DNA from: a bacterium
GTDB taxonomy: Bacteria > Desulfobacterota > Binatia > DP-6
NCBI GenBank assembly: GCA_026129405.1
Contig: JAHCID010000005.1
Coordinates: 186,001 to 250,000 of the forward strand
Direction of reading: 5' to 3'
DNA: 64,000 nt
A program made the translations under genes and the position numbers. Position 1 is the first letter of the stretch; each line of letters starts with the position of its first letter. The notes beneath the pieces are model-generated. The model was given only the letters and a program-made list of their open reading frames with translations, had not been told where the DNA came from and made no database searches. This document shows positions 1-64,000 of the stretch, piece after piece.

Positions 1-181
1 CGTGCGACAGCGAGCATATGGTGATCCTGAGCCAAGTCCTCCGAGGTAACGGGCGGAGGAAAGGTGCAGAGACTAGGGAGTGACGGAAGAATAATCTCCC
101 CACGAGCGCCCGCCACCTACAGGCCGCACGGCCCACGGTGATGAGATAGTCCACCCCCGTCGGAAACGGCGGGACGCGGTG
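1..181 (+). ncRNA. Group I self-splicing intron (5' part cut by window start) inside a tRNA gene
   Basis: The conserved core of a tRNA-type (IC3-like) group I intron is readable. ATCCTGAGCCAAG lies at 24-36. The J6/7-P7 block AAGGTGCAGAGACTA lies at 61-75, and its P7 partner ATAGTCC at 146-152, so GACTA pairs with TAGTC. A P9 hairpin (CCGTCG, GAAA tetraloop, CGGCGG) spans 156-171. The intron would end with the terminal omega-G at 181, directly before the 3' tRNA exon. The core closely resembles what I recall of the cyanobacterial tRNA-Leu and Azoarcus tRNA-Ile introns. P1 and P2 and the guide sequence lie outside the window. No homing endonuclease is present in the visible part. Confidence 0.87.
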
Positions 182-219
182 TAACCGATCGGTCGCTGGT
201 TCGAGTCCGGCCCGGGGAG
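182..219 (+). tRNA. 3' exon of an intron-split tRNA, probably tRNA-Asn(GUU)
   Basis: Reading on from the intron: U36, A37, A38, the 3' anticodon-stem strand CCGAT (185-189), variable loop CGGTC, T arm GCTGG-TTCGAGT-CCGGC (195-211), 3' acceptor strand CCGGGGA (212-218) and discriminator G73 (219). CCA is not encoded. The implied U1-A72 pair, G73, short variable loop and U36 fit tRNA-Asn. If the 5' splice site follows a U, as in group I introns, the anticodon is NUU, which again gives Asn(GUU) rather than Ile or Arg. The 5' exon is outside the window, so the identity is an inference. Confidence 0.75.
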
Positions 220-227
220 CGTCGGAG

Positions 228-261
228 GGGCCGCCAGAGCAATCTGGCGGCCCTTTTCTTT
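228..261 (+). terminator. Strong intrinsic terminator after the tRNA
   Basis: A perfect 11-bp stem (228-238 with 243-253), closed by a GCAA loop and followed by the T-rich tract CTTTTCTTTCT, lies 8 bases after the tRNA 3' end. It should end the tRNA/intron transcript and isolate it from the chemotaxis operon. Confidence 0.9.
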
Positions 262-676
262 CTCTGCCGGCGTTGCGGCGGTGTCGGCGCGGTACGGAAA
301 TGCCCCGCGCACCCTCTCGGGGCTTCGCCGTTCGGGCCGCCGTGTCAGGCGCCATGCGCAGCCGGGCCGGCGTCGGCGGTGCGGTCGCTTTCCGCCCATC
401 GGCACGCAGCGCACGCGCCCACGACGGCTCCGCGGCGGCAGATGCTGCCGACCGCACGGCTCCCTATCTAGTCGTAGCTATGGCATGGCGCCGATAAATT
501 GACGCCGTGTGTGTCTCCTCGCGCCGAAAGACTCGAGGCAGATCGGGAGCTTGCCGCGGGTCCCACGCCGGCACGGGGGTTGCTGAGCGCGGGTGCGAGC
601 GCTCGGGCACCACGCATGGCGGCCCGGACGCACGCACGACGGCGCGGGCAGTCACCGCGCAGAGGACGACCCGAGC
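262..676. other. Intergenic region upstream of the chemotaxis operon
   Basis: About 415 bases without a convincing gene. The short open frames here have no family resemblance and arise from GC richness. The operon promoter must lie in this interval. The only motif I can point to is the GCCGATAA octamer at 490-497. Confidence 0.6.
490..497 (+). promoter_or_regulatory. Possible sigma-28 (FliA)-type -10 element GCCGATAA
   Basis: The octamer is an exact match to the -10 consensus of the motility sigma factor and sits about 180 bases before cheX, at the head of the only che operon here. The matching TAAA-type -35 at the usual spacing is poor, so this may be chance. No flagellar genes are in the window. 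Confidence 0.25.
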
Positions 677-1129
677 GTGAGTGAATTGCAGATCGTCGAG
701 GATGCGGCGCGCGAGGTCTTCACCACCACCGCCGGGGCGGTGGTGACCGAGGCCCACCATCCGATCGTGCCCGACAAGCAGTTCAACGGCTTCGTGGCGA
801 CGATCTCGCTCGTGGGCAGTCGCGGCGGCACCCTCGTCGTCTACTGCCACCGGCCGATCGCCGTCGGCATGGCCCGCACCATGCTCGGCATGGAGGACGA
901 GGAGCCGGACGAGGACACCGTGCGCGATGCGCTCGGCGAGCTCGTCAACCAGATCGGCGGCACCATCAAGCGCAAGCTCGGTGCCTCGGGCAGCGAGATC
1001 ACGCTGTCGGTGCCCCTGGTGGTGGCAGGCGCCCCGCTGTCGCACTGCGTGAAGTCGAGCGCCGAGCCGATCTCGCTCGAGCTCATCATCGGAGAAGGGC
1101 GGATCGCCGTGTGCCTGTGGCCGGCGTGA
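677..1129 (+). CDS. cheX: CheX-type chemotaxis phosphatase (first copy)
   Basis: 150-aa protein beginning at GTG 677 (VSELQIVEDA). The longer frame from 593 adds an Arg-rich, non-conserved leader, so GTG 677 with AGAGGA upstream is preferred. It has the CheC/CheX/FliY phosphatase signature E-x2-N in GELVNQIGG (Glu88, Asn91). In this family these residues activate water to remove phosphate from CheY-P. The length fits the single-domain CheX family. It is the first gene of a che operon, and a second CheX closes the operon at 10539, so signalling output is probably reset by two phosphatases. Confidence in the family is high; the partner response regulator is not known. Confidence 0.85.
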   Translation: MSELQIVEDAAREVFTTTAGAVVTEAHHPIVPDKQFNGFVATISLVGSRGGTLVVYCHRPIAVGMARTMLGMEDEEPDEDTVRDALGELVNQIGGTIKRKLGASGSEITLSVPLVVAGAPLSHCVKSSAEPISLELIIGEGRIAVCLWPA

Positions 1130-1148
1130 GGCGAGGGACGAAGGGACG

Positions 1149-1916
1149 ATGAAGAAGGTTCTGACGGTCGACGACAGCAAAGTGGTGCGCTCCATGGTCG
1201 CGCGGCACCTCCAGCCCTACGGCTGTGAGGTGATCGAGGCACAGAACGGACAGGAAGGGTACGAGACGGCGAAGGCGTCGCAGCCCGATCTGGTGCTGCT
1301 CGACGTCACCATGCCGGTGATGGACGGCAAGGCGTGCCTCGCCGCCATCCGCGGCGACGCCGCGACCAGGGCGCTGCCGGTCATCATGCTGACCGCGGAG
1401 AGCGGGCGCGAGCTCGTCGTCGAGATCGCGAAGCTCGGGGTCGCGGGCTACATCGTGAAGCCGTTCCAGAAGGACGGCTTCGAGCGCGAGGTGTCGAAGG
1501 TGCTCGGGCCGCCGTCCGCGGAAGCCGCGGTCGTCGCAGCGGCCGCGAGCACCGCGCAGAGCACGGACGATCTCGTGGCCGCGCTGCTCGCCGAGGACGA
1601 CGGCTGCCAGGTCTTCGCCTTTCCCGATCCGCGCTCGAAGCTGTTCGGGAAGATGCTGCCGGTCGTGGCCAAGCAGCTGCGCTCCCTCGCCCAGGGCGGC
1701 GCCCAGCGTCTGATCGTCGACCTGGTGAACGTCACCGAGGTCAACGCCGACGTCGTGAAGAGCCTCGTCGGGCTCCTCGGCGAAGCCGAGGACGCGGGCC
1801 TGCGCACCGCGATCTGCGCGCCGAACGTCCAGGTCGTCGAGAGCCTCAAGCAGATCGCCGAGACGCAGAACAGCCTCTACGCCACGCGGGACGCCGCGCG
1901 CGCGGGATTGCAGTGA
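1149..1916 (+). CDS. Response regulator with receiver and STAS-like output domain
   Basis: 255 aa. The N-terminal receiver (residues 1-118) has the acidic pair Asp8/Asp9, phosphoacceptor Asp52 in LLDVTMP, Thr82 and Lys104 (YIVKPF). After an Ala-rich linker, residues about 140-255 look like a STAS/anti-sigma-antagonist-type domain (LIVDLVNVTEVN, then a helix-rich tail with AICAPNVQVVESL). The usual phosphorylatable Ser after the DL strand is not evident. The protein probably transmits CheA phosphorylation to a partner by protein-protein contact rather than DNA binding. It starts 20 bases after cheX and is followed at once by the HDOD gene. The specific partner is unknown. Confidence 0.8.
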   Translation: MKKVLTVDDSKVVRSMVARHLQPYGCEVIEAQNGQEGYETAKASQPDLVLLDVTMPVMDGKACLAAIRGDAATRALPVIMLTAESGRELVVEIAKLGVAGYIVKPFQKDGFEREVSKVLGPPSAEAAVVAAAASTAQSTDDLVAALLAEDDGCQVFAFPDPRSKLFGKMLPVVAKQLRSLAQGGAQRLIVDLVNVTEVNADVVKSLVGLLGEAEDAGLRTAICAPNVQVVESLKQIAETQNSLYATRDAARAGLQ

Positions 1917-1936
1917 CCGGACCGGAGGACATGTCC

Positions 1937-2809
1937 ATGATCGAGGTAGCCACCGATTGCCCGTTGGACCGTGAGACGCTCCGCGAGTGTGTCCGGACCA
2001 CGCTGACGCGCCTCTCGCGCACCGGCGAGCTGCCGACGCTGCCGGCGACCGCGAGCGCCGCGCTGGCGGTCGCGCGCGACCCCGACGCGGACGCCGAGGA
2101 CCTCTGTCGCATCATCCGCACCGACGTCGGCCTGTCGGCGCGCATCCTGCGCGTCGGCAACTCGGCCGCGTACGCGCGCCGCACCCCGGCCAAGACGCTC
2201 GAGGAGGCGGTGATGACCGTCGGGCTGCGCAAGACGTGCGACCTGCTCGTCGCCGCCTCGGCCCGCCGACTCTTCGAGGGCGCGGCGCGCAACGCCGAGG
2301 TGCTCTGGCGCCACGCGCTCGCGACCGCGGTCGCGGCCGAAGAGCTGGCGCGCTTCACCCGGCGCGTCGACCCGGCGATGACCTTCCTGCCCGGCCTGTT
2401 CCACGACGTCGGCCGCATCGCCTTCCTCCTCTCCGACCCGGTCGCCTACGAGGTGATCATCGGCCTCGGGACGGCGGGCGAGGGCGAGACCTGCGACCTC
2501 GAGCGCGGCTGGTACGGCTTCGATCATGCCGAGGCCGGCGCGATCCTGGCCGAGGACTGGGGGCTCGCCCCGATCCAGTGCGACGGCATCCGCTGGCATC
2601 ACCGCCCCGAGCAGGCCGACGCGGGGGGCCAGCTCGCTCGGCTGCTGAACGCCGCCGACGCGCTCGCCTATTCCATCGGCCACGGCACCGCGCCGCAGCC
2701 GCCGCGCGGCATCGGGCTCGTCGGGCTCGGCATCGCGCCGGAGGACGAAGCCTCCTGCGCCGTGCGCATCCGCGAGCAGTTCGCCCACCAGCACGAGATG
2801 CTCTCCTGA
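1937..2809 (+). CDS. HDOD-domain signalling protein
   Basis: 290 aa from ATG 1937, chosen because GGAGG at 1924-1928 is well spaced for it. ATG 1931 and GTG 1913 are in frame but badly placed. The HDOD domain spans about residues 25-230: LPTLPATASAAL at the start, ILRVGNSAAY, and an HD-like pair in FHDVGRIAF. HDOD proteins are regulatory relatives of HD phosphohydrolases and often sit with chemotaxis or second-messenger genes. Catalysis is generally not shown for them. It lies between the receiver-STAS gene and cheA in the same operon, so it is a plausible output or scaffold component. I cannot assign a ligand. Confidence 0.82.
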   Translation: MIEVATDCPLDRETLRECVRTTLTRLSRTGELPTLPATASAALAVARDPDADAEDLCRIIRTDVGLSARILRVGNSAAYARRTPAKTLEEAVMTVGLRKTCDLLVAASARRLFEGAARNAEVLWRHALATAVAAEELARFTRRVDPAMTFLPGLFHDVGRIAFLLSDPVAYEVIIGLGTAGEGETCDLERGWYGFDHAEAGAILAEDWGLAPIQCDGIRWHHRPEQADAGGQLARLLNAADALAYSIGHGTAPQPPRGIGLVGLGIAPEDEASCAVRIREQFAHQHEMLS

Positions 2810-2829
2810 AGCAGCGACGAGGAGCGACG

Positions 2830-5085
2830 ATGAGCGACCTCGAGGACATGGACGAAGTCGTCAAGGAGTTTCTGGTCGAGAGCCACGAGAACCTCGATCA
2901 GCTCGATCGCGACCTCGTCGCGCTCGAAAAGGATCCCGGCGCCCGGGAGACGCTCGCGAGCGTCTTTCGCACCATCCACACCATCAAGGGCACGTGCGGC
3001 TTCCTCGGCTTCGGTCGCCTCGAATCCGTGGCGCACGTGGGCGAGAACCTGCTGAGCAAGCTCCGCGACGGCGAGCTGCGGCTCGACGCCGAGATCACGA
3101 CCGCGCTCCTCTCGATGGTCGACGCCGTGCGGCAGATGCTCGCGCACATCGAGGCCGACGGCACGGACGGCGACGCCGACTGGAGCGCGCTCATCGAGAC
3201 GCTCGGCCGCTGCGCGCGCACGGCGGCGCCGGCGATCGCGGCGACCCCGGAGGGCGTGCAGTCGTCCGCTGCCGCCGCCGAGGTCGAGCGCGTGTGGTCC
3301 GAGATCCTGGCGTCGGTCGGCACCGGCACGGGAACGGACGCGATCGCGAGCCCCGAGTCGCCGCCGGCTCCTGCCGAGCCCGCCGCCGCCGCGAGCGACT
3401 CCGCCGCCGGCGGGCACGGCGTCTCCGACACCTCGATCCGCGTCGACGTCGGGTTGCTCGACAAGCTGATGAACCTGGTCGGCGAGCTGGTGCTCGCCCG
3501 CAACCAGATCCTCCAGTTCACGGCGACCCAAGCCGACACCGCGTTCCTCGCCACCTCGCAGCGCCTGAACCTCATCACGACCGAGCTGCAGGAAGGCGTG
3601 ATGAAGACGCGCATGCAGCCGATCGGCAACATCTGGGGCAAGTTCCCCCGCGTCGTGCGCGATCTCGCCGTCGCCTGCGGCAAGGACGTACGCATCGAGA
3701 TGGAGGGCCGGGAGACCGAGCTCGACAAGACCATCATCGAGGCGATCAAGGACCCGCTGACGCACATCGTGCGCAACGCCGTCGATCACGGCATCGAGGC
3801 GCCCGGCGAGCGCGTCGCCGCGGGCAAGCCGCAGACCGGGCGGCTGTTCCTGCGCGCCTTCCACGAGGGCGGCCAGGTCAACATCGAGATCAGCGACGAC
3901 GGCAAGGGGCTCGACCACGATCGCGTGCGCGAGAAGGCGGTGCAGCGCGGGCTCGTCACCGCCGAGCAGGCGGCGCGCATGAGCGACCGCGAGGCGACGA
4001 ACCTGATCTTCCTCCCCGGCTTCTCCACCGCCGCGAAGATCACGAACGTCTCGGGCCGCGGCGTCGGCATGGACGTCGTCAAGACGAACATCGAGAAGAT
4101 CGGCGGCACCGTCGACGTCTCCAGCCGCTCCGGTCACGGCACGACGCTGCGGATCAAGATTCCGCTCACGCTGGCGATCATTCCCGCGCTGATCGTGACG
4201 AGCGGCGGCGAGCGCTACGCCATCCCGCAGGTGAGCCTGCTCGAGCTCGTCCGGCTCGAGGGCGAGCAGGCGCAGAAGGGCATCGAGTACATCCACGGGG
4301 CCCCGGTCCATCGTCTGCGCGGCCGCCTCCTGCCGCTCGTCCACCTCGGCCGCGAGCTCGGCGTCGCGAGCGACGCGACGGCCGACGACGAGGCGACGAA
4401 CATCGTCGTCCTCCAGGCCGACGACCGCCAGTTCGGGTTGGTCGTCGACGCGATCAACGACACCGAGGAGATCGTCGTGAAGCCGCTCGGCAAGCAGCTG
4501 AAGGGCATCACGACGTTCGCCGGCGCGACCATCATGGGCGACGGCCGGGTGGCGCTGATCCTCGACGTGCTCGGCATCGCGCAGCGGGCCAACGTCGTCT
4601 CGGAGGTGCGTGATCGGGCGCTCGGCGAGAGCGAGCGGGCGAGCGAAGGGGACGCGGCCGGCGAGCGCGAGACCCTGCTGCTGCTCGGCATCGGCGACGA
4701 CGGCCGCGTCGCGATCCCGCTCTCGCTGGTGGCCCGGCTCGAGGAGTTCGCGGCGACGCACGTCGAGCGCGCGGGCTGCGACGAGGTCGTCCAGTACCGC
4801 AACCAGATCATGCGCCTCGTGCGCGTCGCCGACGTGCTCGGGATGCCGGGCGCGGCGCAGGCGCCGGACGGCCCGCTCCAGGTGGTCGTGTACAGCGAGG
4901 AGGGACGCAGCGTCGGCCTCGTCGTCGACCGCATCCTCGACATCGTCGAGGAGACGATTAGCGTACGCCGGGCGACGAGCCGCCGCGGCCTGTGCGGCTC
5001 GGCGGTGGTGCAGCATCGCGTGACCGACGTGCTCGACGTACCGGGCATCGTGCGGGGGGCCGACCCGGTGTCGGCCTCGGCGTGA
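2830..5085 (+). CDS. cheA: CheA histidine kinase with two C-terminal CheW-like domains
   Basis: 751 aa. The P1 Hpt domain has phosphoacceptor His50 in RTIHTIKGTCGF. An Ala/Pro/Glu-rich linker (about 125-200) stands where a CheY-binding P2 domain would be; none is evident. The P3 dimerisation region starts near residue 205 (VDVGLLDKLMNLVGELV). The P4 HATPase has the N box (VRNAVDHGIE), G1 (DDGKGLD) and G2 (GRGVGMDVV). The C terminus contains two CheW-like modules in tandem instead of the usual single P5 (second from about residue 615). The family autophosphorylates on His and passes phosphate to CheY/CheB receivers. The missing P2 and doubled P5 suggest a modified array architecture. ATG 2830 follows GGAGCG. 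Confidence 0.93.
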   Translation: MSDLEDMDEVVKEFLVESHENLDQLDRDLVALEKDPGARETLASVFRTIHTIKGTCGFLGFGRLESVAHVGENLLSKLRDGELRLDAEITTALLSMVDAVRQMLAHIEADGTDGDADWSALIETLGRCARTAAPAIAATPEGVQSSAAAAEVERVWSEILASVGTGTGTDAIASPESPPAPAEPAAAASDSAAGGHGVSDTSIRVDVGLLDKLMNLVGELVLARNQILQFTATQADTAFLATSQRLNLITTELQEGVMKTRMQPIGNIWGKFPRVVRDLAVACGKDVRIEMEGRETELDKTIIEAIKDPLTHIVRNAVDHGIEAPGERVAAGKPQTGRLFLRAFHEGGQVNIEISDDGKGLDHDRVREKAVQRGLVTAEQAARMSDREATNLIFLPGFSTAAKITNVSGRGVGMDVVKTNIEKIGGTVDVSSRSGHGTTLRIKIPLTLAIIPALIVTSGGERYAIPQVSLLELVRLEGEQAQKGIEYIHGAPVHRLRGRLLPLVHLGRELGVASDATADDEATNIVVLQADDRQFGLVVDAINDTEEIVVKPLGKQLKGITTFAGATIMGDGRVALILDVLGIAQRANVVSEVRDRALGESERASEGDAAGERETLLLLGIGDDGRVAIPLSLVARLEEFAATHVERAGCDEVVQYRNQIMRLVRVADVLGMPGAAQAPDGPLQVVVYSEEGRSVGLVVDRILDIVEETISVRRATSRRGLCGSAVVQHRVTDVLDVPGIVRGADPVSASA

Positions 5086-5099
5086 GGGAGGGCTCCGCA

Positions 5100-5558
5100 A
5101 TGGCAGGTGAGCAGCAGTTCGCGACCTTCTTCGTCGACGGCCTCTTCTTCGGCGTCGAGGTGCTGAAGGTGCAGGAGGTCATCCGCTACCAGCAGATGAC
5201 GCACGTGCCCCTGGCTCCGGCGGAGATCCAGGGACTCATCAACCTGCGCGGCCAGATCGTGACGGCGCTCGATCTGCGCCGGCGGCTGACGCTTGCGCCG
5301 CGGCCGGCCGACGCGCTGCCGATGAACGTCGTGGTGCGCACCGACGACGGCGCCGTCAGCCTGCTGGTCGACGAGATCGGCGACGTGGTCGAGGTCAGCG
5401 AGGAGCAGTTCGAGCGCCCGCCGGAGACCATCGACGGCGTCGCGCGCGACGTCATCCGCGGCGTCTACAAGCTGCGCGAGCGGCTGCTGCTGATCCTCGA
5501 CACCGAGAAGACGATCCACCTCGGGGCGGGCGGCGCGGCCGTGGAGCTGGTGCAGTGA
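5100..5558 (+). CDS. cheW: CheW coupling protein
   Basis: 152 aa, the full length of a single CheW domain. Family features visible are FFVDGLFFGVEVLKVQEVIR at the start, the conserved NLRGQIVTALDLR and LLVDEIGDVVEV. It links CheA to the chemoreceptor tip. ATG 5100 lies 15 bases after cheA, with GGGAGGG just upstream; the longer open frame upstream overlaps cheA and is not conserved. Its stop overlaps a GTG that opens a 41-codon ORF (5555). Confidence 0.92.
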   Translation: MAGEQQFATFFVDGLFFGVEVLKVQEVIRYQQMTHVPLAPAEIQGLINLRGQIVTALDLRRRLTLAPRPADALPMNVVVRTDDGAVSLLVDEIGDVVEVSEEQFERPPETIDGVARDVIRGVYKLRERLLLILDTEKTIHLGAGGAAVELVQ

Positions 5559-5680
5559 GCCGCGGCCCGTCCGCCTGGCGGCTCCTCGCGGAGCTCGCGG
5601 GCATGCTCGCGGGTGGGCTCTGGATGACGGCTTCGGCGGGCGTCGTGCTCGCCGCCGTGCGGGACGCGAGGCCGCGATGA
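5555..5680 (+). CDS. Tiny putative membrane peptide (41 aa) between cheW and the receptor gene
   Basis: GTG 5555 overlaps the cheW stop (GTGA). The product is 41 aa. Residues about 10-35 are a hydrophobic helix rich in Leu/Ala/Gly (LLAELAGMLAGGLW), with positive residues at both ends. It is followed by another short frame in an ATGA overlap, as expected for translationally coupled small genes. I do not recognise a family. It could be a real small membrane protein of the operon or a chance frame in GC-rich DNA. The tight coupling on both sides is the only support. Confidence 0.4.
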   Translation: MSRGPSAWRLLAELAGMLAGGLWMTASAGVVLAAVRDARPR

Positions 5681-5796
5681 CGCGGTGCCGGCGCGTCGCG
5701 CGGATCGCCACGCTGGAAGGGCTGCAGATCGCGCAGACTCAGATCGACGAGGCGGGTGCCGCGGTGGCCCCCCTCGGGTCCGACGTCGACAACTGA
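5677..5796 (+). CDS. Tiny ORF (39 aa), translationally coupled
   Basis: ATG 5677 overlaps the previous 41-aa frame by ATGA and runs to TGA 5796, 43 bases before the receptor start. The product has a basic N terminus and an acidic, amphipathic remainder ([16 protein letters not shown]). No family is recognised. Its support is position and coupling only; it could equally be a non-coding spacer between cheW and the receptor. Confidence 0.3.
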
Positions 5797-5839
5797 ACGC
5801 GAGGCGGCCGTGTGCCGCCGGGGAGTGGAGGAAGCAGCG

Positions 5840-8143
5840 ATGCGGAACGGACGAGGGCAGGGACGCGGCGCCGTTCGGGCGGCGGTCCGGACCCTGGAGC
5901 AGGCGAGCGGAGACGTCACGATCGAGGAGGCGACGCAGAACACCCAGGCGGTCCTGCGTGTGGTCGAGGCGCTCGCCGCGGCCGACACGACGGCCGCCGC
6001 CGTGCAGGCGGCGCTGGACACGGTGCGCGACGCCTTCGGCTGGGCCTACGGCTCGTACTGGGTCCTCGATCGGCACGAGCAGGCGCTGCGCTTCTCGGCG
6101 CAGTCGGGCACGGTCACCGAGGAGTTCCAGAAGGTGACGCGCGAGGCCCGCTTCCGCGAGGGCGAGGGGCTCTCCGGTCGCGCGTGGCGCACCCGGGACC
6201 TGTTCTTCGTCCAGGACCTCGGCGAGATGCGGGATTGCTGCCGGGCGCCCTCGGCCCAGCGCGCCGGCGTCAAGTCGGGGGTCTGCTTCCCGATCGTCCT
6301 CGGCGGTGCGGTCGTGGGCACGATGGACTTCTTCGCGCTCGAGACGCTCTCGCCCTCACAGCAGCGGCTTGACACGCTGCGCGCGGTCGGTCGCCTCGTC
6401 TCGGCCACCATCGAGCGGCAGCAGGCGGCGGAGGAGGCGGCGCGCGTCCAGAGCATGATGGAGAACGCGCCCGTCAACGTCATCTTCGCCGATCCCGACG
6501 GGACGATCCGCTATCTCAATCCGAAGTCGCAGGAGACGCTCGCGACGATCGAGCAGTACCTGCCGATCAAGGCCGATCAGATCCTCGGCCAGTCCTTCGA
6601 CATCTTCCACAAGAACCCCGCGCATCAGCGGCGCATCGTGTCCGACCCGAAGAACCTGCCGCACAAGGCGATCATCCAGGTCGGGCCGGAGAAGCTCGAC
6701 CTCCTCGTGAGCGCGATCTTCGACGGCGCCGGCAAGTACCTCGGCGCGATGCTCACGTGGGACGTGGTCACCGAGAAGCTCCGCCTCGAGAACGAGATGG
6801 CGCGGGTCATGAACATGATGGAGAACGCGCCCGTCAACGTCATCTTCGCGAACCCCGAGGGGGTCATCCAGTACCTCAACCCGAAGTCGAAGGAGACGCT
6901 GGCGACGATCGAGCAGTATCTGCCGATCAAGGCCGACGAGATCCTCGGCCACTCCTTCGACGTCTTCCACAAGAACCCGTCGCATCAGCGGCGCATCGTC
7001 TCCGATCCGAAGAACCTGCCGCACAGGGCGGTGATCGACGTCGGCCCCGAGAAGCTCGATCTCCTGGTGAGCGCGATCTTCGACGCGCAGGGCACGTACC
7101 TCGGCCCCATGCTCACGTGGGAGGTCATCACCGAGAAGATCGCGACCGAGGAGCGCGCGCGCGAGCTCCAGGAGCGCGAGCGCGCCGCCGCCGAGGAGCT
7201 GCGCGGCAAGGTCGACGCCATGCTCGGCGTCGTCAACGCCGCGGCGAGCGGCGACCTCACCCGCGACGTGACCGTGAAGGGGAGCGACGCCATCGGCCAG
7301 ATGGGGGAGGGGCTCCACGGCTTCCTCGGCACGCTGCGCGGCAGCGTCGGCGAGATGGGCCAGAACGCGCAGGCGCTCGCGAGCTCGTCCGAGGAGCTCA
7401 CCGCGGTGAGCCAGCAGATGAGCGCCAACGCCGAAGAGACCGCGGCTCAGGCCAACGTGGTCTCGGCGGCCGCCGAAGAGGTGTCGAAGAACGTCCAGAC
7501 CGTCGCCACGGCGACCGAGGAGATGAGCGCGTCGATCAAGGAGATCGCGAAGAACGCCAGCGACGCCGCCAAGGTGGCCGAGCAGGCGGTGCGCGTCGCC
7601 GAGACGACGAACACCACCGTCGCGAAGCTCGGCGAGAGCAGCGCCGAGATCGGCAAGGTCATCAAGGTCATCACCTCGATCGCGCAGCAGACGAACCTGC
7701 TCGCGCTGAACGCCACCATCGAGGCGGCGCGCGCGGGCGAGGCGGGCAAGGGCTTCGCCGTCGTCGCCAACGAGGTGAAGGAGCTGGCGAAGGAGACCGC
7801 CAAGGCCACCGAGGACATCGGTCAGAAGATCGAGGCCATCCAGGGCGATACCCAGAGCGCCGTCGAGGCGATCTCCCAGATCAGCGGCATCATCAACCAG
7901 ATCAACGACATCCAGAACACGATCGCGAGCGCCGTCGAGGAGCAGACGGCGACCACGAACGAGATCGGACGCAACGTCGTGGAGGCTGCCAAGGGCAGCT
8001 CCGAGATCGCGCAGAACATCACCGGCGTCGCCCAGGCCGCGGCCAGCACGACCGCCGGCGCGAACGACACCCAGAAGGCGGCCGCGGAGCTCTCGCGCAT
8101 GGCCGCCGAGCTCCAGCGGGTCGTCGGACAGTTCCGCTACTGA
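5840..8143 (+). CDS. Soluble chemoreceptor: GAF, two near-identical PAS, HAMP-like, MCP signalling domain
   Basis: 767 aa from ATG 5840 (GGAGGAAG upstream). There are no transmembrane segments, so it should be cytoplasmic. Domain order: GAF (about 45-200), PAS repeat 1 (about 206-325) and PAS repeat 2 (about 326-445), a charged helix, a HAMP-like segment (about 455-510, ending [11 protein letters not shown]), then the methyl-accepting helical hairpin with the highly conserved tip [20 protein letters not shown]. It presumably senses an intracellular cue through GAF/PAS and controls CheA through CheW. The C terminus (QFRY) lacks a CheR-tethering pentapeptide. It is the only receptor gene in this operon. 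Confidence 0.93.
6455..7174 (+). repeat. Direct tandem duplication of a 360-bp PAS-encoding unit
   Basis: The start of the unit (ATGATGGAGAACGCGCCCGT) recurs exactly 360 bases later (6455 and 6815). Each copy encodes the same 120-residue PAS block ([25 protein letters not shown] to the end of the domain), with only scattered substitutions. It is in frame inside the receptor gene. The similarity at DNA level indicates recent duplication or gene conversion. Confidence 0.9.
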
Positions 8144-8148
8144 GTCCC

Positions 8149-8197
8149 GGGGGGGCGCGGGGGGGGGGGCCCCCCCCCCCCCGGCGTCGAGGACGCC
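8149..8197. repeat. Poly-G/poly-C inverted repeat plus small hairpin
   Basis: Just after the receptor gene, a run of 11 G (8159-8169) is followed directly by 13 C (8170-8182), preceded by another G tract. A second hairpin GGCGTC-GAG-GACGCC spans 8183-8197. There is no T tract, so it is not a classical terminator. It may form a G-rich structure that attenuates expression of cheY-cheB-cheR, or its length may be unreliable because homopolymers are easily mis-sequenced. Confidence 0.75.
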
Positions 8198-8210
8198 GGG
8201 AGGCTTCCGC

Positions 8211-8582
8211 GTGCGAGCACTGGTCGTGGACGATTCGCAGGCGATGCGCATGATCATCCGTCGCATCCTGCGCGAGCAGGGCTTCGAGACGGTCGAGGCC
8301 GAGCACGGCCGGGCGGCACTGTCGGCGCTGGCCGACGCCGGGCCGGTCGATCTCGCCCTCGTCGACTGGAACATGCCGGAGATGAACGGGCTCGAGTTCG
8401 TCGAGGCGGTCCGCGCCGACGCCCGCTACGGCGGCATGGTCATCATGATGGTGACCACCGAGATCGAGAGCGCGCAGGTGCTACGCGCGCTCGACGCGGG
8501 CGCCAACGAGTACCTGATGAAGCCCTTCACCAAGCCGGCGTTCGTCGAGAAGCTGGCCCTGCTGGGGCTGGCCGCGGCGTGA
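8211..8582 (+). CDS. cheY: CheY-type single-domain response regulator
   Basis: 123 aa, one receiver domain. Asp7/Asp8 lie in VVDDS, phosphoacceptor Asp52 in [10 protein letters not shown], Thr82/Thr83, and Lys104 in YLMKPF. GTG 8211 is preceded by GGGAGG, which overlaps the foot of the small hairpin. It is the likely diffusible output of CheA. The target is unclear because no flagellar motor or pilus motor gene is present in the window. It overlaps the next gene by one base (TGATG). Confidence 0.9.
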
Positions 8583-9130
8583 TGCGCCGGATCCGGGTCC
8601 TCGTCGTCGACGACGCCGTCGTCATCCGCCGTCTGCTCAGCGACACGCTCGCGGGCGATGCGGGGATCGAGGTCGTCGGCGCGGCCGCCAGCGGGCGGAT
8701 CGCGCTCGCGAAGATCCCGCAGGTGGCCCCGGACCTCGTCACGCTCGACGTCGAGATGCCCGAGATGTCCGGGCTCGAGACGCTGGCGGCCATCCGGGCG
8801 AGCCATCCGAAGCTGCCGGTCATCATGTTCTCCACGCTCACCGCCCGCGGGGCGGGGGCGACGCTCGAGGCCCTGGCGCTCGGGGCGGCCGACTACGTCA
8901 CGAAGCCTGCCAACGTCGGCAGCGTGCAGGCGGCGATGCAGGCGGTCCGCGAGCAGCTGATCCCGAAGATCAAGGCGTTCTGCGGCGCCGCGGCGGGCCA
9001 GAGCGGCCGGCGCCGCCGCGGCTGCCGTCCGCCGCGGCGCGACCGCTGGCGCCGGCCGGCGTGGGGCGGCCGGTCGAGCTGCTCGCGATCGGCGTCTCGA
9101 CGGGCGGTCCGAACGCGCTCTCGGCACTGA
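8582..9130 (+). CDS. cheB: CheB receiver half (reading frame shifts near 9000)
   Basis: ATG 8582 overlaps the cheY stop. Residues 1-120 are a CheB-type receiver: Asp10/Asp11, phosphoacceptor Asp56 in [11 protein letters not shown], Lys108 in YVTKPA. After about residue 140 the frame turns into an Arg-rich string. A normal Pro/Ala linker followed by the CheB catalytic domain is found in the +1 neighbouring frame. CheB should be one polypeptide of about 370 aa. The stop at 9130 is probably an artefact of one missing base or a real frameshift around 8990-9010. Confidence 0.85.
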
Positions 9131-9699
9131 TGCCGGCGTTGCCCGGGACGTTGCCGGTGCCCGTGGTGATCGTCCAGCACATGCCGCCGGTGTTCACCCG
9201 GCTGCTCGCCGAGCGCCTCCAGGCGCGCTGCGCGCTGCGCGTGCGCGAGGCGCAGCAGGGTGAGGCGCTGCGGCCGGGCGAGGTGCTGGTCGCCCCGGGC
9301 GACTGGCATGTGACCGTGATGCGCGCCGGCGGCGAGCTGCGCGTCCGCCTCACCCAGGACGCGCCCGAGAACTCGTGCCGGCCGGCGGTCGACGTCCTCT
9401 TCCGCAGCGCCGCCGCCGCGGTCGGCGCGGGCACGCTCGGCGTCGTCCTCACCGGCATGGGGCACGACGGCCTGCGCGGCGCGCGCGACGTTCGCGACGC
9501 CGGCGGCCAGATCGTCGTGCAGGACCAGGCGACGAGCGTGGTGTGGGGCATGCCGGGTGCGGTGGCCGAGGCCGGCCTCGCGGATCGGATCCTGCCGCTC
9601 GACGAGATCGCGACCGAGCTCATGCGCCGCGTGGCGCGGGGCCGGCCGCTGCCGCCGCGCCCGAGCGCCGGGCCGACGGCGCGCGGGGGGCAGCCATGA
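9061..9699 (+). CDS. cheB: CheB methylesterase half (out of frame with its receiver)
   Basis: Carries the complete CheB catalytic domain: Ser13 in GVSTGGP, His40 in VQHMPP and Asp136 in [11 protein letters not shown] (numbered from GTG 9061), the triad that removes methyl groups or deamidates receptors. In the same frame the sequence upstream to about 9001 reads [20 protein letters not shown], a typical interdomain linker, so the true protein begins at 8582. Translation from GTG 9061 would give an unregulated esterase. The stop overlaps cheR by ATGA. Confidence 0.85.
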
Positions 9700-10520
9700 G
9701 CATCGGCGCCGGCGACTTCGACTACATCCGGCGGCTGGTGCACGCGGGGGCCGCCATCGTCCTCGAGCCGGGCAAGGAGTACCTCGCGGAGTCGCGCCTG
9801 GTGCCGGTCGCGCGAGCCGAGGGCTTCGCCACCATCGCCGAGCTGGTCGCGACCCTCCAGGCGGATCCGCGCTCGGTCCTGCACCGCAAGGTCATCGAGG
9901 CGATGACCACGAACGAAACCACGTTCTTCCGCGACGTGCACCCGTTCGAGGCGCTGCGCCAGCACGTGATCCCCGAGCTGCTCGCGGCGCGCGAGCACAC
10001 CAAGCAGCTCACCATCTGGTGCGGCGCGTCCTCGAGCGGGCAGGAGCCCTACACCATCGCGATGGTGCTGCGGCACCACTTCCCGGCCCTGGCGTCCTGG
10101 AGCGTGCGCATCATCGCCACCGACATCGCGCACTCGATGCTGGCGCGCACCCGCGAGGGGCTCTACAGCCAGCTCGAGGTGAATCGCGGCCTGCCGGCGC
10201 CCATGCTGGTCAAGTGGTTCACGAAGGAAGGGACGCACTGGCGCGTGAAGCCCGAGCTCCGAGCCATGGTCGAGCCGCTCGAGCTGAACCTCGCCGGCAC
10301 CTGGCCGTCGCTGCCGACCTGCGACGTCGTCTTCATGCGCAACGTGCTCATCTACTTCGACGTTCCCACCAAGCAGCGCATCCTGGAGCGGGCGCGCCGG
10401 CACATGCCCGCCGACGGCTGGCTGTTCCTCGGCGGTGCGGAGACGACGCTCAACGTCGACGATCGCTTCGAGCGCGTCGCGCTCGGCCGCGCGACGACCT
10501 ACCGCATCAAACGCGCCTGA
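9696..10520 (+). CDS. cheR: CheR chemoreceptor methyltransferase
   Basis: 274 aa, the normal single-domain CheR length with no TPR extension. Features include the N-terminal helical domain, MTTNETTFFRD, the SAM-binding WCGASSSGQEPYTIAM, IIATDIAHSML and DVVFMRNVLIYFD. It methylates glutamates on the receptor hairpin using SAM, opposing CheB. ATG 9696 overlaps the cheB stop; the much longer upstream frame is a shadow of cheB. Confidence 0.94.
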   Translation: MSIGAGDFDYIRRLVHAGAAIVLEPGKEYLAESRLVPVARAEGFATIAELVATLQADPRSVLHRKVIEAMTTNETTFFRDVHPFEALRQHVIPELLAAREHTKQLTIWCGASSSGQEPYTIAMVLRHHFPALASWSVRIIATDIAHSMLARTREGLYSQLEVNRGLPAPMLVKWFTKEGTHWRVKPELRAMVEPLELNLAGTWPSLPTCDVVFMRNVLIYFDVPTKQRILERARRHMPADGWLFLGGAETTLNVDDRFERVALGRATTYRIKRA

Positions 10521-10538
10521 CACGACGGGAGGCCGCCC

Positions 10539-11015
10539 ATGACGACGGTCCGGGACGAGGACATCTGCGAGATCACGGCCACCGTCTGGTCGGCCGTCAG
10601 CGCGCTCGAGCCGACGCCGTGTCCGGACGTGCGCCTGCCCGAGGCCCGGACCGGCGTGCTCGCCGGCTGCGTGCAGGTGACGGGCGCGTTCACCGGCGCG
10701 GTGGCGCTCTTCTGCTCCGCCGCGCTGGCGCGCCGCGTGGCGGCCGAGATCTTCGACGTCGAGCGGGCGTGCGTGACCCTCGCGCAGACGCAGGACGCCG
10801 TCGGCGAGCTGGTCAACATGACCGGCGGCAACCTGAAGGCGCTGCTGCCGGAGCCGTCGCTCCTGTCGCTGCCGGCAGTGGCGCAGGGGACGGAGCTCGC
10901 CGCGCGCGTTCCCGGCAGCCGCGTCGTGGCGCGCGTCGGCTTCGACTGCGACGGCGAGCCGCTCGTCGTGACGCTGCACGAGAAGGATGCGGCCGGCCGC
11001 CGCGGCTCGCCTTGA
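10539..11015 (+). CDS. cheX: CheX-type chemotaxis phosphatase (second copy)
   Basis: 158 aa with the CheX/CheC signature E-x2-N in GELVNMTGGNLK (Glu90, Asn93), followed by the LPAVAQGTEL strand region of the fold. It is only distantly similar to the CheX at 677, so this is not a recent duplication. It lies 18 bases after cheR and ends the chemotaxis operon. Two divergent CheX proteins in one operon suggest separate dephosphorylation of CheY and of the receiver-STAS protein, which is inference. Confidence 0.82.
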   Translation: MTTVRDEDICEITATVWSAVSALEPTPCPDVRLPEARTGVLAGCVQVTGAFTGAVALFCSAALARRVAAEIFDVERACVTLAQTQDAVGELVNMTGGNLKALLPEPSLLSLPAVAQGTELAARVPGSRVVARVGFDCDGEPLVVTLHEKDAAGRRGSP

Positions 11016-11048
11016 CACCGCCGGCGCAGGGACGGGAAGAGCCGTTCC

Positions 11049-12504
11049 ATGCGCCCCTCGCATCCCATCCGCGCGGCCTTCGCGCTCGTCGTCCTGCTCG
11101 CTTGCGCCGGTGGCGCCGCCGCCGACGACGTGCCGGTGGGCGCAGCGCGCCTTGCGCTGCGCGACGGCCGCCGCGGCGCGGGGGTGCGCCTGCGCTATCG
11201 CCGCGATCGCCGCGCCCTTCGGCGATCCACGCGCCGCCGCGCGGCGCGCGATTCGTCGTCCACGCAGGGCGGCACCCGGGCAGTGCTTCGTCACCGTGGC
11301 GCTCGATCGCGGTGGGGTGACGCCGCCCGGCGACGGCGCGACGCGCGGCTGGCGGTGGCGCGATCCGATGGCCGGCAATGGCGTAAGGACGCGGTCGCGG
11401 TCAGGCGTGCTGGTGGCGGCGCGGGGTCCCCTGTGGCCGTGCGCCCTCGGCGCGGCGCAGCGCCTTCCGGTCACCGTCACGCTGCGGCTCGACGCGACCC
11501 GCTGGTGCGCGGCGTTCGGCGGTACGGTCGCCGCCAACGTCCCGGGGCGGTTCCGCGCCCGCGGCGCCGCCGCACCGCCGGCGTGCCCGGCGTCGGGTCC
11601 CGGCATCGCGTCGCTCAACGTGCTGCACGGGCTCTTCTGTCCCCTCGATACGGCCAACTGCCGCTATGCCGAGCGCATGGCGCTCGTGCGCGACTGGGTG
11701 GCGGCCCGTGGCTGTCCCGACGTCGTCGGGCTCCAGGAGGTGCTCGAGGCGCAGGTGCCGATCCTGACCCAGGGCCTGGCGACGCTGTGCGGGGGGTACG
11801 CGGTCGTCTACACGCCCGCCAACCGCTTCGACGACGCCATGCTGTGGACGCGGGTGCCGGTGGTCGCCGCGCGCGTCGAGCCGCTGCTGCGCGGGTTCCG
11901 CAACGTCCTGATCACACGGCTCGACCATCCCGCCGGCCCGCTCGACGTCCTCGTGACCCATCTCGCGTCCGGCTCCGACGGCGGCGGGGCGGCGTGCGGC
12001 GCAGACTGTCCCGCGGCGTGCGTCGCGGCCGGTGCGGCGACGGTGCGCGATTGTCAGGCGGTCCAGGTCGCGGCGTTCGCGGCCGAGTCCACCGCCGCGG
12101 TCACGCTGGTCGCGGGCGACTTCAACGCACCGCCCGGGAGCTTCGTGCACGCGACCCTCACGGCCCATGGGGCATGGGCGGACAGCCACCTGGCCGCCAG
12201 GCTGGCGGAATGCGATCGCACGACCGGCATCGGCTGTACCAGCGGGCGCGACGACGACGTGCTGGACGACCTCGAATCGCCGGCGCTGAACGAGCGCAGC
12301 CGTATCGACTACGTGGTGCTCGCCGGACCGCCCGGCGGCGCCTGCGCCGTCGAGCCGGCGGGCGATCCGGACGGCGACGGCGTCGCGACGCGCCTGTTCG
12401 CCGACCTGCCGAATCCGTTCGCGCCCGCCTGCGGGCCGGCGCCGGCGCCGATCTGCTGGCCGTCCGATCACGTCGGCGTGCAGGCCGACGTCGTATGCCG
12501 GTGA
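11049..12504 (+). CDS. Secreted endonuclease/exonuclease/phosphatase-family protein, N-terminal part frameshifted
   Basis: From about 11300 to 12504 one frame encodes an intact beta domain (RGWRWRDP to the Cys-Pro at its end) plus a full EEP hydrolase domain: ASLNVLHG, VVGLQEVLE, VAGDFNAPPGS, RSRIDYVVL and WPSDHVGVQ. These supply the metal-binding and catalytic Asn, Glu, Asp and His residues. An excellent signal peptide (ATG 11049, MRPSHPIRAAFALVVLLACAGGAAA) is in a different frame. Fragments between 11165 and 11280 (AIAAPFGDPR, GARFVVHAG) lie in still other frames. The gene as assembled therefore contains several indels between signal peptide and domain 1: a pseudogene or error-rich sequence. 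A second EEP gene is at 52728. Substrate unknown. Confidence 0.7.
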
Positions 12505-12557
12505 GCCGCGGGTGCGCGCGCCTTGCGTGGCGCGGGCGAAGCGCGTAACGGCGCGCC

Positions 12558-14765
12558 GTGGGACGGCGATGGGACGCGCTGCGGCGGCGCCTGCGCACCG
12601 ACGGGGTGCGCGGGACGGTGCAGGTCGTGCGCTGGCGTGTCGCCGAACGGCTGGGCCGCGCCTTGGTCGGCGGCCGGCTCGACGTGCTCGACCAGCGCAT
12701 GGCGGCGAACGACACGCACGTCGCCGTCCACGCCGAGGCGCTCGCGCTGCACGAGGCGCGGCTGCTCGCCCTCGGTCGCGATCTCTTCCAGCAGGGGGCG
12801 GCGCAGGCGGAGCGTGCGGAGGCGCTCGCCGCGGCGATCGCGCGGCACGCCGACGCCCAGGCGGCGACCATCGCCGAGCTGCGGGCCGGCCTGGCAGCGC
12901 TCGCGGCCGGGGCGGACGCGACGCGGACGGACCTCGGGGCGCTGCGGGATACGGTCGCGTTCCTCGAGCGCAGTGCGACCACGCTGCGCGAGCTGGCGCA
13001 CCGCCACGGACGCTCGATCGGCTGGCTCGCGGAGCGCCAGGTCGCGGACGCCCCGCCGCCGGTGCCGGCGGTGGGCCCGCTCGTGTCGATCGTCCTGCCG
13101 GTGTGGAACCGCGCGACCCGCATCGACGACGCGATCGCGAGCGTCGTCGCCCAGACGTGGGCGCAGTGGGAGCTGCTCGTCGTGGACGACGGGAGCACCG
13201 ACGACACCCGCGCGGTGGTGGCGGGATGGGCGGCGCGCGACGCGCGCATCCGTGCCTTCGAGCAGCGCCATGCCGGCCACGCGGTCGCACGCAACCGTGG
13301 GCTCGCGGCCAGCCGCGGCGAGGTGATCGCCTACCTCGACTCCGACAACCGCTGGGCGCCGGGCTACCTCGCCGCCGTGGTGGCCGCGTTCGCGGATGCC
13401 GCCGTGGCCAGCGTCTACTGCGCGCAGCGCGTGCACGATCATGCGTCGGACGACGATTGGATCCGGGCCGAGCCCTACGACGCCGAGGCGCTGCGCGGCG
13501 GCAACTTCATCGACCTGAACGCGTACGCGCACCGGCGGGCGCTGTACGAGCGTCTCGGCGGCTTCGATGCGGGGCTGCGCCGGCTGACCGACTGGGACCT
13601 CGTGCTGCGCTTCGCGCGCGAGAGCCCGCCGCGGCTCTTGCCCGTGATCGGCAGCCGCTACGAGGCGGGGCTGCCGGACCAGGTGTCGGCGACGGAGAGC
13701 TATGCGCAGCACGTCCATCTCGTGCAGCGCAAGCTCGAGGCGCCGCTCGCGCGCCCGCTGCGGGTACTGTGGGCGGTGCGGGGCTGGCCCCAGCTCTCCG
13801 AGGCGTCCGTGCGCGTCGAGATCGACTGCATGCGCCGCTTCGGCGTGGAGGCTGCGGTGTGGCGCGAGCAGCCCGGGGCCGTGTGCTTCATGCACGACGC
13901 CCCGGTCTTCGACGGCGCGTTGCCGGCGGCGCTGCAGGCCTTCGCGCCCCACGTCGTCCACGCCCACGGGCTCCCGTGGGGACTCGCGCAGCGTGCCGCC
14001 GCCGCGGCCGCGGGCGTGCCGCTCACCGTGCGCGGCCACGGGTCCGACTTCGACCCGGCGCTCGTCGACGGGCTGCTCGCGGAGGCGATCGTCGCCGGCG
14101 TCTATCTCGTACCGCATCAGGCGCGCCGCTTCGCCGGCGAGCCGCGTGTGCGGGCGCTGGCGGCGGCGTTCGATCCGACTCGAAACCGCCCCCAGGGCAC
14201 GAAGGATCCGCGCCTCGTGGTGCGCTGCGCGGCGGCGCGGCGCAGCGAGGACCTGCCCGCGTTCCTGCGCATCGCCACGCGCCGGCCGGAGCAGCGATTC
14301 GTCCTCGCCCTGGCGCGCCTGCCCGGCGTGCCCGGCGTGGTGGAGGAGATCGCGGCGCTCGGCCGCAGCCTCGGTGACCCGGTCGCCCTGCGCATCGACT
14401 GCGGCCACGACGAGGTGGCGGCGTTGCTCGCCGAAGCCGGCGTCTATCTGCACACCCACGGGCTCGACGAGCCGTACGGGCAGCCGCAGTCGATCGCCGA
14501 GGCGATGGCGAGCGGCTGCTTCGTGCTGGCGCGGGCGTGCCCCGAGTCGCAGGCCTACGTCGGCGACGCCGGCCGGCTGTGGGCGACCGAGGACCAGGCC
14601 GTGGCGTGCCTCGCCGAGACCGCGAGCTGGGACGAGGCCGGCTGGGCCGCGGCCCGCCTGCGGGCGGTCGACCGGGCCTATGCACGCCACGTCGATCGGC
14701 TGGCGCTGCGCCCGCTGCTCGACGACTGGCTGCGCCTCGCGGACGCGATGGAGCGCGCGGCGTGA
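12558..14765 (+). CDS. Bifunctional GT2-GT4 glycosyltransferase with N-terminal coiled coil
   Basis: 735 aa. Residues 1-165 are mostly helical and Ala/Arg-rich, probably a coiled coil. Residues about 175-390 are a GT-A family 2 transferase (VSIVLPVWNRA, LLVVDDGSTDDT, a DSDN metal site and an RLTDWDLVLR acceptor motif). Residues about 400-725 are a GT-B family 4 transferase (VVHAHGLPWG, HTHGLDEPYGQPQSIAEAMASG, the EPFG-like donor-sugar motif). The product probably adds two successive sugars to a surface glycan. GTG 12558 follows the previous gene by 53 bases, and the stop overlaps the YhhN gene by GTGA. Substrates cannot be deduced. Confidence 0.88.
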   Translation: MGRRWDALRRRLRTDGVRGTVQVVRWRVAERLGRALVGGRLDVLDQRMAANDTHVAVHAEALALHEARLLALGRDLFQQGAAQAERAEALAAAIARHADAQAATIAELRAGLAALAAGADATRTDLGALRDTVAFLERSATTLRELAHRHGRSIGWLAERQVADAPPPVPAVGPLVSIVLPVWNRATRIDDAIASVVAQTWAQWELLVVDDGSTDDTRAVVAGWAARDARIRAFEQRHAGHAVARNRGLAASRGEVIAYLDSDNRWAPGYLAAVVAAFADAAVASVYCAQRVHDHASDDDWIRAEPYDAEALRGGNFIDLNAYAHRRALYERLGGFDAGLRRLTDWDLVLRFARESPPRLLPVIGSRYEAGLPDQVSATESYAQHVHLVQRKLEAPLARPLRVLWAVRGWPQLSEASVRVEIDCMRRFGVEAAVWREQPGAVCFMHDAPVFDGALPAALQAFAPHVVHAHGLPWGLAQRAAAAAAGVPLTVRGHGSDFDPALVDGLLAEAIVAGVYLVPHQARRFAGEPRVRALAAAFDPTRNRPQGTKDPRLVVRCAAARRSEDLPAFLRIATRRPEQRFVLALARLPGVPGVVEEIAALGRSLGDPVALRIDCGHDEVAALLAEAGVYLHTHGLDEPYGQPQSIAEAMASGCFVLARACPESQAYVGDAGRLWATEDQAVACLAETASWDEAGWAAARLRAVDRAYARHVDRLALRPLLDDWLRLADAMERAA

Positions 14766-15409
14766 CGAGCGGCATCGTGGTCGCGGTGGTCGCGCTCGGC
14801 AGCGCGCATCTGGCCGCGTACTACGCGCCGCAGAAAGCGCTCGCCGGCGCGTTGAAGGCGGTGCCGATCCTGCTTCTCGCGTGGACGGTGGCGTCGGCCG
14901 GCGACGTCGTCGCGCCGGGGTACGGCCGCCTGATCGCCCTCGGGCTCGTGGCCTCGGCGATCGGCGACCTCTGCCTCGTCTCCGAGCGCGGCTTCGTCGC
15001 GGGCCTGTCGAGCTTCCTGGTCGCGCACGTCCTCTATCTGCTCGCCTTCCTGCCCGCCGGAGCCGGTCTCGCGTGGCCGGTGGCGGTGGGCCTGGCGCTC
15101 TTCGTGGCGATCTTCCTCGGGCGGCTCCTGACGCACGTCCCGGCGGCGCTGCGCGCACCGGTCGTCGTCTACGTGGCGGTGATCGCGGCGATGGCCTGGG
15201 CCGCGGCGCGCCGCGCCGGCACGCCGGCGACGCCGGAGCCGAGCGCCCTGCTGGCGCTGGCAGGTGCTTTCGCGTTCATGACCTCCGACGCGATCCTGGC
15301 GTGGGACCGCTTCGTGCGCCGGCTGCCGTTCGGGCACGGCTGGGTGATGGTCACGTACTACGGCGCCCAGGTGCTGATCGCGGCGTCGGCGAGCGTCGCG
15401 CCGCGCTGA
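14762..15409 (+). CDS. YhhN/TMEM86 family membrane protein (lysoplasmalogenase-like)
   Basis: 215 aa with seven to eight hydrophobic segments. It has the family-typical acidic positions SAIGDLCLV and MTSDAILAWDRF. Members hydrolyse the vinyl-ether bond of lysoplasmalogens in animals; the bacterial role is mostly unproven. GTG 14762 overlaps the glycosyltransferase stop, so the two are translationally coupled. The upstream extension of the frame lies inside that gene and was discarded. Confidence 0.8.
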   Translation: MTSGIVVAVVALGSAHLAAYYAPQKALAGALKAVPILLLAWTVASAGDVVAPGYGRLIALGLVASAIGDLCLVSERGFVAGLSSFLVAHVLYLLAFLPAGAGLAWPVAVGLALFVAIFLGRLLTHVPAALRAPVVVYVAVIAAMAWAAARRAGTPATPEPSALLALAGAFAFMTSDAILAWDRFVRRLPFGHGWVMVTYYGAQVLIAASASVAPR

Positions 15410-15584
15410 GCTTCGCCTGCCGGCGCGGGGGCTGCGGGGGGAGCCGCCCGTAGGCGGCACCTCGGGCCGCGGTGGCGCGGCCGCCGGGTGGCGACCGCCG
15501 CATGGCCACCGAGGGCACCCGTGCGCTTGGCCATAGGGGAGTCCTCATCGCGCGTAAAGTCGGCTCGAATCGAGGATTTTTCAA

Positions 15585-15612
15585 TTGACGCGGAGCGGCC
15601 CATCCGTATGTT
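15585..15612 (+). promoter_or_regulatory. Sigma-70-type promoter of the Cys-rich secreted protein gene
   Basis: TTGACG (15585-15590), a 16-base spacer, and TATGTT (15607-15612) lie in an AT-richer patch, 28 bases before ATG 15640, with CGGAGG as ribosome binding site in between. It is one of the clearest promoter-like pairs in the window. Confidence 0.6.
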
Positions 15613-15639
15613 GGAACGCGACGTCGGAGGTTTCGTTCG

Positions 15640-16437
15640 ATGAAGATTGTTGCAGTCGTCCCGGGAATCCTGCTCGCGTTGCTCGTCGTGCCCGTGTCCT
15701 CGCAGGCACAGCTCACCAAGGACGAGCTCAAATGTCAGGTGCTCGGGGCCGCGACGCTGGGGCAGTACGTCGGTGTCGTCCAGAGCTGCGTCATCAAATG
15801 CGCCGTCGGCGCGCGCAAGGGCAAGAACCCGGCGAGCGATTGCCTGCCGCCCTATGCCGGCTCCACGGCGCGTTGCATCGATCAGCCGGGCGTCGGCGCC
15901 GAGGACAGGGCGATCGCGAAGTTCGCGCGCGGCTGCGTGAAGGGTTGTCCGCCGTGCTACCAGGGCGGTCAGTGCAACGCGGTCGCCGTCGCCCGCGTCC
16001 TCGACGCGAGCGTGCAGATCGACAGCGTCATCCCGGTGATCTTCTGCGACGACGGCGGCAGCCCCGACGGTCTCTCGAAGCTCGAGGCCAAGTGCCAGGA
16101 CAACGCGCTCAAGCAGGTGGCGAAGTTCGGCAGCAAGAAGCTGAAGTGCTTCTCGAAGTGCGAGAACGACGAGTTCCGCGGCTCGTTGCCGCCGGGCAGC
16201 TGCCTGCCGCCGGCTCCCGCCGACCCGCGCACCGCCACCTGCATCGCCAGCGCCGAGGGGCGCGCGACCGCGGTCATCAACCGCGCCTGCACGCCGCCGA
16301 AGGGCGATGCGCCCGAGTGCTGGGGCAGCAGCGTCGACGGGGCCTTCCTCGTCGCCGGGTTCGAGGCCTGGGTCGACGACCTCGTGCCGCACCAGTTCTG
16401 CGGCGGCGCGTCGCCGAGCGGCGCGTTCCTCGACTGA
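15640..16437 (+). CDS. Exported Cys-rich protein with a two-fold internal repeat
   Basis: 265 aa with a clean signal peptide (about 1-23, cleavage after SSQA). The mature part has many cysteines arranged as two repeats: Cys32-50-54-68-79 and Cys152-170-174-188-201, spaced 18-4-14-11 and 18-4-14-13. Each repeat ends in CLPP...T..CI, so an ancestral disulfide-rich module was duplicated. No enzyme motif or metal-binding CxxC pair typical of heme or ferredoxin is seen, apart from CVKGCPPC near residue 99. It is likely periplasmic or secreted. I know no function. It has its own promoter and flanking gaps, so it is probably monocistronic. Confidence 0.8.
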   Translation: MKIVAVVPGILLALLVVPVSSQAQLTKDELKCQVLGAATLGQYVGVVQSCVIKCAVGARKGKNPASDCLPPYAGSTARCIDQPGVGAEDRAIAKFARGCVKGCPPCYQGGQCNAVAVARVLDASVQIDSVIPVIFCDDGGSPDGLSKLEAKCQDNALKQVAKFGSKKLKCFSKCENDEFRGSLPPGSCLPPAPADPRTATCIASAEGRATAVINRACTPPKGDAPECWGSSVDGAFLVAGFEAWVDDLVPHQFCGGASPSGAFLD

Positions 16438-16524
16438 TCGCCACCGTCTCGCACCGCGGTGTGTGATGGGTGGCGCAGCCCGGCGCGGCCCGACCCGTGC
16501 GCGCCGGGTGCGCGCGGTCACAGC

Positions 16525-16974
16525 TCAGCGCAGGCGCAGCGTGCGGCGGCGCGGGTCGATCGCGTAGTGGAACTGGTTCAGGAAGTTCAGCCCGATGATG
16601 CCGTCGAGCGGGGCGTTGACGGCGTCGTGGACCACCGCCTGCACGCCGTGGGCGCGGCTGCCCCCGACGTCGAGGCTGCGGAGCTCGACGAGGGGGACGG
16701 TCACCGTGCCGTTGGCGGTCTGGAGGTCGAGCGTGGTCTTGCCGGGGCGGAGGCCCAGGCGGCGCGACAGGCTCGACGAGAGCACGCAGTAGCTCGCGCC
16801 GGTGTCGACGAGGAACAGGGCGCGGGTCGTGCCGTTGACGGTCGCGCGCACCATCCAGGCGGTGCCGTCGCCGTCGAGCGGAACCTCCCCGCTGCCGCCC
16901 GCGGACCAGTCCGCGCGCGCCGAGCGCGCGACGAGGGCGACGGCGAGGGTCGCGAGGAGACGTCGTCGGGTCAT
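16525..16974 (-). CDS. Retropepsin-like aspartic protease, exported
   Basis: 149 aa with an N-terminal signal segment (MTRRRLLATLAVALVARSARA). The catalytic motif FLVDTGASYCVLS (Asp-Thr-Gly-Ala) and the later hydrophobic-hydrophobic-Gly motif DGIIGLNFLNQF define the clan AA bacterial aspartyl protease family (TIGR02281-like). These act as homodimers, usually in the periplasm. The ATG overlaps the stop of the response regulator gene (ATGA), so it is the distal gene of the minus-strand operon. Physiological substrate unknown. Confidence 0.82.
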   Translation of the reverse strand: MTRRRLLATLAVALVARSARADWSAGGSGEVPLDGDGTAWMVRATVNGTTRALFLVDTGASYCVLSSSLSRRLGLRPGKTTLDLQTANGTVTVPLVELRSLDVGGSRAHGVQAVVHDAVNAPLDGIIGLNFLNQFHYAIDPRRRTLRLR

Positions 16975-17387
16975 CCCGCTTGCGGGGCGTGGCGGTTCGC
17001 CGCTCGGCCTTCCTCGAGGCAGATGCGGACCTTGCGCATCAGATCCTGTCCGCTGAAGGGCTTCGTGATGTAGTGGTTCGCACCGAGCGCGAGGCCCTTC
17101 TCGATGTCCGCGGGGGTCGACTTGGCGGTGAGGAAGATGACCGGCAGCGTCGCGGTGCGCGGCGTCGCGCGGATGTGCCGCAGCACCTCGTAGCCGTCGA
17201 CGTCGGGCATCATGATGTCGAGGATGACGGCGTCGAAGGGGTCGGTGCCGATCAGCGCGAGCGCTTCACGTCCGCCCGGACACTTCACGGGTTGCATGCC
17301 TTCGATGCGCAGCCGCGTCTCCACCAGCTCCGCGATGAGGGGGTGGTCCTCGACGATCAGGATGCGCGGCTTCGGGCGGGGGTCCAT
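16971..17387 (-). CDS. Single-domain response regulator
   Basis: 138 aa from the ATG at 17387, preceded by a clear GGAGGAA on the minus strand; longer frames upstream are non-conserved. Receiver features: Glu13/Asp14, phosphoacceptor Asp57 in ILDIMMPDVDG, Thr87, Lys109 in YITKPF. A short basic tail follows and no output domain is present. It is the third gene in the order NtrC-type regulator, A24-like protein, response regulator, protease. The cognate kinase is not in the window. Confidence 0.88.
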   Translation of the reverse strand: MDPRPKPRILIVEDHPLIAELVETRLRIEGMQPVKCPGGREALALIGTDPFDAVILDIMMPDVDGYEVLRHIRATPRTATLPVIFLTAKSTPADIEKGLALGANHYITKPFSGQDLMRKVRICLEEGRAANRHAPQAG

Positions 17388-17410
17388 CGACGGGTTCCTC
17401 CGGCCTGCGG

Positions 17411-17913
17411 TCAGGCGTTCACGGCGAGCACGGCCGCGGCGGCGTAGCCGGCGGCCAGGGGCAGGGCGATGGGCAGCGGCGCGGCGACGCCGGCTCCGGC
17501 GGCGCGTGGACCGCGCATCACGGCGAGGGCGGTCGCCAGCGTCGGGCGCTCTGCCGAGGCGGCGCCATGGACGAGGACGCCGAGCACGATGGTCGCGGCC
17601 CCGAGCACGGTGCCGTGCAGAACGGCGACGGGGCCGAGCCAGGCGCCGGCTACCACGGCCAGGCGCAGCTCGCCGGTGCCGGCACCGAGGGCGAGCGCGA
17701 CGACGCCGAAGATCGCGGCCGCGACCGCGGCACCCGCGAGGGCGTCGCGTGCGCCGATGCCGCCGTCCCAGGCGGCGACGGCGACGGCCGCCGCGAGCGC
17801 CACGGCGCAGCACCACGCCGGCAGGCGACGGCCGCGGGCGTCGCACCACACGGCGGCACCGAGGTAGGCGAGCAGGCCGGCGACGCCGGCGACGGTGAGG
17901 GACGGCGCGTGCA

Positions 17914-17914
<1 letters not shown>
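17411..17914 (-). CDS. A24-type prepilin-peptidase-like membrane protein with altered active site
   Basis: 167 aa, about five hydrophobic helices. The first catalytic Asp context is present (WCDARGRRLPAW, compare D..TRRIPN). The second signature, normally GxGD followed by Lys/Val, reads GTGELRL, so the catalytic Asp is Glu. A24 peptidases need both aspartates, so activity may be reduced or lost, or Glu may substitute. The ATG overlaps the stop of the NtrC-type regulator by ATGA. No pilin-like gene is adjacent. Family assignment rests on length, topology and the two motif regions. Confidence 0.68.
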
Positions 17915-19329
<1,415 letters not shown>

Positions 19330-19845
19330 CAGAGCCCGTCGGTTGGCGCGGCTGTGTCAGCCCTGACGCAAGCCGCGTGCCGTGTGTCGGGGCCGGCGGG
19401 GGGCGCGGCGGCCGTCCGGCCGTGGCGTTGCAACTCCTTGCGGCGACAGCGATTCGGCGGCGTCTGGCAGCGCGGCGGGAGCGCGAGTGCGGCGGCGCTC
19501 GGCACGGCGACGGCGTCACGGACCTGTCGCGGCGGCACCCGGGTGGCGGTTCGGGGCATGCTGGCCCGGACGGGCGATCGGGCCGCGGCAGCCGTCGGTG
19601 CCCACGGGCGGGCGCCCGCCGCACGCGGTGCGCGCGTCCCGTCACGGACGCGAACGAGCGGGGTGGCGACGCGCCGCCAAGGCGACGTGCCGTCGCGTGG
19701 GCGCGGAACGGGGGCACGGCGGCCCCTTTGCGCACGCGACACGGGACGTGCGTCCGGCGTGGCGGCGTCACGCGGGGGGCGGCGTCGCGCGGGCGACGCC
19801 GCCCGGGGGGGTGGTGCCAACGCGGGACCGGAGGCCCCGCGCAGA
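19330..19845. other. Non-coding spacer upstream of the NtrC-type operon
   Basis: About 515 bases of extremely GC-rich DNA. Open frames on both strands are Arg/Ala/Pro-rich and match nothing. It must contain the promoter of the minus-strand operon. I searched by eye for GG-N10-GC sigma-54 elements and found no convincing one. Confidence 0.6.
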
Positions 19846-20070
19846 TCAGTCGTCGGCTAGGGCGGCGGTGCGGAACAGGTCGTCCGTGAGGCCGCGCTTG
19901 CGCGCGAGGTCCTGGATGGCCTTCCATGCGAGCTTGCTCGGCTCGGCGTGGGCGTTTTCCCACCGGTTCACGGTCGAGACGGTCACGGCGATCTCGTGGG
20001 CGAACTCCTCCTGCGTCATGCCGAGCTTCTGCCGGAGGCTGCGGATCAGGTTGCCTGCGTTCTCTTCCAT
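19846..20070 (-). CDS. Small XRE/Cro-type DNA-binding protein
   Basis: 74 aa. A single helix-turn-helix (about 8-58: IRSLRQKLGMTQEEFAHEIAVTVSTVNRWENAHAEPS) occupies most of the protein, with the characteristic second-helix TQEEFA and recognition helix TVSTVNRWE. ATG 20070 has GAGAGGAA upstream. It stands alone between the NtrC-type operon and divergent 20273, and may regulate either. The target is unknown. Confidence 0.85.
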   Translation of the reverse strand: MEENAGNLIRSLRQKLGMTQEEFAHEIAVTVSTVNRWENAHAEPSKLAWKAIQDLARKRGLTDDLFRTAALADD

Positions 20071-20272
20071 TGTATTCCTCTCGCGTTCGCGTCACGCGCC
20101 GGGACCGACGCGTTTCCGGGGCGAGGTGAGCAACTGACGTGCCACGGGCGCACGCAGAGCGCGCGGGCTATTCCCCGCGCTCGGCTGTGCCAGCTGCGGC
20201 GAAAATGTGATTCGTCCGGCGAGGGTGCGTCACTGCTTCCGGGCCGCTGGGTGCCATGCTACGGACCCGGCC

Positions 20273-20734
20273 ATGTCGCCGCTTCGCCATCGCGCGCTGC
20301 TCGTCGCGCTCGCTCTGCTGGCTGCCGCCGGCGTCGCCCGGGCGGCCGAGCCCGGCAGCCCCGAGGACGTCCTCACGCGCTATCTCACCGCCATCAAGGC
20401 GGAGAAGTTCGAGGACGCGTACCCGCTCGTGTCGAAGGCCATGCGCCAGGGCAAGGACAAAGAGGTGTACGTGAAGGAGTCGAGGGCGCTGATGGCGTTC
20501 GCCGACGTCAAGATCTTCTCGTTCCAAGTCGGCAAGGCCAAGGTCGACGGCGACAAGGCCCAGGTGCCGAACGTTCTCGAGTCGCAGGACCGCTTCGCGA
20601 ACACGCTCGGCCTCACCGAGTACGAGCTCTACACGCTCGTGAAGGAGGACGGTGCGTGGAAGGTCGATCAGCAGCTGCTGCTCGAGCCCGCGCAGGTGAA
20701 GGAGTGGTTCCCGGATCTCGCGCCGAAGACGTAA
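20273..20734 (+). CDS. Exported NTF2-like (DUF4878-type) protein
   Basis: 153 aa from ATG 20273, chosen because a signal peptide starts there (MSPLRHRALLVALALLAAAGVARA). The mature part begins SPEDVLTRYLTAIKAEKFEDAYPLVS, the first helices of the cystatin/NTF2-like fold seen in DUF4878 proteins, and ends in an ELYTLVKEDGAWKVDQQ strand pair. Such domains usually bind small ligands or partners in the periplasm. It precedes the promoter at 20762, so it is probably separate from the transport operon. Confidence 0.7.
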   Translation: MSPLRHRALLVALALLAAAGVARAAEPGSPEDVLTRYLTAIKAEKFEDAYPLVSKAMRQGKDKEVYVKESRALMAFADVKIFSFQVGKAKVDGDKAQVPNVLESQDRFANTLGLTEYELYTLVKEDGAWKVDQQLLLEPAQVKEWFPDLAPKT

Positions 20735-20761
20735 TCCGTCTGCGACGGCGCTGAGACCCCA

Positions 20762-20790
20762 TTGACACTCTAACACAGGGTTTGTTAGGT
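20762..20790 (+). promoter_or_regulatory. Promoter of the YCF48-RND operon
   Basis: A perfect -35 TTGACA (20762-20767) is followed after 17 bases by TTAGGT (20785-20790), a weak -10. A weak -10 and near-consensus -35 is common at regulated promoters. It lies 48 bases before ATG 20838, and an inverted repeat covers the spacer and -10. Confidence 0.6.
20770..20788. promoter_or_regulatory. Palindromic operator CTAACA-N7-TGTTAG
   Basis: A perfect 6-bp inverted repeat with a 7-base centre (CAGGGTT) sits between -35 and -10. This geometry and the TAACA/TGTTA half-sites are typical of TetR-family repressor operators. A dimer bound here would block RNA polymerase. No TetR gene is in the window, so the regulator would act in trans. 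Confidence 0.6.
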
Positions 20791-20837
20791 CCGCCGCCGC
20801 GGGGGGCCTGGCCGCACGGCCCACCGGGGGAGGTTTC

Positions 20838-21920
20838 ATGCGCCGCTGGCGGATCCCTGTCGGGATCATGTTGTGCGCCCTGACCTTGGGGTGTCACCGA
20901 GAAGTCGAGATGACGCCGCTCGCCGAGCGGACCATCTACGTCACCGATCGGTTTTTCGATGTACAGGCGCTCTCGAAGGATCGTGCCGTGGTCGTCGGCT
21001 ACGCCGGTAAGGTCCTCGAGACGAAGGACGGCGGTCGCAACTGGACCATGCTGCCGAGCGGCACCGACCAGGCGCTCTACGGCGTGAAGTTCGTCGACGA
21101 GAACACCGGCTGGATGGTCGGCCAGGACGGCCTCGTCCTGCACACGCAGGACGGCGGCAAGAGCTGGCAGAAGCAGGAGTCGAACGCGACCTTCACGGAG
21201 CCTGACGGCACCGAGAAGCGCGCCTACCTGTTCAACGTCGACGCCGTCGACGCCAACACCGCGTGGGCCGTCGGCGACCGCTCGATCCTCGTGTCGACGA
21301 CCGACGGCGGCAAGACCTGGCGGTCGCGCAAGGTGCCGATGGAGGCCGACCTCTCCGGCGGCCAGAGTCTCGCGGCCGCCGATCCGATCTTCTACGACGT
21401 CCGCTTCGTATCGCCGACCGAGGGCTGGATCGTGGGTGAGTTCGGCAAGGTGATGCACACCACCGACGGCGGCGAGACCTGGAAGGAGCAGACGCGGTCG
21501 CTTCTCGAGGGCACGGAGTTTTTCGATCTCCTCGACCTGCCGACGCTCTTCGGCGTCTACGCGCGCGACCCGCAAACGGCGGTCGCCGCCGGCCTCGAGG
21601 GCCACATCGCGCGCACGTCGAACGGCATCGACTGGTCCTACAGCCAGACCGACGGCGGCGACTTCAAGCTCGTCGATCCGCTCTACGACATCGTCCTCTT
21701 CCCCGACGGTGGCGGTTGGGCGGTGGGCGCCGCCGGCCAGGTGGTGAAGCATGATCCCGACTCCGACATCTGGCGCCGGGCCGAGATCGGCCAGGACGTG
21801 CTGACCTGGCTTCGCGCCGTCGACTTTTCCGATCCCCAGCACGGTTGGATGGTGGGCGGCTTCGGCCTCATCTTCCGGACCACGGACGGCGGCACGACGT
21901 GGCTGCCGTCGCAGGGATGA
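20838..21920 (+). CDS. YCF48/BNR-type beta-propeller lipoprotein
   Basis: 360 aa. The signal peptide ends in a lipobox (LTLGC), so it is probably a membrane-anchored lipoprotein. The rest is a YCF48/Asp-box propeller. Five copies of the blade motif T.DGG..W (TKDGGRNW, TQDGGKSW, TTDGGKTW, TTDGGETW, TTDGGTTW) are each preceded by a G(W/A).VG strand. In plants and cyanobacteria YCF48 assists photosystem II assembly. In heterotrophs such proteins often neighbour MMPL/RND and DUF1329 genes, as here, and are presumed periplasmic partners of the pump. It lies 15 bases upstream of the transporter. Regulation is by the promoter and operator at 20762-20790. Confidence 0.88.
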   Translation: MRRWRIPVGIMLCALTLGCHREVEMTPLAERTIYVTDRFFDVQALSKDRAVVVGYAGKVLETKDGGRNWTMLPSGTDQALYGVKFVDENTGWMVGQDGLVLHTQDGGKSWQKQESNATFTEPDGTEKRAYLFNVDAVDANTAWAVGDRSILVSTTDGGKTWRSRKVPMEADLSGGQSLAAADPIFYDVRFVSPTEGWIVGEFGKVMHTTDGGETWKEQTRSLLEGTEFFDLLDLPTLFGVYARDPQTAVAAGLEGHIARTSNGIDWSYSQTDGGDFKLVDPLYDIVLFPDGGGWAVGAAGQVVKHDPDSDIWRRAEIGQDVLTWLRAVDFSDPQHGWMVGGFGLIFRTTDGGTTWLPSQG

Positions 21921-21935
21921 TGGTGGAGGACCGTC

Positions 21936-24608
21936 ATGAGCAGCGGTGAAACCAGCGAACAGGATAAAAAAGCGCTCTACTGGCTCGGAGAGCGTCTCAT
22001 CGATTACCGGCACCCGGTCACCATCGTCGTCGCGCTGGTCACGGCGCTGTTCGGTTACTGGGCCTTCCAGCTGAAGCTCGAGACCAGCTTCGGCGATCTG
22101 CTCCCGCAGACGCACCCCTTCGTCCAGATCCACAACAAGTACGCGCCCACCTTCGGCGGCGCGAACAACATCCAGCTGATGGTCGAGGTGCCCGAGGGGG
22201 ACATCTTCAACGTCCCGACCCTCGCACGCATCTACAAGATCACGGAAGCCGTGGACCAGGTCTACGGCGTGAACCACAACCAGATCGACTCGATCGGCCA
22301 CCGCACCACGCGCTACCTGCGCGCCCAGTCGGGCGGGTTCCTACGCGCCGAGCCGATCATGATCGGCCTGCCGAAGACGCCCGAGGACGCGGCGAACATC
22401 AAGCGCATCGTCCACAACACGGAGAGCGTCTACGGCATCCTCGTCTCGCTCGACGACCAGGCTGCGCTGGTGCGCGCCAACTTCATCGAGGGGCGTCTCG
22501 ATCACCGGCGCACGTTCACCGAGTTCAACGAGCGCGTCATCGCGCCGTTCGAGCGCGGCTGGTTCGGCGCGCTGATCAAGGGCAAGGATCCGCTCAAGCC
22601 CGATCAGCCGACGCCGGCGCTGGTCGAGGCCGTCTATCGCGGCACGACGGCCTTCGAGGCAGAGATCAAGCAGGGCGACGTCATCGTCGCCGTCGACGGC
22701 GTGCCGGTCGCCGACCGCGTCGAGCTCTCCCGCGAGATCGCGGCCAAGCCGCGCGGCGCGCAGGCCACGCTCGACGTCAAGCGCGGCGAGCAGACGGTGC
22801 AGGCGAAGATCACCGTGCCGGAGCCCGACCTCCGGATCTACGTCGCCGGTGAGCCGCGACTCTACGGCTGGGTGTACGCCTACGCGGGCGACGTGTTCTG
22901 GATCCTCACGTTCACGTACTGCCTCGAGTGGATCCTGCGCTGGATGTACTTCCACGACTGGCGTGGGGCGCTGCGTCCGACCCTGACGGGCATCATCGCC
23001 GCGTTCTGGGGCCTCGGCTTCGTGCACCTGATCGGGTTCGCGCTCGATCCGCTGATCCTCGTGATGCCGTTCCTCATCACGGCCAGAGCCGTGAGCCACG
23101 CGATCCAGATGCACGATCGCTATTACGAGGAGTACGAGAAGAACAACTGGCAGCAACGAAAAGCCATCGTGGCGTCGTTCGCCGAGCTCTTCGTGCCGAT
23201 GTTCTCCGGCGTGGCCACGGACGCCTTCGGCGTGCTGGTCATCATGCTGGTGCCGATCGTGATGCTCCAGAAGCTCGCCATCGTGGCGTCGTTCTGGATC
23301 CTCGCGATCACGGTGTCCGAGCTGCTCCTGAACCCGATCGTCTACTACTACCTGCGGCCGCCCGATCCGGAGGTCGTCCTCCAGCGGGATCGCGGATGGT
23401 ACAAGAACCTCGTCCGGCGGGTGACCGACTGGAACATCTCCGCGTCCGGGCGCGGGGTCATCCTCGGCTTCTGGACGATCCTCACGGTGGTGTCGCTCTA
23501 CTTCGCGACCGGCATCACGATCGGGGACCCGACGTCGGCGTCGCCGCTCGTGTGGAAGGATTCCCCGTACAACGTCTCGCACGCACGCATCCAGGAGAAG
23601 TTCGGCGGCGTCGAGCCGCTCATCGTCGTCGCCGAGGGCCACGACCGCGACGCGATGAAGGATCCGTCGGTTCTCCACACCATGGAGAAGTTCCAGCGCT
23701 ACCTCGAGCGCGACCCCGACGTCGGCTACAGCTTCTCGCTGACCGACATCCTGCGCACCGTGAACATGGTGTTCCACGAGCTCGAGCCGAAGTGGGGCGT
23801 CATTCCCAACACCGTGCGCGACGTCGGCCAGACCTTCTTCATCTTCTTCGCGAACTCGCCGCCCACGGAGACCGCGAAGTACGTGACGCCGGACTACCAG
23901 ACGGCACACGTGACCTTCTTCTGCCGCAACCACAAGGGCGACAACATCGCCCGCATCATCCAGCGCGCGCAGGAGTTCATCGCCGCCAACCCGATGGACA
24001 AGGCCGATTTCAAGCTGGCCGGCGGCCTGATCGGCGTGCTCGCAGCCGCCAACCAGGAGCTCCTCCGCAACGACCTGCTGATGAACCTGCTCGGGTTCGG
24101 GTCGATGTACATCATCGTGCTGTTCACCTACCGCTCGTGGGCGGCGGGGTTCTATCTGCTGGCGCCGCTCATGGTGGCGAACATCGTCATCAACGCGACC
24201 ATGGCGCTCGCCGGCATCAGCATCAACATCAACACGCTGCCGCTCGTGACCGTAGGTCTCGGATTCGGCATCGACTACGGCCTCTACATCCTCAGTCGTA
24301 CGATCGAGGAGATCCAGGTGCGTGGCGATCTCACCGAGGCGATGCGCGAGGCGATGGTGACCACCGGCAAGGCGGTCAGCTTTACCGCGGTCTGTATGGT
24401 GTTTAGCACCGCGGCATGGGCCTTCTCGAACATCGCCTTCAACGCCATCATGGGCGTGATGCTGGCGGGTTGGATGCTCATCAGCTTCCTCGCCGGCGTC
24501 TCGCTCCTGCCCGTCATGGTGATCGCGCTGAAGCCGAAGTTCATCATGAAGGAGGCCAACACCAAGAACCCGAACGTCGTCGCTGCGCGCGCCGCGGCGG
24601 CGAGCTGA
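21936..24608 (+). CDS. RND/MMPL-family transporter with PDZ-like domain in periplasmic loop 1
   Basis: 890 aa. One transmembrane helix at about 29-47, a large periplasmic loop, a block of helices from about residue 315 to 470, a second helix and loop, then a final block ending near 875. This is the two-fold MMPL/RND plan. The C-terminal half has GLGFGIDYGLYILSR, the family's proton-relay region. Unusually, residues about 228-292 of loop 1 read as a PDZ-like fold (IKQGDVIVAVDGVPVADRVE). MMPL proteins export lipids, hopanoids or other hydrophobic compounds using proton motive force. Partners are probably the lipoprotein upstream and the DUF1329 proteins downstream. The substrate is not deducible. 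Confidence 0.92.
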   Translation: MSSGETSEQDKKALYWLGERLIDYRHPVTIVVALVTALFGYWAFQLKLETSFGDLLPQTHPFVQIHNKYAPTFGGANNIQLMVEVPEGDIFNVPTLARIYKITEAVDQVYGVNHNQIDSIGHRTTRYLRAQSGGFLRAEPIMIGLPKTPEDAANIKRIVHNTESVYGILVSLDDQAALVRANFIEGRLDHRRTFTEFNERVIAPFERGWFGALIKGKDPLKPDQPTPALVEAVYRGTTAFEAEIKQGDVIVAVDGVPVADRVELSREIAAKPRGAQATLDVKRGEQTVQAKITVPEPDLRIYVAGEPRLYGWVYAYAGDVFWILTFTYCLEWILRWMYFHDWRGALRPTLTGIIAAFWGLGFVHLIGFALDPLILVMPFLITARAVSHAIQMHDRYYEEYEKNNWQQRKAIVASFAELFVPMFSGVATDAFGVLVIMLVPIVMLQKLAIVASFWILAITVSELLLNPIVYYYLRPPDPEVVLQRDRGWYKNLVRRVTDWNISASGRGVILGFWTILTVVSLYFATGITIGDPTSASPLVWKDSPYNVSHARIQEKFGGVEPLIVVAEGHDRDAMKDPSVLHTMEKFQRYLERDPDVGYSFSLTDILRTVNMVFHELEPKWGVIPNTVRDVGQTFFIFFANSPPTETAKYVTPDYQTAHVTFFCRNHKGDNIARIIQRAQEFIAANPMDKADFKLAGGLIGVLAAANQELLRNDLLMNLLGFGSMYIIVLFTYRSWAAGFYLLAPLMVANIVINATMALAGISININTLPLVTVGLGFGIDYGLYILSRTIEEIQVRGDLTEAMREAMVTTGKAVSFTAVCMVFSTAAWAFSNIAFNAIMGVMLAGWMLISFLAGVSLLPVMVIALKPKFIMKEANTKNPNVVAARAAAAS

Positions 24609-24620
24609 GGAGCCCGCACC

Positions 24621-24749
24621 ATGGGTCTCTGGGAATCGATCGCCATCGTCACGGTGTTCAGCATCATCGTCATCGTCGCCGACGAGATGATGCACGCGCG
24701 GCGCCGCAAGCGCCGCGAGGAGCGTGGCGAGAAGTTCCCCGGCCACTGA
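24621..24749 (+). CDS. Small single-span membrane protein (42 aa)
   Basis: ATG 24621 lies 12 bases after the transporter stop, with GAGGAG in between. The 42-aa product has a hydrophobic N-terminal helix (about 4-20: WESIAIVTVFSIIVIVA) followed by a dense basic/acidic tail (ARRRKRREERGEK). The topology would be N-out/C-in. Its coupling to the RND gene suggests a regulatory or stabilising subunit, like AcrZ-type small proteins of other RND pumps. That comparison is by analogy only. I recognise no family. Confidence 0.65.
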   Translation: MGLWESIAIVTVFSIIVIVADEMMHARRRKRREERGEKFPGH

Positions 24750-24767
24750 GCACGCCCTGACGTCACC

Positions 24768-25691
24768 CTGATCGAGGTCGAGCACTGTACGAAGTACTAC
24801 GGCGCCGTGTGCGCCGTGGACGACGTTTCGTTCTCGGTCGGGCGGGGCGAGGTGGCGGCGCTCCTCGGCCCGAACGGGTCGGGGAAGAGCACGCTCATGC
24901 GCTGCCTCATCGGGTACTTCTCGCCGACCTCCGGCCGCGTGCGCGTGGGCGGGGTCGAGGTCGGGGCGGGGCCGGTGTCGGAGCGCCGCCGGGTCGGGTA
25001 CCTGCCCGAGCAGGTGATGCTGTACCCGGATCTGACGGTGCGGCGGTACCTCGCGTTCGTCGCCGAGGTGAAGGGGCTCGACGCGCGGGCGCGGCGGCGC
25101 GCGGTGGGCGAGGCGTTGGAGCGCTGCGGCCTCGTGGCGATGGCCGATCGCCTGACGGGCAAGCTCTCGAAGGGGTATCGCCAGCGTGTCGGCTTGGCCC
25201 AGGCCCTGCTCGGCGATCCCGACGTGCTGGTCCTCGACGAGCCCACGGTCGGGCTCGATCCCGTGCAGGCGGTCGAGATGCGCGGGCTCGTGCGCGCGCT
25301 CGCCGACCGCACGGTCCTGCTCTCGACCCACATCCTCTCCGAGGCGAGCGCGCTGTGCTCGAAGATCGTGATCCTGTCGAAGGGCCGCCTCGTGGCCGAG
25401 GATTCGGCCGACGGGCTGGCGCGGCGGCTCGAGGGCGTCGGCCGCGTACACGTGCGCGTCGAAGGTCCGGCGGACGCCGTGCGGGCGCTGCTCGCCGCCC
25501 TGCCGGGCGTGTCGGCGGTGAGCGTCGACGCGGGCGAGGGCGCCGGGACGCGCTTCGTGCTCAGCGCCCCGGAGCCGGAGGGCGTGCAGCGCGCGGTGGC
25601 GCCGGCGGTCGTGGCGGCGGGCTACACGCTGCTCGAGGTCCAGGTGGCGACGCCGACCCTCGAGGACCTGTTCGTGCGCGCGGTGCGGTGA
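24768..25691 (+). CDS. ABC transporter ATPase (GldA-like), apparent CTG start
   Basis: Conserved sequence begins IEVEHCTKYYGAVCAVDDVSF, the normal N terminus of this family. No ATG, GTG or TTG exists before it after the in-frame stop at 24747; CTG 24768 is at the expected Met. GTG 24807 would cut the first strand. Motifs: Walker A GPNGSGKST, Q-loop, signature LSKGYRQRVGLAQALL, Walker B VLVLDEPTVGLDP, H-loop STHILSE. The C-terminal ~80 residues are a regulatory extension. It energises the permease at 25698. It lies 18 bases after the 42-aa membrane protein. With the next three genes it forms a Gld-type ABC module whose substrate is unknown. Confidence 0.9.
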   Translation: MIEVEHCTKYYGAVCAVDDVSFSVGRGEVAALLGPNGSGKSTLMRCLIGYFSPTSGRVRVGGVEVGAGPVSERRRVGYLPEQVMLYPDLTVRRYLAFVAEVKGLDARARRRAVGEALERCGLVAMADRLTGKLSKGYRQRVGLAQALLGDPDVLVLDEPTVGLDPVQAVEMRGLVRALADRTVLLSTHILSEASALCSKIVILSKGRLVAEDSADGLARRLEGVGRVHVRVEGPADAVRALLAALPGVSAVSVDAGEGAGTRFVLSAPEPEGVQRAVAPAVVAAGYTLLEVQVATPTLEDLFVRAVR

Positions 25692-25697
25692 GCGACC

Positions 25698-26444
25698 ATG
25701 CGGGCGTTCATGGCGGTGCTCCGCAAGGAGCTGCGGACGTACTTCGGCTCGCCGCTGGTCTACCTCGTGGCGGCCGCGTTCCTCGCCTACACCGGCTACT
25801 ACTTCCACTCGGACCTGATCTACTTCGTCACCTTCGGGTTCGGCGTCAGCATCATGGAGAACCTCTGGCAGCTCGTCTTCATGGACGTGCGCCTGGTCTT
25901 GATGCTCGCCATTCCGCTGCTGACCATGCGGCTCCTCGCCGAGGAGCGCCGGCTCGGCACGCTGGAGCTGCTGCTGACGTATCCGGTGCGCGACGGCGTC
26001 CTCGTCGCGGCGAAGCTCGGCGCGTGCATGACCGTCGTCGCGATGCTGCTCGCCTGCACGCTGGCGTACCCGTTCTGGCTCTACGGCATCCAGGCGTTTC
26101 CGATCGCGCCGCTGATCGCGGGGTACCTGGGTCTGCTCCTGCTCGCGTCGGCGTGTGCGTCGTACGGCCTGTTCGTGTCGGCCTGCACCGACAGCCAGGT
26201 GCTCGCTGCGTTCCTCACCGCCATGCCGCTGTTGCTCCTCTGGCTGCTCTCGTGGAACGAGGCCGCGAGCGCGAGCGGCTCGCTCGAGATCGTGCGGGCG
26301 GTGTCGATGTTCAACCACTTCCAACCCTTCACCGTCGGCGTCGTCGACGCGCGCGACGTCTTCTATTTCCTCTTCCTCACCGGCGCGTTCGTGTGGGGCA
26401 CGCTGCGCGTGCTGGAGGCGCGGCAGTGGCGCGGCCGGCGCTGA
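25698..26444 (+). CDS. ABC-2 permease (GldF-like)
   Basis: 248 aa, six predicted helices, of the ABC-2/GldF type. The N terminus has RKELRTYFGSPLVYLV, and the typical cytoplasmic motif EERRLGTLELLLTYPVRDGVLVAAK follows helix 2. It starts 6 bases after the ATPase and overlaps the GldG-like gene by 19 bases, so the three are co-translated. In Flavobacterium the homologues are needed for gliding; elsewhere the system is a generic exporter of unknown cargo. Confidence 0.9.
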   Translation: MRAFMAVLRKELRTYFGSPLVYLVAAAFLAYTGYYFHSDLIYFVTFGFGVSIMENLWQLVFMDVRLVLMLAIPLLTMRLLAEERRLGTLELLLTYPVRDGVLVAAKLGACMTVVAMLLACTLAYPFWLYGIQAFPIAPLIAGYLGLLLLASACASYGLFVSACTDSQVLAAFLTAMPLLLLWLLSWNEAASASGSLEIVRAVSMFNHFQPFTVGVVDARDVFYFLFLTGAFVWGTLRVLEARQWRGRR

Positions 26445-27814
26445 CGGCCGGCGGGCAGGCGCTGCGCGTCCTGCTCGCGCTGCCGGCGCTGGTGGGCATC
26501 CTGCTCTTCGCGCAGGCGTTGCTCGATCGGCGTGCCTGGCGGCTGGATCTCTCGCCGGAGCAGCGCTACACTCTCTCCGAGCACGCCAAGCGGGTGCTGG
26601 GCGACCTCCACGGCGACGTCCGCATCCTCGCGTTCCTGCGCAGCCAGGACGCGCGCAACCCGATGATCCGCGACCTCCTGCGCCAGGTGCGGGCGCACGC
26701 GCCCGGCGTCCGCATCGACGAGGTCGACGTCAACCGCAGCCCGGCGCTGGCGCGCGAGCACGGCGTCGACTCGTACGGCGCGCTCGTCGTCGAGTCCGGC
26801 GGCCGGCGCCGCGTGTTCTCGAATCCGCGCGAGGAGATCCTGATCGCGGCGATCCTCCAGGTCACGCGGCAGCAGCGGCGCACCGTCGGCTGGGTGACGG
26901 GGCACGGCGAGGGCGACCTCGTCAGTACCGATCGCACGACGGGCTACGCGCTCGCGCGGGCCTTCCTCGAGCAGCAGTACTACGAGGTCGTGCCGGTCTC
27001 GCTGCTCGCCGACGAAGTTCCGGTCGGCATCGACGTGCTCGCCGTCATCGGCCCGAAGAAGGACTTCCTGCCCGAGGAGCTGGCGGCGTTCGATCGCTTC
27101 CTCCAGCGTCCGGGCCACGCCCTCCTGCTCCTCGACCCCGGCCGCGCCCCCGCTCTCGCGAAGCTGATCGGCGAGCGCTACGGGCTCGCGCTGCCGGAGG
27201 ACGTCGTCGTCGACCCGGGGGCGCGCCTGTACGGCGGCGAGTACGTCACCATGCAGGTGCAGGTCGACCGCCGCACGCACGCGATCGCGGCCGGGCTCGA
27301 AGCGCCGCCGTTGTTCTCGCTCTCGCGCTCGATCGGCCTGCCGCCGGACGGCACGCCGGGCGTGGTGGCGGCGCCGATCGTGACCACGGGGAAGGACAGC
27401 TGGGCCACCCCCGACACCCCGGCGGTGCGTGGAGGCGACATGCCGTTGCAGCCGGGGCGCGACCGGCGGGGGCCGCTCGTCGTCGGCGCGGAGACGACGT
27501 TTCTCGTCGCCCCGGATGCGAACGGCGACGCGCGCCAGGGGCGCCTCGTCGTCTACGGCAACGCGGAGTTCGCGAGCAACTTCTTCATCGAGTTCCTCGG
27601 CAACAAGGACCTGCTCGTGAACAGCGTGGCGTGGCTGGGCCGCGACCCGCAGGCGATCGCCAGCCGTCCCTCGCGGCAGGTGCCGGGGCTGAACCAGTTC
27701 TTCGTCTCGTCGGAGGCGGGCACCCGCATCTTCTGGCTGGTCGCGGTCGTGCAGCCGGCCGTGTTCGCGCTCGTCGGGATCGTCCTCGTGCTGCGCCGCC
27801 GGTTCGGAGCCTAG
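26426..27814 (+). CDS. GldG-like ABC-type uncharacterised transport system protein
   Basis: 462 aa from GTG 26426 (GGAGG upstream). An N-terminal membrane helix (about 13-33) is followed by the GldG hallmark RAWRLDLSPEQRYTLSEHAKRVL, a large periplasmic thioredoxin-like/GATase-like domain (about 45-425), and a C-terminal helix (about 433-455) ending in basic residues. It is predicted to be an extracytoplasmic partner of the permease. The long frame extending far upstream is an off-frame shadow of the ATPase and permease genes. Confidence 0.88.
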   Translation: MARPALTAGGQALRVLLALPALVGILLFAQALLDRRAWRLDLSPEQRYTLSEHAKRVLGDLHGDVRILAFLRSQDARNPMIRDLLRQVRAHAPGVRIDEVDVNRSPALAREHGVDSYGALVVESGGRRRVFSNPREEILIAAILQVTRQQRRTVGWVTGHGEGDLVSTDRTTGYALARAFLEQQYYEVVPVSLLADEVPVGIDVLAVIGPKKDFLPEELAAFDRFLQRPGHALLLLDPGRAPALAKLIGERYGLALPEDVVVDPGARLYGGEYVTMQVQVDRRTHAIAAGLEAPPLFSLSRSIGLPPDGTPGVVAAPIVTTGKDSWATPDTPAVRGGDMPLQPGRDRRGPLVVGAETTFLVAPDANGDARQGRLVVYGNAEFASNFFIEFLGNKDLLVNSVAWLGRDPQAIASRPSRQVPGLNQFFVSSEAGTRIFWLVAVVQPAVFALVGIVLVLRRRFGA

Positions 27815-27816
27815 GC

Positions 27817-28404
27817 ATGCACTGGCGGCAGGTCGTCGTCCTCTGGCTCGTGTGCCTGGCGCTCGGCGCCTGGTGGTGGCGCGGCGAGGCGCCGCCGGCG
27901 GCGGAGCCCGGCGACGGCCGTCCCCGATTCCTGCGCCTCGTACCCGACGAGCTGATCGGCCTGCGCGTGGCCCGCGGTGGACGAGCCCTCGTGGTCGCCC
28001 GAACGGGTACGCAGTGGACGGTCGTCGAGCCCAGCGGCGCGGCCGTCCCCGGCGACCTGGTGACCGCCTTCGTGCGGGCGCTGGCGGAAGCGGAGGAGAT
28101 CGACCGCACGACGGCACCCGACGACCGACGCGCCTTCGGCCTCGACGAGCGGGCGACGGCGATCGAGCTGCGCCTCGCCGACGGCTCGACGGTCGCGCTC
28201 ACGCTCGGTGGCCCCAACCCGACCGGGACCGCGATCTACGCCATGCGCGCGGGCGACGACGGCGTCGTGGTGCTCGGACGCCAGCTCCGCACCTACGAGG
28301 ACCTCCTGTTCCAGGCGCTCCCCTCCGCCACCGTGCCGCCGGACGCCGCGGGTGAGCGCGTCGGAGCCCAAACCCCGTTGACCGGAGTTGCGGGGCAGGT
28401 GTAG
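27817..28404 (+). CDS. DUF4340-domain membrane-anchored protein
   Basis: 195 aa. An N-terminal anchor (about 5-22) precedes DUF4340-like beta repeats: L.VARGGRALVVARTGTQWTVVEP, an FGLDERATAIELRLADGSTVALTLG strand series and a VLGRQLRTYEDLL tail. DUF4340 proteins typically follow GldG-like genes and probably contact the ABC complex in the periplasm. It starts 2 bases after the GldG-like stop, so it is coupled. It is shorter than many family members, which often carry two to three repeats. Confidence 0.8.
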   Translation: MHWRQVVVLWLVCLALGAWWWRGEAPPAAEPGDGRPRFLRLVPDELIGLRVARGGRALVVARTGTQWTVVEPSGAAVPGDLVTAFVRALAEAEEIDRTTAPDDRRAFGLDERATAIELRLADGSTVALTLGGPNPTGTAIYAMRAGDDGVVVLGRQLRTYEDLLFQALPSATVPPDAAGERVGAQTPLTGVAGQV

Positions 28405-28450
28405 GAGCGGAGCCACGTCGCGCGACCGATCCCAAGGAGGAGCGTGTCCC

Positions 28451-29734
28451 ATGCTCACGACCACTCGCCGGTGGGCCATGACGGGCTCGCTCTTCAGCGC
28501 TCTCGTTTGCACCACGTTGCTGCTTGCCGAGGCCGCACGGGCGGACGTGTCACCGGGGACGAAGATCGGTCCGGACAACGTCGCGGCGGCGAAGGATCTG
28601 CTCTCCCCCGGCATGGAGTGGTGCGTCAAGCGCGGCTGGCCGATCACGGTGAGCGAGACCAAGCGCATCGAGTGGCCGCGCGCATATAAGGAAGCCACCG
28701 AGAAGTACGCCGCGCAGGTGAAGCTCACGCCCGATGGGCTCGACGTCAAGAACTACGTCGCCGGGCTGCCGTTCCCGAATCTCGAGACGAGCGATCCGCA
28801 GCTCGCCTACAAGATCATGTGGAACTACAGCTACAACTTCCTCACCACCGACGACGTCGATCTGCGCAACTTCGACGCCGACACGGGCTCGATCGCCGAC
28901 CAGGGCCCGCTCACCGTCGAGCGTCACTTCCTCCTCGATCACTTCCGCCGGCTCTTCTGGACCGGGCGCCTCTACGTCGACCCGAAGCCGGAGAAGCCGA
29001 ACCCGAACGGCTATCGCGCCCAGCAGGGTCTCTATCCGATCCTCGAGCCCTTCGACCTGAAGGGCGTCGGCGCGCTCGGCAACCGCTACGTCGACTCGTC
29101 GAAGCAGGACGACTCGTGGCTCTATCTGCCGTCGCTGCGTCGCGTGCGCCGTCTCTCGACGGCGCAGCGCTCGGACGCGCTCTTCGGCCAGGACACCGAT
29201 GTCGACAGCTACTACGGCTACTCGGGCCACATCGCCTGGATGGATTGGAAGTACCTCGGCGAGAAGGAGATCCTCGGCTCGATGCACGGCCAGCACTTCC
29301 CGGTGAAGTGGCACGAGAAGGTCGACTGGGCGTTCGACGACGTGTGGGAGAAGCGCAAGGTCTACGTCGTCGAGGGCATCTCCAAGCTGCCGCAGTACGC
29401 GTACTCGAAGCGCGTCATCTTCATCGACAAGGAATCGTGGACGATCCCGTTCACCGACATCTACGATCGCTCGGGCGAGCTCTGGAAGATCTGGATCAAC
29501 AACTTCAGCTTCCGGAAGTCCGTGCCCGGTAACAATGCCATCACCTACGACGACGAGATGGGCTTCATCCCGTCCATCGTGATGGTCGACATCCAGCTCG
29601 AGCACGCGACCAAGGCGTCGCTGCCGAGCCCGCGCTTCCCCGGTGAGCAGGGTTGGTACTTCAACCAGGGTGAGGCGTCGGGCATCACGGACGACTGGTT
29701 CACGGTCGCCGCGCTGGTCGCTGCCGGACACTGA
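28451..29734 (+). CDS. DUF1329 periplasmic protein (first of tandem pair)
   Basis: 427 aa with a signal peptide (about 1-32, cleavage after ARA). The rest is a full-length DUF1329 domain, a family related to outer-membrane lipoprotein-sorting/LolA-like folds and frequently adjacent to MMPL/RND pumps. Hallmark stretches include EWPRAYKEATEKYA, RHFLLDHFRRLFW, DDSWLYLPSLRRVRRL and PFTDIYDRSGELWK. AAGGAGGA gives a strong ribosome binding site. It sits 46 bases after the DUF4340 gene and 23 bases before its paralogue. It presumably carries a lipophilic compound between pump and outer membrane, which is inference. Confidence 0.9.
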   Translation: MLTTTRRWAMTGSLFSALVCTTLLLAEAARADVSPGTKIGPDNVAAAKDLLSPGMEWCVKRGWPITVSETKRIEWPRAYKEATEKYAAQVKLTPDGLDVKNYVAGLPFPNLETSDPQLAYKIMWNYSYNFLTTDDVDLRNFDADTGSIADQGPLTVERHFLLDHFRRLFWTGRLYVDPKPEKPNPNGYRAQQGLYPILEPFDLKGVGALGNRYVDSSKQDDSWLYLPSLRRVRRLSTAQRSDALFGQDTDVDSYYGYSGHIAWMDWKYLGEKEILGSMHGQHFPVKWHEKVDWAFDDVWEKRKVYVVEGISKLPQYAYSKRVIFIDKESWTIPFTDIYDRSGELWKIWINNFSFRKSVPGNNAITYDDEMGFIPSIVMVDIQLEHATKASLPSPRFPGEQGWYFNQGEASGITDDWFTVAALVAAGH

Positions 29735-29757
29735 GCCGGCTTCAGGGGGGAGAACTG

Positions 29758-31023
29758 ATGCGTAGGATCTTCGCCGCCGCGGTGGCGGCAGTGACCGTCG
29801 GCGTCGTCGCCGGCCCGTACGCCGGGGCCGACGTGTCGCCGGGCGACAAGATCAACCGCGACAACGTCGCCAAGATCAGCGGCCTGGTCTCGCCGGGGGT
29901 CGAGTGGTGCGTGAAGCGCGGCATGCCCATGACCATCATCGAGACCAAGAAGGTCGAGTGGCCGCGCGCCTACAAGGAGGCCACCGAGAAGTACGCGTCG
30001 CAGGTGAAGCTCTCTGCCGACGGCCTGAACGTGCAGAACTACGTCGCGGGCCAGCCGTTCCCGGGCATCGAGCCGTCCGATCCGCAGTTCGCCTTCAAGG
30101 TGATGTGGAACTACGACTACGGCTTCGTGAACGGCCTCGACGACACCGACCTGCGCAACTTCGACGCCGACACCGGCACGGTGCCCGAGTACGGCCCGAT
30201 GTCGGTCGAGCGCCACTTCCTGCTCGACCACTTCCGCCGGCTCTTCTGGAACGGCCGCCTCTACGTCGATCCGAAGCCGGAGAAGCCGAACCCGAACGGC
30301 TATCGCGCCCAGCAGGGCCTGTATCCGATCCTCGAGCCCTTCGACCTGAAGGGCGTCGGCGCGCTCGGCAACCGCTACATCGACTCGTCGAAGCAGGACG
30401 ATTCGTGGCTGTACCTGCCGTCGCTGCGCCGCGTGCGCCGTCTCTCGACCGCACAGCGCTCGGACGCGCTCTTCGGCCAGGACACCGACGTCGACAGCTA
30501 CTACGGCTACGCCGGCCACATCGCCTGGATGGACTGGAAGTACCTCGGCGACAAGGAGGTGCTGGCGATCGCCCACGCGCAGAACTACCCGGTCAAGTGG
30601 GACTCGACGGTCGACTGGGCGTTCGACGAGGTGTGGGAGAAGCGGAAGGTCTACGTCATCGAGGGCACGTCGAAGCTGCCGCAGTACGCCTACTCGAAGC
30701 GCGTGCTGTTCATCGACAAGGAGACCTGGGGCATCCCGTACTCGGACATCTACGACCGTTCGGGCGAGCTCTGGAAGGTGTGGATCAACGACATCAGCTT
30801 CCGCAAGACGGTCCCGGGCAACAACGCGATCGTCTATGAGGACGAGATGCCGTTCGCGCCCGCCATCCTCATGATGGACATGCAGCTCGAGCACGCGACC
30901 AAGGCGTCGCTGCCGAGCCCGCGCTTCCCGGGCGAGCAGGGCTGGTACTACCACCAGGGCGAGGCCGCCGGCATCACCGACGACTGGTTCACCGTCGCGG
31001 CGCTGGTCGCCGCCGGTCACTGA
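29758..31023 (+). CDS. DUF1329 periplasmic protein (second of tandem pair)
   Basis: 421 aa with signal peptide (MRRIFAAAVAAVTVGVVAGPYAGA). Collinear with the gene at 28451 over its whole length. The central part (about residues 155-275) is almost identical between the two, including VDPKPEKPNPNGYRAQQG and QRSDALFGQDTDVDSYYGY. The N- and C-terminal thirds differ more. The pair arose by tandem duplication. Two non-identical copies may form a heteromer or serve different carrier steps. It is the last gene of the operon, followed by two strong hairpins. Confidence 0.9.
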   Translation: MRRIFAAAVAAVTVGVVAGPYAGADVSPGDKINRDNVAKISGLVSPGVEWCVKRGMPMTIIETKKVEWPRAYKEATEKYASQVKLSADGLNVQNYVAGQPFPGIEPSDPQFAFKVMWNYDYGFVNGLDDTDLRNFDADTGTVPEYGPMSVERHFLLDHFRRLFWNGRLYVDPKPEKPNPNGYRAQQGLYPILEPFDLKGVGALGNRYIDSSKQDDSWLYLPSLRRVRRLSTAQRSDALFGQDTDVDSYYGYAGHIAWMDWKYLGDKEVLAIAHAQNYPVKWDSTVDWAFDEVWEKRKVYVIEGTSKLPQYAYSKRVLFIDKETWGIPYSDIYDRSGELWKVWINDISFRKTVPGNNAIVYEDEMPFAPAILMMDMQLEHATKASLPSPRFPGEQGWYYHQGEAAGITDDWFTVAALVAAGH

Positions 31024-31029
31024 GCAGGT

Positions 31030-31057
31030 GACGTGCGGGGCCGCTGCCCCGCACGTC
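31030..31057 (+). terminator. 12-bp GC hairpin after the DUF1329 operon
   Basis: Perfect stem GACGTGCGGGGC/GCCCCGCACGTC with a CGCT loop starts 6 bases after the last stop codon. There is no T tract, so it probably protects the 3' end or slows polymerase just before the next hairpin. Confidence 0.7.
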
Positions 31058-31063
31058 GCCCGC

Positions 31064-31106
31064 CGCGGGGCGCCTCTCGACCACGAGAGGCGCCCCGCGT
31101 AGTTTT
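31064..31106 (+). terminator. Strong intrinsic terminator (16-bp stem, TTTT)
   Basis: A perfect 16-bp stem (31064-31079 with 31084-31099) with an ACCA loop is followed by TAGTTTT. It closes the transport operon. The folP start lies only 8 bases after the T tract, so folP must use read-through or a promoter inside this hairpin region. Confidence 0.85.
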
Positions 31107-31113
31107 CGGACCG

Positions 31114-31926
31114 GTGCCTCCGCTCCCGCGCCCGACCATCCTCGGCATCGTCAACGTCACCGACGACTCCTTCTCCGACGGCGGTTGCTACCGCACCCCC
31201 GCCGCCGCCGTCGCCCACGCCGAGGCCCTGCTCGCGGCGGGGGCCGACGTGATCGACCTCGGCCCCGCCTCGTCCGCTCCCGAGGCGACGCCGGTCACCG
31301 CCGACGAGGAAATCGCGCGCCTGCGTCCCGTCGTCGCGCGCCTCCACGCCGCCGGCGCCGCGCTCTCGATCGACACCTGGCAGCCCGCGACACAGCGCTG
31401 GGCGATCGGCGAGGGCGTGGCGCTGCTGAACGACATCCGCGGCTTCCCCGACCCGGCCGTCTGGCCCGACCTCGCCCGCGCCGACTGCCGTCTGATCGTG
31501 ATGCACTCCCTCACCGGCGGCACGCGCGCCACCCGTGACGCCGGCGATGCCGCCACCGTCGTCGCGCGTATCGAGCACTTCTTCGACGACCGCATCCGTG
31601 CCCTCGAGTCCGCCGGCGTCACCCGCGACCGCCTGATCCTCGACCCCGGCATGGGCCTCTTCCTCGGCACCGGCCCCGACCCGAGCCTCGCGGTCCTGCG
31701 CGCCCTCCCGCGCCTCGCCCGGCGCTGGGACCTCCCGCTCCTGATCTCGGTCTCCCGCAAGGGCTTCCTCCGCGACCTCACGGCTCGTCCCCGCGACGCG
31801 CGCACGGTCGCGTCCGCCGCCGTGGAGCTGTGGGCCATCCAGCACGGCGCCGCCTGCATCCGCACCCACGAGCCGGCCGCCCTGCGCGACCTGCTCGCCG
31901 TCCTCGCCGCCCTCGACGACGCCTGA
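31114..31926 (+). CDS. folP: Dihydropteroate synthase (variant FolP)
   Basis: 270 aa from GTG 31114; the upstream in-frame ATG lies inside the terminator hairpins. A TIM barrel with ILGIVNVTDDSFSDGG, IDTWQP, LLNDIRGF, DPGMGLFLGT, SVSRKGFL and a final IRTHEP covers the usual FolP positions. The pABA/pterin loop reads DLGPASSAPEATPV where classical FolP has D.GGESTRPGA, as in a recognised variant subfamily. It condenses 6-hydroxymethyl-dihydropterin pyrophosphate with pABA. No other folate gene is adjacent, so its activity could have shifted to a related pterin or Pabc-type substrate. The transcription start is unclear. Confidence 0.8.
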   Translation: MPPLPRPTILGIVNVTDDSFSDGGCYRTPAAAVAHAEALLAAGADVIDLGPASSAPEATPVTADEEIARLRPVVARLHAAGAALSIDTWQPATQRWAIGEGVALLNDIRGFPDPAVWPDLARADCRLIVMHSLTGGTRATRDAGDAATVVARIEHFFDDRIRALESAGVTRDRLILDPGMGLFLGTGPDPSLAVLRALPRLARRWDLPLLISVSRKGFLRDLTARPRDARTVASAAVELWAIQHGAACIRTHEPAALRDLLAVLAALDDA

Positions 31927-31993
31927 GGGCGAGCGCAGGCCCCCCGCAACGCTGGACTCCCCGGCCCGGGCACTGCTACCTCAACCCGGCCCC

Positions 31994-33121
31994 ATGAGCG
32001 CACTCTCCCGCTTCAAGCTCCTCGATCTGTCCCGCCAGCTTCCCGGCCCGTTCGCATCCATGCTCCTCGCCGACCTCGGCATGGACGTGACGGTGGTCAC
32101 GGCGCCGACGGATCCGATGGGCCTCGGCATCCCGCTCCTCGGGCGCAACAAACGCAGCGTGACGCTCAACCTGAAGGCGCCCGAGGGTCGCAAGGTCTTC
32201 CACGAGCTGGTGCGGGAGGCCGACGTGGTGCTCGAGGGCGGCCGGCCGGGCGGGGCGAAGAAGCTGGGCGTCGACTACGAGACGCTGCGCGCCGTCAACC
32301 CGCGCCTGGTCTACTGCTCGATCTCGGGCTACGGCCAGGACGGACCGTACCGCGACCGGGTCGGTCACGACGTCAACTACCTCGGCTTCGCCGGCGTGAT
32401 CGGCGTCACCGGCGCGGGGCCCGACGACCTGCCTGCCATCCCCGGCGTGCAGATCGCGGACCTCGGCGGCGGCGCGATGGTGGCCGTCGCCGGCATCCTC
32501 GCGGCGCTGCTCTCGCGCGAGGCGAGCGGCACGGGGCAGTACGTCGACGTCGGCATGATGGACGGCGCGGTCGCCTGGCAGGTGATCAACGTCTTCAATC
32601 TGCTGGCGCAGGGCGCCGAGCCGCGGCGCGGCGAGACGATGCTCACCGGGCAGCATCCCTGCTACGCGATCTACGAGACGCTCGACGGCCGGCACGTCAC
32701 CGTCGGTGCGCTCGAGCCGCACTTCTGGCGCAACCTCTGCGCCGAGCTCGGCATGCCGGAGTACGTCGAGACGCAGTTCGCCGGCGGCGAGAAGCGCGAG
32801 GAGATGTTCCGCCGCCTCCGCGCCAAATTCCGCGAGAAGACGATGGCGGAATGGGTCGCGCAGCTCGCCGACAAGGACATCTGCTTCGGCCCGGTCGCGA
32901 CGCTCTCGGAGACGCTCGACGATCCGCAGGTGAAGCATCGCGAGATGGTCGTCGAGCTCGACGGCCGTCGCACGCTCGGCAACCCCGTGAAGCTGTCGGC
33001 GACGCCCCCGACGATGCGCACGCCGCCCGCGGCGCTCGGCGCGCATACCGACGAGGCGCTCGGCAGACTCGGCTACACCGCGGCGCAGATCGACGAGCTG
33101 CGCGGCCGCGGCGTGATCTGA
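31994..33121 (+). CDS. Alpha-methylacyl-CoA racemase-like CaiB/BaiF family enzyme
   Basis: 375 aa, class III CoA-transferase fold. Residues match the racemase branch rather than the transferases: His125 in GHDVNYL, Asp156 in IADLGGG and Glu241 in ALEPHFW, the positions known as catalytic acid/base residues in alpha-methylacyl-CoA racemase (MCR/AMACR). LSRQLPGPFASMLLADLG is the CoA-binding start. It interconverts 2R/2S-methyl-branched acyl-CoAs so they can enter beta-oxidation. It leads an acyl-CoA operon with 15-25 base gaps. A CoA-transferase role is possible, but the triad favours racemase. Confidence 0.88.
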   Translation: MSALSRFKLLDLSRQLPGPFASMLLADLGMDVTVVTAPTDPMGLGIPLLGRNKRSVTLNLKAPEGRKVFHELVREADVVLEGGRPGGAKKLGVDYETLRAVNPRLVYCSISGYGQDGPYRDRVGHDVNYLGFAGVIGVTGAGPDDLPAIPGVQIADLGGGAMVAVAGILAALLSREASGTGQYVDVGMMDGAVAWQVINVFNLLAQGAEPRRGETMLTGQHPCYAIYETLDGRHVTVGALEPHFWRNLCAELGMPEYVETQFAGGEKREEMFRRLRAKFREKTMAEWVAQLADKDICFGPVATLSETLDDPQVKHREMVVELDGRRTLGNPVKLSATPPTMRTPPAALGAHTDEALGRLGYTAAQIDELRGRGVI

Positions 33122-33136
33122 AGGAGGCGTCGTCCG

Positions 33137-34525
33137 ATGGCCGGTATCCTCGCCGCTGCTGCGCACGTTCCCCGCTACCGCCTGCCGCGCGAGACGATCG
33201 CGCGCGAGTGGGGCGGCCTGCCCATGCCCGGCGAGCGCGCCGTGGCCAATCACGACGAGGACAGCCTCACCATGGCGGTCGGCGCCGCCCTCGGGCTCGG
33301 TGCCGACGCGACCGGGGCGGCGGCGGTCTACTTCGCGACCACGAGCGCGCCGTACGCCGAGAAGCAGGGCGCGGCGACGATCGCAGCCGTGCTCGACCTG
33401 CCTGCGGCCGTGCGCACGCTCGACGTCGGTGCGTCGCTGCGGGCCGGGACGTCCGCGCTGATCGCCGCGCTCGATGCGGTGGCGGCGGGGGCGGAGCGGG
33501 TGGTCGTCGCCGCGGGGGACTGCCGCCTCGGCGAGCCGGAGTCGATGAACGAGCAGACCTTCGGCGACGCCGGCGCCGCGGTCCTCGTGGGCAACGAGCC
33601 CGGTCTCGCGGAGATCGTCGCCGTCCATCAGATCGCCGACGATCTCGTCGGCACCTGGCGTACCGACGAGCAGCGCTACGCGCACGCGTTTCCGAGCGCC
33701 TTCGAGGGCAAATACGGCTACGCCCGGCTCCTCGTCGACGCGGCGAAGGGCCTGCTCGCCAAGGCCAGGGTCGCGCCCGCCGATCTCGCCACGGTGATCC
33801 TGCCGCAGCCGAACCCGCGCGCGCCGCAGGGGGTGGCGAAGGGCCTCGGCCTCGATGCGAAGAAGCAGCTCCAGGACGGCTTCTTCATGACCGTCGGCGA
33901 CAGCGGCGCGGCGCAGCCGCTGCTCATGCTCGTCGCCGCCCTCGAGCGCGCGAAGGCGGGAGACCTCGTGCTGATCCTCGGATACGGCGACGGCGCCGAC
34001 GCGATCCTCCTTCGCGCCACCGGCGTGAGCACCCGGGCCGGCGCGGGCGTCTCGCAGCAGATCGAGGTGAAGCGCCCGCTGCCGTCGTACGGCCGCTACG
34101 CGAAGTTCCGCCGTCTCGTGCGACGCGAGGGCGGGGCGCCCGACGCGTCGTCGCCGGTGATCCTCTTCCGCGACCGCCGCGAGGTGCTGCCGCTGTGGGG
34201 CGGACGCTGCCCGCAGTGCGGCGTCGTGCAGTACCCGAAGCATCGCGTCTGCATCGAGTGCCAGAAGCCCGGCGCCCTGGAGGACGTGAAGCTCGCCCGC
34301 CGCGGCACCGTCTTCACCTTCACGCACGACCACATCTTCGAGAGCCCCGACCCGCCCACCACGCACGCCGTGATCGATCTCGAGGGCGGCGGACGGCTCT
34401 ACTGCCAGCTCACCGACTGCGACCCCGAGGCGGTGCAGGTCGACATGCCCGTCGAGCTCACCTTCCGTCGGCTCCACGACGGCGGCGGTTTCACCAACTA
34501 CTTCTGGAAGGCGCGTCCCGCCTGA
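33137..34525 (+). CDS. HMG-CoA-synthase-like/thiolase-fold protein fused to DUF35 OB-fold
   Basis: 462 aa. Residues 1-300 are a thiolase-superfamily (HMG-CoA synthase-type) domain. Residues about 330-460 are a DUF35 Zn-ribbon plus OB fold (CPQCG at about 355, CIEC at about 373). The position of the catalytic Cys (ACYGGT in HMGS) reads SLRAGT, and the catalytic His region (FH.P) reads LPQPNPR, so Claisen chemistry is unlikely. Similar Cys-less thiolase-DUF35 pairs in actinobacterial steroid degradation (Ltp2 with DUF35) act as retro-aldolases. That gives a hypothesis for this enzyme: cleaving a branched beta-hydroxyacyl-CoA. Operonic with racemase, dehydrogenase and hydratase genes. Confidence 0.83.
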   Translation: MAGILAAAAHVPRYRLPRETIAREWGGLPMPGERAVANHDEDSLTMAVGAALGLGADATGAAAVYFATTSAPYAEKQGAATIAAVLDLPAAVRTLDVGASLRAGTSALIAALDAVAAGAERVVVAAGDCRLGEPESMNEQTFGDAGAAVLVGNEPGLAEIVAVHQIADDLVGTWRTDEQRYAHAFPSAFEGKYGYARLLVDAAKGLLAKARVAPADLATVILPQPNPRAPQGVAKGLGLDAKKQLQDGFFMTVGDSGAAQPLLMLVAALERAKAGDLVLILGYGDGADAILLRATGVSTRAGAGVSQQIEVKRPLPSYGRYAKFRRLVRREGGAPDASSPVILFRDRREVLPLWGGRCPQCGVVQYPKHRVCIECQKPGALEDVKLARRGTVFTFTHDHIFESPDPPTTHAVIDLEGGGRLYCQLTDCDPEAVQVDMPVELTFRRLHDGGGFTNYFWKARPA

Positions 34526-34550
34526 GCGGCGCGCACGAGGGCTCCCCGTC

Positions 34551-35687
34551 ATGGATTTCGGATTCAGCGAAGAGCAGGAGATGCTCCGGCAGTCGGCGCG
34601 CGACTTCCTCCAGAAGGAGGCGCCGATCGGCTACGCGCGCAAGATGATGGAGGACGAGCGCGGCTACACCGACGCCGTCTGGAAGAAGATGGCGGAGCTC
34701 GGCTGGACCGGGCTGGTCCTGCCCGAAGAGCACGGCGGCTCGGGTCTCACGTTCGTCGACCTCATCGTCGTGCTCGAGGAGATGGGCCGTGTCGTCCTGC
34801 CGGGGCCGTTTTTCTCGACCGTGGTCGTCGGCGGCGTGGCGCTCGTCGAGGGCGGCAGCGAGGCGCAGAAGGCCGAGTATCTGCCGCAGCTCGCCGCGGG
34901 CGGGCTGCAGGTGACGCTCGCACAGCTCGAGCCCTCGGGGCGCTGGGACCCAGACGGCATCGCGCTCGAGGCGAAGCCCGCGGGCGGCGGCGCCGTGCTC
35001 GCCGGCACGAAGCTCTTCGTGCCCGACGCGCACACCGCCGACCTGCTCGTGGTCGCGGGGCGCGCCCCCGGCTCGAAGGGGAGCGAAGGGATCACCCTCT
35101 ACCTCGTCGACGCCAAGGCGAAGGGCGTCGCGATCACGCCGCTCAAGACGATGGACCAGACACGGCGCCTCGCCGAGGTGAAGCTCGACGGCGTGCAGGT
35201 CGGCGCCGACCGTGTGCTCGGCACGCCGGGGCAGGGCTGGGCGCTGCTCGACCGCATCGTCGACCGCGGCAAGGTCGGGCTCTGCGCCGAGATGTGCGGC
35301 GGCGCGCAGCGCGTCCTCGAGATGAGCGTCGAGTACGCCAAGGTGCGCGAGCAGTTCGGCAAGCCGATCGGCAGCTTCCAGGCGATCCAGCACAAGTGCG
35401 CCAACATGCTGGTCGAGGTCGAGAGCTCGAAGTCGGTGACCTACTACGCGGCCTGGGCGGTCGCGAACGACGTCGCCGAGGCGCCGCTGGCGGCGGCCAT
35501 GGCCAAGGCCTACTGCTCCGACGCCTACCGCCACGTGTCCGGCGAGGGCATCCAGATCCACGGCGGCATCGGCTTCACGTGGGAGCACGACATGCACCTC
35601 TACTTCAAGCGGGCGAAGAGCTCCGAGGTGACGTTCGGCGACGCCACCTGGAACCGCGAGCTGGTCGCGCAGCACATCGACCTCTAG
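34551..35687 (+). CDS. Acyl-CoA dehydrogenase
   Basis: 378 aa, complete acyl-CoA dehydrogenase: N-terminal helical domain (DFGFSEEQEMLRQSARDFL), middle beta domain and C-terminal FAD-binding helices (YAKVREQFGKPIGSFQAIQH, QIHGGIGFTWEHDMHLYFKR). At the usual position of the catalytic Glu (YEGT) the sequence is VTFGDATW. The base is therefore elsewhere or this is one subunit of a heteromeric type, as in several steroid-specific enzymes. It oxidises an acyl-CoA to the 2-enoyl-CoA, passing electrons to ETF. Position 3 of the acyl-CoA operon. Confidence 0.9.
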   Translation: MDFGFSEEQEMLRQSARDFLQKEAPIGYARKMMEDERGYTDAVWKKMAELGWTGLVLPEEHGGSGLTFVDLIVVLEEMGRVVLPGPFFSTVVVGGVALVEGGSEAQKAEYLPQLAAGGLQVTLAQLEPSGRWDPDGIALEAKPAGGGAVLAGTKLFVPDAHTADLLVVAGRAPGSKGSEGITLYLVDAKAKGVAITPLKTMDQTRRLAEVKLDGVQVGADRVLGTPGQGWALLDRIVDRGKVGLCAEMCGGAQRVLEMSVEYAKVREQFGKPIGSFQAIQHKCANMLVEVESSKSVTYYAAWAVANDVAEAPLAAAMAKAYCSDAYRHVSGEGIQIHGGIGFTWEHDMHLYFKRAKSSEVTFGDATWNRELVAQHIDL

Positions 35688-35701
35688 AGGAGACGCACCG
35701 G

Positions 35702-36148
35702 ATGGCGCAGGTCGACCGCAGCCTGCTGGGCGTATGGGGCCCGGCGACCACGATGATCGTCGAGACCGGGAAGATCCGCGAGTTCGCGCGCGCGGTGAAG
35801 GACCCGAGCCCGCTCTACTCCGACGACCAGGGCGCGCTGGCGCCGCCGACGTTCCTCATGACCATCGCGCACTGGATCCGCGACCTCGGCGAGACGCGCG
35901 CCGCCGTGAAGCTGGACCTGAAACGCCTCCTGCACGGCGAGCAGGACTTCGAGTACCTGCGTCCCATCCGTGCCGGCGACGTACTGACCTTCCGCTCGCG
36001 TACCAGGGAGGTCTTCGAGAAGCAGGGCAAGCGCGGCGGCACCATGACCTTCGTCGTCGGCGAGACCGAGTTCCGCAACGCCCAGGGCGACGTCGTCGCC
36101 TACATGCGCAACACCGCCATCGAGACGGCGGGCGCGGTGAGGGAGTAG
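35702..36148 (+). CDS. MaoC-like dehydratase N-terminal-type subunit (FAS1-like hot-dog)
   Basis: 148 aa. A single hot-dog domain of the FAS1-like dehydratase type (GKIREFARAVKDPSPLYSDD, APPTFLMTIAHW, HGEQDFEYLRPIRAGDVLTF). It lacks the catalytic D-x4-H pair of MaoC. Such domains pair with a catalytic MaoC domain, which is the next gene, giving a two-chain (R)-specific enoyl-CoA hydratase. ATG 35702 follows the dehydrogenase by 14 bases. Upstream open frame is shadow. Confidence 0.87.
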   Translation: MAQVDRSLLGVWGPATTMIVETGKIREFARAVKDPSPLYSDDQGALAPPTFLMTIAHWIRDLGETRAAVKLDLKRLLHGEQDFEYLRPIRAGDVLTFRSRTREVFEKQGKRGGTMTFVVGETEFRNAQGDVVAYMRNTAIETAGAVRE

Positions 36149-36153
36149 ACGCG

Positions 36154-36567
36154 ATGGCCGACCGCTTCGCCGAGGGCAGCGTCATCCCCGCCGTCGTCAC
36201 CGGGCCGATCACGCGCACCGATCTCGTGCGCTACGCCGGCGCATCGGGCGACTTTAACCCGATCCATCACGACGACGCCTTCTCGCAGGCCGCCGGCAAT
36301 CCCACCGTGTTCGGGCACGGCATGCTCACCGCCGGCCTCGTCGGCCGCTGCGTCACCGATTTCGTCGGCAGCGTCGCGTGCCTGCGCCGCTTCAAGGTGC
36401 GCTTCGCGACGCGCGTGTGGCCCGGCGACGTCATCACGTGCACCGGGCGCGTCACGCGCCGCTACGAGGCCGAGGGCGAGCGGCGCATCGACGGCGAGGT
36501 GGTCGCGCTCAACCAGAAGGGCGAGGCCACGGTGAGCGGCGCGTTCACGGCCGTCGTCCCCGGCTGA
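36154..36567 (+). CDS. MaoC-type enoyl-CoA hydratase, catalytic subunit
   Basis: 137 aa with the hydratase-2 motif GDFNPIHHDDAF (Asp33, His38) followed by VFGHGMLTAGLVGR, which builds the oxyanion site. It adds water to 2-enoyl-CoA from the dehydrogenase reaction. It starts 5 bases after its structural partner at 35702. The split-subunit arrangement resembles ChsH1-ChsH2-type hydratases of steroid side-chain degradation; that resemblance is an inference from architecture. Confidence 0.9.
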   Translation: MADRFAEGSVIPAVVTGPITRTDLVRYAGASGDFNPIHHDDAFSQAAGNPTVFGHGMLTAGLVGRCVTDFVGSVACLRRFKVRFATRVWPGDVITCTGRVTRRYEAEGERRIDGEVVALNQKGEATVSGAFTAVVPG

Positions 36568-36571
36568 GGTC

Positions 36572-37321
36572 GTCACGAGCGCGATCGTCACCGGCGCGGG
36601 CCGCGGCATCGGGCGCGCGATCGCGCTCGGGCTGGCGACGGACGGGCTCGCGGTGGGTGTGCTCGACCGCGACGCCGACGGCGCCGCCGACACCGCCGCG
36701 GCGATCGCCGCGGCCGGCGGGCGCGCCCGTGCCTGCGCGGCCGACGTCACCGTACCCGAGACCGTGGCGGCGGCGCTGGCCGCGCTCGAGGCCGCTCTCG
36801 GGCCGCCGAGCGTGCTCGTCAACAACGCCGGCTGGGACGTGTTCGGCCGCTTCGTCGACAGCGATCCGCGGCTCTGGGACCGGCTCATCGACGTCAATCT
36901 GAAGGGCGTGCTGCACGTCGCACGGCTCATCCTTCCCGGCATGATCGCACGCGCCGGCGGTCGCGTCGTCAACGTGGCGTCCGACGCGGGCCGCGTCGGC
37001 AGCTCGGGCGAGGTCGTCTACTCGGCGTGCAAGGCCGGCGTGATCGGCTTCACGAAGGCGGCGGCGCGCGAGGTGGCGCGGCATCAGGTCACGGTGAACG
37101 CCGTCTGTCCGGGTCCGACCGAGACCCGGCTCCTCGCCGAGGTGATGGCGGGCGAGCAGGGCGCGAAGGTCCTGGCGGGCATGCGGCGGGCGATCCCGCT
37201 CGGCCGGCTCGGGCGTCCCGAAGACGTCGCCGGCGCGGTGCGCTGGCTCGTTTCGCCGGGCGCCGCCTACGTCACCGGCCAGGTGATCTCGGTCTCGGGC
37301 GGCCTCACCATGGCCGGCTGA
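36572..37321 (+). CDS. Short-chain dehydrogenase/reductase (start codon unclear)
   Basis: About 249 aa. A classical SDR: TGAGRGIGRA near the very start, NNAG, the catalytic Ser in NVASDAG, YSACKAG (Tyr-x3-Lys), PGPTET and a C terminus GQVISVSGGLTMAG. It probably oxidises the 3-hydroxyacyl-CoA made by the MaoC pair. The N terminus required by the fold begins at about 36572 (GTC ACG AGC GCG ATC). No ATG, GTG or TTG is in frame there; the first is GTG 36653, which would delete the Rossmann glycine motif. GAGG at 36566 supports a non-standard start (ACG, ATC or GTC) or a one-base error. Confidence 0.85.
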   Translation, partial: VTSAIVTGAGRGIGRAIALGLATDGLAVGVLDRDADGAADTAAAIAAAGGRARACAADVTVPETVAAALAALEAALGPPSVLVNNAGWDVFGRFVDSDPRLWDRLIDVNLKGVLHVARLILPGMIARAGGRVVNVASDAGRVGSSGEVVYSACKAGVIGFTKAAAREVARHQVTVNAVCPGPTETRLLAEVMAGEQGAKVLAGMRRAIPLGRLGRPEDVAGAVRWLVSPGAAYVTGQVISVSGGLTMAG

Positions 37322-37776
37322 CGCTCGCCGCCGTGGCGTCATGGCCGTGACGCTGCGTCACAGGAGCGTGCAGTCCTGCCTCGGTCTTCGTGCGCCGCGT
37401 CGCGGCGCGACCTCTGCATGAGCCCCCGGGGGCACGACGCAAGTCCGCGTTCCCTTTGACGCCCATGCGCTGCCGGGGGAGCGGGCGGCGAGGCGTCGGC
37501 CGGCCGGCGCGATCGGCACGGCGTCTGCAACCGGTGGACCGGATCGCATGAACGCATCTCACCTTCGCTGGTCGCCGCGTGACCGGGTTCCCGGGGTGTC
37601 GGACCGGATGCGCTGGGACACGTGGTCGTGCGTGGCCCGGACGTCGTGGGTGCACACGTCCCCGAGCCGATCGGTGCCGCACCGGTCCATCCGGGCCGGT
37701 CGCGCGGTGACCGGCGAGTATCGCAGCGCCGGCACGGACCGGCGCCGGTGATCGCCGAGCGCAGGGGAGGAAGGTG
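37322..37776. other. Intergenic region after the acyl-CoA operon
   Basis: About 455 bases. It contains the perfect inverted repeat GTGACG-CTG-CGTCAC at 37347-37361, 26 bases after the SDR stop, possibly a weak terminator or operator. A 67-codon frame at 37548-37751 has unbiased composition and no family resemblance, and I do not call it a gene. The ribosome binding site GGGGAGGAAG of the next gene ends the region. Confidence 0.5.
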
Positions 37777-38358
37777 ATGCTCGACGGAGTGGCCCAGCGC
37801 GTACGCGCGCTGATCGCGGACCACCTCGGCGTCGGCGCCGAGGATATGGGCCCGCACGTGTCGCTGCGCGACGACCTCGCCGCCGACTCGCTCGACCTGC
37901 TCGAGGTCTCGGTCGCGCTCGAGGACGACCTCGGGATCGGCCTCCCGGAGCGGGTCCTCGCGGACGTGCGCACCGTCGGCGAGCTGATCGACGCCGTGGT
38001 CGCCGCCGCCCGCAACCGGCGGGTCGCGGTGGCGCGAAGCGAGAGCCCGGCGGAGCCGGTGCGCGTCGGCGCGCGCGTGATCCCCGCCGCGGGCAGCGGC
38101 CGGCCCACGCTCGATCGCACCGAGTGGCTCACGCCCTACGCGGTCGAGGCCATCGTCGACGACGCGCTCCACGCCGGGCGCGGCGCCCGCCTCGAGGTGG
38201 TGCTGGGCGCCAACGTTCCGGCTGCCGACGTCGCGCGCGTCGCCGAGCGCTTCCAGGCGCTCGGTGCACGCGGCATCGACGTCCAGGTCCGACGCGAGGG
38301 CCAGGGAGCCCATCGCCGCACGATCCTGCGCAGCACGCCCGACGCCGCGCGCGCCTGA
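37777..38358 (+). CDS. Acyl-carrier-protein-like domain fused to an unknown C-terminal domain
   Basis: 193 aa from ATG 37777 (GTG 37774 adjacent; GGGGAGG spacing favours ATG). Residues 1-80 are a carrier protein with the phosphopantetheine-site motif DDLAADSLDLLEV (Ser in DSL) and helices II-IV (DDLGIGLPERVL, VGELIDAVV). Residues about 105-193 (TEWLTPYAVEAIVDDALHAG to the end) match nothing I know and contain a beta-alpha pattern with an Arg-rich tail. An ACP with an attached domain and no neighbouring synthase suggests a specialised acyl carrier. It stands upstream of a GH57-type gene. Confidence 0.75.
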   Translation: MLDGVAQRVRALIADHLGVGAEDMGPHVSLRDDLAADSLDLLEVSVALEDDLGIGLPERVLADVRTVGELIDAVVAAARNRRVAVARSESPAEPVRVGARVIPAAGSGRPTLDRTEWLTPYAVEAIVDDALHAGRGARLEVVLGANVPAADVARVAERFQALGARGIDVQVRREGQGAHRRTILRSTPDAARA

Positions 38359-38433
38359 GCCCGCCGGCCGCTCTCCACGCGGCCGCCGTTGCTTGCCCAC
38401 GGCGGGCCGAGCCGGCAGTCTCGGTCGAGTCCG

Positions 38434-40662
38434 ATGACGCTGCGCGCGATCTGCTTCCACGGCCATTTCTATCAGCCGCCCCGCGAGGATCCCTGGCTCG
38501 GCCTGGTGGAGCCGGAGCCCGAGGCGGCACCCGATCGCGACTGGAACGCGCGCATCACCCGCGAGTGCTACCGCCCCTTCGGTCAGGCTCGCATCCTCGA
38601 CGCCGCCGATCGTCTCGCCGAGGTGACGAACCTCTACGGCGCCATCAGCTGGAACGTCGGGCCGACGCTGGCGTCCTGGCTCGCGACGCACGCCCCCGAC
38701 GTGCTGGCGGCGATGCGTGCGGCCGACGCCGAGGGCGTCGTACGCACGGGGCACGGCCACGGCTGGGCGCAGCCGTGGGGCCATCCGATCCTGCCGCTGT
38801 CGACGGCACGCGACGTCGCGACCCAGGTGCGCTGGGGGCTCGCCGACTTCGCGCATCGCTTCGGCCGCCCCGCCCACGCCATGTGGCTGCCCGAGATGGC
38901 GGTCGACGTTCCGAGCCTCGTCGGGCTCGCCGACGCGGGCATCGAGGTGACCATGCTGTCGCCGCACCAGGCCCGGCGCGTGCGCCCGCTCGGCGCCGGC
39001 GACGACGCCTGGCGGCCGGTGACGGCGGCGACGCTGGACGCGGGGCGCGTCTACCGCTGTCGGCTGCCGGGCGAGCGCGCGATCGACGTCGTCTTCCGCG
39101 ACGCCGTCGCCTCGGCGGAGGTCGCCTTCGGCGACGACCTCCGCAACGGCGCGCTGCTGGCGCGGCGGCTGCGGGAGCGGCTGGCGTCGGCGCGCGGCGA
39201 CACGCTGGTCACCGTCGCGGTCGACGGCGAGACCTACGGCCACCACCATCGCTTCGGCGAGATGGCGCTCGCGTTCGCGCTGCGCGCGCTGCGCGAGGAT
39301 CCGTCGATCACGCTGCTCGGGCCCCAGGCCTTTCGCGAGAAGGCGCCGGCGCAGTGGGAGGTCGACCTCGTCCCGGAGACGTCGTGGAGCTGCCCGCACG
39401 GCATCGAGCGCTGGCGTTCGGACTGCGGCTGCCGCACGGGCGCGGCGCGCGGCTGGACGCAGGCCTGGCGGGCGCCGCTGCGTCTGGCGATCGATTGGCT
39501 GCGCGACGAGCTCGCGGTGCTCTTCGCCGCGCGCGGCGGCGAGCTGCTGCGCGATCCGTGGGGTGCCCGCGACCGCTACGTCGAGTGCCTGCTGGCGCCG
39601 GCGCGCCGCGAGAGCTTCCTCGCCGCGGAGGCGGGAAGCCGTCTGTCGCCTGCGAACGCCGTCCAGGCACGGCGCGCGCTCGAGCTCGCGCGCCACGCGC
39701 TCGCCATGCAGACCAGCTGCGGCTGGTTCTTCGACGACCTCGCGGGGCGCGAGGCGTTGCTGGTGCTGCGGCACGCCGCCCGCGCGCTCGAGCTCGCGGA
39801 GACGCTCGGGCGGCGCCTCGAGGGCGGCTTCGTCGAACGGCTCGCGGGGGCGCGCAGCAACGTCGTCGGCGGCGCCACCGGGGCCGAGGTCTGGCGGCAG
39901 CGGGTGCGGCCCGCACGGCCGGTCGCCGTGCGGGTGGCGGGCACGAGCGCGCTGCTGGCGGTGCTGGGGCATACGGTGCGGGTCCCGGGCTACGACGTGA
40001 CCTTCTCGTCGACACCGGCCGCGGGCCGGCTCGACGCCGAAGCCCGGGTGACGGAAACCACGACCGGCGCCGTCACCCGCGTCGAGGTGGACGCCGACGC
40101 CGCGACCGCCGTCTGCCGGCTCGGCGACGAGCGGGTGGACCTGCGGGAGGCCTTCGGCGCGCAGCGCGAGCGGGTGCTCGAGGCGGTCGGGCGCAGCGCC
40201 GTCGCGCGCGTGCGTGACGGCCGGCGCGCGTCGCTCGAGGAGGCGGGTCCGCTGCTCCAGCCGCTGCTGGCCGGTGGCGAGCGCCTGTCGGTCGAGCTCG
40301 GGCTCCTTCTCGGCTACGAGGAGGCCGACGCGATCGCGATGGCGCTGGCGGCCGGCACGGCCGATCTCGACGCGTTGATCGCGCGCGCGACGACGTTGCG
40401 GGCGCGCGGCGTGGCGATGCCCGCGGACTGGCTCGCGCCGCGCATCGCGCAGGCGATCGAGGACCGCGTCGCGGCGCTGCCGGCGGGCGCCCCCGCGGCG
40501 TTGCGGCTGCTCGATCTCGCCGCGGCGATCGGCGCCACGCCCGACCTCGGGCCGGCCCAGGTGCGCACGCTCGCGTGGTGGGACGGCGCCGCGCCGGCCG
40601 ATCGCCTGACCGGTCCGGTGACGGCGCTGCTCGACCGGCTGCGCGTCGCGCCGCGCGCCTGA
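38434..40662 (+). CDS. GH57-like glycoside hydrolase (DUF3536 family)
   Basis: 742 aa from ATG 38434. The N-terminal half is a GH57-type (beta/alpha)7 barrel: CFHGHFYQPPREDPW at the start, GHGHGWAQP, nucleophile region MWLPEMAVD, and AVDGETYGHHH with the candidate acid/base Asp. The C-terminal part is the helical/beta DUF3536 region (QTSCGWFFDDLAGREALLVLRHAARALEL). GH57 enzymes act on alpha-glucans (amylase, branching or glucanotransferase). DUF3536 members are uncharacterised. It ends one base from the convergent gene at 41242-40664. Confidence 0.85.
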   Translation: MTLRAICFHGHFYQPPREDPWLGLVEPEPEAAPDRDWNARITRECYRPFGQARILDAADRLAEVTNLYGAISWNVGPTLASWLATHAPDVLAAMRAADAEGVVRTGHGHGWAQPWGHPILPLSTARDVATQVRWGLADFAHRFGRPAHAMWLPEMAVDVPSLVGLADAGIEVTMLSPHQARRVRPLGAGDDAWRPVTAATLDAGRVYRCRLPGERAIDVVFRDAVASAEVAFGDDLRNGALLARRLRERLASARGDTLVTVAVDGETYGHHHRFGEMALAFALRALREDPSITLLGPQAFREKAPAQWEVDLVPETSWSCPHGIERWRSDCGCRTGAARGWTQAWRAPLRLAIDWLRDELAVLFAARGGELLRDPWGARDRYVECLLAPARRESFLAAEAGSRLSPANAVQARRALELARHALAMQTSCGWFFDDLAGREALLVLRHAARALELAETLGRRLEGGFVERLAGARSNVVGGATGAEVWRQRVRPARPVAVRVAGTSALLAVLGHTVRVPGYDVTFSSTPAAGRLDAEARVTETTTGAVTRVEVDADAATAVCRLGDERVDLREAFGAQRERVLEAVGRSAVARVRDGRRASLEEAGPLLQPLLAGGERLSVELGLLLGYEEADAIAMALAAGTADLDALIARATTLRARGVAMPADWLAPRIAQAIEDRVAALPAGAPAALRLLDLAAAIGATPDLGPAQVRTLAWWDGAAPADRLTGPVTALLDRLRVAPRA

Positions 40663-40663
40663 T

Positions 40664-41242
40664 CTATTCGACCGGCTGGGCGGGCTCGCTGGCCACCGCA
40701 GCGGCGTCGTCGACGAGGAGCTCGGCTTCGGCGGGATTCGCCGGCGTCCCGATACCCGACAGCTCGCGCTGGATCGCGCCCTGCTCCTTCACGAGCTGAT
40801 CGCGCTCGCCCACCAGGGTCTGCTCCTCGGGCGACAGGTAGCCGGCCGCGTTGGTGCCGAGGCCGCCGGTCTCGGGCGTGCCGCCGGCGAAGCGGGTGCG
40901 GACGCGGGCAAGCTCGGCGAGCTGGGAGTCGATGGCCGTGATGCGCTGGCTCATGGTGCGCAGCTCCCTGCCGAGGCGGTCGCGCTTCAGGTCGTCGGCG
41001 GCCGAGAGATCGCTTGCGGGCGTGGGGCCGTCGGATTGCGCGAAGCCGCCGTCGTCGGCCGTGCTGGAGAAGGTGTCCGGCGCATGGGCGATGCCGGTCT
41101 GCTCGGCGCCGCTGGCGGGCGCGTTGCCGAAGTGCTGGACGCCGCCGCGGTCCTTCCAGCTGTAGACGTCGTCGGCCAGCGCCCGCCCGCCCAGCGTAGC
41201 CGCCGCCAGCGCCATCACGAGTCCGATCCGCCGCATCACCAT
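40664..41242 (-). CDS. Exported DUF4124-domain protein with coiled-coil C terminus
   Basis: 192 aa. Signal peptide (about 1-23), then a DUF4124 motif (DDVYSWKDRGGVQHFGNAP) typical of short periplasmic proteins. A Glu/Gln/Ala-rich helical segment follows (about 85-170: RLGRELRTMSQRITAIDSQLAELARV and EEQTLVGERDQLVKEQGAI), which is probably a coiled coil. Start could be M1 or M3. Function unknown. It is transcribed in the same direction as cysS and lies 33 bases after it, so it may be co-transcribed. Confidence 0.8.
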   Translation of the reverse strand: MVMRRIGLVMALAAATLGGRALADDVYSWKDRGGVQHFGNAPASGAEQTGIAHAPDTFSSTADDGGFAQSDGPTPASDLSAADDLKRDRLGRELRTMSQRITAIDSQLAELARVRTRFAGGTPETGGLGTNAAGYLSPEEQTLVGERDQLVKEQGAIQRELSGIGTPANPAEAELLVDDAAAVASEPAQPVE

Positions 41243-41275
41243 CCTCCGGGCGGGCCGTTCCGACCTTGTGCGGAG

Positions 41276-42709
<1,434 letters not shown>

Positions 42710-42716
42710 GGGCCGG

Positions 42717-44678
<1,962 letters not shown>

Positions 44679-44809
44679 ACAGCCCCCTCCGGAACGTCGC
44701 GTAAAGTAGTGGCGGGCCCCGTGGGGTGCAAGCTGGAAGTGGCGGCGAAATGCGAATGGCGCCGGGGGCTTGGCGCCGCAGTGGGAACGGGTAGGGTGGC
44801 GCACCCTCC

Positions 44810-46975
44810 ATGCGCTTCCAGGCCCTCGACGAGCATCAGCTCCTGGTCTTCTGGACGCAGCTGCTCGTCCTCGTGCTGGTGGCACGCGGGCTCGGCGGCG
44901 TCGTCCGCCGCTTCGGTCAGCCCGCGGTGATCGGCGAGCTCGCGGCGGGCGTGATCCTCGGCCCGTCGGTGCTCGGCGTCATCCTGCCGCAGGCCTGGGA
45001 CTGGCTCTTCCCGCCCGATCCGGTCCTCGCAGGCGTCATGAACGGCGTCGCCTGGCTCGGCGTCTTCCTGCTCCTGATCCTGGCCGGCTTCGAGACGGAT
45101 CTCGGGCTGATCCGCCGGCTCGGCCGCGCCGCCGCCTGGGTGTCTGCCGGAAGCCTGGTCGTCCCGCTCGGCTTCGGGCTCGCGGTCGGATGGGCGATGC
45201 CGGAGCGCTTCCTCGGACGGGCCGAGGATCGCCTCGAGTTCGCGCTCTTCATGGCGACGGCGCTGGCCATCTCGGCGCTGCCGGTCGCGGCGAAGGTGCT
45301 CTCCGAGCTCGATCTCATGCGTCGCAACTTCGGGCAGCTGACGCTGGCGGCCGGCATGGTGAACGACGTCGCCGGCTGGGTGCTGCTCGGCATGATCGCG
45401 AGCATGGTGCAGTCGGGCGGCGTCGCCGCCGCGCCGCTGCTGGTCACGCTCGGCGGGGTCGCGGCGTTGGCCCTGGCGTCGTTCACGCTCGGGCAACGGG
45501 CGATCGACGCGCTGCTACGCGACGTGCGCCGGCATCGCGGCGGCGTCGTCGGCGCGCTGACGGTCGTGCTGCTCGTCGCCCTGGCCGGCGCGGCGCTGGC
45601 GCAGGCCATCGGGCTCGAGGGCGTGCTGGGGGCGTTCGTCGCCGGCATTCTGCTCGGCCGCTCGCGCTTCCAGGACAGCGAGGTGTACGCCTACCTCGAA
45701 GCGATCACGCTGGCGTTCTTCGCGCCGCTCTTCTTCGCGCGCGCCGGGCTGCGCGTCGAGCTCGGCCTGCTCGCCGACCCGGTCGTGCTGCTGTGGGTGG
45801 TGCTCGTGCTGGCGGCGGCGAGCGCCGCGAAGTTCCTCGGCGCAGCGATCGGCGCGCGCTTCGCAGGCCTGTCGCCGCGCGAGGGCTTCGCGCTCGGGGC
45901 GGGCCTCAACGCACGCGGTGCGGTCGAGATCGTCATCGCCAGCGTCGGGCTCGGGCTCGGCGTGCTCTCGCCCGCGTCGTACACGGTGATCGTCCTCCTC
46001 GCGATCGCGACGTCGATGATGGCGCCGGTGCTCCTGCGCGTCATCGTGCGCGACTGGCAGGGCTCGGCCGAGGAGCAGGAGCGGCTCGGGCGCGAGCGCA
46101 TGCTGGCGCAGAACGCGCTCGTGCGCGGCGAGCGTCTCCTGCTGCCGAGCCACGGCGGCCCCAACTCGATCCTCGCCGCGCACATCCTCGGCGCGGCGTG
46201 GCCCGACGACGTCGAGGCCACGGTGCTCTCGGTGGGCGACGTCGAGGCGGCCGAGGTGGCGCCGGTGCTGGCGGCGTTCGGCGCCCGGCCGGTCGAGCAC
46301 ACGCATCTTCCGGGCACGACGCCGCTCGCCGGCATCGTCGCCCAGGCGCGGCTCGGCTACGGCGCCATCGGTGTCGGCGCGACGGATCGCCGCGTCGCCG
46401 GACGGCTCGTGTCCCCCGTCGTCGACGACCTCCTCGGCGCGAGCCCGCTCCCGGTGCTCATGGTACGCCGCGGCGCGCACGCCAACGGTAGCCTGCCGAC
46501 CTTCCGTCGCATCCTCGTGCCCGCGATCGGGACGGTCGCGGCGCGGGCCGCGCAGGAGGTCGGGTTCGCGCTCGCGCGCCGCATGGACGCCGACGTGCTG
46601 CTGGCGCACGTGCTGACGGCGCCGCGATCGGCCGTGATGCCGTCGCTGTGGCCGTTCCGCCGCCGCGCCGACGAGGCGCCGGCGGACGAGCGCATCGCGG
46701 TCGCGAACGCCGTTCTCGACGAGGCGGCGGCACGCGCCCGCGCGATGGGTGTCCGCATCGAGCCGGTGCTGCGCCCCGGCACGTCGGTGGCCGAGGAGCT
46801 CTTGGCGCTGGCGCGCGAGCGCGGCGTCGACCTCGTCGTGGTGACGGCCAGCCTGCGCCAGCTGTCGGGCCGGCCGTTCCTCGGTCACGGCGTCGAGCAC
46901 CTGCTCGAGGAGGCGGAGAGCACGCTCGTCATGGTCGCGACGCCGCCCGGATGGGGCGGCGCTCGCACCGCCTGA
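44810..46975 (+). CDS. CPA2 cation:proton antiporter fused to universal-stress-type cytoplasmic domains
   Basis: 721 aa. Residues 1-420 form a 12-13 helix Kef/NhaA-type antiporter: [21 protein letters not shown], the ion-site region [14 protein letters not shown], and [19 protein letters not shown]. Residues about 450-715 contain two USP-like alpha/beta modules (the second with [10 protein letters not shown]...[10 protein letters not shown] and the loop [17 protein letters not shown]). It probably exchanges K+ or Na+ for H+, gated by nucleotide or stress through the USP part. It begins 132 bases from acs and is divergent; it ends 9 bases from the convergent gene at 47257. Confidence 0.9.
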
Positions 46976-46984
46976 GGCGGGGTC

Positions 46985-47257
46985 TCAGGCGCCGGCGCCG
47001 CCGCCGCGGCGTACGAACACGACCGTGGCCCAGTCCGGGCGCTCGCCGTCGTCGCCGTCCGGCGGCGCGGACGCCGGCAGCGAGCCGAGCACGCTCGCCG
47101 CCTCGTGCGCCAGCGTCTCGAGCGGCCCCGCCAGGCGGTGGAGCGGCTCACGCGCCTCCGACCCCGCGAGCGTCGCGAGCCGGTCTGCGATCGTGCGCAG
47201 CAGCACCACCGCCGCGTCTCGCTGTCCCTCGATGCGCCTCGCGGCCAACTCGTCCAT
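46985..47257 (-). CDS. Hypothetical small helical protein (90 aa)
   Basis: ATG 47257 (MDELAARRIEGQRDAAVVLL) with a purine-rich GGGGAAAGGGG upstream. The product is mostly helical (about 4-65, Ala/Leu/Arg-rich) with an acidic, Gly-rich C terminus (PPDGDDGERPDW). No family is recognised. A longer start at 47311 adds a basic leader that looks non-native. Low to moderate confidence; it is convergent with the antiporter gene. Confidence 0.5.
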   Translation of the reverse strand: MDELAARRIEGQRDAAVVLLRTIADRLATLAGSEAREPLHRLAGPLETLAHEAASVLGSLPASAPPDGDDGERPDWATVVFVRRGGGAGA

Positions 47258-47320
47258 GTCAGCCCCTTTCCCCCGGCGCGGAGGCGTACGCCCCGTGGCC
47301 GACCGCGTCAAGACGCGTCA

Positions 47321-47458
47321 TTCGACGCCGCGACGGGGTGGCGGCACGGCGGGCGCGTGCCGCAGGTGGCGCGACAGATCGCCGACCAGATCGACGTGGA
47401 TCGTGCGTGAGGCGAAGCGCCATCCGCGCCCGTCGCGGACGAAGGCGTCGTCGTACCG
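47321..47458 (-). pseudogene. C-terminal third of a SnoaL-like protein gene (separated fragment)
   Basis: On the minus strand, codons from 47458 down to the stop at 47318-47320 read RYDDAFVRDGRGWRFASRTI...DLVGDLSRHLRHAP. That is the last strands of a SnoaL-like/NTF2-fold protein (D.F....GRWRFA.R.IHVDLVGD.S.HL). Nothing before it in this frame belongs to the fold; it is Arg-rich noise. The matching N-terminal two-thirds lies on the plus strand at 48354-48676 and ends exactly where this piece begins (QAIVTG then RYDDAF). The gene was therefore broken by a rearrangement. Confidence 0.72.
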
Positions 47459-47680
47459 AGGGTCGCGGCCCCCGACGCGCCCGCCGACGCCGGTTCGACG
47501 TCTTCGACGTCGAGGGCGCGGCCCCCGCAGACCTGCTGGCGGTGACGCGGCGCAGCCCGTCGCTCGCGTTGCACGGCCTCGAGGGGCACGCCGCCCGGTC
47601 CGTCGTGTCCCTGCCGTCGAATCACGGCGGATCGACGGCGGTGCTCGGCGGGAGCCCGACGGCAGGGGCGATTCGTCTAG

Positions 47681-47754
47681 TGCGCCCGGAGGGAGTCGAA
47701 CCCCCAACCCTCAGGTTCGAAGCCTGATGCTCTATCCGGTTGAGCTACGGGCGC
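47681..47754 (-). tRNA. tRNA-Arg(UCG)
   Basis: Complete cloverleaf of 74 nt on the minus strand: acceptor GCGCCCG/CGGGCGC, D arm GCTC-GAGC, anticodon stem TCAGG/CCTGA with loop CTTCGAA (anticodon TCG at 34-36), T arm GGGGG-TTCGACT-CCCTC, discriminator A73. CCA is not encoded, as for the tRNA at the window start. It reads CGN arginine codons, chiefly CGA. Confidence 0.95.
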
Positions 47755-47888
47755 AGCGCGGAAGGACGCGGGCTTAGCAGCGGCGCACCCGACGCGGCAA
47801 CCCCGTTGGTAGAACTTGCGCGAGCGAGGCCGGAACCTACGCGGGCACAGGCCCGGATCCACGCGGGAAAGCCCTCGCCGGCCGTGGC

Positions 47889-48302
47889 ATGCGCGTTGCT
47901 CAACCGTGCATGGCGATACCTCATCCCAGGCCCTACGACCCCGAGCCTTCCGCGGCGATGCCGACCGGTGCGTCGCCGCGACGTCACGTGCCCGCGTCGC
48001 GCGTGCCCGAGGCGGAGGCGACCACGGGCGGTGCGCGGCGGCTCGACGTCGCGCCCGAGCCGGAGTCGATGCCGGAGGCAGAGGGACACCAGTCGACCAC
48101 CTCGTTCGCGATCGCCGTCGGGCTGGCGCTCCTCGGCGTCGTCCTGCTGTTCGTGAGTCCGATCCTCGGCGCCGCGGCGCTCGGCTTCAGCGTGGCGGCG
48201 CTGCTCTGGGCGGCGTACGGGCTCGGCATCGAGGCGTGGCGCGCGGAGCGTCAGATGCGACGCCGGCCGCACCCGAGCGCTCCCGACGGCATGCCCGAGT
48301 AG
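47889..48302 (+). CDS. Hypothetical two-helix membrane protein
   Basis: Up to 137 aa (starts possible at 47889, 47910 or 47958). The N-terminal ~70 residues are Pro/Glu-rich and probably disordered. Residues about 75-118 form two adjacent hydrophobic helices (SFAIAVGLALLGVVLLFVSPI and GAAALGFSVAALLWAAYGLG), followed by a basic tail (RAERQMRRRPH). No family is recognised. It lies inside the probable inverted segment. Confidence 0.5.
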   Translation: MRVAQPCMAIPHPRPYDPEPSAAMPTGASPRRHVPASRVPEAEATTGGARRLDVAPEPESMPEAEGHQSTTSFAIAVGLALLGVVLLFVSPILGAAALGFSVAALLWAAYGLGIEAWRAERQMRRRPHPSAPDGMPE

Positions 48303-48353
48303 CGCTGCGTCTTGCCGGCTCCGCCGGCACCGACATAGGCGCCGGCGGAGCCG

Positions 48354-48676
48354 ATGTCCGATTCCGACGCCCACCGCGCGATCGCCGCGCTCGTGTACGC
48401 CTATGCCGAGCGCATCGACGCCGGTGACCTCGACGGCGTCGTCGATCTCCTCGCCGAGGCGTATGGTGCTCGGCGGCGGTGCCCGGCGGCGTGCGCGGTC
48501 GCGACGCCATCCGCGCCCGCTACGCCGACGTGCTGCTCTACGACGGCGTACCCGCGACCCAGCACGTGGTGACGAACCTCGTCGTCGACGCGCACGGGGA
48601 CGACGCCACCGCGCGCTCGCGCTTCACCGTCTTCCAGGCGTGTCCCGACTTTCCGCTGCAGGCGATCGTCACCGGC
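48354..48676 (+). pseudogene. N-terminal part of the split SnoaL-like gene, also frameshifted
   Basis: ATG 48354 opens SDSDAHRAIAALVYAYAERIDAGDLDGVVDLL, the first helices of a SnoaL-like domain. Around 48460-48480 the frame must change. The continuing part is in another frame (GRDAIRARYADVLLYDG, ATQHVVTNLVVDAHGDD, ARSRFTVFQACPDFPLQAIVTG), and after 48676 the fold stops abruptly. The missing end is found inverted at 47321-47458. With both a frameshift and a split, it cannot make the ancestral protein. Confidence 0.72.
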
Positions 48677-48719
48677 GCATCTTTGTGGGCTGACGGCTCG
48701 TCCCGTCGAGGCTAGTCCC

Positions 48720-49928
48720 ATGGCGGGAGGTCGGATGGCCGGGACCGTGAGCGCGCGCATGCGGGGTTGGTGGGAACGGTGGCGGCGCCAGACCCCATCG
48801 AGCGTGCTTGCGGCAGGGGGCCCGGTCGTGGTCGCCGCGGCGGAACGAGTCGTCGATCGGGTGCGCCGCCACGGCGCCACGTGGATCAGCGAGGAGAGCA
48901 CCGTCGCGAGGGTGCTGGCGATCCGGCGGCACGCGGGCCGTGCGGCTCGCGCGGCGGAGCTGGTGGTCGAGGCCCCGTTGGTGGCGCGCGCGTACCGCTA
49001 CGCCGCCGTGCGCATGGACGCTCCGCCGTCCGCGAGCTTCGCCCGGCTGTCGTGGTACGGAACGGGCGGGCGTGCCCAGGTCGTGTGGCGGCTCGGGTCG
49101 GGTTCCGCGACGTGGGTCGTCGACCTGCGCGGCACCGCGTGGGACGGGGCAGGTGCCCTGGCGCGGCTCGAGGTCGCCGCGGATGTCCGGGACGGCGTGC
49201 GCCTCGAGTGGTGTGCGCTCCTCGGCGACCTCGGTCAGCTCGGGGGCGGCGACCTGCGCTGGGACCTCGCGTCGCGGCATCTCCGAGGGGTCGGCGTCGA
49301 ATGCGGCGCGCTCCAGCATCCGCTGCCGTTGCCGCCGCAGGCGCGTGTTTTCTATCTCGACCGCCTGACGGCCGCCGGCGCGCGCGCGGACTATCCCGAG
49401 CTGGACGGTCATCCGCTGACCGTCCCGAACGTCGTGGGCGATGTGCAGCGACTGCCGTTGCGTACCGCCAGCGTCGACTTCCATGTCGGCAATCATCTCC
49501 TCGAGCACGCGCGGGATCCGATCGGCGGGCTCGAGGAGATGCTCCGGGTGGTGCGCCCGGGGGGTGTTCTGTACGTGTCGGTCCCGGACTGCGCCAATCC
49601 CCTCGATCGCCTCCGTCCCGTGACGCCGTTCGAGCATCTGCTCGCGGACCACGAGGTCGAGCACGATCGTGCGGCGGAGGATGCCGCGCACTACCGCGAG
49701 GCGCTGCGGAGCGCCCACCCGACGATGGCACGCGCGGAGCTCGACGATTTCGTCGGCCGGATGTGGGCACAGTCCTACAGCATCCACTTCCACACCTTCG
49801 ACGAGCCTGCCTTCCGCGCGCTCCTACGCTGGGTCGGAGAGCGGTGCGGGGCACGCGTCATCGAGTTCGCGCGCAATCCCGGATCCGAGTTCGACGAGTA
49901 CGTCGCCTGTCTGCGCCGCGTCGCCTGA
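48720..49928 (+). CDS. SAM-dependent methyltransferase with N-terminal extension
   Basis: 402 aa. Residues about 200-400 resemble class I (type 11) methyltransferases: VVGDVQRLPLRTASVDFHVGNHLLEHARDP is motif II/III with the post-I Asp. VVRPGGVLYVSVPD is motif III, and FHTFDEPAFRALL closes it. Motif I (the GxGxG loop) is degenerate (VFYLDRLTAAG), as in some glycan-locus methyltransferases. Residues 1-195 are of unknown type, possibly membrane-associated or helical. The substrate is unknown. A cell-surface saccharide role is a guess based on similar proteins. Confidence 0.72.
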   Translation: MAGGRMAGTVSARMRGWWERWRRQTPSSVLAAGGPVVVAAAERVVDRVRRHGATWISEESTVARVLAIRRHAGRAARAAELVVEAPLVARAYRYAAVRMDAPPSASFARLSWYGTGGRAQVVWRLGSGSATWVVDLRGTAWDGAGALARLEVAADVRDGVRLEWCALLGDLGQLGGGDLRWDLASRHLRGVGVECGALQHPLPLPPQARVFYLDRLTAAGARADYPELDGHPLTVPNVVGDVQRLPLRTASVDFHVGNHLLEHARDPIGGLEEMLRVVRPGGVLYVSVPDCANPLDRLRPVTPFEHLLADHEVEHDRAAEDAAHYREALRSAHPTMARAELDDFVGRMWAQSYSIHFHTFDEPAFRALLRWVGERCGARVIEFARNPGSEFDEYVACLRRVA

Positions 49929-50004
49929 TCGTCGCACCCGCACGCGTCCCGCCGCGGGCGGCGCGGCGGCTGCCGCATCCCCGCCGGCCTGCTAGACCCG
50001 TCGC

Positions 50005-50337
50005 GTGACCAAGCTCCTCCTCACCATGCTCCTCCTCGTGTGCTCGAATCTGTTCATGACCGCGGCGTGGTACGGGCATCTGCGCTTCGCGAGTGCACCG
50101 GTGGTGGTGGCGATCCTGGTCAGCTGGGGCATCGCGCTCTTCGAGTACTGCTTCCAGGTGCCGGCGAACCGCATCGGCTACCAGGTCGCGTCGGCCTATC
50201 AGCTGAAGATCATCCAGGAGGCCGTGTCTCTGCTGGTCTTCATGGGCTTCGCGGCGTTCTGGCTGGGGGAGGGGCCGCAGCCGAAGTACGTCCTCTCCTT
50301 CCTGCTCGTGCTGGCAGCGGTGGCGGTGGCGCGATGA
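50005..50337 (+). CDS. DUF486/DMT-family small membrane protein
   Basis: 110 aa from GTG 50005 with four hydrophobic helices covering most of the protein. Family-typical stretches are SNLFMTAAWYGHL, SWGIALFEYCFQVPANRIGYQ and QLKIIQEAVSLLVFMGFA. DUF486 proteins are single-domain members of the drug/metabolite transporter-like group, probably functioning as oligomers. Function unknown. Separate transcription unit. Confidence 0.88.
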   Translation: MTKLLLTMLLLVCSNLFMTAAWYGHLRFASAPVVVAILVSWGIALFEYCFQVPANRIGYQVASAYQLKIIQEAVSLLVFMGFAAFWLGEGPQPKYVLSFLLVLAAVAVAR

Positions 50338-50412
50338 CACGTCGGGGGCTGACAGCGCCTGCGACGGGGGTAGGCTCGGCGGCGTACCGGCAGGCGGCTG
50401 CCGGGTCGTCGC

Positions 50413-50799
50413 GTGCCGCGCGATCATCTGCATCGGGTTCTGCTCGTCGGCTGGCCGGCGGACGTTCGCGCCGCCCACGACCTCGTGTTTCGACGCCACG
50501 GGGTGGGTGTCCGGGTCGCGGACGGCGAGACGGAGATGCTGGCCCGCCTCGCCGATGCCTCGCCCTGCCTCGTCCTCCTGTACCTCGGCCCGTCTGTCGA
50601 TGCGGCCACGCATCTTCGCCGGCGCATGCTCGTGCACGGCCACGCGGGGGTGCCGGCTGCCTTCGTCACGACCTCGCGCTATCCGCCCCGCCCGCCGCCG
50701 GACCTCGGCCTCGTCGGCGTGCTGTCGCTCGACGACGCCATCGACCTGGCCGCGGCCATCGCGACCTGCTGCCGGGTGCGCACGCGCGACCGGGGTTGA
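50413..50799 (+). CDS. Degenerate receiver-like protein
   Basis: 128 aa from GTG 50413. The beta1 strand HRVLLVGWPADVR, an alpha1 helix and the beta3 strand CLVLLYLGPSVDA align with a receiver fold. The acidic pair is GW, the phosphoacceptor position is Leu/Gly, and no Lys is placed as in KP. It would not be phosphorylated, so if real it is a pseudo-receiver. Low confidence because of short length and atypical residues. The following AraC-type gene begins 33 bases downstream. Confidence 0.45.
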   Translation: MPRDHLHRVLLVGWPADVRAAHDLVFRRHGVGVRVADGETEMLARLADASPCLVLLYLGPSVDAATHLRRRMLVHGHAGVPAAFVTTSRYPPRPPPDLGLVGVLSLDDAIDLAAAIATCCRVRTRDRG

Positions 50800-50832
50800 G
50801 GGGGACGCGGTGCCCGCACTACAGTCGGACGC

Positions 50833-51684
50833 GTGGCCGTTCGCGTGACGACGCACGCCGCCCCGACGGGCGGGTTCCGCTTCTGCGAGGCCCGCTTGCC
50901 GCATCTCGCCGGCGTGGCCGACGTGCTGTGGCACTTCGCGGGGCCCACGACCGCGGCGCGCAAACGCATCCTGCCGAGCGCGACCCTGGAGCTGCTGGTG
51001 AACCTCGGCGATCCGTACGTCGCCCACGAGCGCGACGGCGACCGCACCCTGCGGTGCGCGTGGGTCGCGGGCGTGCACACGACCGCCGCGGTGTGCTCGC
51101 AGCCCGCGCGGCAGGACGTGCTGGGCGTGCGGCTGCGTCCCGCGGCGGCGGCCGCCGTGCTCGGCGTGCCCGTCGGCACGCTCGCCGAGCGGACGGTCGC
51201 TCTCGACGACGTCCTCGGCCGCGAGGCCGGGGCGCTCGCCGAGCGCTGCCACGCGGCGCGCTCGATGGAGGCGCGACTGCGCGTCGTCGCCGACTGGGTG
51301 CAGGACCGCGTCCGCAAGGCGCACTCGGTGGCGCGGCCGATCGTGTGGGCGACGGCGGAGATCGTGCGGCGCGGCGGGGCGGTGCCGATCGCGGAGCTGC
51401 GCGAGGAGACGGGGTTCTCGAAGGCGCGCCTCGTCGGCGGCTTCCGCGAGCACGTCGGCGTGTCGCCGAAGGTCTACGCCCGGCTCGTGCGCTTCCGCCG
51501 CGTGAGCGAGCTGCTCCAGCGCGGCGGCATGCCGCTCGCCGAGGTCGCGCTCGCGGCCGGCTACTACGATCAGCCGCACATGACGTCCGACTTCCATGCC
51601 CTGAGCGGCCTCACGCCCACGGCGTTCCTGGCCGCCCGCCACCCGGTCGGCGACGGCTCGACGGCCCGCGACGCCGTCGGCTGA
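50833..51684 (+). CDS. AraC-family transcriptional regulator
   Basis: 283 aa from GTG 50833. The N-terminal ~150 residues are an effector/dimerisation domain (DVLWHFAGPTTAARKRILPS, LGVRLRPAAAAAVLG). The C-terminal ~100 residues have two helix-turn-helix units ending in the AraC signature SELLQRGGMPLAEVALAAGYYDQPHMTSDFHALSGLTPTAF. It probably binds a small ligand and controls neighbouring genes. Its stop is 6 bases from the convergent hydrolase. Confidence 0.9.
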   Translation: MAVRVTTHAAPTGGFRFCEARLPHLAGVADVLWHFAGPTTAARKRILPSATLELLVNLGDPYVAHERDGDRTLRCAWVAGVHTTAAVCSQPARQDVLGVRLRPAAAAAVLGVPVGTLAERTVALDDVLGREAGALAERCHAARSMEARLRVVADWVQDRVRKAHSVARPIVWATAEIVRRGGAVPIAELREETGFSKARLVGGFREHVGVSPKVYARLVRFRRVSELLQRGGMPLAEVALAAGYYDQPHMTSDFHALSGLTPTAFLAARHPVGDGSTARDAVG

Positions 51685-51690
51685 GCTCGC

Positions 51691-52602
51691 TCAGCGCGGC
51701 AAGCCCTCGCTCGCGAGCCAGCTCTTGATCGTCTTCGTGACCAGCGCCGGTGCGTCGTGCTGCACGAAATGCGCGGCCTCCGGCACGGTGACCAGCGTCA
51801 CGCCGCGCGCGACCCAGTTCCACATGCCGTCGAGACAGTCGGCGAGCAGGAACTGATCGCGCAGACCGTGAATGACGAGCGTCGGCATGGTCACCGCCGG
51901 CAGCGGCAGGTCGGCGTACGGCGCGCGCGGGTAGTTGGCCTTGTAGTAGGCGACCATGCCTTCGAAGCTCGAGCGCCGGAAGGCCTCGGCGTAGCGCGCG
52001 CGCACGGTGGGGTCGGCGAACCCGGATGCGAGGCTCTCCGGGGTGAGCCCGAGGTGCGAGCCCTCCTGCTGGAAGAACCGGGCGTAGGCGCTGTTCGCCT
52101 CCTGCCGCGGGTTCTCGCGCAGCTCGCGCAGGAGGCCGCGCGGGTGCGGGGAGTTGAGGATGATGAGACGCGTCGTCATCTCGGGGCGCGTCATGGCGAA
52201 GCTCCAGGCGACCGCGCCGCCCCAGTCGTGGCCGACGACGATCGCTTCCGTGGCGCGGTTCGCGCGGATGACGGCGGCGACGTCGTTCACGAGCAGGCCG
52301 AGAGCGTACGATGCGACGCCGCTCGGCTGACCGCTCAGGTTGTAGCCGCGGAGGTCCATCGCCACGACGCGGTAGCGCCGCGAGAGCGGGGCCATCTGGT
52401 CGCGCCACGAGTACCAGAAGTCCGGGAAGCCGTGGATCATGACGATCAGCGGCCCGCGTCGCCCGAGCGCGGCATAGTGGATCGGGACGCCGTCGCTGTC
52501 GGCGTAGCCGTGGCGGACGCGCGTGAAGACGTCGCTGCGCGGCGCGGCCGCGGCCGAGGCGGCGAGGACGAGGGCGAGGACGACGACGAGCAGGGCACGC
52601 AT
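51691..52602 (-). CDS. Exported alpha/beta hydrolase (epoxide-hydrolase-like)
   Basis: 303 aa with a signal peptide (about 1-19). HGFPDFWYSW supplies the oxyanion hole. The nucleophile Asp126 lies in GHDWGGAVAW, the motif of epoxide hydrolases and haloalkane dehalogenases rather than serine esterases. The catalytic His is in EAAHFVQHDAP. A cap domain occupies about 140-220. It likely hydrolyses an epoxide or halide in the periplasm; an exported location is less usual for the family. Substrate unknown. Confidence 0.88.
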   Translation of the reverse strand: MRALLVVVLALVLAASAAAAPRSDVFTRVRHGYADSDGVPIHYAALGRRGPLIVMIHGFPDFWYSWRDQMAPLSRRYRVVAMDLRGYNLSGQPSGVASYALGLLVNDVAAVIRANRATEAIVVGHDWGGAVAWSFAMTRPEMTTRLIILNSPHPRGLLRELRENPRQEANSAYARFFQQEGSHLGLTPESLASGFADPTVRARYAEAFRRSSFEGMVAYYKANYPRAPYADLPLPAVTMPTLVIHGLRDQFLLADCLDGMWNWVARGVTLVTVPEAAHFVQHDAPALVTKTIKSWLASEGLPR

Positions 52603-52727
52603 CGGGCGAGACCTGTAGCACGCCGTGCCCGCGCACGGGGATCTCGGAAGCCCGAGCGGTCGGAGCGCGGGTGCGAACCCCCCGGCGCCGCTTGCACAGG
52701 CGGGGAGCGCACGGCAGCTTCGGCCGG

Positions 52728-53654
52728 ATGCGCGGGGGGCGGGGGCGACTGGTCCTGGCGACGGCCGTCGTCGTGCTCCTGCGTGTGGTCGCGGCGGCCG
52801 CGCCGCTGCGGGTGGCCTCGTTCAACATGCTCCACGGCGGGCTGACGTCGGCCCTGGGCGGCGACGGCGAGCGCCTCGAGGATCGCCTGCGGCTGGCGAG
52901 CGCCGATCTCGCCGGGCTCGATCTCGACGTCCTCGGCCTCCAGGAGGCATCGGTCGCCCGCGACCGGGGCGACATGGCGGCGCGGCTGGCCGCGGCGCTC
53001 GGCATGCCGGCGGTGGTCGGCGCGCCGCCGCTCACCTGGTTCGACCGGCTGACGGCGGCGGTGCTGCGGCTCTCCGAGGGACCGGCGCTCGTGAGTCGCC
53101 ATCCCCTGATCGCGTCGCGCGTGTGGCCGCTGCCGCGCTGCGGGGACAGCTCGGCGCGCAGCCTCGTCTGCGGTGAGGTCGCGGCCCCGGGCGCAACGGT
53201 GACCGTGTGCTCGACCCACATCGACGGCGGCGCCTGCCAGCTCGCGGCGCTCGCCCAGCGCATCGCCGCACGCTGCCCGACGACGCCGCTCGTCGTCCTG
53301 GGCGACCTGAACGCGACCCAGCACGCGCCCGCCGTCGTCCAGCTGCTCGCCGTGACCGGGCTGCGCGACACGTTCCGTACGGCGCATCCCGACGAGCCGG
53401 GGGCGACCGTCTGGCAGCCGGTGACGAGCGAGCGCTCCACCGTCCATCGCCGCATCGACTACGTGTTCGTCGCGCCGGGCGGCGGCGTCGACTTCGACGT
53501 GCGCGACAGCCGCGTGGTGCTCGATCGCCCGCATGCGACGCCGGCGGGACCGCTGTGGCCGTCGGACCACCGCGCCGTGCTCGCGGAGCTGGCGCCGGTG
53601 CCCGCACCGGCGCCGGCGTCGCCGCCGCACTGCGTGCGCCTCGGCGGCGTCTGA
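52728..53654 (+). CDS. Exported endonuclease/exonuclease/phosphatase-family protein (second EEP)
   Basis: 308 aa from ATG 52728, which starts a signal peptide (RLVLATAVVVLLRVVAAAA). EEP motifs in order: VASFNMLHG, VLGLQEASV, CSTHIDGG, VLGDLNATQHAP, HRRIDYVFVAPG and WPSDHRAVLAEL. These provide the metal-binding Asn/Glu/Asp and catalytic His residues of DNase-I-type or phosphodiesterase enzymes. It lacks the extra Cys-rich inserts of the homologue near 11.6-12.5 kb. Substrate unresolved: nucleic acid or phosphodiester lipid. Confidence 0.86.
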   Translation: MRGGRGRLVLATAVVVLLRVVAAAAPLRVASFNMLHGGLTSALGGDGERLEDRLRLASADLAGLDLDVLGLQEASVARDRGDMAARLAAALGMPAVVGAPPLTWFDRLTAAVLRLSEGPALVSRHPLIASRVWPLPRCGDSSARSLVCGEVAAPGATVTVCSTHIDGGACQLAALAQRIAARCPTTPLVVLGDLNATQHAPAVVQLLAVTGLRDTFRTAHPDEPGATVWQPVTSERSTVHRRIDYVFVAPGGGVDFDVRDSRVVLDRPHATPAGPLWPSDHRAVLAELAPVPAPAPASPPHCVRLGGV

Positions 53655-53722
53655 TCCGGCGGCGGCCGGTGCTCCGGCGCCGGCGGTTGGCGGTCGCGCC
53701 GCGCGTCGGGCATCGTCGCGCC

Positions 53723-54202
53723 ATGTCGGTCTCCCTGCGCCATGCCTGTCCCGACGATGCGACCACGATCCACGCGCTCGTCACCGCTCTCGCGGTGTAC
53801 GAGCGGGAGCCCGACGCGGTCCGGGTCACGCCCGAGATCCTGCGGGCCCAGCTCGGCGCGCCGCAGCCGCCGTTCGAGTGCCTGCTCGCCGAGGACGACG
53901 GCGTCGTGTGCGGCTTCGCGCTGTTCTTCTCGACTTACTCGACCTGGGTGGGGAAGCCGGGGCTCTGGCTCGAGGATCTGTTCGTGTTGCCGGCGCATCG
54001 GCGCCGCGGCGTCGGGCGGCTGCTGCTCCAGCGCCTGGCGCAGCTCGCGGAGGAGCGCGGCGGCGGGCGCCTCGAGTGGTCGGTGCTCGACTGGAACGCG
54101 CCGGCGCTCGCCTTCTACCGCGAGCTCGGCGCGCAGGCGATGGATGCGTGGACGATCCACCGCGTGCACGGCCCGGCGCTGCGCGCGCTGGCCGCGGGCT
54201 GA
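53723..54202 (+). CDS. GNAT-family N-acetyltransferase
   Basis: 159 aa, a single GNAT domain. LFVLPAHRRRGVGRLLLQRLAQLA is the acetyl-CoA-binding R-x-x-G-x-G/A site, followed by LEWSVLDWNAPALAFYRELGA. The length and CFGFALFFSTYSTW-like strand (CGFALFFSTYSTWVGKPGL) resemble diamine/spermidine acetyltransferases, but the substrate is not deducible. It converges on the thioesterases, with a 9-base gap. Confidence 0.86.
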   Translation: MSVSLRHACPDDATTIHALVTALAVYEREPDAVRVTPEILRAQLGAPQPPFECLLAEDDGVVCGFALFFSTYSTWVGKPGLWLEDLFVLPAHRRRGVGRLLLQRLAQLAEERGGGRLEWSVLDWNAPALAFYRELGAQAMDAWTIHRVHGPALRALAAG

Positions 54203-54210
54203 CCGGCGTC

Positions 54211-54600
54211 TCAGAGCAGGAAGTTGCCGATGCCGGCCGCGACCGGCTTGGCGGGATCGTCCTGCCAGGCGACGACGCGGACGTTGGCGATGCGCCGCCC
54301 GTGCTTCACGATCGCGGCACGCCCGCGCGTCGTGCGCGGCCCGACCGAGCGCAGGTAGTCGACGGCGAAGTTGATCGGCTTCGGCACGCGCTGCGTCTCG
54401 CCCACCGCGAGCAGGCCGACGAGCGCGGTCAGCTCGAGGAACGCGCCCACGACGCCGCCGTGGATCGCGGGCAGGGCGGCGTTGCCGACGAGGTCGTCGC
54501 GGAACGGCAATACGCAGACGATGCCGTCGGCGTCCTCCTCCACGCCGACGTCGAGGAAGCGGGCATAGGGGATGTTGTCGAGGGCGTCGCGCGGCTTCAT
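54211..54600 (-). CDS. PaaI-type hot-dog thioesterase (second of a pair)
   Basis: 129 aa. Hot-dog thioesterase with the helix-start motif AIHGGVVGAFLELTALVGLL and the terminal strands RTTRGRAAIVKHGRRIANVRV. It hydrolyses an acyl-CoA thioester, probably aromatic or branched. Its start (54600) overlaps the stop of a related thioesterase by ATGA, so the two may form a heteromer. Confidence 0.85.
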   Translation of the reverse strand: MKPRDALDNIPYARFLDVGVEEDADGIVCVLPFRDDLVGNAALPAIHGGVVGAFLELTALVGLLAVGETQRVPKPINFAVDYLRSVGPRTTRGRAAIVKHGRRIANVRVVAWQDDPAKPVAAGIGNFLL

Positions 54601-55097
54601 GCCGGCTCCTTGTCCGCGCGCAGCGCGCGCGCCACCGGGCTGAGGCTCGAGTTGGCGCCCAGCATGAAGGTCGCGAGGCAGCTCGCGAAGGGATCGTCGG
54701 GCGTGACCTCCCATGCGGCGGCGCGCACGAAGGCGACGTGACGGGTGAGCTTGTAGCAGTGCGCCTCGCCGACGAGCGCGTGGTCGGGCGCCGCCGCGCG
54801 CAGGTAGTCGACGCGCAGGTCGAGGGTCGCGATCGCGGTGAGCTCGGGCAGGCTGCAGAACACGGCGAGCCCGCTCGCGTGGTCGACGAGCGTCGTGATG
54901 GCGCCGCCGAAGACCACGCGCCGGACCGGATCGCCGATCAGCTCGTCGCGCCAGGGCAGCCGCACGCGCGCCATGCGCGGGCCGACGTGCTCCACGACCA
55001 TCCCGAGGCGGCGGCAGTGCGGGATGTGGTCGATCAGCTCCTGGCGGCCGTCGCCGAAGAGCTCGGCCAGCGCCAGGCGTTGCTCCGGAGGCGGCAC
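54597..55097 (-). CDS. PaaI-type hot-dog thioesterase (first of a pair)
   Basis: 166 aa from GTG 55097, the only start that preserves the N-terminal helix (EQRLALAELFGDGRQELIDHIPH). It has the hot-dog motif VVFGGAITTLVDHASGLAVF, with a Gly-Gly pair where its partner has HGG, and an ALVGEAHCYKLTRHVAFVRA strand. Sequence similarity to the downstream gene suggests old duplication. No good ribosome binding site is visible, so the start is provisional. Confidence 0.8.
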   Translation of the reverse strand: MPPPEQRLALAELFGDGRQELIDHIPHCRRLGMVVEHVGPRMARVRLPWRDELIGDPVRRVVFGGAITTLVDHASGLAVFCSLPELTAIATLDLRVDYLRAAAPDHALVGEAHCYKLTRHVAFVRAAAWEVTPDDPFASCLATFMLGANSSLSPVARALRADKEPA

Positions 55098-55217
55098 AGC
55101 TGGACGCGAGTATCGTTCGGCCGTCGGCGAGGCAACCCGCGCGGTCGGCGGCGGCCGCGGCCGACCGACGGCCGCGCGGCTTGACCCCCGGGGCCGGGTC
55201 GGGGAACTTCGGGAACG

Positions 55218-55976
55218 GTGCAGCATCCCTGGCGACACGCCCTCGTGGTGGGGGCCTCCTCCGGCATCGGTGCGGCGGTGGCCCGGCAGCTGGCGGCGGG
55301 CGGCTGCCGTGTCGCGCTGGTGGCGCGACGGCAGGCCGAGCTCGATGCGCTGGCGCGCAGCCTCGACGACGCCGGCGGCGGGGCCGGCCCGCGCGCACTG
55401 GCGTTCGCGCACGACGTCACCGCCTACGACGAGGTGCCCGAGCGCTTCCGCGCCATCTGCCGCGAGCTCGGCGGGCTCGACCTCGTCGTCTACGCGGCGG
55501 GCGTCATGCCGCGCATCGCCCCCGACGAGTACACGTTCGCGAAGGATCGCGAGACCGTGGCGGTGAACGTCCTCGGCGCGATGGCCTGGCTCAACGAGGC
55601 CGCGCAGCGCTTCGAGGCGGCGGGGACGGGGACCATCGTCGGCATCGGCTCGGTCGCGGGCGACCGCGGGCGGCGCGGCAATCCCGCCTACCACGCGTCG
55701 AAGGCGGCGCTCGACACCTACCTCGAGTCGCTGCGCAACCGGCTCGCGCGGCACGGCGTGCGCGTCGTCACCGTCAAGCCCGGGCCGGTCGACACTCCGA
55801 TGACGCGCGGCATGGATCGCCTGCCGTTCCTCGTGCCCGCGGACGACGCCGCGCGCGACCTCCTCGCCGCCGCGCGACGCGGCGTGCGCACGGCCTACGT
55901 ACCGGCGCGCTGGCGGCCGATCATGTTCGTCCTGCGCAACATCCCGTCAGCGATCTTCGAGCGTCTCGACCTCTGA
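55218..55976 (+). CDS. SDR-type reductase, DprE2-like
   Basis: 252 aa. SDR with GASSGIGAAVARQL, YAAGVMP, catalytic Ser in GIGSVAGDRGRRGNPAYHASKAALDTY (Tyr-x3-Lys) and PGPVDTPMT. The stretch VAGDRGRRGNPAYHASK resembles DprE2, the reductase that works with DprE1 to epimerise decaprenyl-phosphoryl-ribose. It is followed after 4 bases by the DprE1-like gene, which supports that pairing. In mycobacteria the product is the arabinose donor decaprenyl-P-arabinose. Whether the substrate is the same here is unknown. Confidence 0.82.
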   Translation: MQHPWRHALVVGASSGIGAAVARQLAAGGCRVALVARRQAELDALARSLDDAGGGAGPRALAFAHDVTAYDEVPERFRAICRELGGLDLVVYAAGVMPRIAPDEYTFAKDRETVAVNVLGAMAWLNEAAQRFEAAGTGTIVGIGSVAGDRGRRGNPAYHASKAALDTYLESLRNRLARHGVRVVTVKPGPVDTPMTRGMDRLPFLVPADDAARDLLAAARRGVRTAYVPARWRPIMFVLRNIPSAIFERLDL

Positions 55977-55980
55977 GCCG

Positions 55981-57456
55981 ATGCACGCGCCCCTCTCCCA
56001 CCTCGCGTCGGACCCGTCGGCGCTGAGCCGCGACCGCCTCCAGCGTGTCGCCGGCTGGGGCGGTGCGTCCAGCGCGATGAGCTGGGTGTACCGGCCGACG
56101 ACGCTCGAGGGCGTCCACGCGGCGCTCGCGGCGGCGCGCGCGCACGGCCTGTCCGTCGGGCTGCGCGGCGCCGGGCAGAGCTATGGCGACGCGTCGCTGA
56201 ACGGCGAGAACGTCACCCTCGACCTCTCGCGCATGACGCGCATCCTCGACTGGAACCCGGACACGGGCGTGGCGCGCGTCGAGCCCGGGGTGACGATCCG
56301 CCAGCTGTGGGAGTACGCGGTCGAGGACGGGTGGTGGCCGATGGTCGTGCCGGGGACGATGTTCGTCTCCCTCGGCGGCGCCGTCGGCGCGAACGTGCAC
56401 GGCAAGAACGCCTGGAAGGTCGGCCCGATCGGCGACCACGTCCACGCCGTCGACCTGCTGCTGCCGAGCGGCGAGCAGCGCACGCTCACGCGCGACGCCG
56501 ACCCGGAGCTGTTCCGCGCGACCATCGGCAGCTTCGGGCTCCTCGGCGTGGTCACCAGCGTCACGCTGTCGCTGAAGCGGGTGTACTCGGGCCAGGTCCT
56601 CGTCGAGGCGGCGACCGCGCCCCACCTCGACGCGCTGGTCGACGCGTTCGAGGCGCGCGCGCCCGAGGCCGACTACCTCGTCGGCTGGGTCGACCTCTTC
56701 GCGCGCGCCCCCGCGCTGGGGCGCTCCGTCATCCACCAGGCGAGCTATCTCGCTCCCGGCGACGATCTGCGGCCGGCGCGCACGCTGCGGCGCGAGAGCC
56801 AGGAGCTGCCGCCGACGCTGTTCGGCGTCGTTCCGAAGACGGTGCTCGGCCCGCTCATGCGCCCGCTGCTGAACGATCTCGGCGCCCGCCTCGTCAATAC
56901 CGCCAAGTACCGCCTGAGCGTCGCGCAGGGGACGCACCGCTTCCTCCAGCCGCACGCCGCCTTCCACTTCCTGTTCGACTACATCCCGCAGTGGAAGCGC
57001 GCCTACGGGCCGGGCGGGCTGATCGAGTGGCAGTGCTTCCTGCCCGCCGCGGCCACGCGGGCGACGCTGCGCGAGATCGTCGAGCGCATGCAGCGTGCCG
57101 GCGTGCTGCCCTATCTCGGCGTCTTCAAGAAGCACCGCCCCGACGCCTTCCTCGTGAGCCACGGCGTCGACGGCTACTCGCTCGCCTGCCACTTCAAGGT
57201 GACGGCGTCGCGGCGGCCGGCGCTGTGGCGGCTCTGCCGCGAGCTCAACCGGGTGGTGATCGAGGCCGGCGGCCGCTTCTATCTCGCGAAGGACTCGACG
57301 CTCGAGCCCGGCGACCTCGAGCGCTCGCTCGGGGCCGGGTCGGTGGCGCGTCTGCTGGCGCTGAAGCGCACGTGCGACCCGGAGACGCTGCTCCAGACCG
57401 AGCTCTTCCGCCGCCTGTTCCCCGACGCCCTGCCCGTCGCGCCGTCGCGCGCATGA
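55981..57456 (+). CDS. FAD-dependent oxidoreductase, DprE1-like
   Basis: 491 aa, VAO/FAD_binding_4 fold: LRGAGQSYGDASLNGENVTLDL and VPGTMFVSLGGAVGANVHGKNAWKVG, with the FAD-linked His region of DprE1 in NVHGKN. The C-terminal FYLAKDST corresponds to the DprE1 substrate-binding Lys. The residue equivalent to the benzothiazinone-target Cys (in GWNICVDF) is Ala in GYSLACHF; a Cys lies one place later. It oxidises the C2 hydroxyl of a polyprenyl-phospho-pentose. The stop overlaps the membrane protein gene by ATGA. Confidence 0.85.
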   Translation: MHAPLSHLASDPSALSRDRLQRVAGWGGASSAMSWVYRPTTLEGVHAALAAARAHGLSVGLRGAGQSYGDASLNGENVTLDLSRMTRILDWNPDTGVARVEPGVTIRQLWEYAVEDGWWPMVVPGTMFVSLGGAVGANVHGKNAWKVGPIGDHVHAVDLLLPSGEQRTLTRDADPELFRATIGSFGLLGVVTSVTLSLKRVYSGQVLVEAATAPHLDALVDAFEARAPEADYLVGWVDLFARAPALGRSVIHQASYLAPGDDLRPARTLRRESQELPPTLFGVVPKTVLGPLMRPLLNDLGARLVNTAKYRLSVAQGTHRFLQPHAAFHFLFDYIPQWKRAYGPGGLIEWQCFLPAAATRATLREIVERMQRAGVLPYLGVFKKHRPDAFLVSHGVDGYSLACHFKVTASRRPALWRLCRELNRVVIEAGGRFYLAKDSTLEPGDLERSLGAGSVARLLALKRTCDPETLLQTELFRRLFPDALPVAPSRA

Positions 57457-59171
57457 CGGCGCGGCCGTCGGCGCGCATGACGGCGGGGGCGTGGGCGGCG
57501 CTCGGGGTGCCGCTCCTCGCGGGGCTCGTCTGGTGGACGTGCGCGCCGGTCTGGCAGCACCCACAGCTCGACCCGGACGACTATCGCTATCTCGCCATCG
57601 CGGCGGCGCCGGACGCCTCGCTCGGCTCCGGCTGGGTGGTCGAGAACCGCTGGGACCACCTGTGGTGGGTCGATGCGGCGCCGGTGCGTTTCTTCCGCCC
57701 CGCCGTGATCACGAGCTTTCGCCTGGATCATGCCCTGTGGAGCGCCGGCTCGGGCGGCTTCCAGGCGACCAACGTCCTGCTGCACGCGCTCTGCGCGCTG
57801 CTCGTCGTCGCCGTCCTGCGGCGCTGGTGGGGTTCGGCGCCGGCCGCGTGGCTCGGCGGACTCGTGTGGGCGAGCCTGGCCTGCCACGCCGAGACCATCT
57901 GGTACCTGTCCGGGCGGACCGAGACGCTCGCCGCGGCGGGCTTCCTCGGCGCGCTCGCCGCGCAGGCGCAGCCGCGACCGGCCGTGCGCGTGCTGGCGCC
58001 GATCGGCTACGCGCTCGCCCTGCTGTCGAAGGAGCTGACGCTCGCGCTGCCGCTGGTCGCGCTCGCCGCCGATCGTTGCATCCTCGGCCGCGGCCCCACG
58101 CTCGGCGCGCTCGTGCGTGCGGACCGCGGGCTCTACGCCGGCTACGCGGCCGTGCTCGTCGGGTGGGCGACGCTGCGGCGCTGGGCGCTCGGTCCCGAGG
58201 GTACGGGCATGCTGCCGTTCCCGTATTTCGTCGCGCCCGATGCACCGGGCTTCGCGGCGCACGTCACGACCCAGCTGCGCAGCTATGCGGCCAACCTCGT
58301 CGCCGGCGACCTGACGCCGCCGTTCCTCCAGCCGGCGCAGCTCGACGCCTGGCTCTCGCCGGCGGGGCGCTGGCTCGCGCCGGTCCTGGCGGCGGCGCTG
58401 CTCGCGAGCCAGGTCGTGCGGCCGGCGGGCCGCGTGCTCGTCGGACTGGGCCTCGCCACCTGGTTGCCGACCGCGCCGGTGTACGTGAGCGAGCGCTACC
58501 TCGAGCTGCCGTCGTTCGCCGTCGTCGCGGCGCTGGCGGGAATGGTCGCCGGCCTCGCTCGCCGGCGCGGCGCAGCGGGGGCGCTCGTCGCCCTCCTCGT
58601 CGCCTGGGCGCTGCTGCAGGCGGGCGAGCTGGCGCGCAAGAACCGGGTGATGGCGGAGGTGCCGCGTGCGCCGGCGGCGGTGGCGGCGCGCCTCGCCGAC
58701 CTCGGTCCGGCGCTGCGCGACGGCCGCCCGCTGCTTTTCGTCGACTTCCCCGGCGACTGGGTGCATGCGCAGTTCCTCGAGGATCAGCTGCGGGTCGATT
58801 GGCGGCAGCCCGCGGTGCGGGCGCGGGTGCTCGCACCGATGGGACCGCCGTGGCGCGAGCCGGCGCCCGCGGTCACGCCCGAGGGCGCGGCGCGCCTGCG
58901 GGTGCGCGCGGCCGGGGCGCTCGTCGACCGCCGCGAGCAGCTCTTCCCGACCGTCCCGCTCGTCGACGGTACCCGGATCGCCGGCCCGCACCTCGGCCTC
59001 GACGTCACCATCGTCGACGGCGACGGCGCGCGAGCCCGGGCGATCGTCGCCGATCTGCCGACGCCGGTCGCCGACTGGCACGTCGTGCGCTTCGTGCCCC
59101 CCGCGGGCGCGGAGCCGGACACGACGCCGGGCTACGTGATCCTCGGCGGCCGCTTCGAGCTGCTGCGCTGA
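57453..59171 (+). CDS. Multi-span membrane protein, GT-C/PMT-like
   Basis: 572 aa. About ten helices in the first ~440 residues, then a soluble extracytoplasmic domain. The first loop carries QLDPDDYRYLAIA, a D-D motif placed as in GT-C transferases that use polyprenyl-phosphate sugars. ALLSKELTLALPLVALAADR resembles TMTC/PMT-type proteins. The position next to DprE1/DprE2-like genes suggests it transfers the polyprenyl-linked pentose onto an envelope glycan or protein. That function is inference; the family call is moderately sure. Confidence 0.72.
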   Translation: MTARPSARMTAGAWAALGVPLLAGLVWWTCAPVWQHPQLDPDDYRYLAIAAAPDASLGSGWVVENRWDHLWWVDAAPVRFFRPAVITSFRLDHALWSAGSGGFQATNVLLHALCALLVVAVLRRWWGSAPAAWLGGLVWASLACHAETIWYLSGRTETLAAAGFLGALAAQAQPRPAVRVLAPIGYALALLSKELTLALPLVALAADRCILGRGPTLGALVRADRGLYAGYAAVLVGWATLRRWALGPEGTGMLPFPYFVAPDAPGFAAHVTTQLRSYAANLVAGDLTPPFLQPAQLDAWLSPAGRWLAPVLAAALLASQVVRPAGRVLVGLGLATWLPTAPVYVSERYLELPSFAVVAALAGMVAGLARRRGAAGALVALLVAWALLQAGELARKNRVMAEVPRAPAAVAARLADLGPALRDGRPLLFVDFPGDWVHAQFLEDQLRVDWRQPAVRARVLAPMGPPWREPAPAVTPEGAARLRVRAAGALVDRREQLFPTVPLVDGTRIAGPHLGLDVTIVDGDGARARAIVADLPTPVADWHVVRFVPPAGAEPDTTPGYVILGGRFELLR

Positions 59172-59258
59172 GCCGGCGCGGCCGATGCTCCGGCAGCAGC
59201 GGTCGGGACGGCATTGCGACTCGGCCGGGCGTCGCGTAGGACGGCCAGTGGGGCTGCC

Positions 59259-60014
59259 ATGGGGCAGGGATGGGTCGGGTACGGGGTGTGGGGGGTGACC
59301 GCGCTGGCGCTCGCGCTCGGCGGCTGTGCTGCGAAGCGCCCGGTGCTCGAGGTCGAGTCCAACGTCACCAACGTCTGGAGCGGCGATCAGCGCCAACGGG
59401 CGGCCGCGGGCGAGACAGGCGAGGCGCCGGCAGAAGGCCTCGGGAGCGGGCCTGCGGCCGGCGGAGCCGGTCCCACGGGTGCGGTGCCGGCGGCGATCGC
59501 GCCGGGCGCCCCGACGGAGGTGCCCGCGTCGGCCGGCTGGACCGTCACCGCGGGCAGCGCGGCCGGAGGCCCGATGCCGGCCGCGCCGGAGCCGTCGCGC
59601 ATGATGCCGGGATATCCACCCGGCTTCGCCGATCCCGAGGCCGTCGCGAGCGACACGGCGGTGCCGGCGCCGGCGGCCGCTTCGGCCACCGTGGGCCGGA
59701 CCGCACCGCCGCCGCCGGGCGGCGCGGACATCGCGGCCCCGGTCGAGGCGCCAGGGCAGGGAGCGGGCGCGCCGGGTGGGACGGCGTCGGTCCCCGGCTT
59801 CCCGGCCCAGAGCGGTACGCCCCAAGGCGGCGTGCCCCGGGACGCTCCCGCCCAGGCCTTTTCGGCGCACGGCACGCCGGCGCAGGCGATCCAGGTGCGC
59901 GGCTGGCAGACGCCGGACGGGCGCGGCTGGGCACGTCCCGACCGCCGCCCGGCGGCTCCCGCTGCTGCGACGGCTCCGGCCGTGGGGCCAGGCGCCGGCG
60001 CGGGCGCCGACTGA
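59259..60014 (+). CDS. Low-complexity lipoprotein
   Basis: 251 aa from ATG 59259. The signal peptide ends in the lipobox ALGGCAAK, so Cys is lipidated. Beyond residue ~30 the protein is Pro/Ala/Gly-rich without predicted folds (GGAGPTGAVPAAIAPGAP and similar), ending in a short RGWQTPDGRGWARPDRRP stretch that might bind peptidoglycan or a partner. No family is recognised. Convergent with 60544-60029. Confidence 0.68.
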   Translation: MGQGWVGYGVWGVTALALALGGCAAKRPVLEVESNVTNVWSGDQRQRAAAGETGEAPAEGLGSGPAAGGAGPTGAVPAAIAPGAPTEVPASAGWTVTAGSAAGGPMPAAPEPSRMMPGYPPGFADPEAVASDTAVPAPAAASATVGRTAPPPPGGADIAAPVEAPGQGAGAPGGTASVPGFPAQSGTPQGGVPRDAPAQAFSAHGTPAQAIQVRGWQTPDGRGWARPDRRPAAPAAATAPAVGPGAGAGAD

Positions 60015-60028
60015 CGGCCGGGTCAGAA

Positions 60029-60544
60029 TCACGGTGCGGCAGGCGCATCGGCGCCGCGCAGGTGGGTTCCAGCGCTGTCCACGTCGGCGGCGGGCATGGA
60101 GCGCATCGCCTCGGCGGTCGCGCGTACGACGTCGAGGAACGTGTTCCGGCGGCGGGGATGCACGCGGTGCCACAGCTCCATGTACTCGGCGAGGTGCGGT
60201 GCCTGGAGCATCCGCAGCCCCCCCACGTCGTCGAGCGTCTCCAGCACACCGCTGCGCTCGTGTGCGAGGGCGGCCTGCGCGTCCGCCGACAGCTGTCGTG
60301 GGTCGATGCGGGCGAGACACTGCTGGAACGCCTGCTGGATGCGCACGACGACCATGAGCGGCGTCGACAGCCCGCGTCCGCCTTCGAGGCGGCTCACCGC
60401 ACCCTGGCTCACCCCGGCGAGACGCCCGAGCTGCTCCTGCGTCAGGCCGAGCAGCGTGCGCAGCCGCCGCGTGCTCGCCCCGAGGCCGTGCATCCAATCG
60501 CACCACCGCTCCGCCTCTTCCCGGGATCGGATCCGTCGTGCCAT
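60029..60544 (-). CDS. XRE-type transcriptional regulator
   Basis: 171 aa from ATG 60544. Residues about 20-75 hold a Cro/CI helix-turn-helix (RRLRTLLGLTQEQLGRLAGVSQGAVSRLEGGRGLS). The C-terminal ~90 residues are helical (QQAFQQCLARIDPRQLSADAQAAL) and probably mediate dimerisation. It may control the divergent cupin gene at 60664; the 120-base gap is AT-poor and shows no clear operator. Confidence 0.83.
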   Translation of the reverse strand: MARRIRSREEAERWCDWMHGLGASTRRLRTLLGLTQEQLGRLAGVSQGAVSRLEGGRGLSTPLMVVVRIQQAFQQCLARIDPRQLSADAQAALAHERSGVLETLDDVGGLRMLQAPHLAEYMELWHRVHPRRRNTFLDVVRATAEAMRSMPAADVDSAGTHLRGADAPAAP

Positions 60545-60663
60545 GGGCCCGCTTTGTCGCGCCGGGCGTGGGCCGGCAAGACGCAAACGGACGCGCGACT
60601 CTACATAGGTCGGTACTAGCGCGATCGCATGTCGCGCCCGCGTGGCGCGTGCTAGAGCGAGGC

Positions 60664-61038
60664 ATGCCGACCCGTGCCCCGACCCTCGTCGCCGCGCCCA
60701 CCCGCATCGTCGCCGCCGGCAACAAGCCGAAGGACATCGACGAGTACGTGGGTCGCGTGACGACCGGGACCGCGGGCGTCAGCGTCGCGCACATGCGGAG
60801 CCCCGCCGGCTGGGTCGAGCCGGGGCAGACGCCGGCGTTCGACGAGTACACCCTCGTCCTGCACGGCATGCTGCGCGTCGAGCACCGCGACGGGGCGCTC
60901 GAGGTGCACGCCGGCCAGGCGGTGATCGCCCATGCCGGCGAGTGGGTGCGCTACGGCTCGCCCGCCCCCGGGGGCGCCGAGTACGTCGCCGTCTGCCTGC
61001 CGGCGTTCTCGCCCGACACCGTGCACCGGGACGGTTGA
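60664..61038 (+). CDS. Small cupin-domain protein
   Basis: 124 aa. A single cupin barrel: GWVEPGQTPAFDEYTLVLHGMLRVEH is cupin motif 1 (metal-ligand pattern partly preserved with Glu and His), and GQAVIAHAGEWVRYGSPAPGGAEYVAVC is motif 2. Many such proteins are sugar isomerases or regulators. The metal site is incomplete, so a ligand-binding role is possible. It starts at ATG 60664 and is followed after 31 bases by the DsbD-N-like gene. Confidence 0.8.
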   Translation: MPTRAPTLVAAPTRIVAAGNKPKDIDEYVGRVTTGTAGVSVAHMRSPAGWVEPGQTPAFDEYTLVLHGMLRVEHRDGALEVHAGQAVIAHAGEWVRYGSPAPGGAEYVAVCLPAFSPDTVHRDG

Positions 61039-61069
61039 GTCGACGGCCGTCGGACGGCAGGGACGAACG

Positions 61070-61957
61070 GTGGGCCGGCGCACGCTCCTCGGATACGCCG
61101 CGCTCGTCGTCGCGGCGCTCGCGCCCACCGCGGCGGGCGCGCAGGCCGTGTACATGGAGCCGGTGCGCGCCCGCCTGGTGGCCGACGTGCGCGCGGTCGA
61201 AGCCGGCCGGCCGTTCCGCGCCGGTGTGCTCTTCGAGGTGCAGCGCGGCTGGCACGTCTACTGGCGCAATCCCGGCGACAGCGGCCTGCCCACCAAGGTC
61301 GTGCTCGGCGCGCCGAACGGCTTCGCGGTCGGCACGCTCGGTTGGCCGCTGCCGCAGCGGTTCACGCAGCCCGGCGATCTCGTCGGCTACGGCTACGCCG
61401 ACCGTCTGCTGCTCGCCGCCGCCGTGACGCCGCCGGCGACGCTCGCGGCCGGCTCGACGGTGGCCCTCACCGCCGACGTCGGCTGGCTCGCGTGCGCACA
61501 GCTCTGCCTGCGCGGCACGAAGCAGCTGACGCTCGCGCTGCCGTCCGCGCCCGCCGCAGCGAGCGACGACGCGCCGGCATTCGCGACCTGGGCAGCAGCG
61601 CTGCCGATCCCCGCCGCCGAGGCGCGCGACACGGTGGAGGTCGCCTCGCACGGCGCCATCCCGTCCGACGACACGGAGGGCACGGTGACGACGACGCTGC
61701 GCTGGCACACGCCGGTCGCCGACGTCGAGTGGTTCCCGCCCGGCGACCGCGCCCTGCTGGTCGCCGCGGCGACCAGCCGCACGACGGGCGATCGCACCGA
61801 GCTGGTGTTCCGCGCCCGCCGCGTCGCCGGCCAGACGCCCGACGCGCGCGTGCTCGACGGCGTCGTCACCTGGCGTACCGTGGACGGCGGGCGCCGCGGC
61901 GTCGTCGTGCCGCTGCCGCTCGACGCCACCGCAACCAAGGAGGGTCCCTCGTCATGA
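61070..61957 (+). CDS. DsbD N-terminal-domain-like exported protein
   Basis: 295 aa from GTG 61070. Signal peptide (about 1-25) followed by a DsbD-alpha-like immunoglobulin fold: EVQRGWHVYWRNPGDSGLPTKV, and VGWLACAQLCLRGTKQLTLAL with the Cys-x3-Cys (ACAQLC) typical of the reductant-accepting thiol pair. No DsbD membrane beta-domain follows; instead a redoxin-type gene overlaps its stop (ATGA). This may be a stand-alone DsbD-alpha that passes electrons to a periplasmic partner. Confidence 0.82.
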   Translation: MGRRTLLGYAALVVAALAPTAAGAQAVYMEPVRARLVADVRAVEAGRPFRAGVLFEVQRGWHVYWRNPGDSGLPTKVVLGAPNGFAVGTLGWPLPQRFTQPGDLVGYGYADRLLLAAAVTPPATLAAGSTVALTADVGWLACAQLCLRGTKQLTLALPSAPAAASDDAPAFATWAAALPIPAAEARDTVEVASHGAIPSDDTEGTVTTTLRWHTPVADVEWFPPGDRALLVAAATSRTTGDRTELVFRARRVAGQTPDARVLDGVVTWRTVDGGRRGVVVPLPLDATATKEGPSS

Positions 61958-62559
61958 CGACATTCCCCGGGTTCGATCGCGCCCGCCGTACGGGCATGGT
62001 GCTGCTGCTCGCGCTGGCCGTCGCGCTGCCGGCGCACGCGGCCACCGTCGGACAGCCGGCGCCGGCGTTCACGCTCAGCGATCAGGACGGTGCCACCGTC
62101 GCGCTCGAGTCCTTCGCCGGCAAGGTCGTCGTCCTCGAGTGGACGAACCCGGACTGCCCGTTCGTGAAGCGTCACTACCGCACGAAGACGATGACCACGC
62201 TGGCCGAGCGCTTCGGCAAGGAGGGCGTCGTCTGGCTCGCGGTGAGCAGCACGGCGACGCTCGACCCGGCGCGGCTGCGCACGTGGCGCAGCGAGGAGGG
62301 CATCACGTACCCCATCCTCGACGACCGCGCCGGCACCGTCGGCCACGCCTACGGCGCCAAGACGACGCCGCACCTGTTCGTCATCGATCCGAAGGGCGTG
62401 CTCGTCTACGCCGGCGGCATCGACGACGACCCGGCGGGGGAGAGCGGCGACAAGGCGACCAACTACGTCGCGCTGGCGCTCGAGGACGTGACCGCCGGCA
62501 AGCCGGTGCGCACGCCGGAGACGAAGCCGTACGGCTGCTCCGTGAAGTACGCCAACTGA
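61954..62559 (+). CDS. Exported redoxin (AhpC/TSA-thioredoxin-like)
   Basis: 201 aa, signal peptide (about 14-30, ALAVALPAHA), then a thioredoxin-fold redoxin domain: VGQPAPAFTLSDQDG, the active site NPDCPFVKRHY, DDRAGTVGHAYGAKTTPHLFVIDP, and a YGCSVKY tail. There is a single active-site Cys, with no resolving Cys at the CxxC position, so it resembles peroxiredoxin-like or single-Cys redoxin proteins. Translationally coupled to the DsbD-like gene, suggesting a periplasmic thiol reductase or peroxidase pair. Confidence 0.86.
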   Translation: MTTFPGFDRARRTGMVLLLALAVALPAHAATVGQPAPAFTLSDQDGATVALESFAGKVVVLEWTNPDCPFVKRHYRTKTMTTLAERFGKEGVVWLAVSSTATLDPARLRTWRSEEGITYPILDDRAGTVGHAYGAKTTPHLFVIDPKGVLVYAGGIDDDPAGESGDKATNYVALALEDVTAGKPVRTPETKPYGCSVKYAN

Positions 62560-62718
62560 CGCGGTCGCTCGGCGGGCGGGTCCGGGACGCGGGCCGCGCC
62601 GGCGTCGCGCCGGTGACGGGCGGCGCGTTCTGGTCGGTCCCGGTGGCACCGGCGCCCCGCGCCCACGTGCTGGTGCGGACGGCATGGTTCCTGCTGCCCG
62701 CATTCGCCGATGCGGTGC

Positions 62719-64000
62719 ATGCGCGGCGGCGGGCTTCCGCTGTGGCTGCTGGCGTGGCTGCTGGTCGCGGTGCCGGCGGCGGCCAGCATGCTCGTACCGA
62801 TGTCGGACGCGGACCTGCTGGCGGCCTCCGATCTGGTCGTGCGCGGCACCGTGCGCCGCATCGAGACGGTCGCGCTGGCGGACGGGCGGGTCGTCACCGA
62901 GACGGTGCTCCGCGTCCGCGACGTGCTGAAGGGCCGCCTGCGGCGCCAGAAGATCGTCGTCACCCAGCCGGGCGGCTGGCTCGCCGAGCGGCTGGTGTGG
63001 ATCCACGGCGCCGCGGAGTTCGCGCGCGGCGAGGACGCGATCGTCTTCCTGCGCCGCACCCGCGACCGCCGGCTGCGCACCACGGCGCTCGGGCTCGGCA
63101 AGTGGCACGTCGATGCCGCGGGCACGGCGTGGCGGACGATCCCGCGGCGCGAGCGGCGGAGCGCGGCGGCGTTCCTCGCCGAGCTGGCGCGCGCGGGCGC
63201 GGCGCAGCCCGCCGCCGCGGTCGTGCCCGACGGCCGCGTCGTCGCCGCGGGCGACCGCCATGCGACGGCGCGCTACACCTTCCTCGGCAGCCCGCCCGGG
63301 CGCTGGCCGTCGCCCAAGGTGGTCTTCACGCAGGGCCCGCTCGATCCCGTTCTCGGCGCCGCGCTGACCACCGGCGTGGTCGCGGATGCGCTCGCCGCCT
63401 GGAACGGCGTCGCCACGGCCGCCCTGACGCTGTCGACGAAGGGCCTCGCGCCGGCGCGGAGGTCGGTGGCCGGCGGCGTGTGCGACGGCGTCAGCGTGAT
63501 CCAGTTCGGCGACCCGCTCGACGAGATCGACGATCTCAGCCCCGGCTGCACGGGCGTCCTCGCCGTCGGCGGCTTCTGCGCGTCGGCCACGCCCAGCGTC
63601 GTCGGCGGCACGACGTTCCGCACCATCACCGAGGGCGACCTCACCATGAACGACCGCCTCGGCGTCTGCTTCACCGCCGCCGAGGTGGCCGAGGTGGTGA
63701 CGCACGAGCTCGGCCACGCCATCGGGCTCGGACACTCGTCCGAGAACCCGAAGGAGGCGAACGCCGCCCTCGCGAGCGCGACGATGTACTTCCTCGCGCA
63801 CTTCGACGGCCGCGGCGCGGCGCTGCGCGCCGACGATCGGGCGGGCGTGACGGCGATCTATCCGGGCCCCGCCGCAGGCGCGCCGGACGCCGACGGCGAC
63901 GGCGTTCCCGACGCCGCCGACGCCTGCGCTGCGACGCCGCCCGGCGCGGCGGTCGGCGCCGACGGCTGTGCCTGCGCCGACGCCGGGCACCCCGGCTGCG
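62719..64000 (+). CDS. Matrixin-like zinc metalloprotease with repeat tail (3' end outside window)
   Basis: At least 427 codons, open to the window end. Residues 1-22 form a signal peptide (GGGLPLWLLAWLLVAVPAAA). Residues about 30-160 form a strand-rich domain of unknown type. Residues about 240-375 are a metzincin-type protease with the zinc motif THELGHAIGLGHSS and the later SATMYFLAHFDGRGAALRADDRAGVTAIYP, typical of M10-like enzymes. After it, DADGDGVPDAADACAATPPG is a thrombospondin type-3-like calcium-binding repeat. It is probably secreted and cell-surface associated. No usual cysteine-switch propeptide is seen. Confidence 0.86.
   Translation, partial: MRGGGLPLWLLAWLLVAVPAAASMLVPMSDADLLAASDLVVRGTVRRIETVALADGRVVTETVLRVRDVLKGRLRRQKIVVTQPGGWLAERLVWIHGAAEFARGEDAIVFLRRTRDRRLRTTALGLGKWHVDAAGTAWRTIPRRERRSAAAFLAELARAGAAQPAAAVVPDGRVVAAGDRHATARYTFLGSPPGRWPSPKVVFTQGPLDPVLGAALTTGVVADALAAWNGVATAALTLSTKGLAPARRSVAGGVCDGVSVIQFGDPLDEIDDLSPGCTGVLAVGGFCASATPSVVGGTTFRTITEGDLTMNDRLGVCFTAAEVAEVVTHELGHAIGLGHSSENPKEANAALASATMYFLAHFDGRGAALRADDRAGVTAIYPGPAAGAPDADGDGVPDAADACAATPPGAAVGADGCACADAGHPGC

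Follow-up and report, generated by a model that had tools for sequence, protein, structure and literature searches.

We found that the tRNA-Asn(GUU) gene at the start of the analysed DNA is interrupted by a group I intron. Judged from sequence, this is almost certainly a ribozyme that separates U35 from U36 in the sole tRNA-Asn(GUU) gene detected in the genome and is spliced out to give a normal tRNA-Asn. It would be part of a wide lineage specialized for this site, in which some members have an HNH endonuclease, probably for homing, and the copy described here would be kept by vertical descent.

Position and detection of the intron

The window is the 64,000-nt stretch of DNA analysed here; its position 1 is C5:186001 on the contig, 63 nt into the intron. 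The whole intron is 244 nt long (C5:185938-186181) and runs from 63 nt upstream of the window to window position 181. When the whole genome was searched with the Rfam group I intron model (RF00028), a full-model match was obtained at G000:C5:185928-186173, with a score of 83 bits (cut-off, 50) and E=2.7e-21, and there was no second match anywhere in the host genome. The scan of the window only, at the gathering cut-off, did not detect a group I intron, most likely because the 5' part of the intron is absent from the window. The upstream sequence contains a 35-nt 5' exon, TCCCCGGTAGCTCAGTTGGTAGAGCAATCGGCTGT, which ends in U35 and is followed by the start of the intron, GAACGAATCGCAGCCTC... The preliminary description, made from the window, had recognized an intron core with a GAAA-capped P9 and omega-G at position 181, and had proposed upstream extension and the Rfam group I model as checks. 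All of these landmarks are present, the checks returned the missing 5' part and a significant match, and the observation of a group I intron in a tRNA-Asn(GUU) gene is confirmed. The features identified in the window, all on the plus strand, are as follows.

1-181, plus strand: group I intron, the 3' 181 of 244 nt (RF00028; splice sites from the spliced tRNA and P1)
26-31, plus strand: 3' strand of P4, CCUGAG (covarying helix)
38-59, plus strand: P6/P6a hairpin, CCUCCG (38-43) with CGGAGG (54-59) (covarying helix)
61-75, plus strand: core landmark AAGGTGCAGAGACTA (sequence reading)
71-75, plus strand: 5' strand of P7, the guanosine-binding helix, GACUA, pairing with 147-151 (invariant, 100% paired in 35 relatives)
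108-113, plus strand: 3' strand of P3, GCCCGC; its 5' strand, GCGGGU, is upstream of the window (100% paired, three pairs with double changes)
114-140, plus strand: P8 hairpin, CACC (114-117) with GGUG (137-140) (35-intron alignment)
146-152, plus strand: core landmark ATAGTCC (sequence reading)
147-151, plus strand: 3' strand of P7, UAGUC (35-intron alignment)
156-173, plus strand: P9 hairpin, CCCGUCG-GAAA-CGGCGGG, with a GNRA loop (seven pairs, all with double changes)
181, plus strand: omega-G, preceding U36 (sequence reading)
182-219, plus strand: 3' exon of tRNA-Asn(GUU), with U36, A37, A38, the anticodon stem, variable loop, T arm and acceptor strand to A72, and discriminator G73 (ARAGORN on the spliced sequence; sequence reading)
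226-262, plus strand: probable intrinsic terminator of the tRNA transcript, GGGGCCGCCAG..CTGGCGGCCC then TTTTCTTTC (read directly from the sequence)

Elsewhere in the window, positions 677-1126 encode a CheX-like protein (NF041094, E=1.2e-09, under the cut-off), followed by an apparent CheY-type response regulator. ARAGORN also called a 96-nt tRNA-Arg(GCG) at 19188-19283, which is unsupported by Rfam and is probably a false call.

Host tRNA and splice site

With the intron removed, ARAGORN read the spliced sequence as a complete tRNA-Asn(GUU) of 74 nt, in which the insertion falls between anticodon positions 35 and 36. The P1 helix, GGCUGU/GCAGCC, has six pairs, with a U·G at the 5' splice site. 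The host had previously been inferred from the 3' exon, with the insertion placed at 35/36; a P1 with U·G at the splice site was expected to support this reading, and a different anticodon in the upstream sequence to speak against it. The upstream sequence, the spliced tRNA and omega-G uphold both the host and the site: P1 was found upstream, and the anticodon is GUU.

At default settings, ARAGORN called no tRNA at the intron-bearing locus. When introns were allowed, it gave Thr(UGU) with the intron shifted to 33/34, a choice that follows from the initial G and the terminal GUG of the intron. A generic splice finder shifted a few GUG-ending introns in the same way, so both programs lend something to a tRNA-Thr(UGU) host with its intron between positions 33 and 34. 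However, that reading puts a U·A in place of the U·G at the 5' splice site, and among the relatives' introns that do not end in GUG (e.g., ..CUUG before UAA), most have no G where one is required before the shifted 3' exon. The genome already has two Thr(UGU) genes and no Asn gene, and the empty site in sister genomes is CUGUUAA, i.e., Asn. Based on the splice-site pair, the intron ends of the relatives, the tRNA set of the genome and the empty sites, we rejected tRNA-Thr(UGU) as the host; it has practically no chance of being correct, and the host is taken to be tRNA-Asn(GUU).

Ribozyme structure and covariation

The P1–P9 structure was written by hand on the window intron and evaluated over an alignment of 35 introns of 228–275 nt. 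Across its 50 pairs in 10 helices, 95.3% of the cells were paired, 341 cells had double changes and the covariation was 0.517. When the structure was slid by 1–3 columns as a control, these values were at most 45.7%, 70 and 0.113, respectively; taking the structure from one member favours the unslid version for paired cells, but does not explain double changes on such a scale. P2–P9 covary strongly across the 35 introns, P3 and P7 are 100% paired, and the U·G at the 5' splice site occurs in all 35 aligned relatives. P1 and P7 are nearly invariant among the Asn introns and, because P1 barely varies there, its support lies in its presence and in the comparison across hosts, not in covariation within the set. 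The guide (IGS) is GCAGC[C/T/G] in most relatives and tracks the host exon: CUGU/GCAG for Asn, CUCU/GGAG for Lys(CUU), CUUU/GAAG for Lys(UUU) and ACUU/GAGU for Leu.

The conserved core with P3–P9 and the P3/P7 pseudoknot, the U·G-containing P1 and omega-G are the features of a group I intron, and an archaeal-type (BHB) tRNA intron is unlikely because this core is complete. The intron has GNRA loops in P2 and P9 and is akin in trees to the Leu, Ile and Arg introns, resembling subgroup IC3, a likeness read from these traits rather than from a subgroup-specific model.

tRNA-Asn genes in the genome and class

The host genome has 44 other tRNA genes, none of which reads Asn codons, and a direct pattern search of the genome found no intact tRNA-Asn. 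The preliminary description had named an ordinary tRNA-Asn(GUU) elsewhere, together with a missing P1 and 5' exon, as evidence against its reading; the genome has neither that gene nor that gap. tRNA-Ile(GAU) and tRNA-Ala(UGC) are also missing from the assembly (15 contigs); it therefore falls short of full completeness and may, in principle, omit a second, intact tRNA-Asn. A class-wide test provides stronger support for a sole gene than the absence in a single genome: intact tRNA-Asn is absent in 18 of 18 Asn-intron genomes and present in 110 of 148 genomes (hypergeometric P=5e-13). With no intact tRNA-Asn gene detected, decoding of the AAC and AAU codons should require splicing.

The same gap in the assembly, two tRNAs of the rRNA-operon type, is what could be cited for a tRNA-Asn gene that has degenerated into a pseudogene, with an inactive intron and its work done by an intact tRNA-Asn elsewhere, because one gene could be missing in the same way. 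Against this, the exons are complete, and the U·G P1, P3–P9 and omega-G are intact; no intact tRNA-Asn occurs in any of the 18 intron-bearing genomes of the class, and sister genomes have this locus intact and with a tRNA gene. We consider a pseudogene very improbable and retain the interpretation of a working gene that is spliced.

Distribution among bacteria and the empty site

In the family of the window's genome, the intron occurs in five of seven genomes, and the two with no match are only 80–82% complete. The pattern scan of named genomes gave at least 118 stretches. Many plain tRNA-Thr(UGU) genes were caught as well, as their loop, CUUGUAA, matches the pattern; demanding both a 5' exon and an intron eliminated them, and L081 and L089 were discarded manually. 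Of the stretches, at least 62 are tRNA-Asn genes interrupted at 35/36. The hosts of the split tRNA-Asn genes are Cyanobacteria, Omnitrophota, Elusimicrobia, Nitrospira, Patescibacteria groups, Bacteroidetes, Acidobacteriota, Aminicenantes, Rokubacteria, a deltaproteobacterium, Gemmatales and Pacearchaeota. Strains of Microcoleus and Tychonema are among the relatives with the intron. When the family, class and phylum of the window's genome are included, at least 81 tRNA-Asn introns at 35/36 are found, in bacteria (at least 10 groups) and Pacearchaeota. RF00028 matched significantly in 30 of the 30 named genomes tested, and the same pipeline recovered, as positive controls, Leu(UAA) split after 34, Arg(CCU) split after 36 and Ile/fMet(CAU).

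A further host is an alphaproteobacterial tRNA-Lys(CUU) (L116 / L244), in which a group I intron occupies 35/36. Group I introns also occur in tRNA-Ile(CAU) and tRNA-Leu(UAA) in the same class as the window (L059, L070, L063-L068). In a record titled as a Klebsiella pneumoniae MAG (L156), the intron coordinates are those of G017:C88 from the window's class, and the label is probably wrong.

The empty site was observed in relatives. In family f2 of the same class, the recR-tRNA-Asn locus is common to genomes with and without the intron, and the two exon segments on either side of the intron in L056 (284-322, 588-623) adjoin each other in L195 (1467-1505, 1506-1541). recR (TIGR00615, E=2e-78) is likewise upstream of tRNA-Asn in the window's genome and in L032-L035.

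Archaea and viral contigs

In the class of the Pacearchaeota genome, RF00028 matched in 26 of 234 genomes. The resolved archaeal matches are in tRNA-Asn (L208, L250, L251, L253, L255) or LSU rRNA, and a further tRNA-Asn intron (L211) comes from a second Pacearchaeota genome. Archaeal genes are present on intron contigs, namely an IF2B/IF5-domain protein (L074) and topoisomerase VI subunit A (L250). On the latter contig, a LAGLIDADG-type protein (PF14528, 5.6e-10) is encoded at 1795-2523, just downstream of the tRNA.

Among contigs assigned as viral by the database (L276-L319), both exons of an intron-split tRNA gene were found in 42 of the 44 pattern matches: 30 Asn, 8 Lys(UUU) and 3 Lys(CUU), all at 35/36, and one uncertain case. 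Several of these introns were confirmed by RF00028, and some lie beside tRNA arrays; some of the contigs are 200–540 kb long with tRNA arrays, and the guide follows the host tRNA. When plasmid and phage records were compared with the window intron, nothing beyond short matches in the 5' exon region was obtained.

Endonuclease ORFs and descent of the intron

Introns of ∼0.5–0.7 kb from several phyla contain, ahead of the ribozyme core, an ORF of ∼110 aa with the motif CxxC...HH...CxNCHxxxH. This ORF of the longer Asn introns matched the phrog_2255 HNH endonuclease in PHROGs (E 4e-28 and 2e-32). The Pfam HNH match to the same ORF was below the cut-off, a comparison with NCBIfam gave no meaningful match, and a search of solved structures gave nothing significant. 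Based on these ORFs, the HNH endonuclease probably drives homing in some of the relatives. The window intron, at 244 nt, contains no endonuclease ORF.

In the trees, which were built from short, rough alignments (198–228 columns) and have several weak deep nodes, the window's family (f1) joins f17 of its class with a support of 1.0, and f2 and f16 of the same class join the Nitrospira and Rokubacteria introns. More than one acquisition of the intron in the class is suggested, because f1 with f17 and f2/f16 group with different phyla. These separately placed lineages (at least two in the class) and the HNH ORFs ahead of the ribozyme core in relatives are what an actively homing element, recently acquired in the window's lineage, would leave behind. 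However, the intron and the upstream recR are kept in all five family members with a match, these five group with f17 in a single clade (support, 1.0), and an ORF is absent from the window copy. Recent acquisition by active homing is thus unlikely in this lineage; instead, we infer that the window copy lost its endonuclease and has since probably been maintained by vertical descent.

Proposed splicing mechanism and implications

In vivo, the pre-tRNA-Asn transcribed from the gene downstream of recR, with the intron between U35 and U36, would be spliced as follows. The guide GCAGCC would pair with the exon GGCUGU to form P1, and a guanosine bound by P7 would attack after U35. The freed U35 would then attack after omega-G, so that U35 is joined to U36 and a normal tRNA-Asn results. 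The intron would be one member of a broad lineage dedicated to position 35/36 of tRNA-Asn.

A wider proposal is that tRNA-Asn 35/36, with the matching site of tRNA-Lys, is a major undescribed target, and that the lineage, equipped with an HNH endonuclease, spreads among viruses, bacteria and archaea, switching between Asn and Lys by a one-base change of the guide (GCAG, GGAG, GAAG). We regard the chances of this proposal as evenly balanced.

In many lineages, an essential tRNA for which no backup gene was found would depend on a ribozyme inside its own anticodon. Standard tRNA finders miss such genes, as the output of ARAGORN with and without introns illustrates, and intron-bearing genomes therefore seem to have no tRNA-Asn, or to be incomplete. 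Our results extend the archaeal hosts known for group I introns to tRNA genes, and suggest that viral tRNA genes are intron carriers. The Asn, Lys and Leu guides form a natural series for the retargeting of a ribozyme by its guide sequence.

Comparison with known introns

Bacterial tRNA group I introns are not defined by their hosts, and the list of hosts is open-ended. tRNA-Asn is not among the described bacterial hosts (Leu, Ile, Arg, fMet), and its place outside this list therefore lowers only the claim of an already described site. The preliminary description had called the site unfamiliar. This holds for the open papers searched, none of which was found to name tRNA-Asn as host of a group I intron, but not for public genomes, in which the site is widespread. 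By its anatomy, the intron is a known kind of element, presumably with a known mechanism, at a host site that appears undescribed yet common.

In previous studies, group I introns were reported in some tRNAs of complete CPR genomes, with the tRNAs not named (PMC8172020), and fMet and Ile2 cases were described (PMC8450103). A review stated that the phage introns known at that time were all in protein genes (PMC3984707). The group I introns of 22–49 nt claimed for cyanobacterial tRNAs (PMC5733544) were set aside as too short for a group I core. All 39 archaeal group I introns of another study were in rRNA (PMC6125680); LSU cases were also recovered here, together with archaeal tRNA-Asn hosts.

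The phage and bacterial HNH endonucleases of phrog_2255 are matched in the longer Asn introns and absent from the window intron. The introns of tRNA-Ile(CAU), tRNA-Arg(CCU) and tRNA-fMet are, like the Asn intron, short group I introns of the anticodon loop, but have other hosts and guides, and that of Arg splits its tRNA after position 36. The tRNA-Leu(UAA) introns of cyanobacteria and plastids share with the window intron a small IC3-like ribozyme, a place in the anticodon loop and a P1 formed with the exon of the anticodon arm. They differ in splitting the tRNA after position 34, in their guide (GAGU versus GCAG) and in forming a clade separate from the cellular Asn introns.
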